Positions 1-54,987 of a DNA stretch of 54,987 nucleotides are shown piece by piece. The notes beneath the pieces are model-generated. The model worked only from the letters and a program-made list of their open reading frames with translations. It did no database searches and was not told where the DNA came from. The position numbers were made by a program, and so were the translations under genes. The DNA comes from Alphaproteobacteria bacterium (GTDB taxonomy: Bacteria; Pseudomonadota; Alphaproteobacteria; RF32; CAG-239): NCBI GenBank assembly GCA_017480745.1, contig JAFUSA010000024.1, positions 1 through 54,987 of the forward strand, given 5' to 3'. The first letter of the stretch is position 1. Every line of letters begins with the position of its first letter.

Positions 1-429
1 GGGCATTCCGGCTTTGATGCAAACGGAAGACCTACCAATGCTTATAATGGCTGTCCGATAGTTAAAAAAGCCAAAATATTCCCTGATGAGATGATTACCG
101 TAACTGATGGTAAGATTATGTCTATTACCAATCCTTTCGGTGGTGGGGTTGATTTAGGTACATATTATAAAGCCAATATCGATGATAATCAGGCGTTTCG
201 TATTTATTACTCTGGTCTTCCACAAGAGGCCTGTATTGAGTTGACAACTCATGATTGGAGCAATGCCGGAGCTTATATAATCTATATCAAATCCTATAAC
301 AGTAAAACTCCTGCTGACTTAGACTTTGCCACGCAATATTGTAGGGATGGAGATAAAAATGAAATAGGGTTATATTTTGATGTAGATGCCAACTCAACTT
401 ATTGGACTGGACGATTAGGCAAACGTTAA
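1..429 (+). CDS. Type IV pilin-like cassette protein, 3' part (cassette 1)
   Basis: The reading frame is open from base 1, so the N-terminal prepilin motif and the upstream RNA lie outside the window. The visible part begins GHSG, then has the block KKAKIFPDEM, the ITNPFGGGV motif, the QEACIEL..HDWS motif and an acidic tail YFDVDANSTYW. These match the C-terminal domain of the eleven complete pilin-like genes in this window, closest to the copy at 12300-12998. The motif order (basic-PDEM, NPFGG, EACIEL) resembles the periplasmic domain of type IVb/PilS-type pilins. It is followed by the cassette palindrome and then rpoZ in the same direction. Assignment to the cassette family is firm; a role in a pilus is inferred. 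Confidence 0.85.
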   Translation, partial: GHSGFDANGRPTNAYNGCPIVKKAKIFPDEMITVTDGKIMSITNPFGGGVDLGTYYKANIDDNQAFRIYYSGLPQEACIELTTHDWSNAGAYIIYIKSYNSKTPADLDFATQYCRDGDKNEIGLYFDVDANSTYWTGRLGKR

Positions 430-443
430 AGAAATTAAATCCT

Positions 444-467
444 GCCGGCGCCACTCACAAGCGCCGG
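444..467 (+). repeat. GC-rich palindrome at the 3' end of cassette 1
   Basis: Arms GCCGGCGC and GCGCCGG enclose CACTCACAA. The same palindrome with the asymmetric loop CTCACAAG (pilin strand) follows cassettes 4, 9, 10 and 11. It lies 15 nt after the pilin stop and lacks a long T-tract, so it is a repeat element that may act as an mRNA 3' stabiliser more than as a classic terminator. Confidence 0.8.
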
Positions 468-523
468 AAAATGTGTATAAGTTCGGGATAATACCGCTAT
501 TTGTAAAAAAATAAAAAAAATCC

Positions 524-552
524 TTGCATTTGCAAAATATTGTGTGTATAAG
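524..552 (+). promoter_or_regulatory. Sigma70-type promoter of rpoZ
   Basis: TTGCAT at 524-529 and TATAAG at 547-552 are separated by 17 nt, which fits a vegetative promoter. The rpoZ start lies 35 nt downstream, with AAGG at 575-578 as a plausible ribosome binding site. Confidence 0.6.
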
Positions 553-586
553 CATAGCAAAGTAATTTTTTAACGAAGGTGTAAAT

Positions 587-1060
587 ATGGCAAGAGTTAC
601 GGTTGAAGATTGTATTGATAAGATTCCAAATCGCTATGATTTGGTGTTGATTTCTGCTCAGCGTGCTAAGGATATTTCCAATGGCTCGCCGATTCTTGTA
701 GATAGAGATAATGACAAAAATTCGGTGGTTGCGTTGCGTGAAATCGCTGAAAATAAAGTTAGTATTGAAGATTTGCAAAAGTCTTTGGTTATCGGTCTGC
801 AAAAATATGTGGAAGTTGAAGAAGCCGAGGATGAAGAAGTTGAAATCTTGTCGGCTGAAAAAGAATTGGCCGGTTTGGATGAGCAATTTTCCAGTGATAT
901 GATTAGTGATGAAGATTTGGAAAATAGTATGCAGATACAAGGCGGAGATGATGATGACGACTTGGATTTGGATGCCGATACCGATACTACCGATTTTGAT
1001 ATGTATGATGACGGTGAGTTTGGAGATGAATCTTTTGACGATAGTGACGAATTAGAATAA
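587..1060 (+). CDS. rpoZ: DNA-directed RNA polymerase omega subunit with acidic tail
   Basis: Omega subunit, which helps RNA polymerase assembly and beta' folding. The first 75 or so residues carry the family signature: MARVTVEDC, then [16 protein letters not shown] and later [13 protein letters not shown]. The gene sits directly upstream of spoT, as in most alphaproteobacteria, which supports the call. The protein is 157 residues. Roughly the second half is very acidic (runs of Asp and Glu, ending DDSDELE) and is not part of the conserved fold. Its own terminator follows at 1091-1130, so spoT probably has a further promoter or depends on read-through. Confidence 0.95.
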
Positions 1061-1090
1061 TTTTTATCGCCGTCTTTAAACTTTTATTAA

Positions 1091-1130
1091 AGCAAAACAT
1101 ATTATTGTAACAGTATGTTTTGCTTTTTTT
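1091..1130 (+). terminator. Rho-independent terminator after rpoZ
   Basis: AGCAAAACATA (1091-1101) pairs with TATGTTTTGCT (1114-1124), followed by a run of T. It lies between rpoZ and spoT. Confidence 0.85.
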
Positions 1131-1151
1131 GCTTAATAATTAGGGATAGTG

Positions 1152-3287
1152 ATGTTACGACAGTATGAATTAGTGGATTTGGTAAAGTCTTATGACCCGT
1201 ATGCTGATGAAGATGCGCTTAATCGTGCTTATGTGTTTGCCTTAAAAAAACACGGCTCACAGTTGCGAACATCAGGAGATCCGTATTATTCGCATCCTAT
1301 TGAAGTTGCCGGTATTCTGACTAAATATCGGCTTGATTGTGCTTCTATTGTGGCGGCTTTATTGCATGATACGGTGGAAGATACCGATACTACATTAGAT
1401 GAAATTAAAGAGCTGTTTGGCGAGCAAGTTGCACAGTTGGTGGACGGCTTAACCAAATTGGCAATGATTGAACACAAAACAGGTTCCAGTAAACAGGCGG
1501 AAAATTTCCGTAAATTGCTGTTAGCTATGTCGGATGATATTCGCGTGCTGTTGATTAAACTCGCCGATCGTTTGCATAATATGCGCACACTCAATTTTTG
1601 TCCGCCAGATAAACGTGCCCGCATTGCCCGAGAAACTTTGGATATTTATGCTCCGCTTGCTGAACGTATCGGTATGGAAGAAGTTAAATCGGAAATGGAC
1701 GAAATTGCCTTTGCCGAACTTTATAAAGAAGCGCATGATTCTATTGTGGCTCGTCTTAATTTTTTGCGCGAGCAGGGTAGTGATATTGTGCCTAAAATTA
1801 TTAAGCAACTTGAAGATGATATGGAAAAAAACGGTGTGCATTGCACCATAACCGGACGCGAAAAATCACCGTATTCTATTTGGCGTAAAATGCAGTTGAA
1901 AAATGCTTCGTTTGAACAGCTGGCTGATATTATGGCCTTTCGTATTTGCGTGGATAATGTGGCCGATTGCTATCAGGCTCTCGGAATAATTCACAGCAAA
2001 TATCACATGGTGCCACGCCGGTTTAAGGATTATATCTCCACACCAAAACCAAACGGTTATCAATCTTTGCACACTGGTGTTATTGGTCCTTATGATGTGC
2101 GGATTGAAGTACAGATTCGCACTTACGAAATGCACGAAGTTAATGAGAAAGGTGTGGCAGCGCACTGGGCGTATAAACAAGGTCAACGCACTGAGGGACG
2201 TAACTTTCGCTGGATTCGCGAGTTGTTGGAAATTTTGGATCAGGCGCAAAATCCCGACGAGTTTTTAGAAAACACAAAGTTAGAGATGTATAATGATCAG
2301 GTGTTTTGCTTTACTCCAAAAGGCGATTTGATAGGTTTGCCTGTTGGTTCAACGCCGGTTGATTTTGCTTATGCTATCCACTCAAATGTGGGTGATACTT
2401 GTGTTGGAGCACGGATTAATGGTGAGATAAAACCGGTGCGCACAATTTTGCATAACGGCGATCAGGTGGAAATTTTAACGGCAAAGAATCAACATCCTTC
2501 TTTGGAATGGGAACGTTTTGTTGTTACAGGTAAGGCCAAAGCCGCTATTCGGCGCTATGTGCGCATAAATAAACGTGAACAGTTTATAGCTCTCGGTAAG
2601 GATATTTTGGAAAAATTATTTAAAGCCGAAGATCAAGAACTTTCCGAAAAATTATTGGTAGCTGTCCTTTCTGATTTTGAAGCGGAAACGGTTGATGATA
2701 TTTATGCCAAAGTCGGAGAAGGGTTAGTTACCGGATGGGATGTTTTGCGCACAGTGCATCCGGCATATAGGCAAAGTAAGTTAGAAAAAATGGTTAACGC
2801 CATTAAATTGCCAACACAAAAGAAAAAAGCCAAAAAAGATACCTTAAAAATTCGTGGTTTGATTGAAGGCATGGCTGTGCATTTTGCCGGTTGTTGTCAC
2901 CCTTTGCCGGGAGATCGCATTGTTGGTATTGTTACTACCGGTAAGGGCGTTACTGTGCATACCGTGGAGTGCCAGTCATTACATAATTATGAAAAAGAGC
3001 CGGAACGTTGGTTGGATATTGATTGGGGACCGGAAGCGGAAAATGAAAAACACGTTGCTCGATTGAAGCTTATGCTCAGTAATGAACCGGGAGCATTGGC
3101 CGATGTGGCAAACGTTGTAGCCAAAGCCGAAGCCAATATTATGAATTTAAATATTACATATCGCACTTCAAGTTATTTTGAAATTTTGTTAGATATTGAG
3201 GTGCAGAACGTTGATCAGTTAAATAATCTTATTTTGGCTTTGCGAGCAGAAAAACAAGTTAGCTATGTGGCGCGTGCCAACAGATAA
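1152..3287 (+). CDS. spoT: Bifunctional (p)ppGpp synthetase/hydrolase, RelA/SpoT type
   Basis: A Rel/SpoT homologue that makes and degrades the stringent-response alarmone. At 711 residues it has the usual full length. The N-terminal HD hydrolase domain has the HD pair in LLHDTVEDTDTT (about residues 72-73) and later KLADRLHNMRTL. The synthetase domain contains NGYQSLHTGV. A TGS domain starts near VFCFTPKGDLIGLPVGSTPVDFAYAIH (given here only as landmark VFCFTPKGD), and an ACT domain closes the protein (NEPGALADVANVVAKAEANI). Both catalytic halves look intact. The ATG at 1152 is preferred over the adjacent GTG at 1149 because of the TAGGG site just upstream. The acpS start lies 11 nt after its stop. 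Confidence 0.97.
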   Translation: MLRQYELVDLVKSYDPYADEDALNRAYVFALKKHGSQLRTSGDPYYSHPIEVAGILTKYRLDCASIVAALLHDTVEDTDTTLDEIKELFGEQVAQLVDGLTKLAMIEHKTGSSKQAENFRKLLLAMSDDIRVLLIKLADRLHNMRTLNFCPPDKRARIARETLDIYAPLAERIGMEEVKSEMDEIAFAELYKEAHDSIVARLNFLREQGSDIVPKIIKQLEDDMEKNGVHCTITGREKSPYSIWRKMQLKNASFEQLADIMAFRICVDNVADCYQALGIIHSKYHMVPRRFKDYISTPKPNGYQSLHTGVIGPYDVRIEVQIRTYEMHEVNEKGVAAHWAYKQGQRTEGRNFRWIRELLEILDQAQNPDEFLENTKLEMYNDQVFCFTPKGDLIGLPVGSTPVDFAYAIHSNVGDTCVGARINGEIKPVRTILHNGDQVEILTAKNQHPSLEWERFVVTGKAKAAIRRYVRINKREQFIALGKDILEKLFKAEDQELSEKLLVAVLSDFEAETVDDIYAKVGEGLVTGWDVLRTVHPAYRQSKLEKMVNAIKLPTQKKKAKKDTLKIRGLIEGMAVHFAGCCHPLPGDRIVGIVTTGKGVTVHTVECQSLHNYEKEPERWLDIDWGPEAENEKHVARLKLMLSNEPGALADVANVVAKAEANIMNLNITYRTSSYFEILLDIEVQNVDQLNNLILALRAEKQVSYVARANR

Positions 3288-3297
3288 AGGAATTAGA

Positions 3298-3684
3298 ATG
3301 ATTTTAGGTTTGGGTTGTGATATTGTTAATGTTGAGCGCTTGCCTTCTGATTTAGAGCATTTTCAAAAAAGAATTTTAGGCGAGGCGGAGCAGAAGGAAT
3401 TATCCGCCCGAAGACCAACTGATAAAAAAGTGTTGTCTTCACTTTTGGCAAAATATTATGCCGGTAAAGAAGCATTTGCGAAAGCTTTGGGAACCGGCTT
3501 TCGCGATGGCATATATTTGAAAGATATTCAGATTTTGCATACCACCCTCGGCAAGCCGGAATTGCATATTTCCGGCTCGGCTTTGGATTATTTACACCGT
3601 CTTTCTGCTGCACCACGTTTGCATATAACTTTAAGCGATGATTTTCCTTATGCGCAAGCAGTAGTGATTATCGAGGGTGAATAA
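3298..3684 (+). CDS. acpS: Holo-[acyl-carrier-protein] synthase
   Basis: Transfers 4'-phosphopantetheine from CoA to acyl carrier protein. The 128-residue product matches the family length. It starts MILGLGCDIVNVERL, containing the Mg-binding Asp, and has the second signature KYYAGKEAFAKALGTGFR with the conserved Glu. AAAGGAAT sits right before the ATG at 3298, so the longer reading frame from inside spoT is rejected. It is probably co-transcribed with spoT. The convergent pilin cassette 2 ends only 9 nt after its stop. Confidence 0.95.
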   Translation: MILGLGCDIVNVERLPSDLEHFQKRILGEAEQKELSARRPTDKKVLSSLLAKYYAGKEAFAKALGTGFRDGIYLKDIQILHTTLGKPELHISGSALDYLHRLSAAPRLHITLSDDFPYAQAVVIIEGE

Positions 3685-3692
3685 CAAAATTT

Positions 3693-4457
3693 TTATTCAA
3701 ACAAAAAACTTAGGCTATTATCTTTTTTACAGGCATTAATAGCTTTTTCCATTGGAAAAGGGATACCGATTTGTGTTCCTCCAACTAAAGCTACGTAAGT
3801 AGGATTGTCACCAGAATTTTCTAATTCTTCATAAGCACCATGCAACCATCCCGGCTCCCCTCTTGCTATTCCCAAGAAACCAGAGGCAACACTACCCCAG
3901 TCCATAGTCAATAGTTCTATGCAAGCTTCTTGAGGAATAGAAGCAAATTTCAAACTAAAAGCATAATCCTGTCCTTTTTTGTTTAAAGCACTTTCAATAA
4001 ATATATCACCGAATGCACCTTGATATCGACTTCCGTTAATTACTTCATCTGGCACAAGTTTGGCTTTTTTAATAATTGCTTTTCCTGTATCAGAGTATGA
4101 AGATAATCCGTCATAATTTCTTTGCGGAGCAAAAAAGGCTCTCACATTTCCGGCAATTAACGTTATTTGTTCAATGGTTTTATTGATTCGATACTTCATC
4201 ATGGCTTTTGAATATCCGGCGATTCCGCCAACCGATAAAACGCCGATAATGGCGAGAACACCCAACATCTCAATCATGCTTCTTCCGTATTGCGGCACAT
4301 CTGCTTGTCTGTTTTTCGCTGGTGTACTGTCTGTGTACACGGCGCTCAAAACAGTCGGCGCATCTGCACCACTCTCCGGAAGAAGGCAGCGTCCGGATTG
4401 TCTCTCTCTCCCGCAAGGGGCGAGAGAAGCATTATTTTTTATTTCTAAGTTTCTCAT
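3693..4457 (-). CDS. Type IV pilin-like cassette protein (cassette 2)
   Basis: A 254-residue pilin-like protein. The prepilin cleavage site is G58/R59 in QYGRSMIEMLG, with Glu at mature position 5 and the hydrophobic stretch LGVLAIIGVLSVGGIAGY. The leader is 58 residues, far longer than usual. It carries two successive insertions: a SLAPCGRERQSGR segment, then a LLPESGADAPTVLSAV-type segment also found in cassette 9. The mature domain has the FFAPQRNYDGL variant, IKKAKLVPDEV, and PQEACIELLTMDWG. It is convergent with acpS. Type B RNA and promoter lie upstream. Family resemblance is to PilS/type IVb pilins; export and assembly are inferred. Confidence 0.88.
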   Translation of the reverse strand: MRNLEIKNNASLAPCGRERQSGRCLLPESGADAPTVLSAVYTDSTPAKNRQADVPQYGRSMIEMLGVLAIIGVLSVGGIAGYSKAMMKYRINKTIEQITLIAGNVRAFFAPQRNYDGLSSYSDTGKAIIKKAKLVPDEVINGSRYQGAFGDIFIESALNKKGQDYAFSLKFASIPQEACIELLTMDWGSVASGFLGIARGEPGWLHGAYEELENSGDNPTYVALVGGTQIGIPFPMEKAINACKKDNSLSFLFE

Positions 4458-4496
4458 AGTAAACTTCCTTTCGTATGAATTGTTGATATTACATTA

Positions 4497-4670
4497 AAAC
4501 AACCGCCCGATAGAGGCGGCCGGAAGTTCAAGACTATTTTACGTGAAATAGTGTCGCGTATTCATTCACATTTATTCCACGACCTTCCGACCATTGTCGG
4601 AAATATTTTAACGCCACGAACGGCGCACGTAAAAGAGGTCTTGACACCCCAGACGAGTTACCTCATCTTA
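4497..4670 (-). ncRNA. Type B structured cassette RNA (cassette 2)
   Basis: On the minus strand the RNA opens with hairpin AGATGAG-GTAA-CTCGTCT (4651-4668). The long-range helices are TCAAGAC/GTCTTGA and TTTTACGTG/CACGTAAAA. An internal hairpin is TTCCGAC-aatg-GTCGGAA. It ends with a CCGCC..GGGCGG hairpin and TTGTTTT, a terminator-like 3' end before the pilin ribosome binding site. All these helices recur with different bases in the other type B copies. Whether it acts as an mRNA leader or a free small RNA cannot be told from sequence. Confidence 0.85.
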
Positions 4671-4675
4671 ATTTT

Positions 4676-4703
4676 ATGATACCATAAAAAATTCAAAAGT
4701 CAA
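4676..4703 (-). promoter_or_regulatory. Cassette 2 promoter
   Basis: On the minus strand TTGACT (4698-4703) and TATCAT (4676-4681) are 16 nt apart. The intervening TTTGAATTTTTT segment is shared with other cassettes. The RNA hairpin starts about 8 nt downstream. Confidence 0.75.
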
Positions 4704-4728
4704 ACAAAAAATAAAAGATAATCCGTGT

Positions 4729-5271
4729 TTAATAGTGAAAACCTTTTAAGGTTGAGCGAATGTCTATCTTTTCCGCAGGTTGATTTTCCTCATTTTCCGG
4801 TGTGGCTTTTGCCGGAATATAATTATCGTCAACGGATTTATTCATTTCTAATCTGATTCCGGTAATTCCTCTATCGCGCCAGCCGGCTAAAAAATTACGC
4901 CCTATGTTGCCGCTTAAATGTGATTTTTGAGTAAAATTGCGGACATTCCAATTTCTTTGCGTCGCAGATCCGTCAATAAAAAACACGGTCGCATTTACAA
5001 TACCGTGATAATAGCGCAAACTTTTCTCAAACTCTTTATCACTGCATTCTTTTCCATTAATAAAATATTTTTTATCCGGTTTGGTAACGGTTCGCGGAAC
5101 TCCGTTTCTAAATTCGCAGAGAGCCAACTCTTTTTCTTCTAACTTTTGTTTTAGAGCGTCTAACTCTTTTTTTAGCTTGGCGTTTTCTTCTTCTAATTGA
5201 TACAGGCGAGATTCTTGCAAACTTTTATTGAAATTGCTGTATTTGCTCAAAATATTTTCATTTGATTTCAT
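4729..5271 (-). CDS. Hypothetical protein with N-terminal coiled coil
   Basis: A 180-residue protein I do not recognise. Residues about 15-52 form a heptad-rich, Lys/Glu-rich coiled coil (LEEENAKLKKELDALKQKL). The middle part contains RYYHGIVNATVFFIDGSATQ and SHLSGNIGRNFLAGW, suggesting a small folded domain. The tail is Pro/Glu-rich and probably disordered. There is no signal peptide or membrane segment. It lies 39 nt downstream of the RNase H-like gene on the same strand, so the two may be co-transcribed. Cassette 2's promoter follows it. Confidence 0.7.
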   Translation of the reverse strand: MKSNENILSKYSNFNKSLQESRLYQLEEENAKLKKELDALKQKLEEKELALCEFRNGVPRTVTKPDKKYFINGKECSDKEFEKSLRYYHGIVNATVFFIDGSATQRNWNVRNFTQKSHLSGNIGRNFLAGWRDRGITGIRLEMNKSVDDNYIPAKATPENEENQPAEKIDIRSTLKGFHY

Positions 5272-5310
5272 TTAGCAGTTCCTCAAAAGTTTTGCCATTT
5301 AGCAGCAAAA

Positions 5311-5826
5311 TTACCCATAAATCTTGTCGCTAATTATCTTTTTAACCATTTGTAATTTCGTATATTGTTTGCTAAAACCAAGCGATTTAATATAAGCTTT
5401 TCTCTCTTGCCTTAATTGTTTCTCATACTGTCGGCGAACCACCTTAGACATTTTATCGGCTCGTTTATTATAATAAGATAACACAGAGCCGTCGCTATAA
5501 TGTCCTTTAATCCACATCAAACAACTGTTGATTGTAGACATATTTTTGCGTATTTTTCTGACAATATTCCTTTCATTTTTGCGATAAATACCATTTCTGA
5601 CAGCGTTTATAACATATATTGAATCCGTAAATATGGTTATATGTTTTGCTCTGGTATTTTTTGTGCGTTCTAAAGCAAACAACACAGCCGACAATTCTGC
5701 TGTGTTGTTATCACACTGTTCTATTACCACACCTTCTTTATGCAGCTCATTATCTCGGGCATCGGTCACCACAAAAGCTATTCCGGAAATTCCACCTCTG
5801 GTGCTGGCATCTGTATATATACGCAT
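5311..5826 (-). CDS. RNase H-like (RNase HI superfamily) protein
   Basis: A 171-residue protein with the RNase HI fold signature. MRIYTDAST supplies the first catalytic Asp, DNNTAELSAV the Glu, ITIFTDSIYVINAV the second Asp, and YNKRADKMSK the final Asp. WIKGHYSDGS resembles the substrate-handling loop of RNase HI. The C-terminal 40 residues are basic (RRQYEKQLRQERKAY) and could bind nucleic acid. It most likely cuts RNA in RNA-DNA hybrids. It is more divergent than housekeeping rnhA, so no symbol is given. A separate rnhB gene lies at 30403. Confidence 0.8.
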   Translation of the reverse strand: MRIYTDASTRGGISGIAFVVTDARDNELHKEGVVIEQCDNNTAELSAVLFALERTKNTRAKHITIFTDSIYVINAVRNGIYRKNERNIVRKIRKNMSTINSCLMWIKGHYSDGSVLSYYNKRADKMSKVVRRQYEKQLRQERKAYIKSLGFSKQYTKLQMVKKIISDKIYG

Positions 5827-6066
5827 AGGTTAATCCTCTTTAAAAGTTGGTGTTAAAAACAGCATAATTCAAAGTTTCATAATCCTTACACATCAGATGG
5901 TAATGTATTTTTTAGTGCTTGTCAATAATTTATGTTTAGTTTTGTCTATAATTTTGTGTAAAAAATACTGTTTGTGTATAAAATGTCGTTCAATCTTTTT
6001 GCGTAGATGTTTTTGTTGTAGTTTGTATGGAGAAATAATGTAAATAATCTCCTTAAATAATATAAT

Positions 6067-7011
6067 ATGAGAAAAGAAAAAGCCATACGCAACAAAACTT
6101 TGGATATAACCGTTGAAGAGGGACGGGAATATTTACAAAACTGTCTGACGGCAGAAGATGCGCTGTCTTCAAAAGAAAATATTATAAATAAAACAATATG
6201 TGGCGATACTTTTCAAATTTTGCCGCTGTTGCCGAGAAATTTTGTAGATTTATTGATTGTTGATCCACCATATAATCTGAACAAAGATTACGATGGTAAA
6301 AAATTTTGCGCAATTAGTGATGAAGAATACGAAGAATATACGACAAAATGGATAGAAATGATTAAACCTTTGTTGAAAAATACGGCTTCGGTGTATGTTT
6401 GTTGTGATTGGAAATCAAGCCTGATTATAGGTAATGTGTTGAAAAAATATTTTAAGGTGCAAAATAGAATTACTTGGCAACGTGAAAAGGGCAGAGGAGC
6501 CAAAGCAAACTGGAAAAATGCTATGGAAGATATATGGTTTGCTACTAATTCTGATGTATATACCTTTAATTTGGAACAAGTTAAGCTCAAAAAAAAGGTA
6601 TTGGCGCCGTATAAAGTTAATGGCAAACCCAAAGATTGGGAGGAAACTTCCACCGGAAAATACCGTAAAACCTGCCCATCAAATTTTTGGGATGATATTT
6701 CCATTCCTTATTGGTCTATGGCCGAAAATACGGCTCATCCGACGCAAAAGCCGGAAAAACTGATAGCCAAGCTAATTTTAGCAAGTTCAAATGTTGGAGA
6801 TGTGGTGTTTGATCCGTTTTTGGGTTCCGGCACTACGGCGGTAGTTTGCAAGAAATTAGGACGAGGTTATTGCGGAATAGAACAAAATGAGAGATATTGC
6901 GTTTGGTGTGAGAAACGTTTGGAAACGGCAGAGAATGATAAAACAATTCAAGGATATGCTGATGGCTTTTTTTGGGCGCGAAATTCCGGCAATATACATA
7001 AAAAATCATAA
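6067..7011 (+). CDS. Site-specific DNA methyltransferase, beta class
   Basis: A 314-residue amino-group DNA methyltransferase. The catalytic motif DPPYNLNKDYDG lies near the N-terminus (about residue 68). The S-adenosylmethionine motif DPFLGSGTTAVVCKKLGRGYCGIE is C-terminal; this order is typical of the beta class, which includes CcrM. It is shorter than CcrM (about 360 residues) and lacks an obvious extra C-terminal domain. No restriction endonuclease gene is adjacent, so it appears to be an orphan enzyme. The target sequence cannot be predicted here. The ribosome binding site is weak (CTCC/TTAAATAA context). Confidence 0.85.
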   Translation: MRKEKAIRNKTLDITVEEGREYLQNCLTAEDALSSKENIINKTICGDTFQILPLLPRNFVDLLIVDPPYNLNKDYDGKKFCAISDEEYEEYTTKWIEMIKPLLKNTASVYVCCDWKSSLIIGNVLKKYFKVQNRITWQREKGRGAKANWKNAMEDIWFATNSDVYTFNLEQVKLKKKVLAPYKVNGKPKDWEETSTGKYRKTCPSNFWDDISIPYWSMAENTAHPTQKPEKLIAKLILASSNVGDVVFDPFLGSGTTAVVCKKLGRGYCGIEQNERYCVWCEKRLETAENDKTIQGYADGFFWARNSGNIHKKS

Positions 7012-7016
7012 AATAT

Positions 7017-7038
7017 GCCGGCACTTGTGAGGGTGCCG
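7017..7038 (-). repeat. Cassette-type GC palindrome, solo copy
   Basis: GCCGGCAC and GTGCCG arms enclose TTGTGAGG, the same asymmetric loop seen after cassettes 1, 4, 9, 10 and 11. In cassette orientation it reads on the minus strand, but no pilin gene is attached. A trxB-like 3' fragment abuts it instead. Confidence 0.7.
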
Positions 7039-7041
7039 ACC

Positions 7042-7107
7042 AGGCAAGCAATTATCGCCGCCGGTTGCGGTGCCAAAGCCGCACTGGAAGCCATAAAGTT
7101 CTTGTAA
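7042..7107 (+). pseudogene. 3' fragment resembling thioredoxin reductase
   Basis: The plus-strand frame reads RQAIIAAGCGAKAALEAI, then KFL and a TAA stop at 7105-7107. This matches the conserved C-terminus of thioredoxin reductase (family form YRQAITAAG.GCMAAL). There is no start codon and the frame abuts the GC palindrome. It is therefore a gene tail without its gene, apparently carried here by recombination. No complete trxB lies in the window to compare with. Confidence 0.6.
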
Positions 7108-7163
7108 ATAACAGTTTTAGCCGGTTAATTTTTAAATTTGTTTAAGCATTTACAATTTTTTGT

Positions 7164-7191
7164 TTGACTTTTGAATTTTTTGTGATAACAT
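7164..7191 (+). promoter_or_regulatory. Cassette 3 promoter
   Basis: TTGACT (7164-7169) and TAACAT (7186-7191) are separated by 16 nt containing TTTGAATTTTTTGTGA, the spacer shared by most cassettes. Confidence 0.75.
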
Positions 7192-7197
7192 AGAAAC

Positions 7198-7390
7198 AGA
7201 ACTTCGGTTCGGGGCTTTCAACAGCTCTTGTAGAATTCGGTGCTTTGCGTCGTTATTAGGTTTGATAAATATCTCCGATTGGGTCGGGGAGTCTGTGGCG
7301 GATGTTCAGAGCTTTGGCTTAAAGGTTGCAGAAATCATTTAATTCTACATGATTGTTGAACTCCCCTGCCGCCGTTCCGGCGGTTTTTTA
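7198..7390 (+). ncRNA. Type A structured cassette RNA (cassette 3)
   Basis: Hairpin GAAC-TTCG-GTTC at 7199-7210. Long-range helix GGGGCTTTCAACA (7211-7223) pairs with TGTTGAACTCCCC (7354-7366). TGTAGAATT (7229-7237) pairs with AATTCTACA (7341-7349). CGGTGC/GCGTCG forms a hairpin at 7238-7252, and CTCCGA/TCGGGGAG one at 7273-7291. A further stem CTGTGGC/GTTGCAG encloses the GTTCAG..TAAAG hairpin. It ends with a perfect terminator, CCGCCG-TTC-CGGCGG plus T6 (7369-7389). AAGGAA at 7408-7413 then serves the pilin. This is the cleanest copy for structure modelling. Confidence 0.88.
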
Positions 7391-7421
7391 ATTACAACTT
7401 TTCAATAAAGGAAATAAGATT

Positions 7422-8162
7422 ATGAAAAATATTAATTATAATAATGAAAATGGTCGTTCAATGATAGAAATGCTTGGCGTGTTGGCAATTATAGGCGTTT
7501 TATCAGTTGGCGGAATCGCTGGATATTCTAGGGCCATGCAAAAGTATAGAATCAATAAAACGATTGAACAAATAACGCTTATCGCAGGGAATATTCGCAC
7601 ATTCTTTGGATCACAGAGAAATTATGCCGGGGTATATTGCTATGCGCAAGATGGCAATGGTAGGGAACTTTGTTATTCTGGATGTAATGGAGCAGCTGGC
7701 TTTTATACTAACGGATCGCCTAAAACGGAAAACAACGGCTGTCCAGTAATTAAAAAAGCAAAAATAGTACCAGATGATATGATTACTTCAGATGATGAGT
7801 TTGGAATTAAAGCTATCACTAATCCTTTTGGTTATGGAGTTTCTTTATCATATGCTAATAAATCTTTAAATAACGATTATAAGGCATTTATGATTTCTTA
7901 CTGGATAGATAATGATCAAGAAACTTGTATAGACCTTTTAACCCAGGATTGGAGCACATTAGGACAAACAGTGGTCGCTGTTGAAAGATGTTCAGATGGA
8001 ACTAGTGGCTGCGCCGATAAATGGTTTATTCCACCTGCCAATATTGATGATGCGGTTAATACTTGTGACACTCTGACATATTTTATTACATCGTTCGAAT
8101 TATTTATTGATATAGATGTTAATTCTACTTATTGGCAAAGCAGAATCAATCCATCTTCATAG
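7422..8162 (+). CDS. Type IV pilin-like cassette protein (cassette 3)
   Basis: A 246-residue protein with a short 11-residue leader (MKNINYNNENG) cut before RSMIEMLGVLAIIGVL. The helix continues GYSRAMQKYRINKTIEQITLI, with small deviations from the family (SRAMQ for SKAMM). The variable domain has FFGSQRNYAGV, a cysteine-rich insertion near YCYAQDG and YSGCNG, KKAKIVPDDM, ITNPFGYGV and QETCIDLLTQDWS. The six or more cysteines may form disulphides after export. It is convergent with the TPR gene, with a shared terminator between. Upstream lie type A RNA and promoter. Confidence 0.9.
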   Translation: MKNINYNNENGRSMIEMLGVLAIIGVLSVGGIAGYSRAMQKYRINKTIEQITLIAGNIRTFFGSQRNYAGVYCYAQDGNGRELCYSGCNGAAGFYTNGSPKTENNGCPVIKKAKIVPDDMITSDDEFGIKAITNPFGYGVSLSYANKSLNNDYKAFMISYWIDNDQETCIDLLTQDWSTLGQTVVAVERCSDGTSGCADKWFIPPANIDDAVNTCDTLTYFITSFELFIDIDVNSTYWQSRINPSS

Positions 8163-8182
8163 TTTTATAAGATATTTAACAA

Positions 8183-8218
8183 AATATAGCCGACTCTATT
8201 CATAAAGTCGGCTATATT
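8183..8218. terminator. Bidirectional terminator between cassette 3 and the TPR gene
   Basis: AATATAGCCGACT (8183-8195) pairs with AGTCGGCTATATT (8206-8218). It separates two convergent genes. Confidence 0.75.
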
Positions 8219-8249
8219 ATATCATCATACAATTATCAACCTTTTAATT

Positions 8250-9737
8250 TTAATCGTCTGTCGACAATTTTTTCCGTTTTTCTATCAGCTTAATCAGCTC
8301 CTCATCTTGCGTTTGTTTGGCATATTCCAATGCAATTTGCATATTTTCCTTTGCTTGATTGCTGTTGCCGGAAAGATCTTCTATTAGAGCCAAATTAACA
8401 TAATCGGCAACCAAACCACTGCAACGGTTGTGATTTTGTTCCAAGCCTATTGATTGTTGTAACAATACTTTTGCGCGTTGTAAATCTCCGGAGTGCAAAT
8501 ATATCAACCCCAACAGGCTATAAGCATTTGCTGTGTGAAAATTATGATGCTGATATTTAGTAAGTTCAATTATTTTGCGCAATATTTTTTCGGCATCGGA
8601 AAATTTTTTTTGCTTATAAAGCGCTTCGGCGCCCAAATACAAACTTTCAGCGTATGCTGAATAATTACCCTGAGTTAAATAAAGTTTCGCTGCTTGTTTG
8701 CTCAAATTTAAAGTTTTATTATAATATTTTTGCCGAAAAGCGGTTTGCGCCAATAGTTGCAAACTAAAAGCTTTTTGATGAGTATTACATAAAATCTGAT
8801 GCGTATTAAGTGCAGTTGCGGCATATTTATTAGCCTCTTTAAGACGGTTTTGCGTTAAAAATAATAAAGATTGTTGGTTGTTTATATCTGCTTTAAGCGA
8901 GGTGGTAGGAGCTATGGAAAGCGCATGCGTATATTTTTGCTCCGCTTCTGTCGGGCGATTTTCAAACAGCATAAGCATACCATGTGCCGCAATGGTTTTG
9001 GCTAAGTTTTGCTTTAAGTCGAGTTGCTGATAAATTTTTAATGCCGAAGCCAACATAGTGCGCGCAATATCGTTTACACAGCTAACTCTATATATTTCAG
9101 CCAACAGCAGATATGTTTGGGCTTCTTCCGGAGAATAGCGAAGTTTGCGAAATTGTTTAAGTGCTTCCGAAGCGTTGTGTGAGGCTGAAAGCATATCTCC
9201 GTCCGATAAATATGCAAAGGCGGAAATATAATTAAAGTAAGCCCCGGCTTTAAAAGATAATTTTTTTTGAGCTAAAAATTCAACGCTTTGCATATATTCA
9301 GTCAAATCAAAAAGCGTATGTGCCATAAGCGGATAATATACACCATATTGTGGATGTTGTAAAAATTTTTTCTTTTGCCGTGCGATGGTTTTATAAGCTT
9401 TTGCTGTATTTGTGTGCGCCATAAGCAAAAGGGCTAAATAATTATCTTGTTTTTTTATAAGTTTGACGGCTTTTTCTATTCTGCCACCAACCAAATTAGT
9501 CAGTGCAAGACGATATTTCGCGCCAAAATGGACATAAAGCAAAGTGGTGCATCGTTTCAATATTGCCGAGGAAAATATTTGCGGATACTCATTTTTTTGT
9601 TGTCGACGCAAAACGTTAAGAATTACCAATTTTTGCAAATATTTCAGGCGAGTACGCCAATACCATATCGCTATCGGAGCAAAAAGAGCGACAAAAAATA
9701 AAAACAAGTATATATATTCAAAATTTTTCATTAACAT
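8250..9737 (-). CDS. Membrane-anchored tetratricopeptide repeat protein
   Basis: A 495-residue protein. Residues about 8-27 form one membrane segment (YLFLFFVALFAPIAIWYW), followed by a basic stretch. The rest is almost wholly helical and has many TPR-like units, for example ALLMAHTNTAKAYKTIARQ, AQTYLLLAEIYRVSCVNDIA and ANAYSLLGLIYLHSGDLQRA. It probably works as a protein-protein interaction scaffold on the cytoplasmic or periplasmic face of the membrane. No partner is evident from the neighbours. An in-frame ATG at 9731 is an alternative start. Confidence 0.75.
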   Translation of the reverse strand: MLMKNFEYIYLFLFFVALFAPIAIWYWRTRLKYLQKLVILNVLRRQQKNEYPQIFSSAILKRCTTLLYVHFGAKYRLALTNLVGGRIEKAVKLIKKQDNYLALLLMAHTNTAKAYKTIARQKKKFLQHPQYGVYYPLMAHTLFDLTEYMQSVEFLAQKKLSFKAGAYFNYISAFAYLSDGDMLSASHNASEALKQFRKLRYSPEEAQTYLLLAEIYRVSCVNDIARTMLASALKIYQQLDLKQNLAKTIAAHGMLMLFENRPTEAEQKYTHALSIAPTTSLKADINNQQSLLFLTQNRLKEANKYAATALNTHQILCNTHQKAFSLQLLAQTAFRQKYYNKTLNLSKQAAKLYLTQGNYSAYAESLYLGAEALYKQKKFSDAEKILRKIIELTKYQHHNFHTANAYSLLGLIYLHSGDLQRAKVLLQQSIGLEQNHNRCSGLVADYVNLALIEDLSGNSNQAKENMQIALEYAKQTQDEELIKLIEKRKKLSTDD

Positions 9738-9799
9738 TTACATTATGTTAGCATTTAATCTCTATATTATCAACAGTATAATATAAGGAATTTTTGAAA

Positions 9800-12235
9800 A
9801 TGGCTATTACAAAATTAAATTCTAACCAACTTTATCGCAAATGTGATGCAAGTAAATTTGATTTTAATTCTACGGCAGATTTAGAAGAACGTCTGTCCGC
9901 TCTTGGACAAGACAGGGCAATAAGCGCGGTTGAGCTGGGGATACACATAAAATCACGAGGATATAATTTGTTTTGTTTGGGACCGGAGGGAACCGGCAAA
10001 ACAAGTTTGGTAAAACGAGTTTTGGAAAAAGAGGCAAAAAATCGTAAAACTCCGGACGATTGGGCTTATGTGTATAATTTTGATGAGCCGTATAAGCCGA
10101 TAGCAATTAGCTTTCCTGCCGGTCAGGCTTGTGATTTTGCCGATGATATAGATGAATTGATAGATGAGCTTTCAACCAATTTACCGGCTTTGATTGAATC
10201 TGACGAATATAAGGCGGCACTTTCAATTATCAAACAAAAATATAAATCTAAAAAAGAAGAATATATCAATGTGTTGCAAAAAAAAGCCAAAGGAAAAAGA
10301 GTTTCTTTGTTGCATATGCAAATGGGGCTGGTGGTTGCTCCTATGAAAGACGGGGAAGTTTTAAGCCCGGATGCTTTTGATGAGTTGCCGGAAGATGAGA
10401 AAAAGCTCGTTATGGATGATTTGAACCAAATGCAGGAAGAAATTGAAAATGCAACGCAAGATTTACCTCGTTGGGAAGAAAAACAAAAAAAAGAAATTAC
10501 CTCTTTGCGCGAAAAGTTTGTTAAAGCAGCGGTAAAAGAACCAATTGATGAATTACGCAAAAAATATAAGGGGCAAACACAGGCAATTAAGTTTTTGAAG
10601 TCAATTCAGCAACATATTTTGGATAATGTGGACGATTTCGTTCCCGAAGATAAGGAAAAAATACCGTCCGGAGGTAATGAAGATGATCCGTTGCAAGTTT
10701 TGCTCAGCAAAATGAAACAACCGGAAGATGATAAATTTGATAAACTCAAAGTCAATGTTATTGTTAAAAATGTGCCAAATTCCGGTGCACCGATTATTAC
10801 TCTGGATCATCCGACACAGGGCAATTTGGTGGGAAAAGTGGAGAGAATCCAGCAATATGGTGCATTATTGACAGATTTTACGTTAATCAAAGCCGGTGCT
10901 TTGCACTGTGCTAACGGCGGTTTTATTTTGCTTGATGCGCGAAAAGTTTTGGAACAGCCGTTTGCGTGGGATTCATTGAAACGGGCGATTGCTTCCAAGC
11001 GCATTAAAATTGAGGCGCCAAGTGAAGAAACAAGTTTTACCACAATTTCACTTGATCCGGAGCCGATTCCGCTGGATGTTAAAGTTGTATTGACCGGCGA
11101 TTTTGATATTTATGAACTATTATGTGAACGTGATCCTGATTTTCGTGACTTTTTTAAAGTGGCAGCCGATTTTGGCGTAATTATGGATAGAACGGAAGAA
11201 AATGAAATTGAGTATGCCAAATTAATCGGTTCGCTTTCTAAGAAAAAAGGTTTGCGCTCGCTTAATCGACAAGCCGTAGCTCGGGTAATAGAATATGCCT
11301 CTCGTTTGGCTGATGATTCCAACAAATTAACGGCGCATATTTCGTCCATTGGTGATTTATTACGTGAAGCCGACTATTGGGCGCGCAAATCTAACTCTAA
11401 GCAAATCGGTAAAAATCATATTGATCAGGCTGTTGAAGCACAGATTTATCGTTCTGACAGAATAAAAAAAGCTATGTTGGAACAAATTGATAAAGGCACT
11501 ATTTTGATGGATGTTAAAGGTAAAAGAGTTGGTCAAATCAATGGTCTGGTAGTATATGATTTTTCCGAATATTCTTTTGGCAAGCCGGCACGTATTACTT
11601 CGCAAGTGCGCATAGGCAAGGGCGATTTTGTGGATATTGAACGCGAGATTTCCATGAGCGGACCAATACACACCAAAGGAGTGTTGATTCTTAAATCATT
11701 AATTGCCAATCGTTTTGCTAAACATTCTCCTCTTTCACTTTCGGCATCTATTGTATTTGAACAATCGTATGGCGGTGTTGATGGAGATAGTGCTTCTTCT
11801 ACCGAATATTATTGTTTGCTCTCGGCAATTTCCGGATTGCCAATTAAACAAAATATTGCGGTAACCGGTTCAATTAATCAGTTTGGCGAGATTCAGCCAA
11901 TCGGTGGTGTAAACGAAAAGATAGAAGGCTTTTTTGATGTTTGCAATCATAGTGGATTAACCGGCGATCAAGGAGTTATTATTCCGCGCACTAATGTTGA
12001 AAATCTTATGTTAAGAGCCGATATTCTGCAAGCAGTGGAAGAGGGTAAATTTACTATTTATGCTATTGATACGGTAGATGATGGTATAGAAATTTTAACC
12101 GGAGTAAAAGCCGGTAAACTCAATGCCAAAGGTGAGTATCCGAAAAACAGTGTAAATTATTTAGTGCAAAAAAGTTTACAGGAATTTTACGCTGATTATG
12201 CCCGCTATGCTAAAGAAACGCATGGTTGCATGTAG
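9800..12235 (+). CDS. Lon-related (YcbZ/LonB-like) ATP-dependent protease
   Basis: An 812-residue AAA+ protease of the Lon-related family that includes E. coli YcbZ. The Walker A motif is GPEGTGKTS near residue 59. An inserted helical region rich in Lys/Glu follows (about 130-280). The C-terminal S16 peptidase domain has the catalytic Ser in VDGDSASSTEYY and the Lys in GGVNEKIEGFF. It lacks the N-terminal LAN domain of classical Lon. The start is set at ATG 9800 because AAGGAA lies at 9785-9790; the TTG at 9794 is less likely. Cassette 4 is convergent downstream. Confidence 0.9.
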   Translation: MAITKLNSNQLYRKCDASKFDFNSTADLEERLSALGQDRAISAVELGIHIKSRGYNLFCLGPEGTGKTSLVKRVLEKEAKNRKTPDDWAYVYNFDEPYKPIAISFPAGQACDFADDIDELIDELSTNLPALIESDEYKAALSIIKQKYKSKKEEYINVLQKKAKGKRVSLLHMQMGLVVAPMKDGEVLSPDAFDELPEDEKKLVMDDLNQMQEEIENATQDLPRWEEKQKKEITSLREKFVKAAVKEPIDELRKKYKGQTQAIKFLKSIQQHILDNVDDFVPEDKEKIPSGGNEDDPLQVLLSKMKQPEDDKFDKLKVNVIVKNVPNSGAPIITLDHPTQGNLVGKVERIQQYGALLTDFTLIKAGALHCANGGFILLDARKVLEQPFAWDSLKRAIASKRIKIEAPSEETSFTTISLDPEPIPLDVKVVLTGDFDIYELLCERDPDFRDFFKVAADFGVIMDRTEENEIEYAKLIGSLSKKKGLRSLNRQAVARVIEYASRLADDSNKLTAHISSIGDLLREADYWARKSNSKQIGKNHIDQAVEAQIYRSDRIKKAMLEQIDKGTILMDVKGKRVGQINGLVVYDFSEYSFGKPARITSQVRIGKGDFVDIEREISMSGPIHTKGVLILKSLIANRFAKHSPLSLSASIVFEQSYGGVDGDSASSTEYYCLLSAISGLPIKQNIAVTGSINQFGEIQPIGGVNEKIEGFFDVCNHSGLTGDQGVIIPRTNVENLMLRADILQAVEEGKFTIYAIDTVDDGIEILTGVKAGKLNAKGEYPKNSVNYLVQKSLQEFYADYARYAKETHGCM

Positions 12236-12259
12236 TTTTGATGTCTGTTGAAAAGTAAA

Positions 12260-12287
12260 CCGCCGGCGCTTGTGAGGGCGTCGGCGG
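12260..12287 (-). repeat. GC palindrome at the 3' end of cassette 4
   Basis: CCGCCGGCGC (12260-12269) and GCGTCGGCGG (12278-12287) pair around TTGTGAGG. The 3' flank, including GTTAA.GAAATTAAATCC before it on the pilin strand, is almost the same as in cassette 1. Confidence 0.8.
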
Positions 12288-12299
12288 GATTTAATTTCC

Positions 12300-12998
12300 T
12301 TAACGTTCGCCTAATTGGTCAGTCCAATAAGTTGAGTTGGCATCTACATCAAAATATAACCATATTTCATTTTCATCACTACAATATTGTGTGGCAATGT
12401 CTAAGTCAGCAGGAGTTTTGCTGTTATAGGAGTCATTGATATTGATTATAGAAGCTCCGGCATTGCTCCAATCATGAGTTGCTAACTCAATACATGCTTC
12501 TTGTGGAAGACCATAGTAATAAATACCAAATGCCTGATTATCCCTGCTTTTAGCTTTATTTGTTACATATAAACCACCCCCGTAACCAAAAGGATTGGTA
12601 ATAGACATAATCTTGCCATCAGTTACGGTAATCATTTCATCAGGGAATATTTTAGCTTTTTTAACTATCGGACAGCCATCGTTGGCAGATTGTCCTGTGC
12701 AACCGGAGGCGGGGCAAGTGCCATCAACATAAGAACTACCGCAATACACTCCGATATAGTTCTTCTGTGGTCCCCAAAAGGCACGCACATTACCGGCAAT
12801 CAAAGTGATTTGTTCAATGGTTTTATTGATGCGATACTTCATCATCGCTTTTGAATATCCGGCGATTCCTCCAACCGATAACACGCCGATGATGGCAAGC
12901 ACTCCCAACATTTCTATCATTGAACGACCGCTCTGTGCATTTTTCGTCATTGCGAGCGCAGTGTGGCAATCTGTATTTTTTATCTCTAAGTTTCTCAT
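12300..12998 (-). CDS. Type IV pilin-like cassette protein (cassette 4)
   Basis: A 232-residue protein with a 24-residue leader, MRNLEIKNTDCHTALAMTKN plus AQSG, then RSMIEMLGVLAIIGVL. The leader segment CHTALAMTK is encoded by a palindromic repeat (ATTGCCACACTGCG..CGCAATGACG type) inserted in frame. The mature domain is the FWGPQKNYIGV subtype, with cysteines around GSSYVDGTCPASGC, KKAKIFPDEM and QEACIELATHDWS. The sequence is very similar to cassette 1 through to the stop. It is convergent with the Lon-like gene. It is the only complete copy that joins the FWGPQ pilin subtype to a type A RNA. Confidence 0.9.
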   Translation of the reverse strand: MRNLEIKNTDCHTALAMTKNAQSGRSMIEMLGVLAIIGVLSVGGIAGYSKAMMKYRINKTIEQITLIAGNVRAFWGPQKNYIGVYCGSSYVDGTCPASGCTGQSANDGCPIVKKAKIFPDEMITVTDGKIMSITNPFGYGGGLYVTNKAKSRDNQAFGIYYYGLPQEACIELATHDWSNAGASIININDSYNSKTPADLDIATQYCSDENEIWLYFDVDANSTYWTDQLGER

Positions 12999-13030
12999 AA
13001 ATTTATCTCCTTTGCTAATAGTTATACATT

Positions 13031-13229
13031 AAAAAATTGACCGTCAAACGGCGGTCGGGAGAGTTCGAAAATCATATGTTTCTAAATGATCCGCTCAACC
13101 TTTAGACATAAGTCCTGAACATCCGCAGAGCGCTCCCCAACCCAGGTCGGAGATATATCAAATGTAAATAACGACGTATATACGCCGAGAAACATAAGAG
13201 CTTTCGAAGGCTCTCGAACCGAAGTTCTG
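13031..13229 (-). ncRNA. Type A structured cassette RNA (cassette 4)
   Basis: On the minus strand: hairpin GAAC-TTCG-GTTC (13216-13227), outer helix GAGAG..TTCGAAA with TTTTCGAA..CTC, variable helix TATGTTTC/GAAACATA, hairpin CGGCGTA..ACGTCG, hairpin CTCCGAC..GTTGGGGAG, and the GTTCAGGAC..GTCTAAAG element. The 3' hairpin GACCGCC..GACGGTC with TTTTTT (13031-13056) is terminator-like. Confidence 0.87.
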
Positions 13230-13234
13230 CTCTT

Positions 13235-13262
13235 ATCATATCACAAAAAACTTAAAAGTCAA
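13235..13262 (-). promoter_or_regulatory. Cassette 4 promoter
   Basis: Minus strand TTGACT (13257-13262), 16-nt spacer, TATGAT (13235-13240). Confidence 0.75.
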
Positions 13263-13299
13263 ACTGTTTTTGCATAAATGTTTAATGCAAAGCGCGTTT

Positions 13300-14223
13300 T
13301 CACAACCAATTACGCAGTTTCTTGCTCATTTCTTTTAACAGGTGCGGAGTAGAATGTCCGTAATCCGGTAGAATTGTCAATTCAGATTTAGGTAATGCCT
13401 GATGCAAATCCCATGCCTGTTTAACCGGACAGCAAAAATCCATACGGTTATGATAAATAAGTGTTGGAATGTCTTTTATTTTAGCGGAATTTTCCAATAT
13501 CTGATTGCGCGAAATAAAATATTCGTTTTGATCATAGTAAAAAGCAATTTGTGCCGATTTTATCTGTTCCGGAGAGGCCTCTTCAAGCTCGCATAAATGA
13601 GGAGCAAGTTGGCCTAACTGATATTCATAAGAACCAAGATACGACAAAGCTTTCAAATTATCTTTTATGCGTGGCGAAAACATCAAATTGTGATATTCTT
13701 TGTAAATATCGTTGCGGCGAACTTGTTGGCGCATTTCGTGCCACAAATCAGGATAAAAGCGCTCGCTTTCCTTATTTACCCAACCATAATCCTCCGGTCG
13801 TGCCAAAAATATGGAAGAAATAACTATATTGCTTATCATTTGCGGTTGCGCTTCGGCAAAAAGCAAAGTTAGCGTTGAACCCCATGAAGCACCATGTAGA
13901 ATAAGACGAGTTTCAATTTTTAAATATTCTAACAGACGCAAGGCATCTAAAATAGTGTTGGATGTTTCGTTGCGATAGAATAGGTCATTAAATTGCGACA
14001 TTCCGCAACCACGCTGATCAAATTGTATAAAGCGGTACTTTTTAAGATTAAACATTTTGGCGTATTTAGGACGCGAAGAACCACCCGGGCCACCGTGAAA
14101 TGATAAAACAGGAATTCCTTGCGGATTGCCATATTGATAGTAATAAATCGCATGACCATCACGTTCAGACATATATCCTTCGTCAAAAGGTTTCGGCTCA
14201 CGTTTAAATAAATCCCATAACAT
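13300..14223 (-). CDS. pip: Prolyl aminopeptidase (proline iminopeptidase), S33 family
   Basis: A 307-residue alpha/beta hydrolase that removes N-terminal proline from peptides. The oxyanion motif is HGGPGGSSRPKY, followed by FIQFDQRGCGMSQF. The nucleophile elbow is GASWGSTL with the catalytic Ser. The C-terminal Asp/His are in NRMDFCCPV and DYGHSTPH. There is no signal peptide, so it is cytosolic. It is the last gene of a likely three-gene unit with the DUF192 and ELM1-like genes upstream (12 and 32 nt gaps). Confidence 0.88.
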   Translation of the reverse strand: MLWDLFKREPKPFDEGYMSERDGHAIYYYQYGNPQGIPVLSFHGGPGGSSRPKYAKMFNLKKYRFIQFDQRGCGMSQFNDLFYRNETSNTILDALRLLEYLKIETRLILHGASWGSTLTLLFAEAQPQMISNIVISSIFLARPEDYGWVNKESERFYPDLWHEMRQQVRRNDIYKEYHNLMFSPRIKDNLKALSYLGSYEYQLGQLAPHLCELEEASPEQIKSAQIAFYYDQNEYFISRNQILENSAKIKDIPTLIYHNRMDFCCPVKQAWDLHQALPKSELTILPDYGHSTPHLLKEMSKKLRNWL

Positions 14224-14235
14224 TATGATTTTCCC

Positions 14236-14727
14236 TTATTTTATATTGATTATATCGCCGACTTTTATATGGTTTTTCCGGCTTTGTCCGCCGTTTATTT
14301 CTAAAATAACCCTTGGTCTTTTAGGTGGATAAATCGGAGATAAGTCATTGGGTTTGGCGTTTTCGTGAATATAAAATATTTCGCCTTTTTCATCGGCAAA
14401 AATCATATCTAACGGAATTAATGTATCTTTCATCCACATTGCTACTTCAACATCGGCCGGAACAATAGAGGCATCAAATAAAAATCCGCTGTTTTCATCC
14501 AAACTTGTTCTGCCCATCAATCCATGATACATATCTTCCATATTTTCAGCAACTTCAACTCTGTATGTATGGCGAGGTTTGCCGTCGGCCCCTAAAATGT
14601 TGATTTCCCCGTCAATATTTTGCAGATTCAAAAAGCTATCATCTTCCTGTGAACAGGCTGTTATTCCCGCAATTAAACAAAGAACTGACAAAATTATTTT
14701 AGCTTTGCGCAATGTTTTTCTCCTCAC
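14236..14727 (-). CDS. DUF192 family lipoprotein
   Basis: A 163-residue protein with a signal peptide ending in the lipobox ITAC (Cys about residue 25). The body matches DUF192: EVAENMEDMYHGLMGRTSLDENSGFLF in segments, MWMKDTLIPLDMIFAD, and VILEINGGQSRKNHIKVGD. Proteins of this family are small exported beta-barrel domains of unclear biochemical role. It probably sits on the inner leaflet of the outer membrane or on the inner membrane. It is co-directional with its neighbours on both sides. Confidence 0.85.
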   Translation of the reverse strand: MRRKTLRKAKIILSVLCLIAGITACSQEDDSFLNLQNIDGEINILGADGKPRHTYRVEVAENMEDMYHGLMGRTSLDENSGFLFDASIVPADVEVAMWMKDTLIPLDMIFADEKGEIFYIHENAKPNDLSPIYPPKRPRVILEINGGQSRKNHIKVGDIINIK

Positions 14728-14759
14728 AAGGTTATGATTGTATTATATATGAAATTTTA

Positions 14760-15734
14760 TTAAAGCTTCTCTATTAATTCAGCTATTTCACTGGCAGAAT
14801 TGAGTTTTGACTGTGGCTGGAAGGTGGCTGCGGTGTCATCATCCAGCAAAACAGCGCATTTTTTATCAAGCATAGATTGCACAAAACGAAAATGCTTCGG
14901 AGTCATCCAGTTATTACTGCCGATAAATAAATATAACGGTTTGCCGGTGCCTGTGGCTTCACAACACATGGAAACCGAATCGCCGGTAACAACAATATTA
15001 TCAGCACAAGCTAAAAAACCGCTATACGGATTTTTGCGTGTATCCCCCCACAAATAAGCATATTGAGGAATGCCTTGCAATTCGTTCATAATGATATTTT
15101 GCGCTTCCTCACCGGTGCGGCGTGAAGTGGTAATTAATATCGAACCGCCGATTTGCTTTTTCAAACGGCAGATAGCTTCGGCGAATTTTAGAGCATCTTG
15201 CGGCGGAAAAGGTCTTTTTTTAATGGCCCCTCCCACAATTACTGCTGTTAGCGGTCGTGGCAAAGAAGCAAATTCATTTTGCCATTCTGTCCGCGCTTTA
15301 TCCAAATATTCCTTAGTTACGCGATGCGGGCAACCGACAATATAATGAATATTAGCAGTATACTTTTTATTTTTATCATGTTCCGGCACAACAACCAACG
15401 AAAAATCGTTTAAGCCACTGTTACCTGGGTGCATAAGTTGAATAAGTTTTGTTTGCGGAGATTGCTTTTTAATATAGCGAGCAATCGGAGCCGTACGCCT
15501 GCTGATAGAAAGCACATAATCAGGATACGGTGCCGAGATTTCGGCTTTACTTTCCTCAGTAATACCTAAAAGTGAAGCGCCACGGATAAAGTTAGGTAAC
15601 GCCGCCCAGCGATTATATACTATATTTTTTTCAACAACGGAAAATTTACTTTCATCAAGCGCGCCAATCACTCCCAAAGCTTGACTCACACTGCCACGAC
15701 GATCATCCATCAATGTCCATAAAATTTTTGCCAT
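14760..15734 (-). CDS. ELM1/DUF1022 family protein
   Basis: A 324-residue protein of the mitochondrial-fission ELM1 family, common in alphaproteobacteria and with a GT-B glycosyltransferase-like fold. Visible landmarks are MAKILWTLMDDRRGSVSQ, SISRRTAPIARYIKK, LIQLMHPG, GGAIKKRPFP, ITTSRRTG, and VVTGDSVSMCCEATGTGKPLY. The start is placed at MAKILW because GGAG lies just upstream on the minus strand. The longer upstream frame overlaps the divergent small gene and is less likely. The bacterial function is not established; a role in envelope glycan or LPS biology is possible. Confidence 0.8.
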   Translation of the reverse strand: MAKILWTLMDDRRGSVSQALGVIGALDESKFSVVEKNIVYNRWAALPNFIRGASLLGITEESKAEISAPYPDYVLSISRRTAPIARYIKKQSPQTKLIQLMHPGNSGLNDFSLVVVPEHDKNKKYTANIHYIVGCPHRVTKEYLDKARTEWQNEFASLPRPLTAVIVGGAIKKRPFPPQDALKFAEAICRLKKQIGGSILITTSRRTGEEAQNIIMNELQGIPQYAYLWGDTRKNPYSGFLACADNIVVTGDSVSMCCEATGTGKPLYLFIGSNNWMTPKHFRFVQSMLDKKCAVLLDDDTAATFQPQSKLNSASEIAELIEKL

Positions 15735-15825
15735 AATTTTTCTCCGCAATATTTTATTTTGCTTTTTATGTAGTATATGATATATGAAAATAAAGCAAGT
15801 TTTTTTTAACATAAGGAGAAAAACA

Positions 15826-16200
15826 GTGAAATATTTTATGGCTTTTTTGTTTATAACATTATTTTGTGGCAATGCAGATGCTCAAATAAGACAAAATTAT
15901 CAACCGGAAAACTATGAGCAAAAAGTGGAAAATGTAATGCGTTACAAAAGCCGTAGTACTTCTAATATGAAAGAGGCACGCAATTTGCTGATTGTTAAAC
16001 AAGTTGCCGATTTTAAATACGGTGATGAAAAATTAGCCGCTAACTATGAAGATTTGGAAACAGATAAACAGTTTGAACGTGATATGAATAAAATTATGGC
16101 GCAGCTTGAAAATAAAAAAATGCGCAACTCAAAAAATCGTGAAGTTATTCGTATTTTGAACGAAGCAGGTAATAAACTCTATAATCTTTTGGCTAATTAA
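15826..16200 (+). CDS. Small exported hypothetical protein
   Basis: A 124-residue protein read from a GTG start at 15826, chosen because AAGGAG lies 7 nt upstream and because it then begins with a clean signal peptide (KYFMAFLFITLFCGNADAQ, cleavage after ADA). An upstream ATG at 15784 would bury the signal. The mature part is charged and helical (SRSTSNMKEARNLLIVKQVA, RDMNKIMAQLENKKM). No family is recognised. It may form an operon with the downstream lipoprotein and the dnaJ-like gene. Confidence 0.6.
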   Translation: MKYFMAFLFITLFCGNADAQIRQNYQPENYEQKVENVMRYKSRSTSNMKEARNLLIVKQVADFKYGDEKLAANYEDLETDKQFERDMNKIMAQLENKKMRNSKNREVIRILNEAGNKLYNLLAN

Positions 16201-16271
16201 TAATTGTTTAAGAACTTTTGAGTATAATACTTTTATGTAATGCGGGTTTTGTGCCGCAAAAGAGAGGTAAT

Positions 16272-16631
16272 ATGAAAAAGTATATAATAGTCGCTCTGAC
16301 CGCTGTTTTGTGTGTTTCGTGTCGTGCTCGTTCGGTTTCTAAACCAACCGAAATTTACACAGAACCACAATATGTTGCAAACGGGCAATATAATCCAAGC
16401 TATGTTAACGAGGGCAATTTATACAGTCAGAATATAACCGTAAAGGCTATGGGCGAAGATTTTGTGGTGTATGAGTATTCCGATGCAAAAGTTGATAAGG
16501 TAGCAAGTTTGGCTATTAACTTCTGTAATGAAACAAATCCGGGCAAAAAAGCTTATCTGCGCGATATTTATATGCACAAAAATCATAAAAGAAGAGCAAC
16601 TTTTGATTGCGTTGATCTTGCAACCATGTAA
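16272..16631 (+). CDS. Small hypothetical lipoprotein
   Basis: A 119-residue protein starting MKKYIIVALTAVLCVSC, a lipoprotein signal with lipobox CVSC. GAGAGGTAAT directly precedes the ATG at 16272. The mature part has VYEYSDAKVDKVASLAINFC and ends YMHKNHKRRATFDCVD, so two mature cysteines remain for a possible disulphide. I do not recognise the family. It sits between another small exported protein and the dnaJ-like gene. Confidence 0.6.
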   Translation: MKKYIIVALTAVLCVSCRARSVSKPTEIYTEPQYVANGQYNPSYVNEGNLYSQNITVKAMGEDFVVYEYSDAKVDKVASLAINFCNETNPGKKAYLRDIYMHKNHKRRATFDCVDLATM

Positions 16632-16668
16632 TTTTGTCCCTATATAGCAAAATAGGGAGCATGGAATT

Positions 16669-17604
16669 ATGGCTGATGATTTATACCGTATTTTAGGAGT
16701 TAATAAAAATGCAAGCGAAAGCGAAATTAAATCCGCTTATCGCAAGTTGGCACGTAAATACCATCCTGATTTGAACAAAGATGATAAAAATGCGGCCGAA
16801 AAGTTTAAAGAAGTTTCCAATGCCTACGATATATTAGGCAATGAGGAAAAACGCAAAAAATATGATAATAACGAAATAGATGCTGAGGGCAAACCTACCG
16901 GATTCGGCGCAGGATTCGGGGCTGGTGGCAGCGGAACATACGGCTTTGGCGGAGGAAACCCGTTTGGCGGAGGCTTTCGCGGCGCAGGTGGTTTTGGTGG
17001 CGCTCAAGGATTTGATTTTTCTTCCATTTTCGGGGATGATATATTTTCGCAATTTGGTGCAGGGGCACAAGGTGGCGGAAAATATGGCGCTCGTAAGGGG
17101 CAAGATATTTCGTATAATATGCGGGTGGATTTTTTAGATGCAGCGCGCGGAGCCGAAAAAAAAGTAAATATCGGCGGTAAGGAAGTTAATGTTAAAATTC
17201 CGGCCGGCATGCAAAACGGACAGACTTTGCGTCTTAAAGGCATGGGAAATAGCGGCTTAAACGGCGGAGAAAATGGCGATGTGCTAATAACTGTGAATAT
17301 TGCCGAGCATCCGTATTTTAAAAACGATAAGTTGGATATTTTGCTGAATTTGCCGATTTCAATAAAGGAAGCCATCAGTGGCGCCAAAATTACCGTGCCA
17401 ACGATTAATGGTAAAGTTGCCGTAAAAGTTCCGCCATTTTCTTCCAGCGGAGAGAAATTGCGCTTGAAAGGGCAGGGTATAAAAACAAAATCGGCGCAAG
17501 GTGACCAAATCGTAACATTGCAAATTATGTTGCCGAAGGATAAATCGACAGAATTGGAAAAATTATCTCAAAATATTGAAAACTACGCGGTAAGGAGCTT
17601 TTAA
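16669..17604 (+). CDS. DnaJ-class co-chaperone lacking the zinc finger (CbpA-like)
   Basis: A 311-residue J-domain protein that stimulates Hsp70. The J domain spans residues 1-65 with the HPD tripeptide in [12 protein letters not shown] Gly/Phe region follows ([19 protein letters not shown]). The two C-terminal beta-sandwich substrate domains contain [21 protein letters not shown] and [17 protein letters not shown]. The four CXXCXGXG zinc repeats of DnaJ are absent, so it is CbpA/DjlA-like in layout. The DUF1349 gene starts 3 nt after its stop, which suggests co-translation. Confidence 0.9.
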
Positions 17605-17607
17605 CAA

Positions 17608-18171
17608 ATGCTTTTGGAAACACTAAAAGAATTTGACTGGTTAAATGAACCGCAGCGCGTTCGTTTTGACGAGAGCGGTATGCAGGTTACGGCAAAATAT
17701 CGCACAGACTTTTGGTGTTGCGCTCGTTACGGTTTTCGTAAAGATGATGGGCATTTCTTTTTTAGTTATGTATTGGGGGATTTTTGTTGCGATTTAAATT
17801 GGGAGTTTGACAAGGTCGGTGCATTTGATCAATGTGGTTTAATGCTTCGCTTAGATGTGAATAACTGGTTCAAAATTTCCATTATGTCTGAAAATGCGGA
17901 TAATCCTATGATTGCCACATCTTTAACATCTTCCGGACTTTCTGATTTGGCATCACAACCGCTGCCGCATGGCGTTAAAAGGTTGTGGTATCGTTTGAAA
18001 AAGCGCAAGGGATGCTATACGGCATATTATTCAACGGATGGTGAAAAATATGTGCAACTGCGTAAATTTTATTTGTTGAATGATGGAGATGAGGTAAAAG
18101 TCGGCGCATATATCTGTTCGCCTCAACAAGAGGCATTTGAAGCCACTTTACATGGTTTAGACATGAGCTAA
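17608..18171 (+). CDS. DUF1349 domain protein
   Basis: A 187-residue protein with DUF1349 features: aromatic-rich beta strands, TDFWCCARYGFRKDDGHFFF, GAFDQCGLMLRLDVNNWFKISI and VQLRKFYLLNDGDEVKVGAY in separate segments. The fold is a concanavalin-like beta sandwich. There is no signal sequence. Biochemical function is unknown for the family; sugar or ligand binding is suspected. It is tightly linked to the dnaJ-like gene. Cassette 5 begins about 35 nt after its stop. Confidence 0.8.
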   Translation: MLLETLKEFDWLNEPQRVRFDESGMQVTAKYRTDFWCCARYGFRKDDGHFFFSYVLGDFCCDLNWEFDKVGAFDQCGLMLRLDVNNWFKISIMSENADNPMIATSLTSSGLSDLASQPLPHGVKRLWYRLKKRKGCYTAYYSTDGEKYVQLRKFYLLNDGDEVKVGAYICSPQQEAFEATLHGLDMS

Positions 18172-18207
18172 AAATAAAATATTTTTAGCGAATTTTGCAA
18201 AAATAGT

Positions 18208-18235
18208 TTGACTTTGGAATTTTTTGTGATATAGT
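18208..18235 (+). promoter_or_regulatory. Cassette 5 promoter
   Basis: TTGACT (18208-18213), 16-nt spacer TTGGAATTTTTTGTGA, TATAGT (18230-18235). It is the best match to consensus among the cassettes. Confidence 0.8.
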
Positions 18236-18241
18236 AAAATC

Positions 18242-18415
18242 AGGATGAGGTAACTTGTCTGAGGTGTGGAAACCTCTTTTGTGTGCGTCCGAAAGACGAC
18301 AAATTTTCCGGCTTTTATGGTCGGAAGGTCGTAAAATAGATATTCATGAATATACGACACTATTTCACACAAAGTAGTTTCCAACTTCCGGCCGCCTTGT
18401 TTGGCGGTTGTTTTA
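18242..18415 (+). ncRNA. Type B structured cassette RNA (cassette 5)
   Basis: Hairpin GATGAG-GTAA-CTTGTC (18244-18259) with G-U pairs. Long-range helices are TGGAAAC/GTTTCCA and TTTGTGTG/CACACAAA. Inner hairpins are CGTC-CGAAA-GACG, TTCCGGC..GTCGGAA, and a GTCGTA..TACGAC stem around ATATTCATGAATAT. It ends with CCGCC..GGCGG followed by TTGTTTT. Confidence 0.86.
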
Positions 18416-18449
18416 ATGTAATATCAACAACAATGAAAGGAAGTTTACT

Positions 18450-19082
18450 TTGAGAAACTTAGAAATTAAAAATAATGATTGCCACGCTGCGCTCGCAATG
18501 ACGAAAAGCGTGCAGAGCGGACGTTCAATGATAGAAATGCTTGGCGTGCTTGCCATAATCGGTGTGCTTTCTGTTGGTGGAATCGCCGGATATTCAAAAG
18601 CCATGATGAAATATCGGATTAACAAAACCATTGAGCAGGTAGCCCTTATTGCCGGAAACGTGCGGACATTTTTTGCTCCACAAGGGAATTATGATGGGTT
18701 ATATTCTGGTGATAACACAGGATTAGCAATAATTAAAAAAGCCAAACTTGTGCCTGATGAAATGCTTACTGTTAATGATTCTGGTAAAATAACCGCTATC
18801 ACCAATCCTTTTGGTGGAGGTTTTGATATTCAAAATGAAAGAAAATTAATCAGTGGAGAAGGAGATAACAAAGCTTTTTATATGACAATAAGAGGTGTTC
18901 CGCAAGAGGCTTGCATTGAAATATCAACGTACGATTGGACTGTTGCCGGAGTAACTTCAATTTACATTGGTCAGAACTTTGTTCCTCCGATTGATGTTGC
19001 TATTGCGTCTCAGTATTGTTCGGATAATAATACGATAGAACTATATTTTGATTCGGAATATTGGAAAAGCATCAGTAATTGA
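18450..19082 (+). CDS. Type IV pilin-like cassette protein (cassette 5)
   Basis: A 210-residue protein. The start appears to be TTG at 18450; the equivalent position in sister copies with the same GAAGTTTACT/GTTTAAT context is ATG. The 24-residue leader is MRNLEIKNND plus CHAALAMTKSVQSG, encoded by an in-frame palindromic repeat. The motif RSMIEMLGVLAIIGVL follows. The helix end reads IEQVALIAGN in place of the usual IEQITLIAGN. The domain is the FFAPQGNYDGL subtype with KKAKLVPDEM, ITNPFGGGF and PQEACIEISTYDWT. It is convergent with rplA, and a terminator lies between. Confidence 0.88.
   Translation: MRNLEIKNNDCHAALAMTKSVQSGRSMIEMLGVLAIIGVLSVGGIAGYSKAMMKYRINKTIEQVALIAGNVRTFFAPQGNYDGLYSGDNTGLAIIKKAKLVPDEMLTVNDSGKITAITNPFGGGFDIQNERKLISGEGDNKAFYMTIRGVPQEACIEISTYDWTVAGVTSIYIGQNFVPPIDVAIASQYCSDNNTIELYFDSEYWKSISN
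18478..18499 (+). repeat. Palindromic repeat inserted in the cassette 5 leader
   Basis: ATTGC (18478-18482) pairs with GCAAT (18495-18499) in the widely seen ATTGCCACGCTGCGCTCGCA form. A near-identical unit lies in the leader of cassette 4. It is translated as CHAALAMTK and keeps the frame. Confidence 0.7.
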
Positions 19083-19102
19083 ACTCTTCAGCTATACAAA
19101 AA

Positions 19103-19129
19103 CTCCCCGTAACATTGAGTTGCGGGGAG
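19103..19129. terminator. Terminator between cassette 5 and rplA
   Basis: CTCCCCGTAAC (19103-19113) pairs with GTTGCGGGGAG (19119-19129), between convergent genes. Confidence 0.75.
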
Positions 19130-19154
19130 CAAAACTTTTTAGCTTAAATCAATA

Positions 19155-19838
19155 TTACAAATTAGTAACATCAACTTTCACACCAACACCCATAGTGGAA
19201 CTTATGGATATTTTCTTCAAATAAGTTCCTTTCAAGGTTGCCGGTTTGGCTTTGATAATTGTTTCAATGAACAATTTAGCATTATCATAGACTTGATCAT
19301 CACTGAATGAAGCTTTTGCAACACCGGCATGAACAATACCGTTCTTTTCAACACGATATTGAACTTCACCAGCCTTGGCATTTTTAACTGCTGTGGCAAC
19401 ATCCATGGTAACTGTTCCCAACTTCGGATTTGGCATTAAGCCTTTCGGACCCAAAACGCGAGCCACGCGACCAGCCATACCCATCATATCCGGAGTTGCG
19501 ATACATCTGTCAAAATCAATTTTGCCGGCCAAAATAGAATCTACCAAATTTTCAGCACCTACAATATCAGCACCGGCAGCTTTGGCTTCATCAGCTTTAG
19601 CGTCTTTGGCAAATACGGCCACGCGAACAGTTTTACCATTACCGTGCGGCAATTGGCAAACACCACGAATCATTTGATCAGCATGTTTCGGATCAACACC
19701 TAAGTTAATTGCTAAATCGATGGTTTCATCGAATTTTGCAGTTGCATTTTCCTTAACAATCTTAATAGCATCTTTCAAGCTATAAGCTTGGTTTTTATCA
19801 AGATTTTTGTATGCATTTACTAATCTCTTTCCGCTCAT
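19155..19838 (-). CDS. rplA: Large ribosomal subunit protein L1
   Basis: L1 of the ribosome stalk base, 227 residues, of normal length. Landmarks are [56 protein letters not shown] and [20 protein letters not shown]. It is translated from a start 4 nt downstream of rplK. In most proteobacteria rplJ-rplL-rpoB-rpoC follow it; here a convergent pilin cassette does. Confidence 0.97.
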
Positions 19839-19842
19839 CGAC

Positions 19843-20280
19843 TTACTCCGTTACCTTAATACCCATAGAAATAGCTTGACCTTTAACCATATTCATTGCA
19901 GATTCAACTGTAGAACAGTTCAAGTCCGGCAATTTGGTTTCGGCGATTTCTTTAACCTGAGCCAAAGTAATTTGACCGGCAGACTTCTTGCCAGGTTCTT
20001 TGGACGCAGACTGAATACCGGCAGCTTTTTTGATTAAATAAGAAACCGGCGGAAGTTTGGTAATGAAAGTAAAGCTTTTATCATCATACGCAGTAATAAT
20101 TACCGGAACAGGAATGCCCGGTTCCATTTTTTGCGTTTGAGCGTTGAAAGCTTTGCAAAATTCCATAATGTTCAAACCTTTTTGACCTAATGCAGGACCA
20201 ACCGGCGGAGAAGGGTTCGCCTTTCCGGCAGGTATTTGCAACTTAATCAGGCCTAAAATTTTCTTTTTAGATTTAGCCAT
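19843..20280 (-). CDS. rplK: Large ribosomal subunit protein L11
   Basis: L11, 145 residues, binds the GTPase-associated region of 23S rRNA and takes part in stringent-response sensing. Landmarks are [21 protein letters not shown], given as [20 protein letters not shown], then [13 protein letters not shown], and [21 protein letters not shown] precedes the start. The secE-nusG genes that often lie upstream are absent. Upstream at about 20340-20385 there is an imperfect inverted repeat (ACTCC..GGAGT) that might belong to its mRNA leader. Confidence 0.97.
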
Positions 20281-20519
20281 TTTATACCTCTTTTTTAAGG
20301 ATGTGGTAAGACAAATGGCTTGTCCCCCACAAAAATTAACACAAAATACTCCTCAAACAAGCATTTGCTTATCCGGAGTCGTTTCTGTATATCACAAAAA
20401 ATATAAAATGCAAGAGTTTTTTACAGTTTTTTGTGAAAATTTATTGTTAAATTGTCATTTTTTTGATAGATATTACAAAAAACGGTTCGATTTTTTGCAA
20501 CATTTTAAGGAGTATAAAA

Positions 20520-21218
20520 ATGACTGATTATGCACAAAAAGCAGAAACCATTGAGGCAATTATCAACAATTGTGAATGTATGGCTGTTGCCAAACTCCCG
20601 ATTAGGGAAATGGTTACAAAATGTGTTCCCGGTGAAAAGTATCTTTGCACTGATACCGGCGTTGAATCTGTCGCCAAAGAGGGTGAAGCACTGATTACCA
20701 GAACTTATGAAGATGGTAGCAAAGATACATATAAAAATAAAAAGGGTCCTAAGTATGAGTTTGAAGGTGGTAAAACTTGGGATACTCTTCTGCCAGGCGA
20801 ATCAGCTTTCGGTAAATTAAAAGATGGTCCGGAATATGACAGATTCGCTCTATTGGCAAAACCGGAAGATACGGTTTAAGCAGTTTGGGGTGAAACTCAA
20901 AAAGTTACCAGACCTAACTCATTTATTACGGTTATTTATGCGGATAACGAGTTTAATATTGAAGGTGATAACAAATGGGGTAGTAAACAAATTGTTTTGA
21001 ATAATAATGCCGGAGATATTCATCCGATTGATACACAAAGAAAAGATAAAGACGGTAATCCGTTTGTTATCGGGACACTTCCTTTAACTGCAAGTCCGAA
21101 AGCAAGAGAAGCCGAATTAAGAGAATATGTGGCAAAAAATTATAATGGTGAAATGCCTAAACATTTGTTGCCGATTATCAGAAATATCAATACCGAAAAA
21201 TGTCGAGAAAAGTTATGA
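20520..21218 (+). pseudogene. Unknown gene interrupted by an in-frame stop
   Basis: AAGGAG at 20507-20512 precedes ATG 20520. The frame runs 119 codons (MTDYAQKAETIEAI to LLAKPEDTV) to a TAA at 20877-20879. It then continues in the same frame without interruption for 112 more codons (AVWGETQKVTRPN to NTEKCREKL) to a TGA. The second part has normal coding character, so a single nonsense change or a sequence error is the simplest reading. Gly/Asp/Lys-rich segments and KNKKGPKYEFEGGKTWDTL suggest a beta-rich cytosolic protein. I do not recognise the family. Even after the TGA the frame stays open for ten codons. Confidence 0.6.
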
Positions 21219-21359
21219 CTCGCGGCAAAGGTAGTGACGGAAAATAAGTAATAAACATTAAAATATTGATATATGCCGTTGCGAAATACCGTAACGGCAT
21301 AGTCTTTAATGACAAAAGATAACATATTATTTTTGCAACAAAAATTTTATAAAATATAT

Positions 21360-21388
21360 TTGACAATTCTATTTTTTGGGGATAGTAT
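21360..21388 (+). promoter_or_regulatory. Cassette 6 promoter
   Basis: TTGACA (21360-21365) and TAGTAT (21383-21388), 17-nt spacer with a T-rich core. Confidence 0.7.
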
Positions 21389-21394
21389 AAGGTT

Positions 21395-21597
21395 AGAACT
21401 TCGGTTCGAGAGTCTTCAAAAGCTCTTACATACTACGGTGCCTGCGGCATTGTTATTTAGGTATGATAAATATCTCCGACATGGGTTGGGGAGCCGTTAG
21501 TGGATGTTCAGGAACTTTGTTCTAAAGGTTAACGGGATCATTTTAGTATGTGTGATTTTTGAACTCTCCCGACCGCCGTTTGACGGTCAATTTTTTA
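21395..21597 (+). ncRNA. Type A structured cassette RNA (cassette 6)
   Basis: Hairpin GAAC-TTCG-GTTC (21396-21407). Outer helix GAGAG..TTCAAAA with TTTTTGAA..CTCTC. Variable helix ACATACTA/TAGTATGT. Hairpins GGTGCC-tgc-GGCATT and CTCCGAC..GTTGGGGAG, stem CCGTTA/TAACGG, and AGGAAC-ttt-GTTCT before TAAAG. The 3' hairpin GACCGCC..GACGGTC is followed by AATTTTTT (21571-21596). Confidence 0.88.
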
Positions 21598-21630
21598 ATG
21601 TGTTAACACTTAATTTTAGGAGATAGAATT

Positions 21631-22230
21631 ATGATAAACTTAAATCTAAAAAATGAAAACGGTCGCTCAATGATAGAAATGTTGGGCGTTTTAGCTATTA
21701 TCGGCGTACTTTCTGTTGGCGGAATTGCCGGATATTCTAAGGCGATGATGAAATATCGCATCAATAAAACCATAGAGCAAATAACTTTAACTGCCGGTAA
21801 TGTGCGAACATTTTTTAGCTCACAAAAAAATTATTACGACTTATCAACCAATGTTATCAAAAAAGCCAAATTAGTGCCTGATGAAATGTGGAATAAAAAT
21901 GTATGGGGTGGAGATTTTCTTGTTCATCCGATTCCAGTAAGTGGACAAAATAAGAAATATTTTGGAATATCTATTTACAAAATTCCACAAGAGGCATGTA
22001 TAGAATTAGCAACATATGATTGGAGTGTAGTTTCAGCTTATGCAATAGAAGTAGCTCCTACATCAACAACAGATATTAGTCACTATGGAGGAGGAATTAA
22101 AGGATGTAACTCTGGTAATGATTCTTTTGGTGGATACTTAGAATGCAATAGTTCTAATATGACATTAGAACAAGCTGTACAATATTGTAAAAACGCAGAG
22201 GTAAACTCTATAACTCTTGCTATACAATAA
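21631..22230 (+). CDS. Type IV pilin-like cassette protein (cassette 6)
   Basis: A 199-residue protein with an 11-residue leader (MINLNLKNENG) before RSMIEMLGVLAIIGVL. The helix ends IEQITLTAGN. The domain is FFSSQKNYYDL, IKKAKLVPDEM, and PQEACIELATYDWS. A Gly/Ser/Asn-rich insert with two cysteines follows (HYGGGIKGCNSGNDSFGGYL). The ITNPFGG motif is replaced by a VWGGDFLVHPI segment, as in cassette 7 (VWGG). It is convergent with nifJ. Confidence 0.9.
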   Translation: MINLNLKNENGRSMIEMLGVLAIIGVLSVGGIAGYSKAMMKYRINKTIEQITLTAGNVRTFFSSQKNYYDLSTNVIKKAKLVPDEMWNKNVWGGDFLVHPIPVSGQNKKYFGISIYKIPQEACIELATYDWSVVSAYAIEVAPTSTTDISHYGGGIKGCNSGNDSFGGYLECNSSNMTLEQAVQYCKNAEVNSITLAIQ

Positions 22231-22257
22231 ATATTCACTTTCTTATAAGTACAAAAA

Positions 22258-22278
22258 CGCCCTGCAATCCGCAGGGCG
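22258..22278 (-). terminator. Terminator of nifJ
   Basis: CGCCCTGC and GCAGGGCG (22258-22265 and 22271-22278) form an 8-bp stem. On the minus strand TTTTTG follows. Confidence 0.85.
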
Positions 22279-22300
22279 CTTTCATTATAGGCTAAATCGA

Positions 22301-25300
22301 CTATTTATACTCAGCCAAGTGTTCCAAGAGGGCACGTTTTTCATTAACGTTCTCTTGTGCTTTGTTCAAGAGCATATTATAGCGATCCGGATTGGCTTTG
22401 TTTACAACTTGGAAACGTGTTTCACTCGCCATAAAGTCAGCCAAAGGTTTGCTCGGAGCTTTTGAATCAAGCATCAACGGAGCTTTACCTTCCTTGGTGT
22501 TATCCGGATTATAGCGGTAAATCGGCCAAGAACCGGTTTCAACCGCATTCTTTTGGTGCGATAATCCCTCAGCCATATTCAAGCCTTGGTTAATGCACGG
22601 GCAGTATGCAATAATAATGGATGGACCATCATAAGCCTCAGCCTCGTTCATCGCCTTAATTACCTGCATATCGTTGGCACCCATAGCAACTTGAGCTACA
22701 TAAACATTGCCGTAAGACATAGCTATCATACCCAAATCTTTCTTCGGTAATTCTTTACCTGCGGTAGCAAACTTAGCCGAAGCGCCCATCGGGGTTGCTT
22801 TTGACTGTTGACCGCCGGTGTTGGAATATACGCCGGTATCAACTACCAAAATGTTAACATTGCGACCGCTGGCAATGGCGTGATCAACACCACCGAAGCC
22901 GATATCATAAGCCCAACCATCACCACCGATAATCCATACGGATTTCTTAATCAAATAATCGGCAACTTCGTTTAAGTGCTTAGCTTCATCGCTGTTCATT
23001 GTTGCCAATTTAGCGCGCAATGCAGCCACATTATCACGTTGAGCATCAATTTCCATATCATTAGATTGCGGATTAGCCAAAATCTTGTCAGCAATATCAC
23101 CCAATTCGGCTTTCATACTCCCTAACAAAGATTTAGCCATGGTTGTTCCGTGGTCAATAGATATTCTCATACCCAAACCGAACTCGGCATTATCTTCAAA
23201 TAAAGAGTTAGCCCAAGCCGGACCGTGACCTTTTTCATCTTTACAATATGGAGTTGTCGGCAAATTACCGGAGTAAATTGAAGAACATCCGGTAGCGTTG
23301 GCAATAACCATTCTGTCACCAAACAACTGAGTCAACAATTTAATATAAGGAGTTTCGCCACAACCTGCACAAGCACCGGAATATTCAAACAACGGCTGAA
23401 TAAGCTGAGTTGTTTTCGGCATATTCTTCGCAACTTCGGTTCGTTTAACATACGGCAAAGTTTCAAAGAATTTCCAGTTAGCTTTTTCTGTATCCAAATG
23501 GTTTTCAATATGATCCATATTGATAGCGTGTAATTCCGGATTTTCCTTGTTTTTAGCCGGACATGCGCTAACACATACGCCACAGCCTGTGCAGTCTTCC
23601 GGAGAAATTTGCAACATAAATTTCTTGCCGGCAAATTCCTTACCTTTATAGTCAACACGTTTCAAAGTAGCCGGAGCATTAGCCAATTCGGCATCATCGG
23701 CAACTTTCATACGAATTACACCATGTGGGCATACAATTGAGCATTTACCGCATTGAATACATGTATCAGGATCCCATACCGGAATTTCGGTAGCAATACA
23801 ACGTTTTTCAAATTGGGTTGTAGCGGTAGGCCATGTTCCGTCCACAACTTCTTGCAATTCCGAAGTTTTAACGCTATCGCCCTTGTCGGCAATTAATTTG
23901 GCTGTTAAACCTTGAACAAATTCCGGAGCTTCTGCCGGAACCGGAGCCAAACGGTGGAATGTAGAAGTTACATGATCAGGATATTTAACTTCAAACATGT
24001 GAGCCAAAGAAGCATCAACGGCAGCATAGTTCTTTTGAACAACAGCATCACCTTTTTTGCTGTATGTTTTCTTAATAGCAGCTTTAATTTGCGCAATGGC
24101 TTCGTCTTTCGGTAAAATATTTGAAATGGCGAAGAAACATGTTTGCATAACAGTGTTAATTCTTTGTCCCATACCGGTTTCACGTGCAACTTCAACTGCG
24201 TTAATTGTGTAGAATTTCAAGTGTTTTGCAATGATTTGCTCTTGAACTTCAATAGGCAGTTGATTCCAAACTTCTTCGTGGCTGTATGGTGCGTTCAATA
24301 AGAAAGTGGCGCCATCTTTGGCAATATGCAAAATATCAACTTTCTTCATGAATTGGAATTGGTGACAAGCCACAAAATCGGCTTTGTTAATCAAATAAGC
24401 CGAGCGAATCGGATTATCCGAAAAACGCAAGTGAGATGTGGTCATAGAGCCTGATTTACGAGAGTCGTAAACAAAGTAGCCTTGACCGTATTTACCGGCA
24501 TCTTCGGCAATAATTTTGATGGAGTTTTTGTTGGCTCCGACTGTTCCGTCAGCACCCAAACCGAAGAATACGGCGCGAACAACATCGTCGGATTCCGTAT
24601 CAAACGAAGCGTCATAGCTCAAAGATTTATGAGTTAAGTCATCTTCAATACCAACGGTAAAACCGTTAATCGGATTAGCAGAAACAGCGTTGTCAAACAC
24701 AGCTTTAGCCATAGCAGGAGTAAATTCTTTTGAAGATAATCCATAACGGCCGCCGTAAATTTTCGGCAAAGTAGCCAATTTACCATTAGCAAAAGCTTGC
24801 GATAAAGCGGTAACAACATCCAAATAAAGTGGTTCGCCCAAAGAACCGGCTTCTTTTGTTCTATCCAAAACAGATACAACTTTAGCTGTTTTTGGCAAAG
24901 CTTTTAACAATTCTTCTGCCGGGAACGGGCGATATAAATGAACTTTCAAAACGCCCAATTTTGCTCCGCGTGCATTTAAGTATTCAATAGCTTCCTCAAC
25001 AGTTTCGGCGCCTGAACCCATAACCACAACAACATTTTCTGCATCTGCGGCACCAACATAGTCAACAACATGATATTGACGGCCGGTAATTTTGGCAAAT
25101 TTATCCATTTCTTGTTGAACAATACCGGCAACCTTGTCATAATAAAGGTTAGCGGCTTCTCTGCCTTGGAAAAATACATCCGGATTTTGTGCAGTTCCGC
25201 GAACAACCGGAGATTCCGGACGCAAAGCATGTTCAGCATTAAACTTGTAGTTAACGCCATCCAGCATGGCTTTCAAATCATCATCGGAAAGTAATTTAAC

Positions 25301-25849
25301 TTTTTTAATTTCGTGAGAAGTGCGGAAACCGTCAAAAAAGTGCATAAACGGAACACGCGAACGCAAAGTAGAAGTTTGTGCAATGGCAGCCATATCTCCG
25401 GCTTCCTGAACCGAATTAGAGCACAGCATAGCAAAACCGGTTTGGCGGCAGCCCATAACATCGGAGTGATCACCATAAATAGACAATGCGTGATAAGCAA
25501 GTGAACGTGCCGCAACATGCATAACAAACGGCATCAATTCACCGGCAATTTTATACATATTCGGAATCATCAACAGCAAACCTTGCGAAGCCGTAAAGGT
25601 GGTAGTTAAAGCACCGGCTTGCAAAGAACCGTGGCAAGCACCGGCGGCACCTGCTTCAGATTGCATTTCCTGAATATCAGGAGTAACGCCCCAAATATTG
25701 TTTTGTTTTGCGGCAGACCACGCATCAGCCCATTCCCCCATCGGAGACGACGGAGTAATCGGGTAAATTACGCAGACTTCGTTCATACGGTGCGCAACCG
25801 AAGCACAGGCTTCGTTGGCATCCATCATTTTCATTTTAACATCTGACAT
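22301..25849 (-). CDS. nifJ: Pyruvate:ferredoxin (flavodoxin) oxidoreductase
   Basis: Oxidises pyruvate with CoA to acetyl-CoA and CO2, passing electrons to ferredoxin or flavodoxin. The 1182-residue single chain has the normal domain order. The N-terminal pyrimidine-binding domain has CVIYPITPSSPMGEWAD. The ferredoxin-like domain carries CIQCGKCSIVCPHG and CTGCGVCVSACPAK for two [4Fe-4S] clusters. The C-terminal thiamine diphosphate domain has GACAGCGETPYIK, ANATGCSSIYSG and the Mg motif GGDGWAYDIGFGG. All cluster cysteines are present. It indicates anaerobic or fermentative metabolism. Confidence 0.98.
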   Translation of the reverse strand: MSDVKMKMMDANEACASVAHRMNEVCVIYPITPSSPMGEWADAWSAAKQNNIWGVTPDIQEMQSEAGAAGACHGSLQAGALTTTFTASQGLLLMIPNMYKIAGELMPFVMHVAARSLAYHALSIYGDHSDVMGCRQTGFAMLCSNSVQEAGDMAAIAQTSTLRSRVPFMHFFDGFRTSHEIKKVKLLSDDDLKAMLDGVNYKFNAEHALRPESPVVRGTAQNPDVFFQGREAANLYYDKVAGIVQQEMDKFAKITGRQYHVVDYVGAADAENVVVVMGSGAETVEEAIEYLNARGAKLGVLKVHLYRPFPAEELLKALPKTAKVVSVLDRTKEAGSLGEPLYLDVVTALSQAFANGKLATLPKIYGGRYGLSSKEFTPAMAKAVFDNAVSANPINGFTVGIEDDLTHKSLSYDASFDTESDDVVRAVFFGLGADGTVGANKNSIKIIAEDAGKYGQGYFVYDSRKSGSMTTSHLRFSDNPIRSAYLINKADFVACHQFQFMKKVDILHIAKDGATFLLNAPYSHEEVWNQLPIEVQEQIIAKHLKFYTINAVEVARETGMGQRINTVMQTCFFAISNILPKDEAIAQIKAAIKKTYSKKGDAVVQKNYAAVDASLAHMFEVKYPDHVTSTFHRLAPVPAEAPEFVQGLTAKLIADKGDSVKTSELQEVVDGTWPTATTQFEKRCIATEIPVWDPDTCIQCGKCSIVCPHGVIRMKVADDAELANAPATLKRVDYKGKEFAGKKFMLQISPEDCTGCGVCVSACPAKNKENPELHAINMDHIENHLDTEKANWKFFETLPYVKRTEVAKNMPKTTQLIQPLFEYSGACAGCGETPYIKLLTQLFGDRMVIANATGCSSIYSGNLPTTPYCKDEKGHGPAWANSLFEDNAEFGLGMRISIDHGTTMAKSLLGSMKAELGDIADKILANPQSNDMEIDAQRDNVAALRAKLATMNSDEAKHLNEVADYLIKKSVWIIGGDGWAYDIGFGGVDHAIASGRNVNILVVDTGVYSNTGGQQSKATPMGASAKFATAGKELPKKDLGMIAMSYGNVYVAQVAMGANDMQVIKAMNEAEAYDGPSIIIAYCPCINQGLNMAEGLSHQKNAVETGSWPIYRYNPDNTKEGKAPLMLDSKAPSKPLADFMASETRFQVVNKANPDRYNMLLNKAQENVNEKRALLEHLAEYK

Positions 25850-26091
25850 TTAAATATCCTTAATTGGTTACTATTTAGCGAGCAAAAACATGCCCTAATT
25901 AAACAATTAAAATTGTTTCTGCCGGTGTTTATAACATAACATTTTAAAAAATCAAGCGCTTTTATTGCCTTGGGGAATAAAATTTTGTGGTTATTTTGTT
26001 TTTTCTCTTTACGTGAAAAAAATAATATTTTAGCGTCGCAGAAGAAATATTATAATTATGAATATTGTTTTAATATAATTTAATCATACCT

Positions 26092-26307
26092 ATGAAGACA
26101 ATTTTATCCTTATTGCTGATAGTTGTTTTGGCAATAGCAGCAAGTTATTTCTTTCGAAAGTTGGTTGAAAGTATTATCAATTTAAAGATATATCTTGCAG
26201 CCAAAAAAGACCCCCATCATCCTGCTCGGGTTGAAGGCGGTATAGTGTATAACTCGGAAACCAAGAAATTGGAAAAAGCCGAAGATAAAATCATCCTTCC
26301 GTTCTGA
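26092..26307 (+). CDS. Small membrane protein, hypothetical
   Basis: A 71-residue protein with one N-terminal membrane segment (ILSLLLIVVLAIAASYFF), then a short amphipathic cytoplasmic tail ending EKAEDKIILPF. The strong terminator directly behind it supports a real transcript. No recognisable ribosome binding site and no known family. Confidence 0.5.
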   Translation: MKTILSLLLIVVLAIAASYFFRKLVESIINLKIYLAAKKDPHHPARVEGGIVYNSETKKLEKAEDKIILPF

Positions 26308-26312
26308 GCTTT

Positions 26313-26351
26313 ACAAACAAAAGAATCTGTATAGCAGATTCTTTTGTTTGT
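26313..26351. terminator. Strong bidirectional terminator
   Basis: A 17-bp perfect stem (ACAAACAAAAGAATCTG at 26313-26329 with its complement at 26335-26351), A- and T-rich at the base. It separates the small membrane gene from convergent cassette 7. Confidence 0.85.
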
Positions 26352-26386
26352 TGTTATCATAAATATTGCTTTATATAATATATGAT

Positions 26387-27124
26387 TCATTCAAACAGGG
26401 AAGCATCAGTTTCTACTTGTTGAAGATTGGCAGCTTCAAAGCCGAACCATATACGTCCTTCGTTATCAGTATTGCTAACTTCACATAATGATACTATCTT
26501 ATCCAAAGCGATAGGTGTAGGCAGACACTTCTCGGGTCCGCCTTTGCACAAATATGTAACTTTTAAATCAGACCAATCTTGGCTGAATAGTTCAATACAA
26601 GCTTCATTAGGTACTTCTTGCATATCTATGGTAAAATTTTTAGTGCCTCCACCGTTAATGGAATGATGAATGTGGGTTATTCCACCCCATACATTTTTAA
26701 TATCATCACCATCCCACATTTCATCAGGAACAAGTTTTGCTTTTTTGACTATTGCTTGTCCTGTATCACCGGATGTATTTAATCCTTCATAACTCCTCTG
26801 CGGAGCAAAAAATGTCCGCACGTTTCCGGCAATTAAGGTTATCTGCTCAATGGTTTTATTGATTCTGTATTTCATCATTGCTTTGCTGTATCCGGCGATT
26901 CCACCAACAGAGAGAACGCCAATGATAGCGAGCACACCAAGCATCTCAATCATTGAACGTCCGCTCTGTGTGGCAGAGCCACACTTATGGTCATGCCTCG
27001 ATTCCGCAGGAATCGTCAAGGCATCTTCCGCTTGATTAAAATTAATTTGAAGATCCCTTGACGTATTCGCATTTTCAATGCTCAATGTGGGATGACTTTT
27101 TATATTTTTTTCTGATTTTTTCAT
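26387..27124 (-). CDS. Type IV pilin-like cassette protein (cassette 7)
   Basis: A 245-residue protein. The leader is 55 residues because a roughly 100-nt palindromic element is inserted in frame (RDLQINFNQAEDALTIPAES and flanks), ending ATQSG before RSMIEMLGVLAIIGVL. The same element is in cassette 11. The domain is FFAPQRSYEGL, VKKAKLVPDEM, a VWGG segment in place of NPFGG, and PNEACIELFSQDWS, then a CKGGPEKC loop. Downstream it is convergent with the small membrane gene; upstream the type A RNA is divergent from lemA. Confidence 0.88.
   Translation of the reverse strand: MKKSEKNIKSHPTLSIENANTSRDLQINFNQAEDALTIPAESRHDHKCGSATQSGRSMIEMLGVLAIIGVLSVGGIAGYSKAMMKYRINKTIEQITLIAGNVRTFFAPQRSYEGLNTSGDTGQAIVKKAKLVPDEMWDGDDIKNVWGGITHIHHSINGGGTKNFTIDMQEVPNEACIELFSQDWSDLKVTYLCKGGPEKCLPTPIALDKIVSLCEVSNTDNEGRIWFGFEAANLQQVETDASLFE
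27014..27063 (-). repeat. Palindromic element inserted in the cassette 7 leader
   Basis: CGTCAAGGCATCTTC (27014-27028) pairs with GAAGATCCCTTGACG (27049-27063), one mismatch/bulge. A second small palindrome, GATTCCGCAGGAATC, abuts it. The unit recurs in cassette 11 at 52225-52274. Confidence 0.8.
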
Positions 27125-27155
27125 AATTTTATCTCCTCTGTTAAAGTTGTTTATT

Positions 27156-27361
27156 AAAAAAAATCAACCACCAAACGGCGGTCGGGAGAGTTAAACAATC
27201 ATATTTCCTAAAATGATCTCCACAATCTTTAAGCTAAACGCTCTGAACATCCATTGCGGACTCCCCAACCAAAGTCGGAGATATTTATCATACCAAATAA
27301 CGATACCATAAACGATACCGTAGGAAATAAGAGCTGTTTAAGGCCCCGAACCGAAGTTCTA
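27156..27361 (-). ncRNA. Type A structured cassette RNA (cassette 7)
   Basis: Minus strand: hairpin GAAC-TTCG-GTTC (27348-27359); variable helix TTTCCTA/TAGGAAA; hairpin CGGTATC..GGTATCG; hairpin CTCCGAC..GTTGGGGAG; stem CCGCAAT/ATTGTGG; GAGC..GCTT inside GTTCAG..TAAAG. The 3' hairpin is followed by eight T residues. Helix sequences differ from all other copies but remain paired. Confidence 0.88.
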
Positions 27362-27366
27362 ATCTT

Positions 27367-27395
27367 ATGATATCTCAAAACAACATATTTGTCAA
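27367..27395 (-). promoter_or_regulatory. Cassette 7 promoter
   Basis: Minus strand TTGACA (27390-27395), 17-nt spacer, TATCAT (27367-27372). Confidence 0.72.
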
Positions 27396-27515
27396 ACAAA
27401 AAATAGCAAAATTTACATTCTATCGTCTGTTTAAGCGATAAAATTGCACATTATCCTATTTTGAGCTTGTAAATTTATGATTTTCTGCTATAATTGCACC
27501 AACAAGGAGGGGGAT

Positions 27516-28058
27516 ATGCTGTATGTCGGTTTGTTTTTCTTAGCTTTAATTGTGTTTTTGATTTATGCCTATAACAAGGGAATTATGGCACGCAATTTTA
27601 CTTCCGAAGCATTTGCTACTATGGATGTTTATTTGAAAAAACGCTGGGATTTAGTGCCTAATTTATTAGAGTTAGTTAAACAATATGCTAAACACGAAGA
27701 AAAATTATTGACCGAAGTTACTAAGTTGCGCACGCAAAATTATTCCGCTTTGCCGACAGATGAAAAAATAAATGTTAATAATCAATTAGGCAAAGCTTTA
27801 ACACAAGTTTTGGCTGTGGCAGAAAATTATCCGGACTTAAAGGCTAATCAAAACTATAACCTTTTGATGCAGCAACTATCAGCTGTTGAAGATGACATAG
27901 CTAATGCTCGTAAATATTATAATGGGACTGTGCGTTTGTTAAACAACTATTGTGATTTGTTTCCGACCAATTTGGTTGCGGCTAAGTTTGGAATTGAACG
28001 CGGTAAAATGTTTGAAATTTCTGCTGATGAACGCAATAATGTGAAAGTAGATGCCTGA
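27516..28058 (+). CDS. lemA: LemA family protein
   Basis: A 180-residue membrane-anchored helical protein. An N-terminal membrane segment (LYVGLFFLALIVFLIYAY) is followed by the family signature KKRWDLVPNLLELVKQYAKHEE, in two parts here (KKRWDLVPNLLELV and KQYAKHEEKLL), and later ARKYYNGTVRLLNNYCDLFPTN. The start at ATG 27516 is chosen because AAGGAGGGGG precedes it. The stop overlaps the ATG of the DUF2207 gene, the classic lemA-DUF2207 pairing. The biochemical role is not known. Confidence 0.92.
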   Translation: MLYVGLFFLALIVFLIYAYNKGIMARNFTSEAFATMDVYLKKRWDLVPNLLELVKQYAKHEEKLLTEVTKLRTQNYSALPTDEKINVNNQLGKALTQVLAVAENYPDLKANQNYNLLMQQLSAVEDDIANARKYYNGTVRLLNNYCDLFPTNLVAAKFGIERGKMFEISADERNNVKVDA

Positions 28059-29953
28059 TGAAACGCGGACTGTTTTTATTATTTTTGTTAAGTGTTGCAG
28101 TTTTTGCGGCATTGCCGGCGAGTGCAGAAAATTTTATAATCGAGAACTATAAAGTATATGCCAAAATATATGAAACACGAGTGGTTGATATTATGGAAGA
28201 TATAACCGTGCGTTTTACTTCCCCATCACACGGAATTTTTCGTAATATTCCTCTGAAAGGCGTTGATGTCAGCAATATAAAAGTAAACAATCAATTTAAG
28301 GTGGAAAACAGTTTGCGCACAAAAAAAGTTAAAATCGGAGATGCAAACACATTAGTTTCCGGTGCACAAAACTATAAAATATCGTATCGCTTAAAGGTTC
28401 ATGATACCAAACCGCAGATTTATTTTAATATCATAGGCACGGAGTGGCCGGTGTCGATTAAGCATGTTGAGTTTTATATTGAATTGCCAAAAGAAGTTGA
28501 TGCTGAAAAAGTGGGATTGTCTATCGGTAAATACGGGACCAAAGGCTTTGATGGCGGAGCTTATTTTAAGGTAAATAAAAATTATATTGAAGGCGAAGTT
28601 TCAAAAACGCTTCAACCGTATGAGGGCGTAACGTTAAGAGCAGAAGTTTTAGATGATTATTTTGTTAAATTACCTGATACATTGAACAGATTTATTTATT
28701 TAATTATAGCGATTCTCACTTTTGTTTCTTTTGTAACGTGGTATTATGTCGGGCGTGATGATACTGTTATTCCGGTAGTAAACTTTAATCCGCCGGAGGG
28801 AGTGAACAGCGCTGTTGCAGATCTTCTGTTTCATGAAAAAGCGTCAACTTCTTCAATTATCGCTTTGTTAGTAGAATTAGCGGCTAAGGGATATATTAAA
28901 ATAGATTGCAGTAAAAACAATTTTACCCTGTATAAGCTAAAAGATTATGACGGCGACAACCGTGAAGAGTTTGACTTGATGTCGGCAATATTTTATAATA
29001 AAATTGAAGCGCAGGCAAAGAAAAGCCTTTATAAGGTGGATATATCTCATGATGAAATGGAAAGTGCACTTACTAAACTGCACAATAAAATAGATAATCA
29101 GCAAATGGGAGTTTCTAAAGATGATTTATCTAAATCTCCGACTTTTTATCGTGAGGCAAAAGCCATTGTAGAAGATTTGAATGAAAAGCGGGCCGCATAT
29201 TTTACTAAATCATCGCTCAGCGCTATCAATAAAGTGTTGATGTTTTTATATATGTTAGGTGTCGGGTTGCTTACCTTATACGTTATGATGAACAATGATG
29301 TATTTGCAATTTATTTAGTTAGTATTTACGGTGGAATGGTTTTTGTTGTTCTTATGACTGCAAAAAATTCAACAGCTTTCAAAATAAGGCTTGTTTATCG
29401 TTTATTGCTATGTCTACTTGCTTCCGGCATTACGGCATTTACTGATTTATTACCAGCTATAAGTGACTTTTTCGGTGGTATATGCGATTTTTTCGGCGGC
29501 ATATACAAGGAAAACATTCCATTGCTGATATTCGGTTGTGGTTGTTTTGTGGTAACGCTTGTTTGTTTTATTCAACTGCCAAAACCAAATTATAAGGGGC
29601 AACGCATTTTAGGACAATTACAAGGTCTTAAACAGTTTATTGAGGTGGCGGAAAAACCGCGTTTAGAAGCTATGGTTAAAGATAATCCGAATTATTTTTA
29701 TAAAATCTTGCCGTATGCGTTTGTGTTAGGTGTTTCCGATGTTTGGATAAATCAGTTCAAAGACATAGTTTTGCCGCCGACAGAAGTCTTTAACGGGCGT
29801 ATAGGCAAACGCAGTTTTAATAATTTTACCAAAGGAGTGAACTCTTCAACCGCACCTTCGCTGGAAAATGGTGGAATTACCAAAACAAGCAGCCGTGGCG
29901 GCGGCGGATTTTCCGGTGGCGGATTCGGCGGTGGTGGCGGTGGTTCGTGGTAA
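28058..29953 (+). CDS. DUF2207 membrane protein
   Basis: A 631-residue membrane protein paired with LemA. It has a signal peptide (about residues 1-23, ending PASAEN) and an exported beta domain with EDITVRFTSPSHGIFRNIPL. A first membrane helix lies near FIYLIIAILTFVSFVTWYYV, a cytoplasmic domain follows, then a cluster of three or four membrane segments near residues 390-510. The extreme C-terminus is the diagnostic Gly-rich GGGGFSGGGFGGGGGGSW. The gene overlaps lemA by one base. Function is unknown. Confidence 0.9.
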   Translation: MKRGLFLLFLLSVAVFAALPASAENFIIENYKVYAKIYETRVVDIMEDITVRFTSPSHGIFRNIPLKGVDVSNIKVNNQFKVENSLRTKKVKIGDANTLVSGAQNYKISYRLKVHDTKPQIYFNIIGTEWPVSIKHVEFYIELPKEVDAEKVGLSIGKYGTKGFDGGAYFKVNKNYIEGEVSKTLQPYEGVTLRAEVLDDYFVKLPDTLNRFIYLIIAILTFVSFVTWYYVGRDDTVIPVVNFNPPEGVNSAVADLLFHEKASTSSIIALLVELAAKGYIKIDCSKNNFTLYKLKDYDGDNREEFDLMSAIFYNKIEAQAKKSLYKVDISHDEMESALTKLHNKIDNQQMGVSKDDLSKSPTFYREAKAIVEDLNEKRAAYFTKSSLSAINKVLMFLYMLGVGLLTLYVMMNNDVFAIYLVSIYGGMVFVVLMTAKNSTAFKIRLVYRLLLCLLASGITAFTDLLPAISDFFGGICDFFGGIYKENIPLLIFGCGCFVVTLVCFIQLPKPNYKGQRILGQLQGLKQFIEVAEKPRLEAMVKDNPNYFYKILPYAFVLGVSDVWINQFKDIVLPPTEVFNGRIGKRSFNNFTKGVNSSTAPSLENGGITKTSSRGGGGFSGGGFGGGGGGSW

Positions 29954-30017
29954 CCAAGCCATATTGGCCATATTTAAATTTCATACAAAATGATTATCTC
30001 TTTCATAAGGAGGTAAT

Positions 30018-30329
30018 ATGCGTTTTATAAAGCCGATTAACTTAACGGATAATGCCATAATTTTAGATGTTCGTTCGCCGGAAGAATATGCTCGCGAGTC
30101 ACTGAAACAGCCACATATTTACAAAGATTTGTCTGAGTTGGATCCGTTGAGTTTTATAAAGGAAAATAACCTTTCTGAAGAAATAACAGTTAATATTTTG
30201 TGCGCCTCAGGGGCACGAGCATCGCAAGCGGCGGAAATGTTTGAACGTGCAGGTTTTGAAAATGTTGCCGTAGTAATCGGTGGTATTGTGGAGGCAGAAT
30301 ATGAAGGAGTAGAAATCATAAGGCACTAA
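30018..30329 (+). CDS. Rhodanese-like domain protein
   Basis: A 103-residue single rhodanese domain. ILDVRSPEEYARESL is the start motif and ILCASGARASQAAEMF carries the active-site Cys in a CxxGxR loop. AAGGAGGTAAT before the ATG is a near-perfect ribosome binding site. It probably moves sulfane sulfur in the cytosol. It may be linked to the Fe-S assembly genes at 33-37 kb only loosely; the next gene is rnhB. Confidence 0.88.
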   Translation: MRFIKPINLTDNAIILDVRSPEEYARESLKQPHIYKDLSELDPLSFIKENNLSEEITVNILCASGARASQAAEMFERAGFENVAVVIGGIVEAEYEGVEIIRH

Positions 30330-30402
30330 ATTTGTGTTTAAGTAAACAAGTTCGCTTGCTTTTTGCAGGCAGTGGAGATATTTTCCTCGTAAGGGGAAAA
30401 AT

Positions 30403-31032
30403 ATGCCTGATTGGGAAACGGAAAACGGTTTTAGCGGAATAGTATGCGGTGTTGATGAGGCCGGACGCGGGCCATGGGTTGGACCGGTGGTTGCAGGTGC
30501 AGTTGTGTTTTTAACGCGAGAGGTTGCCCCTTTTTTATTACAAAATCTTAATGATTCCAAAAAATTGAGCGCCAAAAAACGCGAAAAACTATATGCATTG
30601 CTGTTAAACGAAGCAGAGCAGGGGAACATATGTTATGGTATTGGTTTGGCAAGTGCCGCTGAAATTGATGAGCACAATATCTTACAAGCCACATTTTTAG
30701 CTATGCGGCGTGCTGTTGAGCAACTATCGCCGAAACCGCAATATGCATTAATAGATGGTAACCGTTTGCCGGCCGATTTTCCTTGCCAAACATCGTGCTA
30801 TATCGGTGGCGATACACGTTCTTATTCTATAGCAGCCGCAAGTATAATTGCCAAAGTTTATCGAGATAATTTAATGAAAGATTTGGCACAGCAATACCCG
30901 CAATATGGCTTTGAAAAAAATGCCGGTTATGGCACAAAAGAGCATATTGAGGCATTACGCAAGTATGGCGTAACTCCTGAGCATCGCCGTAGTTATAAGC
31001 CAATAAAGGAACTCTTGTTCAATAATACTTAG
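30403..31032 (+). CDS. rnhB: Ribonuclease HII
   Basis: Removes ribonucleotides from DNA and RNA primers. The 209-residue product has CGVDEAGRGPWVGPVVAGAV with the catalytic Asp-Glu pair, LNDSKKLSAKKRE, ALIDGN and YSIAAASIIAKVYRD, and the closing GYGTKEHIEALRKYGVTPEHR. Length and motifs are normal. The start ATG 30403 is preceded by AAGGGGAAAAAT. Confidence 0.95.
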   Translation: MPDWETENGFSGIVCGVDEAGRGPWVGPVVAGAVVFLTREVAPFLLQNLNDSKKLSAKKREKLYALLLNEAEQGNICYGIGLASAAEIDEHNILQATFLAMRRAVEQLSPKPQYALIDGNRLPADFPCQTSCYIGGDTRSYSIAAASIIAKVYRDNLMKDLAQQYPQYGFEKNAGYGTKEHIEALRKYGVTPEHRRSYKPIKELLFNNT

Positions 31033-31054
31033 CTCTATCCTTAGGTGGATTTTG

Positions 31055-31147
31055 CTATTTTTTTAGTTGATATTTGTGTAATGTTCGCTCTGTCGGCTTT
31101 GCTTCATCGAAAGCGTAATTTGTCTTTTTAGTTTCAAAGTTTTTCAT
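31055..31147 (-). pseudogene. Remnant of a pilin cassette start
   Basis: The minus strand reads GTGGATAAAATT then ATG and a 30-codon frame, MKNFETKKTNYAFDEAKPTE and ten more residues to a stop. The first residues match the leader of cassette 8 (MKNFEIKN), and the bases around its ATG match too (ATAATTTTATC). The conserved GRSMIEMLG core is gone. No type A or B RNA remains upstream. I read it as the scar of a deleted or incompletely inserted cassette. Confidence 0.5.
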
Positions 31148-31254
31148 AATTTTATCCACTAAATTTAAACGTTAAATACTAAAAAACGTCAAAACGAAAA
31201 TATCGTTTGTGAACGAAGGTTTGTAAAAAAATTGACAAAATATGTAAAAAGATA

Positions 31255-31283
31255 TTGACACCGCCAAAAATATGATGTATAAG
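31255..31283 (+). promoter_or_regulatory. Promoter of the 31314 gene
   Basis: TTGACA (31255-31260), exactly 17 nt, TATAAG (31278-31283). It sets the start of the following gene at or after about 31290. Confidence 0.65.
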
Positions 31284-31313
31284 GGCTTCATAAACCAATA
31301 CAATTTAGATATT

Positions 31314-31667
31314 ATGAATGTTAAAAACACCTTGCAATTTTTTAGGGAATTTTTTTGTATTCCGCGAAATGTTAAAATAGGTTGGTGTATTTTGCTCGAA
31401 TGTCAGCGCGGTGATTGTACTCCGCGTCTGGGTGTTGTTCTGAAAGGAACGGATAAGGCGATAGATGTGGCCGCTCGCTGCTTTGTGCAAATTGACGGAA
31501 AATCAGAAGTCAATTATGTTGCGTTGCCAGCAGTTCGCATTTCTCAAGCTGATAGTTATGTGTATCGGAGCGACAATATGACCATGAGCAAGCCCAAAAC
31601 CTATGTTAGTGATATCTATTTTCGGTGTGTTTACAGTCCGGAATTAGAAAAGGGTGTTTTGCTTTAG
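31314..31667 (+). CDS. Hypothetical protein
   Basis: A 117-residue protein from ATG 31314 (MNVKNTLQFFREFF). The longer frame from 31272 is rejected because the promoter's -10 box overlaps it. The core contains VKIGWCILLECQRGDCTPRL, GVVLKGTDKAIDVAARCFV, and VALPAVRISQADSYVY, suggesting a small beta-rich domain. There is no signal peptide. A clear terminator follows. Family not recognised. Confidence 0.55.
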   Translation: MNVKNTLQFFREFFCIPRNVKIGWCILLECQRGDCTPRLGVVLKGTDKAIDVAARCFVQIDGKSEVNYVALPAVRISQADSYVYRSDNMTMSKPKTYVSDIYFRCVYSPELEKGVLL

Positions 31668-31678
31668 AGCAAGTTTTT

Positions 31679-31720
31679 ACAACCGTTTGTCTGTGTTTGC
31701 AGAAAAGCGGTTGTTTTTTT
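31679..31720 (+). terminator. Rho-independent terminator
   Basis: ACAACCG (31679-31685) pairs with CGGTTGT (31708-31714), then a T-run. Confidence 0.7.
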
Positions 31721-31748
31721 TGCTTGTTTTTGATGAATTTTGTTTATT

Positions 31749-33137
31749 TTAGTTGAATACAGCCATAAACAACAATAAACCCAAGCCAAGAGGAGCAATA
31801 TAGCGTAAAGTAATCAGAAAATAACGCGTGAATGCGTTGCTCACTTCGGCACTGCGTCTGATGTTGTGTATAATCGGTTTCATTGCCTTATAGCCAACAA
31901 ACAAAGCCATGGTTAACGAAACAATAGTTGCAGTGTATGTGGAAGCTAACCAGTCAAATAAAGTGAATAAATCTCGTCCGAATATTTTTATATCCACGGC
32001 ACCGGAAAATGAAGCCGCTACCGCCGTAAAACCGGCAGAAGCAACACACATAACCGTAATAACCGCCGAAAAACGTTGCATTTTGAATTTATCCATCAAC
32101 AAATTTACCAACATTTCAAAAATAGATATGGTGGAAGTAATGGTGGCCAATGTTAGCAATAAATAAAACGCCAACGACCAAAAACGCCCTCCTGAAAGTT
32201 GCTGAAATACCAATGGCAAACTGATAAAGGTCAACCCAGGACCGGACGAAACGGAAAGTCCGGCAGCAAAAATTGCCGGAATTATGATAAACACACTTAG
32301 TAACGCGGCCATTGTGTCAAAAAACTCAATGCTGCGAACAGCCTGAAACAGGTTGTCTTTGGCGGAAAAATAAGAACCATATACCAGCAAAATGCCAAAA
32401 CCTAATGAAAGTGAAATAAATGCTTGTCCCAGTGCGGCGGTAAAAGTTTCAAACAATGGAGTAAAACGGAATCCTTCTTCGGTAAAACCAAGATATTTAA
32501 CGTCTAATGAAGATAAAAAAGCCAAACCTTTTTGTGCACCGTCCAAAGTTGTGGCACGTAATGTTAATATCAAAAATATAATAAACAAAACAGGCATTAA
32601 ATAAACGCTGGTTTTTTCTACCCCCTTACGCACTCCGGCAATAACAATCAGAGAAGTTATAAGTAAAAATATCATTCCGGTACTGAATTGAATGGAAAAA
32701 CTTTGGGTTAAATGCTCAAATTCCGCCGATAAATCTGTTTGATTTATCAACAAAAGTTTTCCGCTGCCGGCTTCTAAAAAATAATACAAAACCCATCCGG
32801 CAACCAAAAAATAGAAGGAAAGACACATAAAAGCGCCAAATGCGGCAAACCACCCGCCGAAAAACGACCATAATTTTAAGTGTTTCATCTCCACATTTTC
32901 GCCGATGACTTTATAGGCATCAACGCAATTACTTTTAGATGTTCTTCCAATAGATATTTCCGCCACCATCAGCGGATTGCAAATAAAAAGTAAAATCAGC
33001 AAATAGACTAAAATAAAACTAAGACCGCCATATTGCCCGCACAAATAGGGAAAGCGCCAAATATTTCCCAAGCCGATAGCCGATCCGGCCGCTGCTAAAA
33101 TAAATCCCCATTTAGTGCTGAAATTTTCTCGTTTCAT
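31749..33137 (-). CDS. Sodium-dependent transporter, SNF (NSS) family
   Basis: A 462-residue inner-membrane symporter with about eleven or twelve membrane helices. Helix 1 bears the family motif AAAGSAIGLGNIWRFPYLCG, where the unwound region binds Na+ and substrate. It then has ISIGRTSKSNC. Bacterial members import amino acids such as tryptophan or leucine; the substrate cannot be inferred. It is the last gene of the suf operon, overlapping sufD by 4 nt. Confidence 0.9.
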   Translation of the reverse strand: MKRENFSTKWGFILAAAGSAIGLGNIWRFPYLCGQYGGLSFILVYLLILLFICNPLMVAEISIGRTSKSNCVDAYKVIGENVEMKHLKLWSFFGGWFAAFGAFMCLSFYFLVAGWVLYYFLEAGSGKLLLINQTDLSAEFEHLTQSFSIQFSTGMIFLLITSLIVIAGVRKGVEKTSVYLMPVLFIIFLILTLRATTLDGAQKGLAFLSSLDVKYLGFTEEGFRFTPLFETFTAALGQAFISLSLGFGILLVYGSYFSAKDNLFQAVRSIEFFDTMAALLSVFIIIPAIFAAGLSVSSGPGLTFISLPLVFQQLSGGRFWSLAFYLLLTLATITSTISIFEMLVNLLMDKFKMQRFSAVITVMCVASAGFTAVAASFSGAVDIKIFGRDLFTLFDWLASTYTATIVSLTMALFVGYKAMKPIIHNIRRSAEVSNAFTRYFLITLRYIAPLGLGLLLFMAVFN

Positions 33138-34399
33138 AAGATATCCTCTAATTTGAACTCTCTTTGCAACCAGTTTTTAATTTTACTATCTGATATTTTT
33201 TCTATAACCTCATTCAAGTAAGCCGCAATTAAAATTTGCTGCGCTTGTTCAAAGTCAATTCCTCGAGATTGCAAGTAAAAAAGTTGCTCTTTATCTAAAT
33301 CACCACAGGTCGCTCCGTGTGAACACTTTACATCATCGGCAAAAATTTCTAATTCTGGTTTACAATCAACTTCGCCTTTATCGCTCAACAATAAGGCGCG
33401 ATGTAATTGATATCCCTCAGTTTGTTGTGCATTCGGTGCAATATGAATTTGTCCTTGAAAAATTCCTTTGGCCGCATCACTAACAACTCCTTTTACCAGC
33501 TGATTGGAAAATGTGTGCGTAGCCAAGTGACGAATATTGGTGGTAATATCGCTTACCGATTGTTGTTTTAGGCAATAAATTGCGTCTATCTCCGTTTTTG
33601 CCCCATCTTGCAACAAGCGAATGTAACTTTCATTGCGTGCCAAAGTGCACGATCCTTGCAAACACAAAGATTTATATTGCGCATTTGCTTTTACTTGCAC
33701 ACTGTTTAAGGCAATATGGTGTGCATTTTTAGCCTCATTTTGCCATTTATAATGGTGTAAAATACTTTCCGGTGCCAAATAAATTTCATTAACTACATTA
33801 TCAAAGTATATTGCGGTTTCATCAGCATCAAAATGTTCTATAATGGTTGCTTGCGCTCCTCTTTCCAGAATGATTATGTTGCGAATATTGCATAATCTGT
33901 TCATGTTGTCGTGTTGGTGGTAGTGCAAATACAAAGGTCTTTCCAAAATGGTGTTGCGTTCTATTAATAACACATAACCTTGTTCCAAATAAGCGGTATT
34001 AAGCGCGGCAAACGGAAAATCCTCATAATCAAACGATTTATTCAAAAAATCTTTTATATCATTGTCAAAAATTGCCTCAGCCAATGATTTAACGTTAACA
34101 CCGTTCGGTAAGTCTATTTCTTCTCCTTCTGTTTTGCCGTTGCAAAACCTTATTTCATAAGCTTCAAACGGTAAATCCGATTTATTGTGACAATGACAAT
34201 GTCCATCACACTCGTGTTTAGTATTGTCAATTTGCGGATTTTGTAAAGCGTTTTCGGCAAAATATGAATATTTCCAAGCTTCGGTTTTCGCCGTAGGAAA
34301 ACCGGTTTGTTCAAAATAGCGTATTGCCTTTTCGCGAAGTCCGTAAAGCCAAGGTATATCATCGCCCCACAAATTATTATTTTGCGTTGTTAAAGTCAT
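33134..34399 (-). CDS. sufD: SufD, Fe-S cluster assembly scaffold subunit
   Basis: A 421-residue SufB/SufD family protein. Landmarks are TEAWKYSYFAENAL near the N-terminus, LERGAQATIIEHF, LALNSVQVKANA-like beta-helix repeats, and the C-terminal DDVKCSHGATCGDLDKEQLFYL with SRGIDFEQAQQILI. SufBCD is the SUF scaffold complex in the cytosol. The N-terminal region has a His/Cys-rich segment (HECDGHCHCHNK), which is unusual and may bind metal. Confidence 0.95.
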   Translation of the reverse strand: MTLTTQNNNLWGDDIPWLYGLREKAIRYFEQTGFPTAKTEAWKYSYFAENALQNPQIDNTKHECDGHCHCHNKSDLPFEAYEIRFCNGKTEGEEIDLPNGVNVKSLAEAIFDNDIKDFLNKSFDYEDFPFAALNTAYLEQGYVLLIERNTILERPLYLHYHQHDNMNRLCNIRNIIILERGAQATIIEHFDADETAIYFDNVVNEIYLAPESILHHYKWQNEAKNAHHIALNSVQVKANAQYKSLCLQGSCTLARNESYIRLLQDGAKTEIDAIYCLKQQSVSDITTNIRHLATHTFSNQLVKGVVSDAAKGIFQGQIHIAPNAQQTEGYQLHRALLLSDKGEVDCKPELEIFADDVKCSHGATCGDLDKEQLFYLQSRGIDFEQAQQILIAAYLNEVIEKISDSKIKNWLQREFKLEDIL

Positions 34400-35157
34400 T
34401 ATTTATTATCCAAAAAAGCTTTATAACCGTTTTTTTCGAGTTCTTCGGCCAAAGATTTATCTCCTGAGCGCACAATATGGCCGTCGGAATAAATATGCAC
34501 AAAATCAGGGTGTATGAGGTTTAGTAAATCTAAGTGGTGAGTGATTATCAACAAAGAATTGTTGTTATTGTGCCATAAATTAACCCCGTCGGCAACTATT
34601 TTCATGGCATCTATATCCAATCCGGAATCTGCTTCGTCCAAAATAGCCAATTTTGGTTGCAATAAACTCATCTGCAATATTTCCATACGTTTTTTTTCAC
34701 CGCCGGAAAATCCAACATTAAGTTCACGTTTAAGCATTTCGGCACTTACTCCGAATTTTTGCGCTTCCGTGCGTAATAATTTAAGAAAAGCAGCGGCATC
34801 AAGTTCAGGTAATCCGTCGTGTTTTCGTTTACTGTTCAGCGCATGTTTCAAAAAATTACTTGTGCTTACTCCCGGAATAGATACCGGATATTGCATACTT
34901 AAAAAAATCCCCTCTTTGGCACGTTCATCCGGCTTTAATGACAATAAATCGGATCCATTAAAAATAACAGAACCGGAAGTGACTTCATAATCATTTTTGC
35001 CTGTCAATATATATGACAGAGTGGACTTTCCGGCGCCATTAGGACCCATAATGGCATGAATTTCTCCGGCATTGATTGTTAGATTTAAGTTCTTTATAAT
35101 TTCTTTTTCTGCCACACCGGCACAAAGACTTTTAATTTCCAAAAGAGGTGCAGACAT
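34399..35157 (-). CDS. sufC: SufC, Fe-S cluster assembly ATPase
   Basis: A 252-residue ABC-type ATPase of the SUF complex. Walker A is GPNGAGKST (about residue 38), the signature is GFSGGEKKR, and Walker B is LAILDEADSGLD with the SufC-type D-loop. There are no membrane segments. It shares one base with sufD. Confidence 0.97.
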   Translation of the reverse strand: MSAPLLEIKSLCAGVAEKEIIKNLNLTINAGEIHAIMGPNGAGKSTLSYILTGKNDYEVTSGSVIFNGSDLLSLKPDERAKEGIFLSMQYPVSIPGVSTSNFLKHALNSKRKHDGLPELDAAAFLKLLRTEAQKFGVSAEMLKRELNVGFSGGEKKRMEILQMSLLQPKLAILDEADSGLDIDAMKIVADGVNLWHNNNNSLLIITHHLDLLNLIHPDFVHIYSDGHIVRSGDKSLAEELEKNGYKAFLDNK

Positions 35158-35445
35158 TTATTTTTCCTTATTTTCCCAATCATCTAAACGCTTTTCAATC
35201 AATTTTAGTTTATCTGTTTTATAAGCGTCAACTTCTTTACCTATGTTATAGCAACATTTAAGCTGGGCTAACATAATTTCAACATCGGCAGTTTCTTCAA
35301 TTAACGCATCAATATTATCTTTTTTGCGGTTAACATTTTTCAAAATTTCTTTTGTTAATTCAGACATTTCCTCAATAACCTGCAACATTTGCGGTTCTTT
35401 TCCCCAAACTCTGATTGCTCTTTGATACAAGTCCATATCACTCAT
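35158..35445 (-). CDS. MazG-like nucleotide pyrophosphohydrolase
   Basis: A 95-residue all-alpha NTP-PPase-like protein. [14 protein letters not shown] and [16 protein letters not shown] hold the Glu/Asp-rich metal sites typical of MazG-type proteins. It probably hydrolyses a nucleoside triphosphate, perhaps a damaged one. It sits within the suf operon between sufB and sufC with near-zero spacing (ATG overlapping the sufB end, stop abutting sufC), which is not the usual suf layout. Confidence 0.75.
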
Positions 35446-36887
35446 CCTACACTTCCTTCCAAACTGATATTGATTAATTTACCGGCTTCCAAGGCAAATT
35501 CCATTGGCAATTTTTGCATAACTTCCTTACAAAATCCGTTAACGATTAAGCCTATGGCTTCTTCTTCGGAAATTCCTCGCTGTTGACAATAAAATAACTG
35601 CTCATCACTTATTTTAGATGTTGTAGCCTCATGTTCTAAAACTGCTGATTTATTGCGATTGTTAATATACGGCACGGTGTGTGAACCGCAAGTCGAACCA
35701 ATCAGCAAACTGTCGCACTGCGAATAATTGCGAGCATTTTCTGCTTTGGAGCCAATATCGACCAAGCCACGATATGTTTGATTTGAAAATCCGGCAGAAA
35801 TTCCCTTAGATATTATTTTAGAACGAGTATTTCGTCCGATATGAATCATCTTTGTTCCGGTATCGGCTTGTTGACGGTTGTTGGTTATGGCTACAGAATA
35901 AAACTCTCCAACAGAATTATCTCCTTGTAAAATACACGACGGATATTTCCATGTTATTGCCGAACCTGTTTCCACCTGTGTCCACGATATTTTAGCGTTT
36001 ATGCCACGGCATGCTGCTCGTTTTGTAACAAAATTATAAACTCCGCCTTTACCGTTTTTATCTCCCGGATACCAATTTTGCACCGTAGAATATTTAACTT
36101 CGGCATTATTCATTACAACAATTTCCACTATTGCCGCGTGTAACTGATTTTCATCACGTTGTGGAGCAGTACAACCTTCCAAATAAGACACATAACTATC
36201 ATCTTCCGCCACAATCAATGTGCGTTCAAATTGTCCGGTATTTTTGGCATTAATACGAAAATAGGTAGAAAGTTCCATCGGTGCTTTAACACCTTTGGGA
36301 ATATACACGAACGAGCCATCGGTAAAGACTGCGGAATTTAAACAGGCATAAAAATTATCCGTATAAGGCACAACCGAACCAAGATATTTTTGCACTAAAT
36401 CAGGATGATTTTGCACTGCTTCGGAAATGGAGCAAAAAATGATTCCTTGCTCAGCTAATTTAGCCCGATAAGTTGTTGCCACTGAAACGCTGTCAAACAC
36501 GGCATCAACCGCCACCACACCGGCAAGCGCTTCTTGTTCTTTAAGCGGGATACCTAATTTATTATAGGTATCGAGTAAGTTCTTATCAACATCGCTAAGG
36601 CTTTTCGGCTTAACTTTCTGCACCGGTGCGGCATAGTAGCGTAAGGCTTGAAAATCGACGGCATCATATTGTAATTTTGCCCAATGCGGCTCATTTAGAG
36701 TCAGCCAATGCTGATAAGCTTTTAATCGCCAATCCAAGAGCCATTGCGGCTCATTTTTTTTGGCGGAAATCAGGCGAATAATATCTTCATTTAAGCCGCA
36801 CGGAACAGTATCGGCTTCAATATCGGTTATAAAGCCGTATTTGTATTTATCGCCGCTAAAATCCTCTATTTGCGTTTTATTGTTCAT
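35442..36887 (-). CDS. sufB: SufB, Fe-S cluster assembly scaffold subunit
   Basis: A 481-residue scaffold protein of the SUF pathway. The N-terminal half holds [20 protein letters not shown]; later segments are [36 protein letters not shown], and [10 protein letters not shown]. The C-terminal SufB core has [21 protein letters not shown] with the acidic and cysteine residues. It is the first gene of the suf unit here. No sufS, sufE or iscR lies in the window. Confidence 0.97.
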
Positions 36888-36969
36888 TATACATACTCAT
36901 CTTAACTCGGCAGCATAATAACAAGTTCGCCACAAAAATCAAGAACTTTTCCGGCAATAAGTGCATAGT

Positions 36970-37566
36970 TTATTCAAAATGAAATATCGTAATAGAGTTC
37001 TCAGCGCATAATAAAATAGCATCATCAATAGTCATTGGTGTATTATATTGCTTGTTCCCTCGTGCTATAGACAACACACCTATGTAAGACCAATCCTGAG
37101 AAACAATATCTACGCACGCTTCTTCTGGTATATTGTCATATTCAATATCAAAAAGTTTAGCATCTCCTTCAACTGATTTATCCTGATACCACAAAAAAAT
37201 AGGTCCACCAAAAGCATTATTTAATTGTTTAACAGTAGCCCCATCAGCTTCGTATTCAATAATTTCATCTGGTGCTAATCTGGCTTTTTTTATCAGTTCC
37301 CAACCATCCCAAGATTCAGAACCGTCTACATTGCTACACTGATTTGATGAACATAATCCATAGAAATTTCTCTGTGGCGCAAAAAATGCGCGCACATTGC
37401 CGGCGATAAGGGTTATTTGCTCAATGGTTTTATTTATGCGATACTTCATCATTGCCTTACTATATCCGGCAATTCCACCAACAGATAATACGCCGATTAT
37501 AGCAAGCACACCCAACATCTCAATCATTGAACGACCTGTTTCATTTTTTATTTCAAAGTTTTTCAT
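36970..37566 (-). CDS. Type IV pilin-like cassette protein (cassette 8)
   Basis: A 198-residue protein with a short 11-residue leader (MKNFEIKNETG) before RSMIEMLGVLAIIGVL. The domain is FFAPQRNFYGL, a CSSNQCSNVDG loop, KKARLAPDEI, LNNAFGGPIFL in place of the NPFGG motif, and PEEACVDIVSQDWS. It is tandem with, not convergent to, sufB downstream. It has no downstream palindrome. Type A RNA precedes it. Confidence 0.9.
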   Translation of the reverse strand: MKNFEIKNETGRSMIEMLGVLAIIGVLSVGGIAGYSKAMMKYRINKTIEQITLIAGNVRAFFAPQRNFYGLCSSNQCSNVDGSESWDGWELIKKARLAPDEIIEYEADGATVKQLNNAFGGPIFLWYQDKSVEGDAKLFDIEYDNIPEEACVDIVSQDWSYIGVLSIARGNKQYNTPMTIDDAILLCAENSITIFHFE

Positions 37567-37602
37567 AATTTTATCTCCTAAATCATAGAGGTTAATACAT
37601 TA

Positions 37603-37800
37603 AAAATATGACCGCCAAACGGCGATCAGGGAGTTAAACAATCATACATAGTAAAATGATCCCGTTAATCTTTAGGACAAGTCCCTGAACATCCACCAAC
37701 GGCTCCCCAATCAAAATCGGAGATATAATCAATATTTTTTAACGATGCACAAAAACACCGTACTATGTAAGAGCTGTTTAAGGCCCTGAACCGAAGTTCA
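37603..37800 (-). ncRNA. Type A structured cassette RNA (cassette 8)
   Basis: Minus strand: hairpin GAAC-TTCG-GTTC (37788-37799); variable helix TACATAGTA/TACTATGTA, 9 bp perfect; hairpin CGGTGT..GCATCG; hairpin CTCCGAT..TTGGGGAG; stem CCGTTGGT/ATTAACGG; GGGAC-tt-GTCCT in the GTTCAG..TAAAG element. 3' end GATCGCC..GGCGGTC then ATATTTTTA, a weaker terminator. Confidence 0.87.
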
Positions 37801-37806
37801 AGTTCT

Positions 37807-37834
37807 ATATTAGCATAAAATTCGTAAATGTCAA
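37807..37834 (-). promoter_or_regulatory. Cassette 8 promoter
   Basis: Minus strand TTGACA (37829-37834), 16-nt spacer, TAATAT (37807-37812). Confidence 0.75.
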
Positions 37835-37878
37835 ATAAAAAATACAAAAAATCGAGAAGAAATTAAAAATAATCTTCT

Positions 37879-39138
37879 CTATCTGAACAATTTTTCTACT
37901 TCTTCGTAGTTCGGGAGGCATTTGATATTGCCTAAAACAGTGTAGGTTAATTTTCCGCTGAAAATAGACTGTGCAGCATCCATAATGTTTTGTTTGCTGA
38001 CACTTTCAATGCGTTCAACAATCTCTTGCATTGGAATAATCCGGTTATGCACCAAATGCTGACGTGCAATAATTTCTGCTGTGGAAGACGAGCTTTCAAG
38101 CGCCATCAAAATACCGGCTTTCATTTGCATACGCACGCGGTTTAGTTCCTGATCTGTAACATATTCGTTGCATATTTTCTTAACTTCATCGGCAACCACA
38201 GGAATATATTTGCATATTTCTTCTTCGTTTAATCCGGCATATATGCCGAATAAGCCACTATTGGAGTGTGAGTTTGTAAAGCTATATACGGAATATACCA
38301 GCCCGCGTTTTTCGCGTATTTCTTGAAATAAACGGGAAGACATGCTCCCACCTAATATGTTAGACATAATTCCGGTAGAATAATATTTGTCACTAAAATA
38401 ATCTATTCCCGGAAAACCCAGTAAAACCTGAGCTTGTTCAATATCGCGGCTTTTAATATATTCTCCGCCGGTATATATCTGTTTTGCGCGAGAGAAAGAT
38501 ACTTTGCCGTTCAAACTCCCCATACGAGCTTCTGTCATTTTAACAAAATCATCATGTTTTATATTGCCAACAGCGGCGACTACAATATTTTCTCCGGCGT
38601 AATGTCCGTGCATATAATTCCGCAGGTCTTCGGCACTAAACGAGCGAACTCTTTCGACAGGTCCCAAAATACTCATACCCAAGGATTGATTTTTGAAAGC
38701 TGTGGCTTGAAAATAATCAAAAACAATATCGCTCGGATCATCTTTGGTTTGTTTAATTTCTTGCACTACAACTTCTTTTTCCTTATCCATTTCATTTGGT
38801 AAAAAAGACGGAGCCATAACAAAATCCGCCAAAACATCGAGCGCTAATTCAGCATCATCTTTGAGCATTTTAGCATAGAATAATGTAATTTCACGCGAGG
38901 TATAAGCGTTTGTATTTCCACCAACATTTTCAATATCTTCGCTTATTTGCAGTGCGTTGCGTTTTTGAGTTCCTTTAAAAACCATGTGTTCTATAAAGTG
39001 AGATATTCCGTTTATATCTTCTGTTTCATAGGCACTTCCGGTATTTACCCATATTCCCAAAGAAACTGTTTCTGTTTGCGGACGCTCAACCGTTAAAACT
39101 CTAAGACCATTTGAAAGAGTTGTTAAATTAACCTGCAT
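37879..39138 (-). CDS. M16 family zinc metallopeptidase
   Basis: A 419-residue processing-peptidase-like enzyme. The inverted zinc motif HFIEHMVFKGT (HxxEH) lies near residue 47. The distal Glu is in ENVGGNTNAYTSRE. The C-terminal half has LGGSMSSRLFQEIREKRGLVYSVYSF in segments (e.g. SSRLFQEIREKRGLVYSV). It resembles mitochondrial processing peptidase beta and its alphaproteobacterial homologues. It has no signal peptide. The substrate is unknown. Confidence 0.92.
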   Translation of the reverse strand: MQVNLTTLSNGLRVLTVERPQTETVSLGIWVNTGSAYETEDINGISHFIEHMVFKGTQKRNALQISEDIENVGGNTNAYTSREITLFYAKMLKDDAELALDVLADFVMAPSFLPNEMDKEKEVVVQEIKQTKDDPSDIVFDYFQATAFKNQSLGMSILGPVERVRSFSAEDLRNYMHGHYAGENIVVAAVGNIKHDDFVKMTEARMGSLNGKVSFSRAKQIYTGGEYIKSRDIEQAQVLLGFPGIDYFSDKYYSTGIMSNILGGSMSSRLFQEIREKRGLVYSVYSFTNSHSNSGLFGIYAGLNEEEICKYIPVVADEVKKICNEYVTDQELNRVRMQMKAGILMALESSSSTAEIIARQHLVHNRIIPMQEIVERIESVSKQNIMDAAQSIFSGKLTYTVLGNIKCLPNYEEVEKLFR

Positions 39139-39232
39139 AAATTTATTACCTCATAATGAAAATATAATTTGACAGTATTATATTGTCATATATATAATAA
39201 ATCAATAAAAATCTTAATCAGAGGATGAAAAA

Positions 39233-39901
39233 ATGAAAAAAAAGCCACATTTTGCCGTTGTGCTCTCCGGATGCGGACGCGCTGACGGTTCGGAAATTCA
39301 CGAAGCCGTATTTGCTTTATTGTGTGTTGAAAATATGGGGTGTACTTATCAATGTTTTGCACCGGATATAAAACAAAGTCGCGTGATAAACCATTTAAAT
39401 AACGAACTTATGAATGAGCAACGAAATGTGTTGATCGAGTCTGCACGAATCGCTCGCGGTAATATTTTGGATTTACAGGAATTTAATCCGCAAGATTTTG
39501 ACGGTATTATTTTTCCGGGTGGTTTAGGTGCAGTAACAAATTGGTGTGACTTTGCTGAAAAAGGGACTGAATGCACAATCAATAACAGTATATATTCAGT
39601 TATTCGCAAGTGTTATGAAAATAAAGTGGTAATCGGTGCAATGTGTATTGCCCCCGTATTAATTGCTATGGCTTTGGCTGATAAAAAGGTGCACTTTACT
39701 TTGGGAGCCGGAGGCGCAACGGCGCAAAAGTTAGAAAAATTAGGGGCAGTGCATGAAGAAGTAGGGGTTACCGATGTATGCATAGATAGAAAAAATCGCG
39801 TATGTTCAACTCCTGCTTATATGTTGGCAACCAATATGATGGAGGTTTGTCAGGGAGCACAAAACTTGGTTGGAGCCATGTGTCAATTAATTGAGGGATA
39901 A
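39233..39901 (+). CDS. elbB: ElbB-type isoprenoid biosynthesis glyoxalase
   Basis: A 222-residue DJ-1/PfpI superfamily protein. The start FAVVLSGCGRADGSEIHEA and the nucleophile Cys in VVIGAMCIAPVLIAMAL match ElbB. FDGIIFPGGLGAVTNWCDF supports the fold. A glyoxalase activity is reported for the E. coli protein. GAGGATGAAAAA precedes the ATG. Confidence 0.92.
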   Translation: MKKKPHFAVVLSGCGRADGSEIHEAVFALLCVENMGCTYQCFAPDIKQSRVINHLNNELMNEQRNVLIESARIARGNILDLQEFNPQDFDGIIFPGGLGAVTNWCDFAEKGTECTINNSIYSVIRKCYENKVVIGAMCIAPVLIAMALADKKVHFTLGAGGATAQKLEKLGAVHEEVGVTDVCIDRKNRVCSTPAYMLATNMMEVCQGAQNLVGAMCQLIEG

Positions 39902-39977
39902 TTAATCATAAAAGTCTTGCAATTCTTTATTTTTGCTTTATTCTTTGGATATATTTGCAACAATTAAGGATATTGCC

Positions 39978-41417
39978 ATGAAAATTAGAACCAGATTTGC
40001 TCCAAGCCCTACCGGATATATGCATATCGGTAATTTGCGGACAGCGTTGTATGAATATTTGATAGCTAAATCTGCCGGCGGTGATTTTGTGTTGCGTATT
40101 GAAGATACGGATCAAAAACGCTATGTAGAGGGTGCAACCGATATTATATATAAAACATTAAAACGTGTCGGGATGAATTGGGATGAAGGTCCCGATATTG
40201 GAGGAAAGTATGGCCCATATGTGCAATCTGAACGCAAGGCAATTTATGCCGAATATGCGCATAAGTTGGTAGAGTTGGGCGGAGCATATTATTGTTTTTG
40301 TGCGCATAAGGAAGAAACAGAGGACGAGGATGATGAAAATCCGGTTGTTGCACATGCTAAAATAAAAGATGTTTGCCGCAATATTCCATACGCCGAAGCC
40401 AAAAAAAGAGTAGAGAAGGGGGAACCTTTTGTGGTTCGGCAAAAAGTGGATAAAAAGGGTAAGTCTATGTTCCACGATGTGGTTTACGGCGATATTGAGA
40501 TTGATTATGATGAGTTGGATGAGGGTGTTTTGCTGAAAAGCGACGGTTTACCAACATATAATTTTGCCAATGTTATTGATGATCATTTAATGGAAATAAC
40601 GCATGTTGTGCGTGGCAATGAATATATTTCTTCCACCCCAAAATATAATCTGATTTATGAAGCTTTCGGTTGGACACCACCTATTTATGTTCATGTTCCA
40701 GCCGTTATGAAAGATGCACAACATAAATTGAGCAAACGTAACGGCGATGCTTCGTTTCAAGATTTAGTGGCAAAAGGATATCTGCCTGAGGCAATTTTGA
40801 ACTATATTGCTTTACTTGGTTGGAATCCTGGTGATGATAGAGAAATATTCTCATTACAAGAACTTACAAAATGTTTTTCAAGTAATAGATTAAATAAATC
40901 TCCGGCAATATTTGATATTACCAAACTTACGTGGATGAACGGATGTTATATTCGCAATTTGTCGGCAGATGAATTTCATAAATTAGCTGAGCCTTATTAT
41001 GTCAACATCAAAACAGCAATTAATTTTTCGGCGTTGAGTGCCGTTTTGCAGCCACGAATTGAAACGCTTAATCAAATTATTTCCGAAACAGACTTTTTAT
41101 CCGCAATGCCGGACTATTCCCTTTCGCTTTATGAAAACAAAAAAATGAAAACAGATACCGAAATTGCCAAAAAGGCTTTGCAGTTGGTTTTGCCTGTTTT
41201 GTGTGATGTTTCTGAATGGACAAATGAAAACTTATTCGAAACCTTGAAGCAAATTGCTGCGGATAATGAAATGAAAAACGGGCAAATTCTTTATCCGGTA
41301 CGTATAGCGCTTTCCGGCAAAGAAACCACTCCGGGGGGAGCAACCGAATTAGCATATATTTTAGGTAAAGAAGAGACATTAAAAAGAATAAAAGACGCTT
41401 TGCATAAGTTAGGATAG
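39978..41417 (+). CDS. gltX: Glutamyl-tRNA synthetase
   Basis: Charges tRNA-Glu (and perhaps tRNA-Gln in this lineage). The 479-residue product begins MKIRTRFAPSPTGYMHIGNL with the HIGH-type motif HIGN. KLSKRNGD is the KMSKS loop. RIEDTDQKR is present. The start is set at ATG 39978 after TAAGGATA; the longer frame from 39933 is spurious. The following membrane-protein gene starts 1 nt after the stop. Confidence 0.97.
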   Translation: MKIRTRFAPSPTGYMHIGNLRTALYEYLIAKSAGGDFVLRIEDTDQKRYVEGATDIIYKTLKRVGMNWDEGPDIGGKYGPYVQSERKAIYAEYAHKLVELGGAYYCFCAHKEETEDEDDENPVVAHAKIKDVCRNIPYAEAKKRVEKGEPFVVRQKVDKKGKSMFHDVVYGDIEIDYDELDEGVLLKSDGLPTYNFANVIDDHLMEITHVVRGNEYISSTPKYNLIYEAFGWTPPIYVHVPAVMKDAQHKLSKRNGDASFQDLVAKGYLPEAILNYIALLGWNPGDDREIFSLQELTKCFSSNRLNKSPAIFDITKLTWMNGCYIRNLSADEFHKLAEPYYVNIKTAINFSALSAVLQPRIETLNQIISETDFLSAMPDYSLSLYENKKMKTDTEIAKKALQLVLPVLCDVSEWTNENLFETLKQIAADNEMKNGQILYPVRIALSGKETTPGGATELAYILGKEETLKRIKDALHKLG

Positions 41418-41418
41418 T

Positions 41419-42270
41419 ATGAATGAAGTTTGGCAACAAAGATTAAAACAAAGTCAGGAACGTATTCGTGATAAAACGCTCCGGCGGCGCAAGCTTGTGG
41501 TCTTATGGAGCTATGCCAAAAAGTTGCTTATAATTCTGATTATCGTACAAATATTTTTTCCGGAATATTTAAAACGGATGGTTTACCCTTATATTTATGG
41601 TAAAGCGACCACAGAAAAAGTGCAAATTTCGTCCGAAGATTCTTTTGAAGACATTAACGCTCCGGCTTTTAAATTTGATAAAGATGGTTGGAGCTATGTG
41701 TTATATCCGCGCACAAAATATTCGGTTACCGGCAGGATAGGGATAGTAGAACGGTATGATACTTTGTTGGGCAAGATTTTTCGTGGTCAATTTCAGGGAG
41801 ATTACATTAATTTGGTGCCTCTTGATTTGTTTATTGTTATCAATGAATTAGCAAAGCCGGAAATATTTAAGATGTTCCGTTTTGTGCATGAGGAGCGGAT
41901 GGGTGGTATCAGATGTAAAGGTGTTAAATATCGTGAATCTGTGATGTCCGGTTTTTTTAGTTCATGGAGTGAATATGAAAAAAGCAAAGCAAATTTAGCA
42001 AAATGTCAGCCATATATGAAAGATGAATATCTGAATAATTATCACCCGATTCCGGCAAATAAAAACATAGATAAAGCATTGCATCAAATTGTTGCCGGAG
42101 ATGTGGTTCATTTAGAGGGGGTTTTGGTTGATGTTCCGCAAATGGGATTGAAAACCGGAACTCGTAAAAATCAATTTCATAAAGAACTTTACGGTGGCCG
42201 AGCCGGTGCCGGAATGTGCTTTATTTTATACACAACAAAAGTAATTTTAAACAACAGAGTATATGAATAA
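41419..42270 (+). CDS. Membrane-anchored hypothetical protein
   Basis: A 283-residue protein with a basic N-terminus (QERIRDKTLRRRK), one membrane helix (LVVLWSYAKKLLIILIIVQI) and an exported or periplasmic domain. The domain has YVLYPRTKYSVTGRIGIVERYD, VHLEGVLVDVPQMGLKTGTR and CFILYTTKVIL. It is directly behind gltX and its end overlaps the leader of the EF-hand gene. The family is not recognised. Confidence 0.65.
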   Translation: MNEVWQQRLKQSQERIRDKTLRRRKLVVLWSYAKKLLIILIIVQIFFPEYLKRMVYPYIYGKATTEKVQISSEDSFEDINAPAFKFDKDGWSYVLYPRTKYSVTGRIGIVERYDTLLGKIFRGQFQGDYINLVPLDLFIVINELAKPEIFKMFRFVHEERMGGIRCKGVKYRESVMSGFFSSWSEYEKSKANLAKCQPYMKDEYLNNYHPIPANKNIDKALHQIVAGDVVHLEGVLVDVPQMGLKTGTRKNQFHKELYGGRAGAGMCFILYTTKVILNNRVYE

Positions 42271-42280
42271 GGAGGAAAAC

Positions 42281-42760
42281 ATGAAATCAATACAATATAT
42301 TCTTGCTTTAATATTGGTGGCGGGGAGTGCGCAAGCCGCCGGTTTGGATATTGCCGATGATTTTAAAAATATTGATAAAAACAGTGATGGTTTTATTGAT
42401 GTTGAAGAATTGTTGGCATTTCAAAAAGATGGCTTAAATGAGCAAAATGCCCAAGTTTTTAAGGTGGTAGACACTAACAGCGATGGAGAAATTACCGAAG
42501 AAGAGTTTATTGCCTTTTATAAAAGCAAGGGAATGGAACAGCCTGAATCTGAGGGTGACCTAAAAACTCGTTTTGCGCAGATTGATGCCAATGGTGATAA
42601 AAAAATTACCAATGAAGAAATGGCGCAATTCAGAAATAAAACAGTGGAGCCGGAAAATAAAGAACTGTTCGATGCCATGGACAACGATGGCGACCACAAA
42701 GTCAGCGAAAAAGAGTTTAAGCAATTTTTCGAAATGATTACCGCCATTACCGGAATGTAA
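42281..42760 (+). CDS. Periplasmic EF-hand calcium-binding protein
   Basis: A 159-residue protein with a signal peptide (KSIQYILALILVAGSAQA) and four EF-hand loops: DKNSDGFIDVEE, DTNSDGEITEEE, DANGDKKITNEE and DNDGDHKVSEKE. Each loop keeps the ligand positions, so it should bind calcium in the periplasm. TAAGGAGGAAAAC sets the start at 42281. It may share a transcript with the preceding membrane protein. Cassette 9 is convergent. Confidence 0.88.
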   Translation: MKSIQYILALILVAGSAQAAGLDIADDFKNIDKNSDGFIDVEELLAFQKDGLNEQNAQVFKVVDTNSDGEITEEEFIAFYKSKGMEQPESEGDLKTRFAQIDANGDKKITNEEMAQFRNKTVEPENKELFDAMDNDGDHKVSEKEFKQFFEMITAITGM

Positions 42761-42792
42761 TAATTATCGGTTTATTAGTATATATTAACTCT

Positions 42793-42818
42793 GCCGGCGC
42801 TTGTGAGAGCACCGGCGG
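42793..42818 (-). repeat. GC palindrome beyond the 3' end of cassette 9
   Basis: GCCGGCGC (42793-42800) and the imperfect arm around GCACCGGCGG (42809-42818) flank TTGTGAGA. It lies about 50 nt after the pilin stop. Confidence 0.75.
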
Positions 42819-42869
42819 ATTTGCTGTAAATTATTTCAAAATGCGATTGATTTTACCTAAAAGCAATGC

Positions 42870-43706
42870 TTAACAACCACCTTCTTCTACGCTACAATCT
42901 TCTAATTTTTCTTTCCAATACTCACTTGATGGATCTGCGTCAAAGTAAAAGTATAATGATTTGTTTGTCGGTTCATCTTCGCAAATAGTTATGGCTTCGT
43001 CCACGCTGAGCGGAGGAACTTCACGAAATTCCCAATTTTCAGTTGAACCAACAACAGACACATTAGCATTGCTCCAATCTTGGGATAGTAACTCAATACA
43101 TGCTTCTTCATTATCTCCGATGTTGTATTTAATAAAAAACGCCTGATTATCACCGCTTTTGGATTTAACTGTCGAACCTAACTCAACCCCACCACCAAAA
43201 GGATTGGTAATAGACATAATCTTACCATCAGTTACGGTAATCATTTCATCAGGGAATATTTTGGCTTTTTTATGGATTGGGCAGCCATCACCGTAAGATA
43301 GACCATTGCAACCGGAGGCGAGGCAAGTGCCATTGCTGTAAGTACTACAATCCACCCCGATATAATTCTTCTGTGGTCCCCAAAAGGCACGCACATTACC
43401 GGCAATGAGAGTTATCTGCTCAATGGTTTTATTGATACGATATTTCATCATCGCTTTTGAATATCCGGCGATTCCACCGACAGACAGAACGCCTATAATA
43501 GCCAGAACGCCAAGCATCTCTATCATGCTTCTTCCGTATTGCAGCACATCTGCTTGTCTGTTTTTCGCTGGTGTACTGTCTGTGTACACGGCACTCAAAA
43601 CAGTCGGCGCATCTGCACCACTCTCCGGAAGAAGTGTAAGACCTGATTGGCTCTCTTTCCCATTGCGGGCGAGAGAATCATTATTTTTAATTTCTAAGTT
43701 TTTCAT
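42870..43706 (-). CDS. Type IV pilin-like cassette protein (cassette 9)
   Basis: A 278-residue protein with a 58-residue leader like that of cassette 2: MKNLEIKNND, a SLARNGKESQSG unit, then TLLPESGADAPTVLSAV and on to QYG before RSMIEMLGVLAIIGVL. The mature domain is the FWGPQKNYIGV subtype with KKAKIFPDEM, ITNPFGGGV, and NEEACIELLSQDWS. The tail has extra cysteines (EDCSVEEGGC). It is convergent with the EF-hand gene. Type B RNA lies upstream. Confidence 0.88.
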   Translation of the reverse strand: MKNLEIKNNDSLARNGKESQSGLTLLPESGADAPTVLSAVYTDSTPAKNRQADVLQYGRSMIEMLGVLAIIGVLSVGGIAGYSKAMMKYRINKTIEQITLIAGNVRAFWGPQKNYIGVDCSTYSNGTCLASGCNGLSYGDGCPIHKKAKIFPDEMITVTDGKIMSITNPFGGGVELGSTVKSKSGDNQAFFIKYNIGDNEEACIELLSQDWSNANVSVVGSTENWEFREVPPLSVDEAITICEDEPTNKSLYFYFDADPSSEYWKEKLEDCSVEEGGC

Positions 43707-43745
43707 AGTAAACTTCCTTTCGTATGAATTGTTGATATTACATTA

Positions 43746-43922
43746 AAACAATACCGCCCGATAAAGGCGGCCGGAAGTTCGTAACTAATTCAGACTAAAT
43801 AGTGTCGCATATTAAGCATAAGCTTTATTTTGCAACCTTCCGACCAAAGCCGGAAATATTTTACGTCAACAACGACGAGTCTGAAAGAGGTTACGACACC
43901 TCAGACAAGTTACCTTATCTTG
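43746..43922 (-). ncRNA. Type B structured cassette RNA (cassette 9)
   Basis: Minus strand: hairpin AGATAAG-GTAA-CTTGTCT (43903-43920), which shows an A-T in place of the G-C pair of cassette 2. Long-range helices TCGTAAC/GTTACGA and TTCAGACT/AGTCTGAA. Hairpin TTCCGGC..GTCGGAA. 3' end CCGCC..GGGCGG then TATTGTTTT. Confidence 0.86.
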
Positions 43923-43927
43923 TCTTC

Positions 43928-43955
43928 ACTATATCATAAAAAACTTAAAAGTCAA
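43928..43955 (-). promoter_or_regulatory. Cassette 9 promoter
   Basis: Minus strand TTGACT (43950-43955), 16-nt spacer, TATAGT (43928-43933). Confidence 0.78.
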
Positions 43956-44071
43956 ACTGTTTTTGCTAAATTTTGCAAAAACTATCGCAAAAAAATGTTT
44001 ACTGCTTGCTTTTATTTTTGAATATTTGTTATAAATAATAAGCAAACACAAAAAACGAGGATTTATTTGTT

Positions 44072-45193
44072 ATGTCATTTTTAGTCGGTTATATAGTCAT
44101 TGCGCTATCTTGTATTTTTATTGCCGTTAACGCCTTAGTTTCTTCCGTTAATAGCTCTCCCCTATGGGAAAACGCACTCTATCTATTTTTTGGCATTGCT
44201 TGGTTTTCGCCGATTTTTATATGGATTTTTCAACCTAAAAACATTATCCCCGCTAAAATTTACAATTTTTTAGCAAAAGGCGGATATTTCTTATTTGGTT
44301 TCGCCTTTCTTTTGACAATGTTTTTGATTATACGTGATGTAATCTGGTGGCTTCTCTACTTTGCCGGTAGCAGTTACATCACTTCTCCCAACAACTTTCA
44401 AATTTTGCCATACGTTAATTTACTTACTATTGCAATTACCTTTATTTTATCCGTTTATGCCGTGTTTGAAGCCGAAAAAATGCCAACCGTTGCTTATTAT
44501 AAATACACCGATAAACGAATAAAACGTCCGCTGAAAATATTGTTGGCCTCCGATATTCATATAACCAAAATGATTTCCGCAGATAAAATTAGAACCTTGG
44601 TAGAATACTTTAATCGCCTAAAATCCGATATAATTTTGCTTCCGGGAGATATTGCTGACGACAAAACAGAAGATATATCTCTGCAAATTGCCGAACTGAA
44701 AAATTTGCAGGCTCCACTCGGCATATATTATACAGTGGGCAACCACGAAGTTTATTTTGATCCCTTCACGTGGGAAGGTGAATTTGCCTCTCTCGGTTGG
44801 GTGGTATTGCATAACAGCGGAGTTTCAATAGATAATACAGGTGTTTATATTGCCGGCGTTCCCGACGCCATGGAAATGTCTGCCGACATTAAACAAGCCG
44901 TTGCCAAGGCAAAATCAGATGAATATCGCATTTTACTTTCACACACTCCGACAACCATCAAAAAAATTTCTGCCGGCGAAGTCGATTTGCAAGTTTCCGG
45001 ACATACTCACGGCGGGCAGATTTTTCCTTTCAATTTGTTTACAAAATGGGGAAATTCAGGCTTTTTATTCGGAGAATATTCCGTAAACGGCGTGAAATTA
45101 CTACTTTCTCGTGGCGTAGGTTACTGGGGACCTCCAATGCGTTTGTTTGCTCCTAACGACATAATGTTGATAGAATTATTGCCGGAAAAATAA
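44072..45193 (+). CDS. Membrane metallophosphoesterase (YaeI/YkuE-like)
   Basis: A 373-residue protein. The N-terminal third has four membrane segments (for example FLVGYIVIALSCIFIAVNAL). A calcineurin-like phosphoesterase domain follows, with LASDIHITK, LLPGDIADD, YTVGNHEVYFD and VSGHTHGGQIFPF supplying the metal ligands. Relatives act on lipid-linked pyrophosphates such as UDP-diacylglucosamine or on phospholipids. The substrate here is unknown. Confidence 0.88.
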   Translation: MSFLVGYIVIALSCIFIAVNALVSSVNSSPLWENALYLFFGIAWFSPIFIWIFQPKNIIPAKIYNFLAKGGYFLFGFAFLLTMFLIIRDVIWWLLYFAGSSYITSPNNFQILPYVNLLTIAITFILSVYAVFEAEKMPTVAYYKYTDKRIKRPLKILLASDIHITKMISADKIRTLVEYFNRLKSDIILLPGDIADDKTEDISLQIAELKNLQAPLGIYYTVGNHEVYFDPFTWEGEFASLGWVVLHNSGVSIDNTGVYIAGVPDAMEMSADIKQAVAKAKSDEYRILLSHTPTTIKKISAGEVDLQVSGHTHGGQIFPFNLFTKWGNSGFLFGEYSVNGVKLLLSRGVGYWGPPMRLFAPNDIMLIELLPEK

Positions 45194-45255
45194 TTCTTAA
45201 CCATATTTTAGGGAATATTTTCTTATCATAATATGAGTTTTTAGGAGATTCGGCT

Positions 45256-45804
45256 ATGAAAAAGTTTTTGATAATCGGTTGTTTGTTTTTGGCTCTTGGT
45301 GCTTGTGGCAAAGACGATGATAAAAGCACAACCTCTACAGAAAATAATGCAATACTTACTCCAACAGAAAATGTGGGAGAAAGAGTTATTTCCGAAAGTA
45401 AGTTAATGCAAAATATAGACGGAGATCCGCAAAAGTTTTTGATTGAATTTGATAATTTCAGCGATGCGCAGAAATACTATTTTTGTGCGGCGTTTGCCAT
45501 GGGAGCGATGTCAGTATCCAAACCGATTACGGCTTCGGTAATGGTAAATTATTTTATGGGTTTGGGCGTGGCGCGTTATAATGAAGGTATAAACGATCAA
45601 AATTACGAAGCGTTTAATGCCGGAAAAAATACTTTTCTCTATGAATCTTTGGTTAATACGGTGTTGGAAGAAAAAATATGCGAGGATATTATGAATGATG
45701 CGGCGGATTTTGCCAAAAAGCACAATTATAATGTGGCAGATTTAGATAAACAGGGCAAAAAAGAAGTTGCCAAAGTTCTGCGCTATATTCAAAATGAAAA
45801 ATAA
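45256..45804 (+). CDS. Hypothetical lipoprotein
   Basis: A 182-residue protein with a lipoprotein signal (KKFLIIGCLFLALGAC, lipobox LGAC). A Ser/Thr/Asn-rich linker follows, then a helical domain (DAQKYYFCAAFAMGAMSVSK). TTAGGAGAT precedes the ATG. No family recognised. A terminator at 45842 ends the unit before cassette 10. Confidence 0.65.
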   Translation: MKKFLIIGCLFLALGACGKDDDKSTTSTENNAILTPTENVGERVISESKLMQNIDGDPQKFLIEFDNFSDAQKYYFCAAFAMGAMSVSKPITASVMVNYFMGLGVARYNEGINDQNYEAFNAGKNTFLYESLVNTVLEEKICEDIMNDAADFAKKHNYNVADLDKQGKKEVAKVLRYIQNEK

Positions 45805-45841
45805 GGCAAAAACAACTAAATATGTATAAAATTAAGCCAAG

Positions 45842-45867
45842 TCTCCGCATAATTTGCGGAGATTTTT
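45842..45867 (+). terminator. Rho-independent terminator
   Basis: TCTCCGCA (45842-45849) and TGCGGAGA (45855-45862), then TTTTT. Confidence 0.85.
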
Positions 45868-45906
45868 GTAATCAATAATATTTATATGACTTTGCAAAAA
45901 AAATAT

Positions 45907-45934
45907 TTGACTTTTGAGTTTTTTATGGTATCAT
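45907..45934 (+). promoter_or_regulatory. Cassette 10 promoter
   Basis: TTGACT (45907-45912), 16-nt spacer, TATCAT (45929-45934). Confidence 0.78.
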
Positions 45935-45939
45935 AGACA

Positions 45940-46112
45940 CAAGATGAGGTAAAATTCATCTGGGGTCTCGAAGCCTCTTCTAAGTACGTCATTTTAAAGA
46001 GACGTTAAAATTTTCCAGCATGGCTGGAAGGTGGGTGAATAAGTTGAATAGTCCGCGCTATATTACTTAGAATAGTTTCGAGCTTCCAGCCGCCTCATTG
46101 GGCGGTTATTTT
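45940..46112 (+). ncRNA. Type B structured cassette RNA (cassette 10)
   Basis: Hairpin AGATGA..TCATCT (45942-45961) with a loop longer than the GTAA of other type B copies. Long-range helices CTCGAA/TTCGAG and TCTAAGTA/TACTTAGA. Hairpin TTCCAGC-atg-GCTGGAA. 3' end CCGCC..GGCGG then TTATTTT. The internal stem is fully base-substituted versus cassette 5 but still pairs. Confidence 0.86.
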
Positions 46113-46150
46113 AGTGTTAAAACAATTAATTTAATGAAAGGAAGTTTAAT

Positions 46151-46933
46151 ATGAGAAACTTAGAGATAAAAAATAATGATTCTCTCTCCCGCAAGGGGCG
46201 AGGGAGCCAGTCCGGACGTTCAATGATTGAGATGCTTGGTGTGTTAGCCATCATCGGTGTTTTATCGGTTGGCGGAATAGCCGGATATTCAAAGGCAATG
46301 ACAAAGTATCGCATTAACAAAGCCATTGAGCAAATAACTCTCATTGCCGGTAATGTGCGTGCTTTCTGGGGACCACAGAAGAACTATATCGGGGTGCATT
46401 GTTATGGAAATAATTGCAACGCCTCCGGTTGCTTTGGGCATTCCGGCGTTAATGCAAACGGAAATTCTACCTGGGCTTACAATGGCTGTCCGATAGTTAA
46501 AAAAGCCAAAATATTCCCTGATGAGATGATTACCGTAACTGATGGTAAAATTATGTCTATTACTAATCCTTTCGGTGGTAGGGTTGATTTATTGACAAGG
46601 GATAAAGCTAAATACGCTGATAATCAGGCGTTTAGTATTTATTACTCTATCGGGGATAATGTTGAAGCTTGTATTGAATTGTTGACACATGGTTGGACAT
46701 CAGCTAATGTTAAGGCTATTGCGATTGATGATGGAGACGATCCTTTTGAGGAATTTTTTAAAATACCTGTTTCGGTTGATTTGGCGGTTACAAGATGTTC
46801 TGCCGCTATGAATGCTGCAAAGGCTATATCACCTATGTTTCCTTATATTGATTTTTATTTTGATATTGATTTAAACGGTAGTATATGGAATCCCAAACCT
46901 TCTGATGCAGGTGGTAATGATTGGCAAAACTAA
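46151..46933 (+). CDS. Type IV pilin-like cassette protein (cassette 10)
   Basis: A 260-residue protein with a 22-residue leader (MRNLEIKNND, then SLSRKGRGSQSG from an in-frame CTCTCTCCCGCAAGGGGCGA repeat). RSMIEMLGVLAIIGVL follows; the helix end reads MTKYRINKAIEQ, two changes from the family. The domain is FWGPQKNYIGV, CNASGCFGHSG, KKAKIFPDEM, ITNPFGGRV, and VEACIELLTHGWT, ending in an extra NPKPSDAGGNDWQN tail. It is convergent with the gltD-like gene, with the palindrome between. Confidence 0.9.
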   Translation: MRNLEIKNNDSLSRKGRGSQSGRSMIEMLGVLAIIGVLSVGGIAGYSKAMTKYRINKAIEQITLIAGNVRAFWGPQKNYIGVHCYGNNCNASGCFGHSGVNANGNSTWAYNGCPIVKKAKIFPDEMITVTDGKIMSITNPFGGRVDLLTRDKAKYADNQAFSIYYSIGDNVEACIELLTHGWTSANVKAIAIDDGDDPFEEFFKIPVSVDLAVTRCSAAMNAAKAISPMFPYIDFYFDIDLNGSIWNPKPSDAGGNDWQN

Positions 46934-46966
46934 TCTTGCTTATTTGCGTATCTAATTCTACAAAAT

Positions 46967-46996
46967 CCGCCGGCGCTCATCACAAGCGCCGACTGG
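46967..46996 (+). repeat. GC palindrome between cassette 10 and the gltD-like gene
   Basis: CCGCCGGCGC (46967-46976) pairs with GCGCCGACTGG (46986-46996) around CATCACAA. It lies 13 nt from the 3' end of the gltD-like gene; the junction recurs at cassette 11. Confidence 0.8.
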
Positions 46997-47009
46997 AAAG
47001 TAAATTTTC

Positions 47010-48191
47010 TTAATTATTCTTAAACTTTTCCGCTATTTGTCGTGCGGCTTTTTGGCCGGAAGCAACAGCTTCCACTGCCGTTGAGCCGCCATTGATATAA
47101 TCACCGGCATAATATATGTTTTCTGCCGTTATTGGTTCTTGTGCGCGCGAGCTACCTAATGCCAAAATAACCATATCAATATCTTTGCGCGGAATTAACA
47201 TGGTATCTTCGTCGATCAACTTACCTTTGTCATCAAAGCGTGTTTTTATTGTATAAGCCGTAAGTAACCCGTTTTCGCGCATAATTTTTGCTACCCGCGT
47301 CATGGTGGTTATATCCACACCGTTTTGCAATAGGGATTCACGTTCAAGATGTGTTATTCGCATATCACCGATTCTCCGACGCACAAACATTTCAACATGT
47401 GTTGCACCCTGTTTAACGGCCATGATTGCACAATCTACCGCAACCGCACCTCCACCGATAATCGCAACATGGCCGGTGCTTAAATGTTTTTGCGGAAAAG
47501 ACAAATAATCTTTATAATCGATTGCTAAATTTTCGCCGTCTATACCCAAGCTACGGCTTTTTTGCTCGCCGGTGGCAACAATCAAGGCATCGTATCCGTG
47601 GGCTAAAAGCGATTCGTAATCATCAATATTCATTTTTGTTTCTACTTTTATCAGCGGATTATTTTGCAATTTTTGCCACTCATAGTCGATAATTTCCGTT
47701 GGCAGACGGTCTGTCGGAATCAGGTTTAAAGCTCCGCCCAAATTATTTTCTTTTTCATATACGGTAACAGCAATACCGTGTTTTATAAGTTCAGTCGCTG
47801 CACCGATTCCCGCCGGACCGCCACCGATAATTGCCACCTTAATATTTATCGGCATAGCCAAAGATTGCGAGGTAAGCAAATTTTTCTCACGCGCGATTTT
47901 CATAATAGTCGCCTGCACAGGAGGTATTTTGATTGAGTAATCAAGTTTAGCGCGTAAACAGGCTTTCATACAAAACTTATCCGGACAAATCAAACCGCAA
48001 ACTTCACCTAAGGGATTTTGTTTATAAATCAGTTCGGCAGCCTTTGCATAATCGTTATTTTGAGCAGAGGCAATAAAATCGCAAGGCGAACATAATACCG
48101 GACAAGCCTTCATACATGGCTTAGACGGGCATTGCAAACATTTTTCCAATTCTGTCTTAAACTGTGCTTTATTCAAATATAATTCGCTCAT
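47010..48191 (-). CDS. GltD-like FAD/Fe-S oxidoreductase (glutamate synthase small-subunit family)
   Basis: A 393-residue NAD(P)H-dependent oxidoreductase. The N-terminal domain binds two [4Fe-4S] clusters (CLQCPSKPCMKACPVLC and CGLICPDKFCMKACLR). The FAD site is VAIIGGGPAGIGAATEL (about residue 118). The NAD(P) site is VAIIGGGAVAVDCAIMA. The closing FAD segment is YYAGDYINGGSTAVEAVASG. Members feed electrons to glutamate synthase or to dihydropyrimidine and related dehydrogenases. No partner subunit is adjacent, so the role is open. Confidence 0.85.
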   Translation of the reverse strand: MSELYLNKAQFKTELEKCLQCPSKPCMKACPVLCSPCDFIASAQNNDYAKAAELIYKQNPLGEVCGLICPDKFCMKACLRAKLDYSIKIPPVQATIMKIAREKNLLTSQSLAMPINIKVAIIGGGPAGIGAATELIKHGIAVTVYEKENNLGGALNLIPTDRLPTEIIDYEWQKLQNNPLIKVETKMNIDDYESLLAHGYDALIVATGEQKSRSLGIDGENLAIDYKDYLSFPQKHLSTGHVAIIGGGAVAVDCAIMAVKQGATHVEMFVRRRIGDMRITHLERESLLQNGVDITTMTRVAKIMRENGLLTAYTIKTRFDDKGKLIDEDTMLIPRKDIDMVILALGSSRAQEPITAENIYYAGDYINGGSTAVEAVASGQKAARQIAEKFKNN

Positions 48192-48333
48192 CGGTTATTC
48201 CTATTTTGTTAACATAAGACATTAAAACACAAAAAAATAAAAAAAAACAACTGATATTTGAGTTTTTCATTTGTAATTTAAAAAAAAATATGTATTATAG
48301 CAAAAAAGACGTCTATAAGATAATATATAAAAA

Positions 48334-49083
48334 ATGAAAATTAAGTGGCTAAAAGACATATTAAAAAATTCGACAACGGAAAAAATTATCGGTAATGTTG
48401 CTTTTTATTACCTCAAATTTGTCGGTTTAACAACAAGTTGGCAATCGGTTATCGGAGTAAAAGAAACCTACGAAGCTATTGAAAAATATGGTAGTGTTAT
48501 TGTAATCGGCTGGCATGGACGAACTTTGGAAATGCCTTATTTTTGGAATAAAAGCAGCAAGCTTAATGCGTTGGTTTCTCCGCATCAAGACGGGCGAATG
48601 ATTGTTAATATTTTAGCAAAATTCGGTATAGGGCACATTGACGGTTCCAGCAATAAAAACTCTACCGAGGCTGCTTTGGAGCTTATGCACAATTTGCAGC
48701 AAGGTAACAGTATTGCCATAATTCCCGACGGACCACGTGGTCCGAGTATGAAACTTACCATGAGCCCAATCTTTTATGCCCAAAAATCCGGTAAGCCGAT
48801 TGTTGGAATTACATACAGTATGGCCGGTGCCAAAATTATTCATAAAAGTTGGGATAATATGCTGGTTCCGTTGCCGTTTCATAAAGGAATGTATGCCATT
48901 ACCGAGCCGTTTTTTGTGCCAAAAGAAGCCACAGCCGAAGAGCTGGAACAATATCGGCAAAAAATGGAAAATACTTTGAATGAACTAACGTGGAAGTTAG
49001 ATAAAGAAATGGGGTTGCCGTTTATTGCCCAAGGCAAGGAAGCTAAAAAAAGTCGTAAACAACAAATAATGGAAAAAGAATAA
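48334..49083 (+). CDS. DUF374 family lysophospholipid/lipid A acyltransferase-like
   Basis: A 249-residue protein of the acyltransferase superfamily. VIVIGWHGRTLEMPYFW contains the WH(x)R-type catalytic His. Later HQDGRMIVNILAKFG and IIPDGPRGPSMKL fit the family. It is the first gene of a waaA-lpxK cluster and overlaps waaA by one base, so it probably acylates a lipid A precursor or related lipid at the inner membrane. Confidence 0.85.
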   Translation: MKIKWLKDILKNSTTEKIIGNVAFYYLKFVGLTTSWQSVIGVKETYEAIEKYGSVIVIGWHGRTLEMPYFWNKSSKLNALVSPHQDGRMIVNILAKFGIGHIDGSSNKNSTEAALELMHNLQQGNSIAIIPDGPRGPSMKLTMSPIFYAQKSGKPIVGITYSMAGAKIIHKSWDNMLVPLPFHKGMYAITEPFFVPKEATAEELEQYRQKMENTLNELTWKLDKEMGLPFIAQGKEAKKSRKQQIMEKE

Positions 49084-50360
49084 TGTTTATCGGAATATAT
49101 AATAATTTAGTGCGAATTTTGTACCCTGTTGCCATTAAACGCTATATAGAAAAGCGTAAAAAAATAGGCAAGGAAGATATAAAACGTTTCAATGAAAGAG
49201 TAGGGCGTACTCAAAAAGCGCGTCCGCAAGGGCGTTTGATTTGGCTGCATGGTGCTTCGGTCGGAGAATCTATTTCCATGTTGCCGCTGATTAATCGCCT
49301 GTTGGAGCTGTACCCTGATGTTAATGTTATGGTAACTACCGGAACAACAACTTCGGCGGAAGTTATGGCAAAACGCTTGCCGGAACGAGCATTTCACCAA
49401 TATTTACCGATAGATAATCCGGTATTTACCACACGTTTTGTGCGACACTGGCAGCCAAGCATAGCCCTTTGGTTTGAGTCCGAGTTTTGGCCGGCAATGC
49501 TTTCTACCATCAAACGCAAAAATATTCCGCTGATTTTAATAAATGGGCGTATTTCCAATAAATCTTTTAAGCGTTGGCAACAGTTTGATTTTATTATCAA
49601 AGAGTTGTTAGATTGCTTTACGGCCTGTTTGGGACAATCGGAAGAAGATGCTTATCGTTTGCGTATTTTGGGTGCCAAAGACGCCATGTGTTTGGGCAAT
49701 TTGAAATATGCCGGTTTACCGATTCCCGTAGATAAAGAAAAGAAAGCGGAAATTCAAACGCAAATTGGAGATAGGCCTGTTTGGTTGGTAAGTTCCACTC
49801 ATAACGACGAGGAATTTAAAATAGGCAGATTTTTAAAAGAATTGCAGGCCAAACATCCTAATTTATTAACCTTAATTGCTCCGCGTCATCCTAATCGCGG
49901 GGTGGAAATTCGTGATAAGCTACGGGATGAATACCATTTAGAAACGTCTTTGCGTTCTGCCGGAGAAAGTATAAGCGAAAAAACAGAAGTATATATTGCC
50001 GATACCATCGGCGAAATGGGAATATGGTATGAATTATGTCCGATAGTGTTTATAGGCGGTTCGTTGATTCCACACGGTGGTCAAAACTTTATGGAGCCGT
50101 CGCGTTGCCGTGATGCCGTAATAGTCGGTCCGCATATGCATAACTTTACTGATGCCATGAACAGAGCCAAGCATGCAGATGGTGTTATTCAAGTAAATGA
50201 TGTTTTGGAGCTAATTGATATGGTTGATCAACTTCTGAGCAATAAAGAACTGCTTGAAGCCAAACGCAGTTTAGCCTATAACTGGGCTACCAGTGAGGCA
50301 AAAGTATTAGATGGTATTGTAGAAAAAATACAAGGATATATGGTTAATGAAAACACCTAA
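49083..50360 (+). CDS. waaA: 3-deoxy-D-manno-octulosonic acid transferase
   Basis: Adds Kdo residues to lipid IVA on the cytosolic face of the inner membrane. The 425-residue GT-B enzyme has RLIWLHGASVGESISMLPLI, WFESEFWPAML, SSTHNDEEFKIG and FIGGSLIPHGGQNFMEPSRC. Length and motifs are normal. It overlaps DUF374 upstream and lpxK by 14 nt downstream. Confidence 0.95.
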   Translation: MFIGIYNNLVRILYPVAIKRYIEKRKKIGKEDIKRFNERVGRTQKARPQGRLIWLHGASVGESISMLPLINRLLELYPDVNVMVTTGTTTSAEVMAKRLPERAFHQYLPIDNPVFTTRFVRHWQPSIALWFESEFWPAMLSTIKRKNIPLILINGRISNKSFKRWQQFDFIIKELLDCFTACLGQSEEDAYRLRILGAKDAMCLGNLKYAGLPIPVDKEKKAEIQTQIGDRPVWLVSSTHNDEEFKIGRFLKELQAKHPNLLTLIAPRHPNRGVEIRDKLRDEYHLETSLRSAGESISEKTEVYIADTIGEMGIWYELCPIVFIGGSLIPHGGQNFMEPSRCRDAVIVGPHMHNFTDAMNRAKHADGVIQVNDVLELIDMVDQLLSNKELLEAKRSLAYNWATSEAKVLDGIVEKIQGYMVNENT

Positions 50361-51306
50361 GTATTGGCAATCAAACTCTTTTTTGAGCAGAATATTAATG
50401 CCGTTAGGTTGGCTTTATGGCAAAATTACACAGTTGCGTTTACAACTTAAAAAATCCCCGCGTGCAAATATACCGGTTATTTGCGTGGGAAACATAACTG
50501 CCGGTGGAACAGGCAAGACACCGGTATCTATTTCCATTGCTAAAATGTTAGAAACGGCAATGTATCACCCGTTTTTTGTAACGCGCGGTTATGGCGGAAA
50601 ATTGCAAAATGTTATGGTTAACAATAAAAAACATTCGGCACATGATGTTGGTGATGAGCCTTTGTTACTGTCGGCACAAGCTCCGGTAATTGTTAATGCC
50701 GATCGCTATAAAGGCGCTAAAATGGCAGAAGAGCAGGGGGCTGATGTGGTTATTATGGATGACGGTTTTCAAAATCCAAGCCTTCATAAAGATTTATCCT
50801 TTTTGGTTTTTGATGGTCATTATGGCATCGGTAATGGTAAAATAATTCCGGCCGGTCCGTTGAGAGAAACGTTTGCAGATGGTGTTAAACGTGCCGATGC
50901 GTTGATTATTTTGGGCAAAGATAAACATAATTTGGCTGAACGCACTGATTTACCGGTTTTTTACGGACATACCGAACCTTTGCACACAGCGCTGAAATAT
51001 GGAGATGTTTTGGCATTCGCCGGTATCGGGCATCCGCAAAAGTTTTACCATACATTGAGCACTTGTGGTTTTAATGTAGTGGAAACCGTGGATTTTCCCG
51101 ATCATCATTTTTACAGTGTGGCGGAAGTAGAATCTCTGTTGCAAAAGGCACAGACGTTGAATGCTGATGTTTATACAACAGCAAAAGATATGGTTAAAAT
51201 CCCTAATGTTTATCATGATAGGATAAATGTTTTAGAAATAGGCATTGTTTGGGATGATCCGGAAAAATTACAAGAGTTTATTGAACAAAAGATAAGCAAA
51301 GAATAA
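50347..51306 (+). CDS. lpxK: Tetraacyldisaccharide 4'-kinase
   Basis: Phosphorylates the 4' position of the lipid A disaccharide. The 319-residue product has the Walker A GNITAGGTGKTP (about residues 49-60), RGYGGKLQNV, VGDEPLLLSAQAPVIVNADR, IMDDGFQNPSLHKD and PAGPLRE. Intact and normal length. The next 55 nt contain no gene and run into the gltD tail copy. Confidence 0.95.
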   Translation: MKTPKYWQSNSFLSRILMPLGWLYGKITQLRLQLKKSPRANIPVICVGNITAGGTGKTPVSISIAKMLETAMYHPFFVTRGYGGKLQNVMVNNKKHSAHDVGDEPLLLSAQAPVIVNADRYKGAKMAEEQGADVVIMDDGFQNPSLHKDLSFLVFDGHYGIGNGKIIPAGPLRETFADGVKRADALIILGKDKHNLAERTDLPVFYGHTEPLHTALKYGDVLAFAGIGHPQKFYHTLSTCGFNVVETVDFPDHHFYSVAEVESLLQKAQTLNADVYTTAKDMVKIPNVYHDRINVLEIGIVWDDPEKLQEFIEQKISKE

Positions 51307-51360
51307 ATCAATGCCGATATGTTGAATTTTTCGATATACCGCAGGAATATGTCGTGTTGT

Positions 51361-51408
51361 GGTCAAAAAGTTGCACGACAAATAGCCGAAAAATTTAAGA
51401 ACAATTAA
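51361..51408 (+). pseudogene. Copy of the 3' tail of the gltD-like gene
   Basis: The plus strand encodes GQKVARQIAEKFKNN and a TAA stop. The gltD-like gene at 47010 ends GQKAARQIAEKFKNN. The bases after the stop also match (AAGAAAATTGACTTTCC here, AAGAAAATTTACTTTCC there), up to and into the GC palindrome. No upstream coding continuation exists. In both places the pilin cassette lies on the far side of the palindrome in the same relative orientation. Confidence 0.8.
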
Positions 51409-51422
51409 GAAAATTGACTTTC

Positions 51423-51450
51423 CCGCCGGCGCTTGTGAGGGAGCCAGTGG
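51423..51450 (-). repeat. GC palindrome at the 3' end of cassette 11
   Basis: CCGCCGGCGC (51423-51432) then TTGTGAGGGAGCCAGTGG. The distal arm is degenerate (GCCAGTGG for GCCGGCGG). Confidence 0.72.
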
Positions 51451-51462
51451 TTTATCCATGTT

Positions 51463-52338
51463 TTAATTTGCCCAAGTATTGTTTTTCCAATATTCGCTAT
51501 TGACATCAACATCGAAGTAGAAAGTCAGATTAATGTTATCGCTGTCATAAAGAGCTGAATCCTCTTCTATGGCTTTTGAACATACTTCAACTGCCTTATC
51601 AACGCTTACCGGAGTTTTTAGATATGCATCGTAATCTCCAGAATCTCCCATAACATATATTACTTTAACATTAGCATTGCTCCAATCTTGAGATAATAAT
51701 TCAATACATGCTTCTTCATTATGTATGTAGTAATGGATATAAAATGCCTGATTATCTCCAGACTTGGATTTTTCATAACTATCTAAACTAACCCTACCAC
51801 CGAAAGGATTGGTAATAGACGTAATCTTACCATCAGTTACGGTAATCATTTCATCAGGGAATATTTTGGCTTTTTTAACTATCGGACAGCCATTGGCAGC
51901 AGTGGTAGGAACTCCTTGTGCATCAACGCCGGAATGCCCATAGCAACCGGAGGCTCTGCAAGTGCCATCATTATTACTACTAAAACAATGCACCCCGATA
52001 TAATTCTTCTGTGGTCCCCAAAATGTGCGCACATTACCGGCAATGAGTGTTATTTGCTCAATAGTTTTGTTAATACGATACTTCATCATGGCTTTGGAAT
52101 AGCCGGCGATGCCACCAACAGAGAGAACGCCGATTATGGCAAGCACGCCAAGCATCTCTATCATTGAGCGACCGCTTTGTGTGGTAGAGCCACACTTATA
52201 GTCATGCCTCGATTCCGCAGGAATCGTCAAGGCATCTTCCGCTTGATTAAAATTAATTTGAAGATCCCTTGACGCATTCGCCTTTGCAAGGCTCAGCGAG
52301 GGATGACTCTTTATATTTTTTATTTCTAAGTTTATCAT
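51463..52338 (-). CDS. Type IV pilin-like cassette protein (cassette 11)
   Basis: A 291-residue protein, the longest copy. The 56-residue leader (MINLEIKNIK, then the RDLQINFNQAEDALTIPAES element and STTQSG) precedes RSMIEMLGVLAIIGVL. The domain is FWGPQKNYIGV, CRASGCYGHSG, KKAKIFPDEM, ITNPFGGRV, NEEACIELLSQDWS and a tail FYFDVDVNSEYW. It is convergent with lpxK. It shares palindrome and gltD tail with cassette 10, but its leader element with cassette 7. Confidence 0.9.
   Translation of the reverse strand: MINLEIKNIKSHPSLSLAKANASRDLQINFNQAEDALTIPAESRHDYKCGSTTQSGRSMIEMLGVLAIIGVLSVGGIAGYSKAMMKYRINKTIEQITLIAGNVRTFWGPQKNYIGVHCFSSNNDGTCRASGCYGHSGVDAQGVPTTAANGCPIVKKAKIFPDEMITVTDGKITSITNPFGGRVSLDSYEKSKSGDNQAFYIHYYIHNEEACIELLSQDWSNANVKVIYVMGDSGDYDAYLKTPVSVDKAVEVCSKAIEEDSALYDSDNINLTFYFDVDVNSEYWKNNTWAN
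52225..52274 (-). repeat. Palindromic element inserted in the cassette 11 leader
   Basis: CGTCAAGGCATCTTC (52225-52239) pairs with GAAGATCCCTTGACG (52260-52274), with GATTCCGCAGGAATC abutting. Same unit as 27014-27063, similarly placed inside the coding leader. Confidence 0.8.
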
Positions 52339-52375
52339 AGTAAACTTCCTTTCATTTAATTAATTGATATTACAT

Positions 52376-52549
52376 TAAAACAACCGCCAGATATAGGCGG
52401 CCGGAAGCTGAAAACTATCGTAGACCAAATAGTGTCGTGTATTTAATTTAACCTATTCCACGACCTTCCGACCAAAGTCGGAAAAGTTAACGCTCTTTAC
52501 AGCGAGTCTACAAGAGGTTTTCAGACCTCAGACAAGTTACCTTATCTTA
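52376..52549 (-). ncRNA. Type B structured cassette RNA (cassette 11)
   Basis: Minus strand: hairpin AGATAAG-GTAA-CTTGTCT (52530-52547); helices CTGAAAAC/GTTTTCAG and GTAGAC/GTCTAC; hairpin TTCCGAC..GTCGGAA; 3' end CCGCC..TGGCGG then TTGTTTT. Confidence 0.86.
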
Positions 52550-52554
52550 GTTTT

Positions 52555-52582
52555 ACTATACCACAAAAAATTAAAAAGTAAA
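52555..52582 (-). promoter_or_regulatory. Cassette 11 promoter
   Basis: Minus strand TTTACT (52577-52582), 16-nt spacer, TATAGT (52555-52560). The -35 box departs from TTGACT. Confidence 0.7.
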
Positions 52583-52623
52583 GAACTTTTTTATATCCGT
52601 CAAAATAGTTTTAGATATCAAAA

Positions 52624-53193
52624 TTACTTGCCGTTACTGTTAACATATTGATAGTCGGTTCGTTGTATAGATTGCTGCAATTCCATATACTTACCTTCTA
52701 ATTCTCGGCGCACCGTGCGAAGCAAAGAATCGTCTTTTGGTGCTCTGTCAATAGATTGCAACAAGGCATCACCCCCGCGGCTATTTAAAACAGACATCAT
52801 CATTGTGCGTTCGGTGGCATCCAACACCATATACAAGTTGATTACCAAGTTGTTTAAAAACATATTTCCTGCCAAAGGAGGTCGTGAGCCGAATTTATCT
52901 TCCAAAAAAGAGGCAAATTTTTTACGAATGGCTTCTTGTTGGCGCTTTTTGCCCAACTCAATTTCATTATGTTTATGCAACGCTTTATTCCACATTTCGG
53001 CACGGCTATCCACACTCAATCCCAAAGCTTTATACGAACTCATTCTCTGCTCGGGATTTTTACATTCTTCACACTTAAAAGCCAAACCTTTGTTTGTTTG
53101 CAATGTGCGACGAAAAAGCTGACAAAATGTGCCACTTGCCATTAAAAACGGACAATATTCCGGACATTTTTTAAATCTTTCGTCTTCGGACAT
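52624..53193 (-). CDS. Hypothetical protein with cysteine pairs
   Basis: A 189-residue protein. CPEYC near residue 11 and CEECKN near residue 41, plus a Cys between, form a plausible zinc site. The rest is helical (NEIELGKKRQQEAIRKKFASF) and charged. It has no signal or membrane segment. It follows the 53205 gene by 11 nt, so the two are probably one transcript. Family not recognised. Confidence 0.65.
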   Translation of the reverse strand: MSEDERFKKCPEYCPFLMASGTFCQLFRRTLQTNKGLAFKCEECKNPEQRMSSYKALGLSVDSRAEMWNKALHKHNEIELGKKRQQEAIRKKFASFLEDKFGSRPPLAGNMFLNNLVINLYMVLDATERTMMMSVLNSRGGDALLQSIDRAPKDDSLLRTVRRELEGKYMELQQSIQRTDYQYVNSNGK

Positions 53194-53204
53194 TTGTTTT
53201 CCTC

Positions 53205-53777
53205 TTATTTTTGTATGCCTGCTTTTTTCTCAGCCGAAAGTAAATCTGCTTCCAAAGCTTCATAATCCTTCCAGTCAATTTTTTTAAGAATCCCTTCGTA
53301 TTCCATTAAAAAATGCAAAATATAACCGAAAGTTTCATTGGCTTCTTCAATACGTTCCTGCGGATAAAATTCCACAAAATCCTCTCCTGTTTTCTTGTCA
53401 TAAAACGTTATTTTCATACGATAATAAATAGGGCCGATACAGTTACAACCCACAGGTATAATGTCGCAATTTTTGTATTTGTCATAGTGGTTACACAGGT
53501 CTTTAATATTCAGAATATAATATTTGCTACGCAAGTATAAATGAGGATATTTTTCATAAACCGAGCGATACTTCATAAAATTCAAATGCTCATATGGAGG
53601 CAATTCCCACATCATATCTCGCAGAAGAAATGCAAAATCTTTTCCTTCTTTTTCACAAGTTTCCATAGGTTCACCGAAATAATCGCACAAACGCTGGCCA
53701 TCATACTTTGTGTTGTGATAAATGGAGCTCATAATGTATCTTTTGTGCATTTGCAACAAACCTTCTACCGTATTCAT
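53205..53777 (-). CDS. Hypothetical protein
   Basis: A 190-residue protein rich in aromatic residues and Cys/His: QRLCDYFGEPMETC, LCNHYDKYKNCDIIPVGCNC, and an acidic C-terminal part (EGILKKIDWKDYEALEADLL). It looks cytosolic. It is upstream of and close to the cysteine-pair protein. GGAAAAAGG precedes the start on the minus strand. Not recognised. Confidence 0.65.
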   Translation of the reverse strand: MNTVEGLLQMHKRYIMSSIYHNTKYDGQRLCDYFGEPMETCEKEGKDFAFLLRDMMWELPPYEHLNFMKYRSVYEKYPHLYLRSKYYILNIKDLCNHYDKYKNCDIIPVGCNCIGPIYYRMKITFYDKKTGEDFVEFYPQERIEEANETFGYILHFLMEYEGILKKIDWKDYEALEADLLSAEKKAGIQK

Positions 53778-53963
53778 TCCTTTTTCCTCGTTCCCATCAT
53801 ATTAACACTTAACGTTATGTATAACGTGCTAAGGTATATATTGTCAATAAATAATTTGCGCAATATTTAACTTTGTTGTTAGAAAATTTTTGTTCGATTA
53901 TTTTAATCGGAGGAATATTTGCAAACGGAGAATGATATTTTTTGCAGTGAACACAAAAAATAT

Positions 53964-53991
53964 TTGATATTTGAATTTTTTGTGCTATTAT
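53964..53991 (+). promoter_or_regulatory. Cassette 12 promoter
   Basis: TTGATA (53964-53969), 16-nt spacer TTTGAATTTTTTGTGC, TATTAT (53986-53991). Confidence 0.75.
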
Positions 53992-53997
53992 AAAATC

Positions 53998-54195
53998 AGA
54001 ACTTCGGTTCGGAGCCTTAGAAAGCTCATGATGTGTACGGTGCGTTTTGTATCGTGATATATGGTGATATCTCCGACTTGGTTGGGGAGCATTCAATGGG
54101 TGTTCAGGGCGGGAGCCTAAAGATTGAGTGGATCATTTTACATGTCATGATTTTCTAACTCTCCCGACCACCGTTTGGTGGTCAGATTGGTATTA
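53998..54195 (+). ncRNA. Type A structured cassette RNA (cassette 12)
   Basis: Hairpin GAAC-TTCG-GTTC (53999-54010). Helix GGAG..TTAGAAA/TTTTCTAA..CTCC. Variable helix ATGATGTGTA/TACATGTCAT. Hairpin CGGTGCG..TGTATCG with G-U pairs. CTCCGAC..GTTGGGGAG hairpin, stem CATTCAAT/ATTGAGTG, GGGC-ggga-GCCT. The 3' hairpin GACCACC..GGTGGTC (54166-54183) has only a poor T-tract, so termination is doubtful in this copy. Confidence 0.87.
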
Positions 54196-54232
54196 ATAAC
54201 AAATATATTTTTCTCAAGAAGGAGATTTAAAA

Positions 54233-54901
54233 ATGAAAACATATAAAACAGAATCCGGTCGTTCAATGATTGAGATGTTGGGCGTTTTGGCTATTATCGG
54301 CGTTTTATCGGTTGGTGGTATTGCCGGATACTCAAAAGCAATGATGAAGTATCGCACCAATAAAACCATTGAACAGATATCAATGATTGTTACCAATGTG
54401 CGCACTCTGTTCGGCTCTCAAAAGAATTATAAAGCTTTAGGGGCAGAAACAAAGGGTTCTTTAATTGCCAAAGCAAAATTATTTCCGGATGAGTTGCTGA
54501 ATGGCTCCACCGATATAATAGAAAACGGTAATCCGTTTGGTGGCGCTATTGAGTTGGTTGCTGCGGTTCGGGCAGATGATACGGATATCGATGATACAAA
54601 TTGTAAAGGATGCGGGGATGCCAGGGCGTTTGTTGTGGCGTTTACCAACATTCCGGAAGAAGCTTGTATGGATTTAGCAACTCAGGATTGGGGTTCTGCT
54701 TCCGGTTCCGGATTGATAGAAGCAAGGACTGTAAGTGAAGTAGCGGATACAACTTTATCCGGATTCCAAGCACATGTCGGTGATGATTGCGACGAAAACA
54801 AAGACGGAGTTGCCTGCGGCGGTAAAGGGCCTATGTCGGCTTCCAGTGCAGCAGCCGTTTGTGATGGTGACGAAAATGCGTTACTTTTGAAATTTTACTA
54901 A
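54233..54901 (+). CDS. Type IV pilin-like cassette protein (cassette 12)
   Basis: A 222-residue protein with the shortest leader, 9 residues (MKTYKTESG), before RSMIEMLGVLAIIGVL. The helix reads MMKYRTNKTIEQISMIVTNVR, the most divergent. The domain is LFGSQKNYKAL, IAKAKLFPDEL, a GNPFGGAIEL motif, and PEEACMDLATQDWG. Cysteines in CKGCGD, DDCDENKDG and VACGG add several possible disulphides. AGAAGGAGA lies 8 nt upstream of the ATG. Nothing recognisable follows up to the window end. Confidence 0.9.
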   Translation: MKTYKTESGRSMIEMLGVLAIIGVLSVGGIAGYSKAMMKYRTNKTIEQISMIVTNVRTLFGSQKNYKALGAETKGSLIAKAKLFPDELLNGSTDIIENGNPFGGAIELVAAVRADDTDIDDTNCKGCGDARAFVVAFTNIPEEACMDLATQDWGSASGSGLIEARTVSEVADTTLSGFQAHVGDDCDENKDGVACGGKGPMSASSAAAVCDGDENALLLKFY

Positions 54902-54987
54902 TAAGATAAGCGTCGGATAAGGAAACTTATTTTGGCGCAATTCCTTTGCGGTAAAGGCCTTAAATAACTTATTCAAAACTTCTCTAA

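Follow-up and report, generated by a model that had tools for sequence, protein, structure and literature searches.

A putative C4-like attenuation leader RNA expanded on type IVb pilin genes in an alphaproteobacterial genome

Approximately 177 copies of a leader RNA, nearly all of them preceding type IVb pilin genes, are found in the small gut bacterium whose genome supplied the DNA analyzed here. The existence of a structured RNA is nearly certain. We consider it probable that the leader acts in cis by transcription attenuation, is built like the C4 precursor of phages P1 and P7, and has been expanded on pilins.

Results

Leader copies and pilin genes in the window

The window, i.e., the whole stretch of 54,987 nt that was analyzed, contains exactly 11 leader copies (six of type A and five of type B), the number given in the original prediction, which had also placed the reference copy at 7198-7390, correctly to within a few bases. 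The copies and the genes behind them are as follows.

7198..7387 (+), reference leader, type A; sequence, pairing statistics, model R1 search
7422..8162 (+), type IVb pilin gene behind the reference leader; Pfam Bundlin above cut-off
13037..13228 (-), type A leader; R1 match, 185 bits
12300..12998 (-), pilin gene behind leader 13037-13228; PilS
21395..21590 (+), type A leader; R1 match
21631..22230 (+), pilin gene behind leader 21395-21590; PilS and Bundlin
27164..27360 (-), type A leader; R1 match
26387..27124 (-), pilin gene behind leader 27164-27360; PilS and Bundlin
37608..37800 (-), type A leader; R1 match
36970..37566 (-), pilin gene behind leader 37608-37800; Bundlin and PilS
53998..54185 (+), type A leader; R1 match
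54233..54901 (+), pilin gene behind leader 53998-54185; PilS and Bundlin
4496..4669 (-), type B leader; R3 match, 188 bits
3693..4457 (-), pilin gene behind leader 4496-4669; PilS match at 3903-4184, above cut-off
18242..18414 (+), type B leader; R3 match
18450..19082 (+), pilin gene behind leader 18242-18414; PilS and Bundlin
43747..43921 (-), type B leader; R3 match
42870..43706 (-), pilin gene behind leader 43747-43921; Bundlin
45941..46112 (+), type B leader; R3 match, core also matching RF02221 at E 4.5e-4
46151..46933 (+), pilin gene behind leader 45941-46112; Bundlin
52377..52548 (-), type B leader; R3 match
51463..52338 (-), pilin gene behind leader 52377-52548; Bundlin and PilS

Bundlin or PilS was matched in 10/10 window pilins run against Pfam, and the eleventh has a PilS match.

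In many pilin genes, palindrome-like repeats, e.g., GATTGCCACGCTGCGCTCGCAATGACG, are inserted in frame downstream of the start codon and upstream of the motif for prepilin cleavage, which makes the pilin leader peptide longer. Examples in the window lie at 12940-12985 (-) and 18470-18510 (+). We take these inserts to resemble the palindromic repeats of Rickettsiales.

Fold and covariation

The structured RNA with covariation that had been proposed from the window is borne out by 44 type A copies of the genome, by a tree-based null, and by a cross-species alignment. Across the 44 copies, nine helices form standard pairs in 98.6% of base-pair cells, and for 35 of the 55 pairs both partners have changed. 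Covariation scored 0.513, compared to 0.206 for shuffled alignments and 0.06-0.09 for helices slid by 1-3 columns, and all five pairing and covariation measures lie above all 500 shuffles. The original prediction had named R-scape as a check; run as an R-scape-like test, in which substitutions are redistributed on a FastTree tree in imitation of that program, it returned 21 column pairs at E<0.5, 20 of them structural pairs (best E 3e-6). An 85-copy cross-species alignment gave the same covariation outcome as the type A set. We note that copies from one genome are paralogues and possibly recombine, which weakens tree-based nulls, a concern that the cross-species alignments answer in part.

The strand pairs quoted for the variable helix are all present in the sequence and pair as quoted, the last one (TACATGTCAT) with two G-U wobbles. 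The elements of the fold in the reference copy are listed here.

7199..7210 (+), P0 hairpin GAAC-UUCG-GUUC; paired in 44/44 copies
7212..7227 (+), P1 hairpin, whose loop carries a1; pairing over 44 type A copies
7217..7223 (+), a1, in the P1 loop, pairs with a′; 99.0% of cells paired, both-side changes in 6/7 pairs, best E 3e-6
7229..7237 (+), b1, 5′ strand of the variable helix; both-side changes in 9/9 pairs, E 3e-5 to 0.1
7238..7252 (+), P3 hairpin (CGGUGC); 99.2% of cells paired
7273..7289 (+), P4 hairpin (CUCCGA:UCGGGG); 97.7% of cells paired (register 7273-7291), mean -6.9 kcal/mol
7292..7332 (+), P5/P6 stem, interrupted by the conserved internal loop GGAUGUUCA / UAAAG; pairing in 99.1% and 100% of cells
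7334..7353 (+), P7 hairpin AUCAU..AUGAU with b′ in its loop; pairing of 99.1% over 85 cross-species copies
7341..7349 (+), b′, variable-helix 3′ strand; covariation with b1
7354..7360 (+), a′, pairs with the P1 loop; covariation with a1

The a1:a′ long-range helix, the hairpin at 7334-7353 and a candidate antiterminator helix go beyond what had been predicted.

Type B copies follow the plan of type A with different bases, and structure and covariation are supported in them too. The two types look as if two subfamilies had expanded side by side. Their conserved internal loops differ (AUGUUCA/UAAAG in type A, GAAUA/AAUA in type B) within a shared architecture.

Copy-specific long-range helices

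The strongest covarying pairs belong to the variable helix b1:b′ and to helix a1:a′. The latter covaries as strongly as the variable helix, and its a′ strand sits directly 5′ of the terminator region. When the a1/b1 strands were compared with the address strands of their own copy and of other copies, complementarity was 15.2 own versus 1.9 cross in type A, 14.8 versus 1.5 in type B, and 13.9 versus 4.6 across species; each of the three tests gave p ~3e-4, the minimum that the test can return. These comparisons show address pairs that are, as judged by complementarity, private to each copy.

Promoter, closing stem, and terminator

The following elements of the reference copy bear on transcription.

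7164..7191 (+), sigma-70-like promoter TTGACT, 16 nt, TAACAT; from sequence, its end lying 6 nt upstream of the RNA
7282..7370 (+), C4-like core: closing stem, P5/P6, P7 with loop b′, strand a′; fold topology as in P1 C4 and sRNA-Xcc1
7282-7291 with 7361-7370 (+), closing stem GGUCGGGGAG:CUCCCCUGCC, candidate antiterminator; complementarity and own-versus-cross tests
7368..7389 (+), intrinsic terminator; sequence, 97.4% of cells paired (type A), mean -10.1 kcal/mol

All 78 of 78 copies have a promoter-like site, with a spacing of 16 in 68/78 and with a -10 box that ends 6 nt before the RNA in 62/78. Downstream of the terminator come a Shine-Dalgarno sequence and then the pilin start codon. The leader sequences contain the elements of an intrinsic attenuator: a GC hairpin and a U run before the RBS, and a mutually exclusive upstream helix.

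The P4 3′ arm (GGUCGGGGAG) is complementary both to the P4 5′ arm and to the pre-terminator strand CUCYCCGACC, which overlaps the 5′ arm of the terminator. The terminator together with this shared-strand stem points to transcription attenuation. Across species the closing stem is paired in 92.8% of cells, and in type B all 9 of its pairs form in 34/34 copies, as does the terminator (34/34). The stem is stronger than P4 in 78/78 copies, and its strands match each other better than they match partners taken from other copies, with p=2e-4 in a diverse set and p=5e-5 for 24 alphaproteobacterial strand pairs that were read by hand and picked by eye. Tested pair by pair, covariation was not significant in the closing stem, in P4 or in P7, because all three vary too little, the closing stem hardly at all within each set; the support for these three helices comes from complementarity, own-versus-cross tests and the homologous stem in C4.

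Relationship to sRNA-Xcc1 and phage C4 RNA

Judging from the sequence and fold comparisons below, the leader is a strongly diverged, unrecognized branch of a known kind and not a class without relatives. The original prediction had reported no match to a known family and suggested an Rfam scan. That statement stands at the level of Rfam thresholds: no family reached its gathering score in the window, where only noise appeared at E up to 10, and two sets of 20 related loci gave no family at threshold except neighboring tRNAs. It does not stand for relatives as such, since C4 and sRNA-Xcc1 relatives were found.

The model of sRNA-Xcc1 (RF02221) matches, over its full length, the 3′ half of six distant homologues at the homologous place, below threshold (24-37 bits, best 37.2, with the gathering score set at 53). 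It is also matched by three type B copies of the genome (E 1.6e-4 to 4.5e-4, up to 34.7 bits). In the other direction, two true sRNA-Xcc1 loci are recovered by a full-length alphaproteobacterial model, R2 (E 4.5e-6 and 0.002), E-values of the models built for this analysis being rough. Neither the window nor the homologues nor the genome's own type B copies reach the membership score (>=53 bits). The RF02221 core fold, comprising a closing stem, a long hairpin, a short hairpin and a 3′ single strand, is present in the leaders, as is an a1/b1 pair in the RF02221 manner; the accompanying a2/b2 pair is absent from them.

We established the layout of sRNA-Xcc1 loci from 30 true loci. Upstream of the annotated 87-nt core, as in the leaders and in the same order, lie an a1 hairpin loop and a b1 strand (14.2 own versus 7.4 cross; best of 5000 permutations 10.4). 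Unlike the leaders, sRNA-Xcc1 loci keep a2/b2 around an RBS, often before phage antirepressors or SymE; at many loci these copies are found at the RBS of the next gene (10.2 own, 4.5 cross, best permutation 7.4). Genes behind the loci include Bro-N, KilA-N, P22_AR_N, Phage_pRha and SymE. Judging from these loci (L223-L252), a cis antisense system of the C4 type seems to have sRNA-Xcc1 as its core, so that the RNA would not be a trans-acting sRNA only.

Phage P1 uses the C4 antisense RNA for immunity, and the a2/b2 copies at the RBS are the actual target of C4. In the P1 annotation the order is a1 (TTGACAG), b1, C4 RNA, a2, b2. On folding, P1 C4, sRNA-Xcc1, type A and type B give one core topology, including a 3-nt 3′ overhang. 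The leaders share with C4 of P1/P7 (RF01695; c4-a1b1 motif, Weinberg et al. 2010, PMC2864571) the order a1, b1, hairpin, core; a core made of a closing stem, a long hairpin, a hairpin with b′ in its loop and then a′; and private address pairs, with copy-specific a′:a1 and b′:b1 pairing. C4 is processed by RNase P at GGW, and its a′/b′ set target specificity (PMC5320573); the 5′ GG and 3′ RCC ends of the leader core resemble those of the processed RNA (PMC5320573).

The leaders also differ from C4. In them a terminator follows the core and overlaps the closing stem, an additional hairpin, P4, competes for the 5′ strand of the core, and the gene behind is a pilin or another surface gene in place of an antirepressor. 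A search of the genome with RF01695 at E 0.001 gave nothing, control genomes being silent as well, and RF01695 had no match in relaxed-E scans of the window and homologues. Copies a2/b2 on either side of the downstream gene's RBS were sought by complementarity in the terminator class of leaders and are absent (p 0.99, 0.14, 0.10). The mode of action therefore cannot equal that of C4, and P1-like control by RBS masking is unlikely. In the literature searched, a single paper names both C4 and sRNA-Xcc1, giving them as separate families, and no link between C4 and pilins was found.

The C4-like core also raises the possibility that the locus is mainly the precursor of a trans-acting sRNA, with RNase P freeing C4-like cores, the terminator ending the sRNA and read-through into the pilin being secondary. 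There is precedent in sRNA-Xcc1 itself, which RACE and Northern blotting mapped as an RNA of 88 nt (PMC2996969), and in Acinetobacter, which has a family of >20 processed C4-like sRNAs (PMC5320573); the tRNA-like ends are conserved in the leaders. The Group 1 sRNAs of Acinetobacter baumannii are likewise multi-copy, chromosomal and variable in the a′ loop, and are processed from longer transcripts; they are described as trans-acting sRNAs of ~20 copies and not as leaders of paralogous genes (PMC5320573), whereas the 177 copies here have intact own-address pairs and terminators. We regard an sRNA precursor as distinctly unlikely, in that nearly all copies stand directly before a start codon and the address complements its own leader, not other leader copies.

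A metabolite riboswitch or protein-binding leader is a further alternative. Its pocket would be the strictly conserved internal loop AUGUYCA/UAAAG, the long-range helices would be drifting scaffold, and a ligand would stabilize either P4 and the terminator or the closing stem. The leaders resemble terminator/antiterminator riboswitches in that promoter, structured domain with mutually exclusive helices, intrinsic terminator and RBS stand in riboswitch order; moreover, unpaired bases are conserved across families, the genes downstream are largely surface or secreted proteins, and c-di-GMP is plausibly made, as the genome has one intact diguanylate cyclase. Against this, the two most variable helices correspond exactly to the C4 address pairs, whose strands in sRNA-Xcc1 are repeated at the RBS, a repetition not accounted for by scaffolding; type B keeps the architecture but with another internal loop; and the leaders have neither a known aptamer nor an Rfam riboswitch match. 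We know of no parallel to copy-specific address helices among riboswitches, and we judge this alternative unlikely.

A search of the genome for GGDEF proteins returned exactly one, with an intact GGEEF motif (L194, G000:C7:111344-111814). A c-di-GMP riboswitch was considered on this basis and rejected, as nothing links the gene to the leader RNA.

Expansion in the genome

The 1.6-Mb genome (34 contigs) has at least 177 leader copies, 83 of type A and 94 of type B, as counted by model search with R1 above 150 bits for strong type A and R3 above 90 bits for strong type B; the two lists do not overlap. Leaders are present on both strands at a density of ~1 per 9 kb. For 112 of the 125 PilS-family genes in the genome, a leader lies upstream on the same strand, compared to 3 leaders that had an opposite-strand match in the control. 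Among 78 inspected copies, 71 are followed by an in-frame pilin, and 3 more by a pilin motif in another frame.

One leader (L010, G000:C20:36069-36256), in which the variable helix is weakened (6/8 pairs), is followed by no pilin start and may represent a recombinant copy at a dead gene.

Such numbers invite the explanation that the repeat matters as DNA, as the end of a mobile or recombining cassette whose structure serves recombination or ssDNA folding. The very high copy number and the presence on both strands would fit, as would the occurrence of sRNA-Xcc1 in integron cassettes, where it lies upstream of symE (PMC12444791). The copies nevertheless occupy a constant position on one side of a gene, together with promoter, terminator and RBS; G-U pairs, which favor RNA, are frequent in the helices; and the core pattern had no match among viral contigs. 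We consider a role as DNA highly improbable.

Spread by phage was also rejected as a candidate, given the same viral-contig result.

Homologues in other alphaproteobacteria

Of 289 genomes that sampled the class, 31 contain homologues; these span many families and include GC-rich genomes. Further homologues lie on named MAG contigs from gut, rumen and insects. The genes behind them encode mostly secreted or surface proteins, with some nucleases and regulators. Within the same genus, most genomes have 0-9 copies and one has 44. The large expansion is special to the source genome. The type-A-specific pattern had no match in the genome collection because the source genome was left out of it and its relatives differ.

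The genome with ~44 leaders (G011) belongs to another species of the genus and represents a second, separate expansion, with several of its leaders before BspA-like repeat proteins.

A single leader-lipoprotein pair (CTxLTxQEQ..L..LKAxG) recurs in several species (loci L026, L090, L107, L145, L151, L160 and L168). It may represent the ancestral single-copy leader site of the group.

A pattern match in a Lachnospiraceae record (L158) was unconfirmed by model and set aside.

Discussion

Comparative analysis of the copies shows, as far as can be read from sequence, the folds, the private addresses, the terminator, the promoter-like sites, the pilin association and mutually exclusive pairing options. 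For the favored reading, a C4-like attenuation leader acting in cis, we propose the following mechanism. Each leader would comprise its own promoter, a1 and b1, a C4-like core with a′ and b′, a terminator, a Shine-Dalgarno sequence and a start codon, and two folds would compete for the P4 3′ arm. In the putative OFF fold, P4 would form, a1:a′ and b1:b′ would tie the ends together, and the terminator would be free, so that the gene is off. In the putative ON fold, the P4 3′ arm would pair with the pre-terminator strand, the core would close, and the terminator 5′ arm would be partly taken, resulting in read-through. The closed core, with its tRNA-like ends (GGU ... RCC), may then be excised by RNase P, as C4 is, and a released core would address only nascent leaders of its own gene.

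The closed core as a possible RNase P substrate follows by analogy from what is known of C4; the determinants seen in the leaders are the sequence features GGU and RCC only. Switching between the two folds in the cell, the assignment of the ON fold, cutting by RNase P and action in trans are what we infer, promoter use, termination, processing and switching all being judged at the sequence level. A further extension, in which the ~177 leaders are independent bistable switches, each recognizing itself by its own a/b code, and a released core favors read-through of its own gene only, would give a heritable choice of pilin and a changing cell surface without DNA rearrangement. We view this extension as rather doubtful.

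If the C4-like attenuation reading is true, a phage-immunity type of antisense RNA would have been turned into a private switch for >100 surface genes, in a copy number far above the 20-odd C4-like sRNAs of Acinetobacter. It would also allow alphaproteobacteria of the animal gut and rumen to vary their surface repertoire by RNA alone. For sRNA-Xcc1, which has been treated as a trans-acting sRNA, our results suggest a cis-encoded, C4-like system beside prophage antirepressors, of which it would form the core. Questions that arise are by what means a C4-type core selects its own target when many copies are nearly identical, and how ~177 leaders are managed within a single genome. Overall, our analysis suggests that a phage-type RNA switch has been reused for gene-by-gene control of a large surface-protein repertoire.
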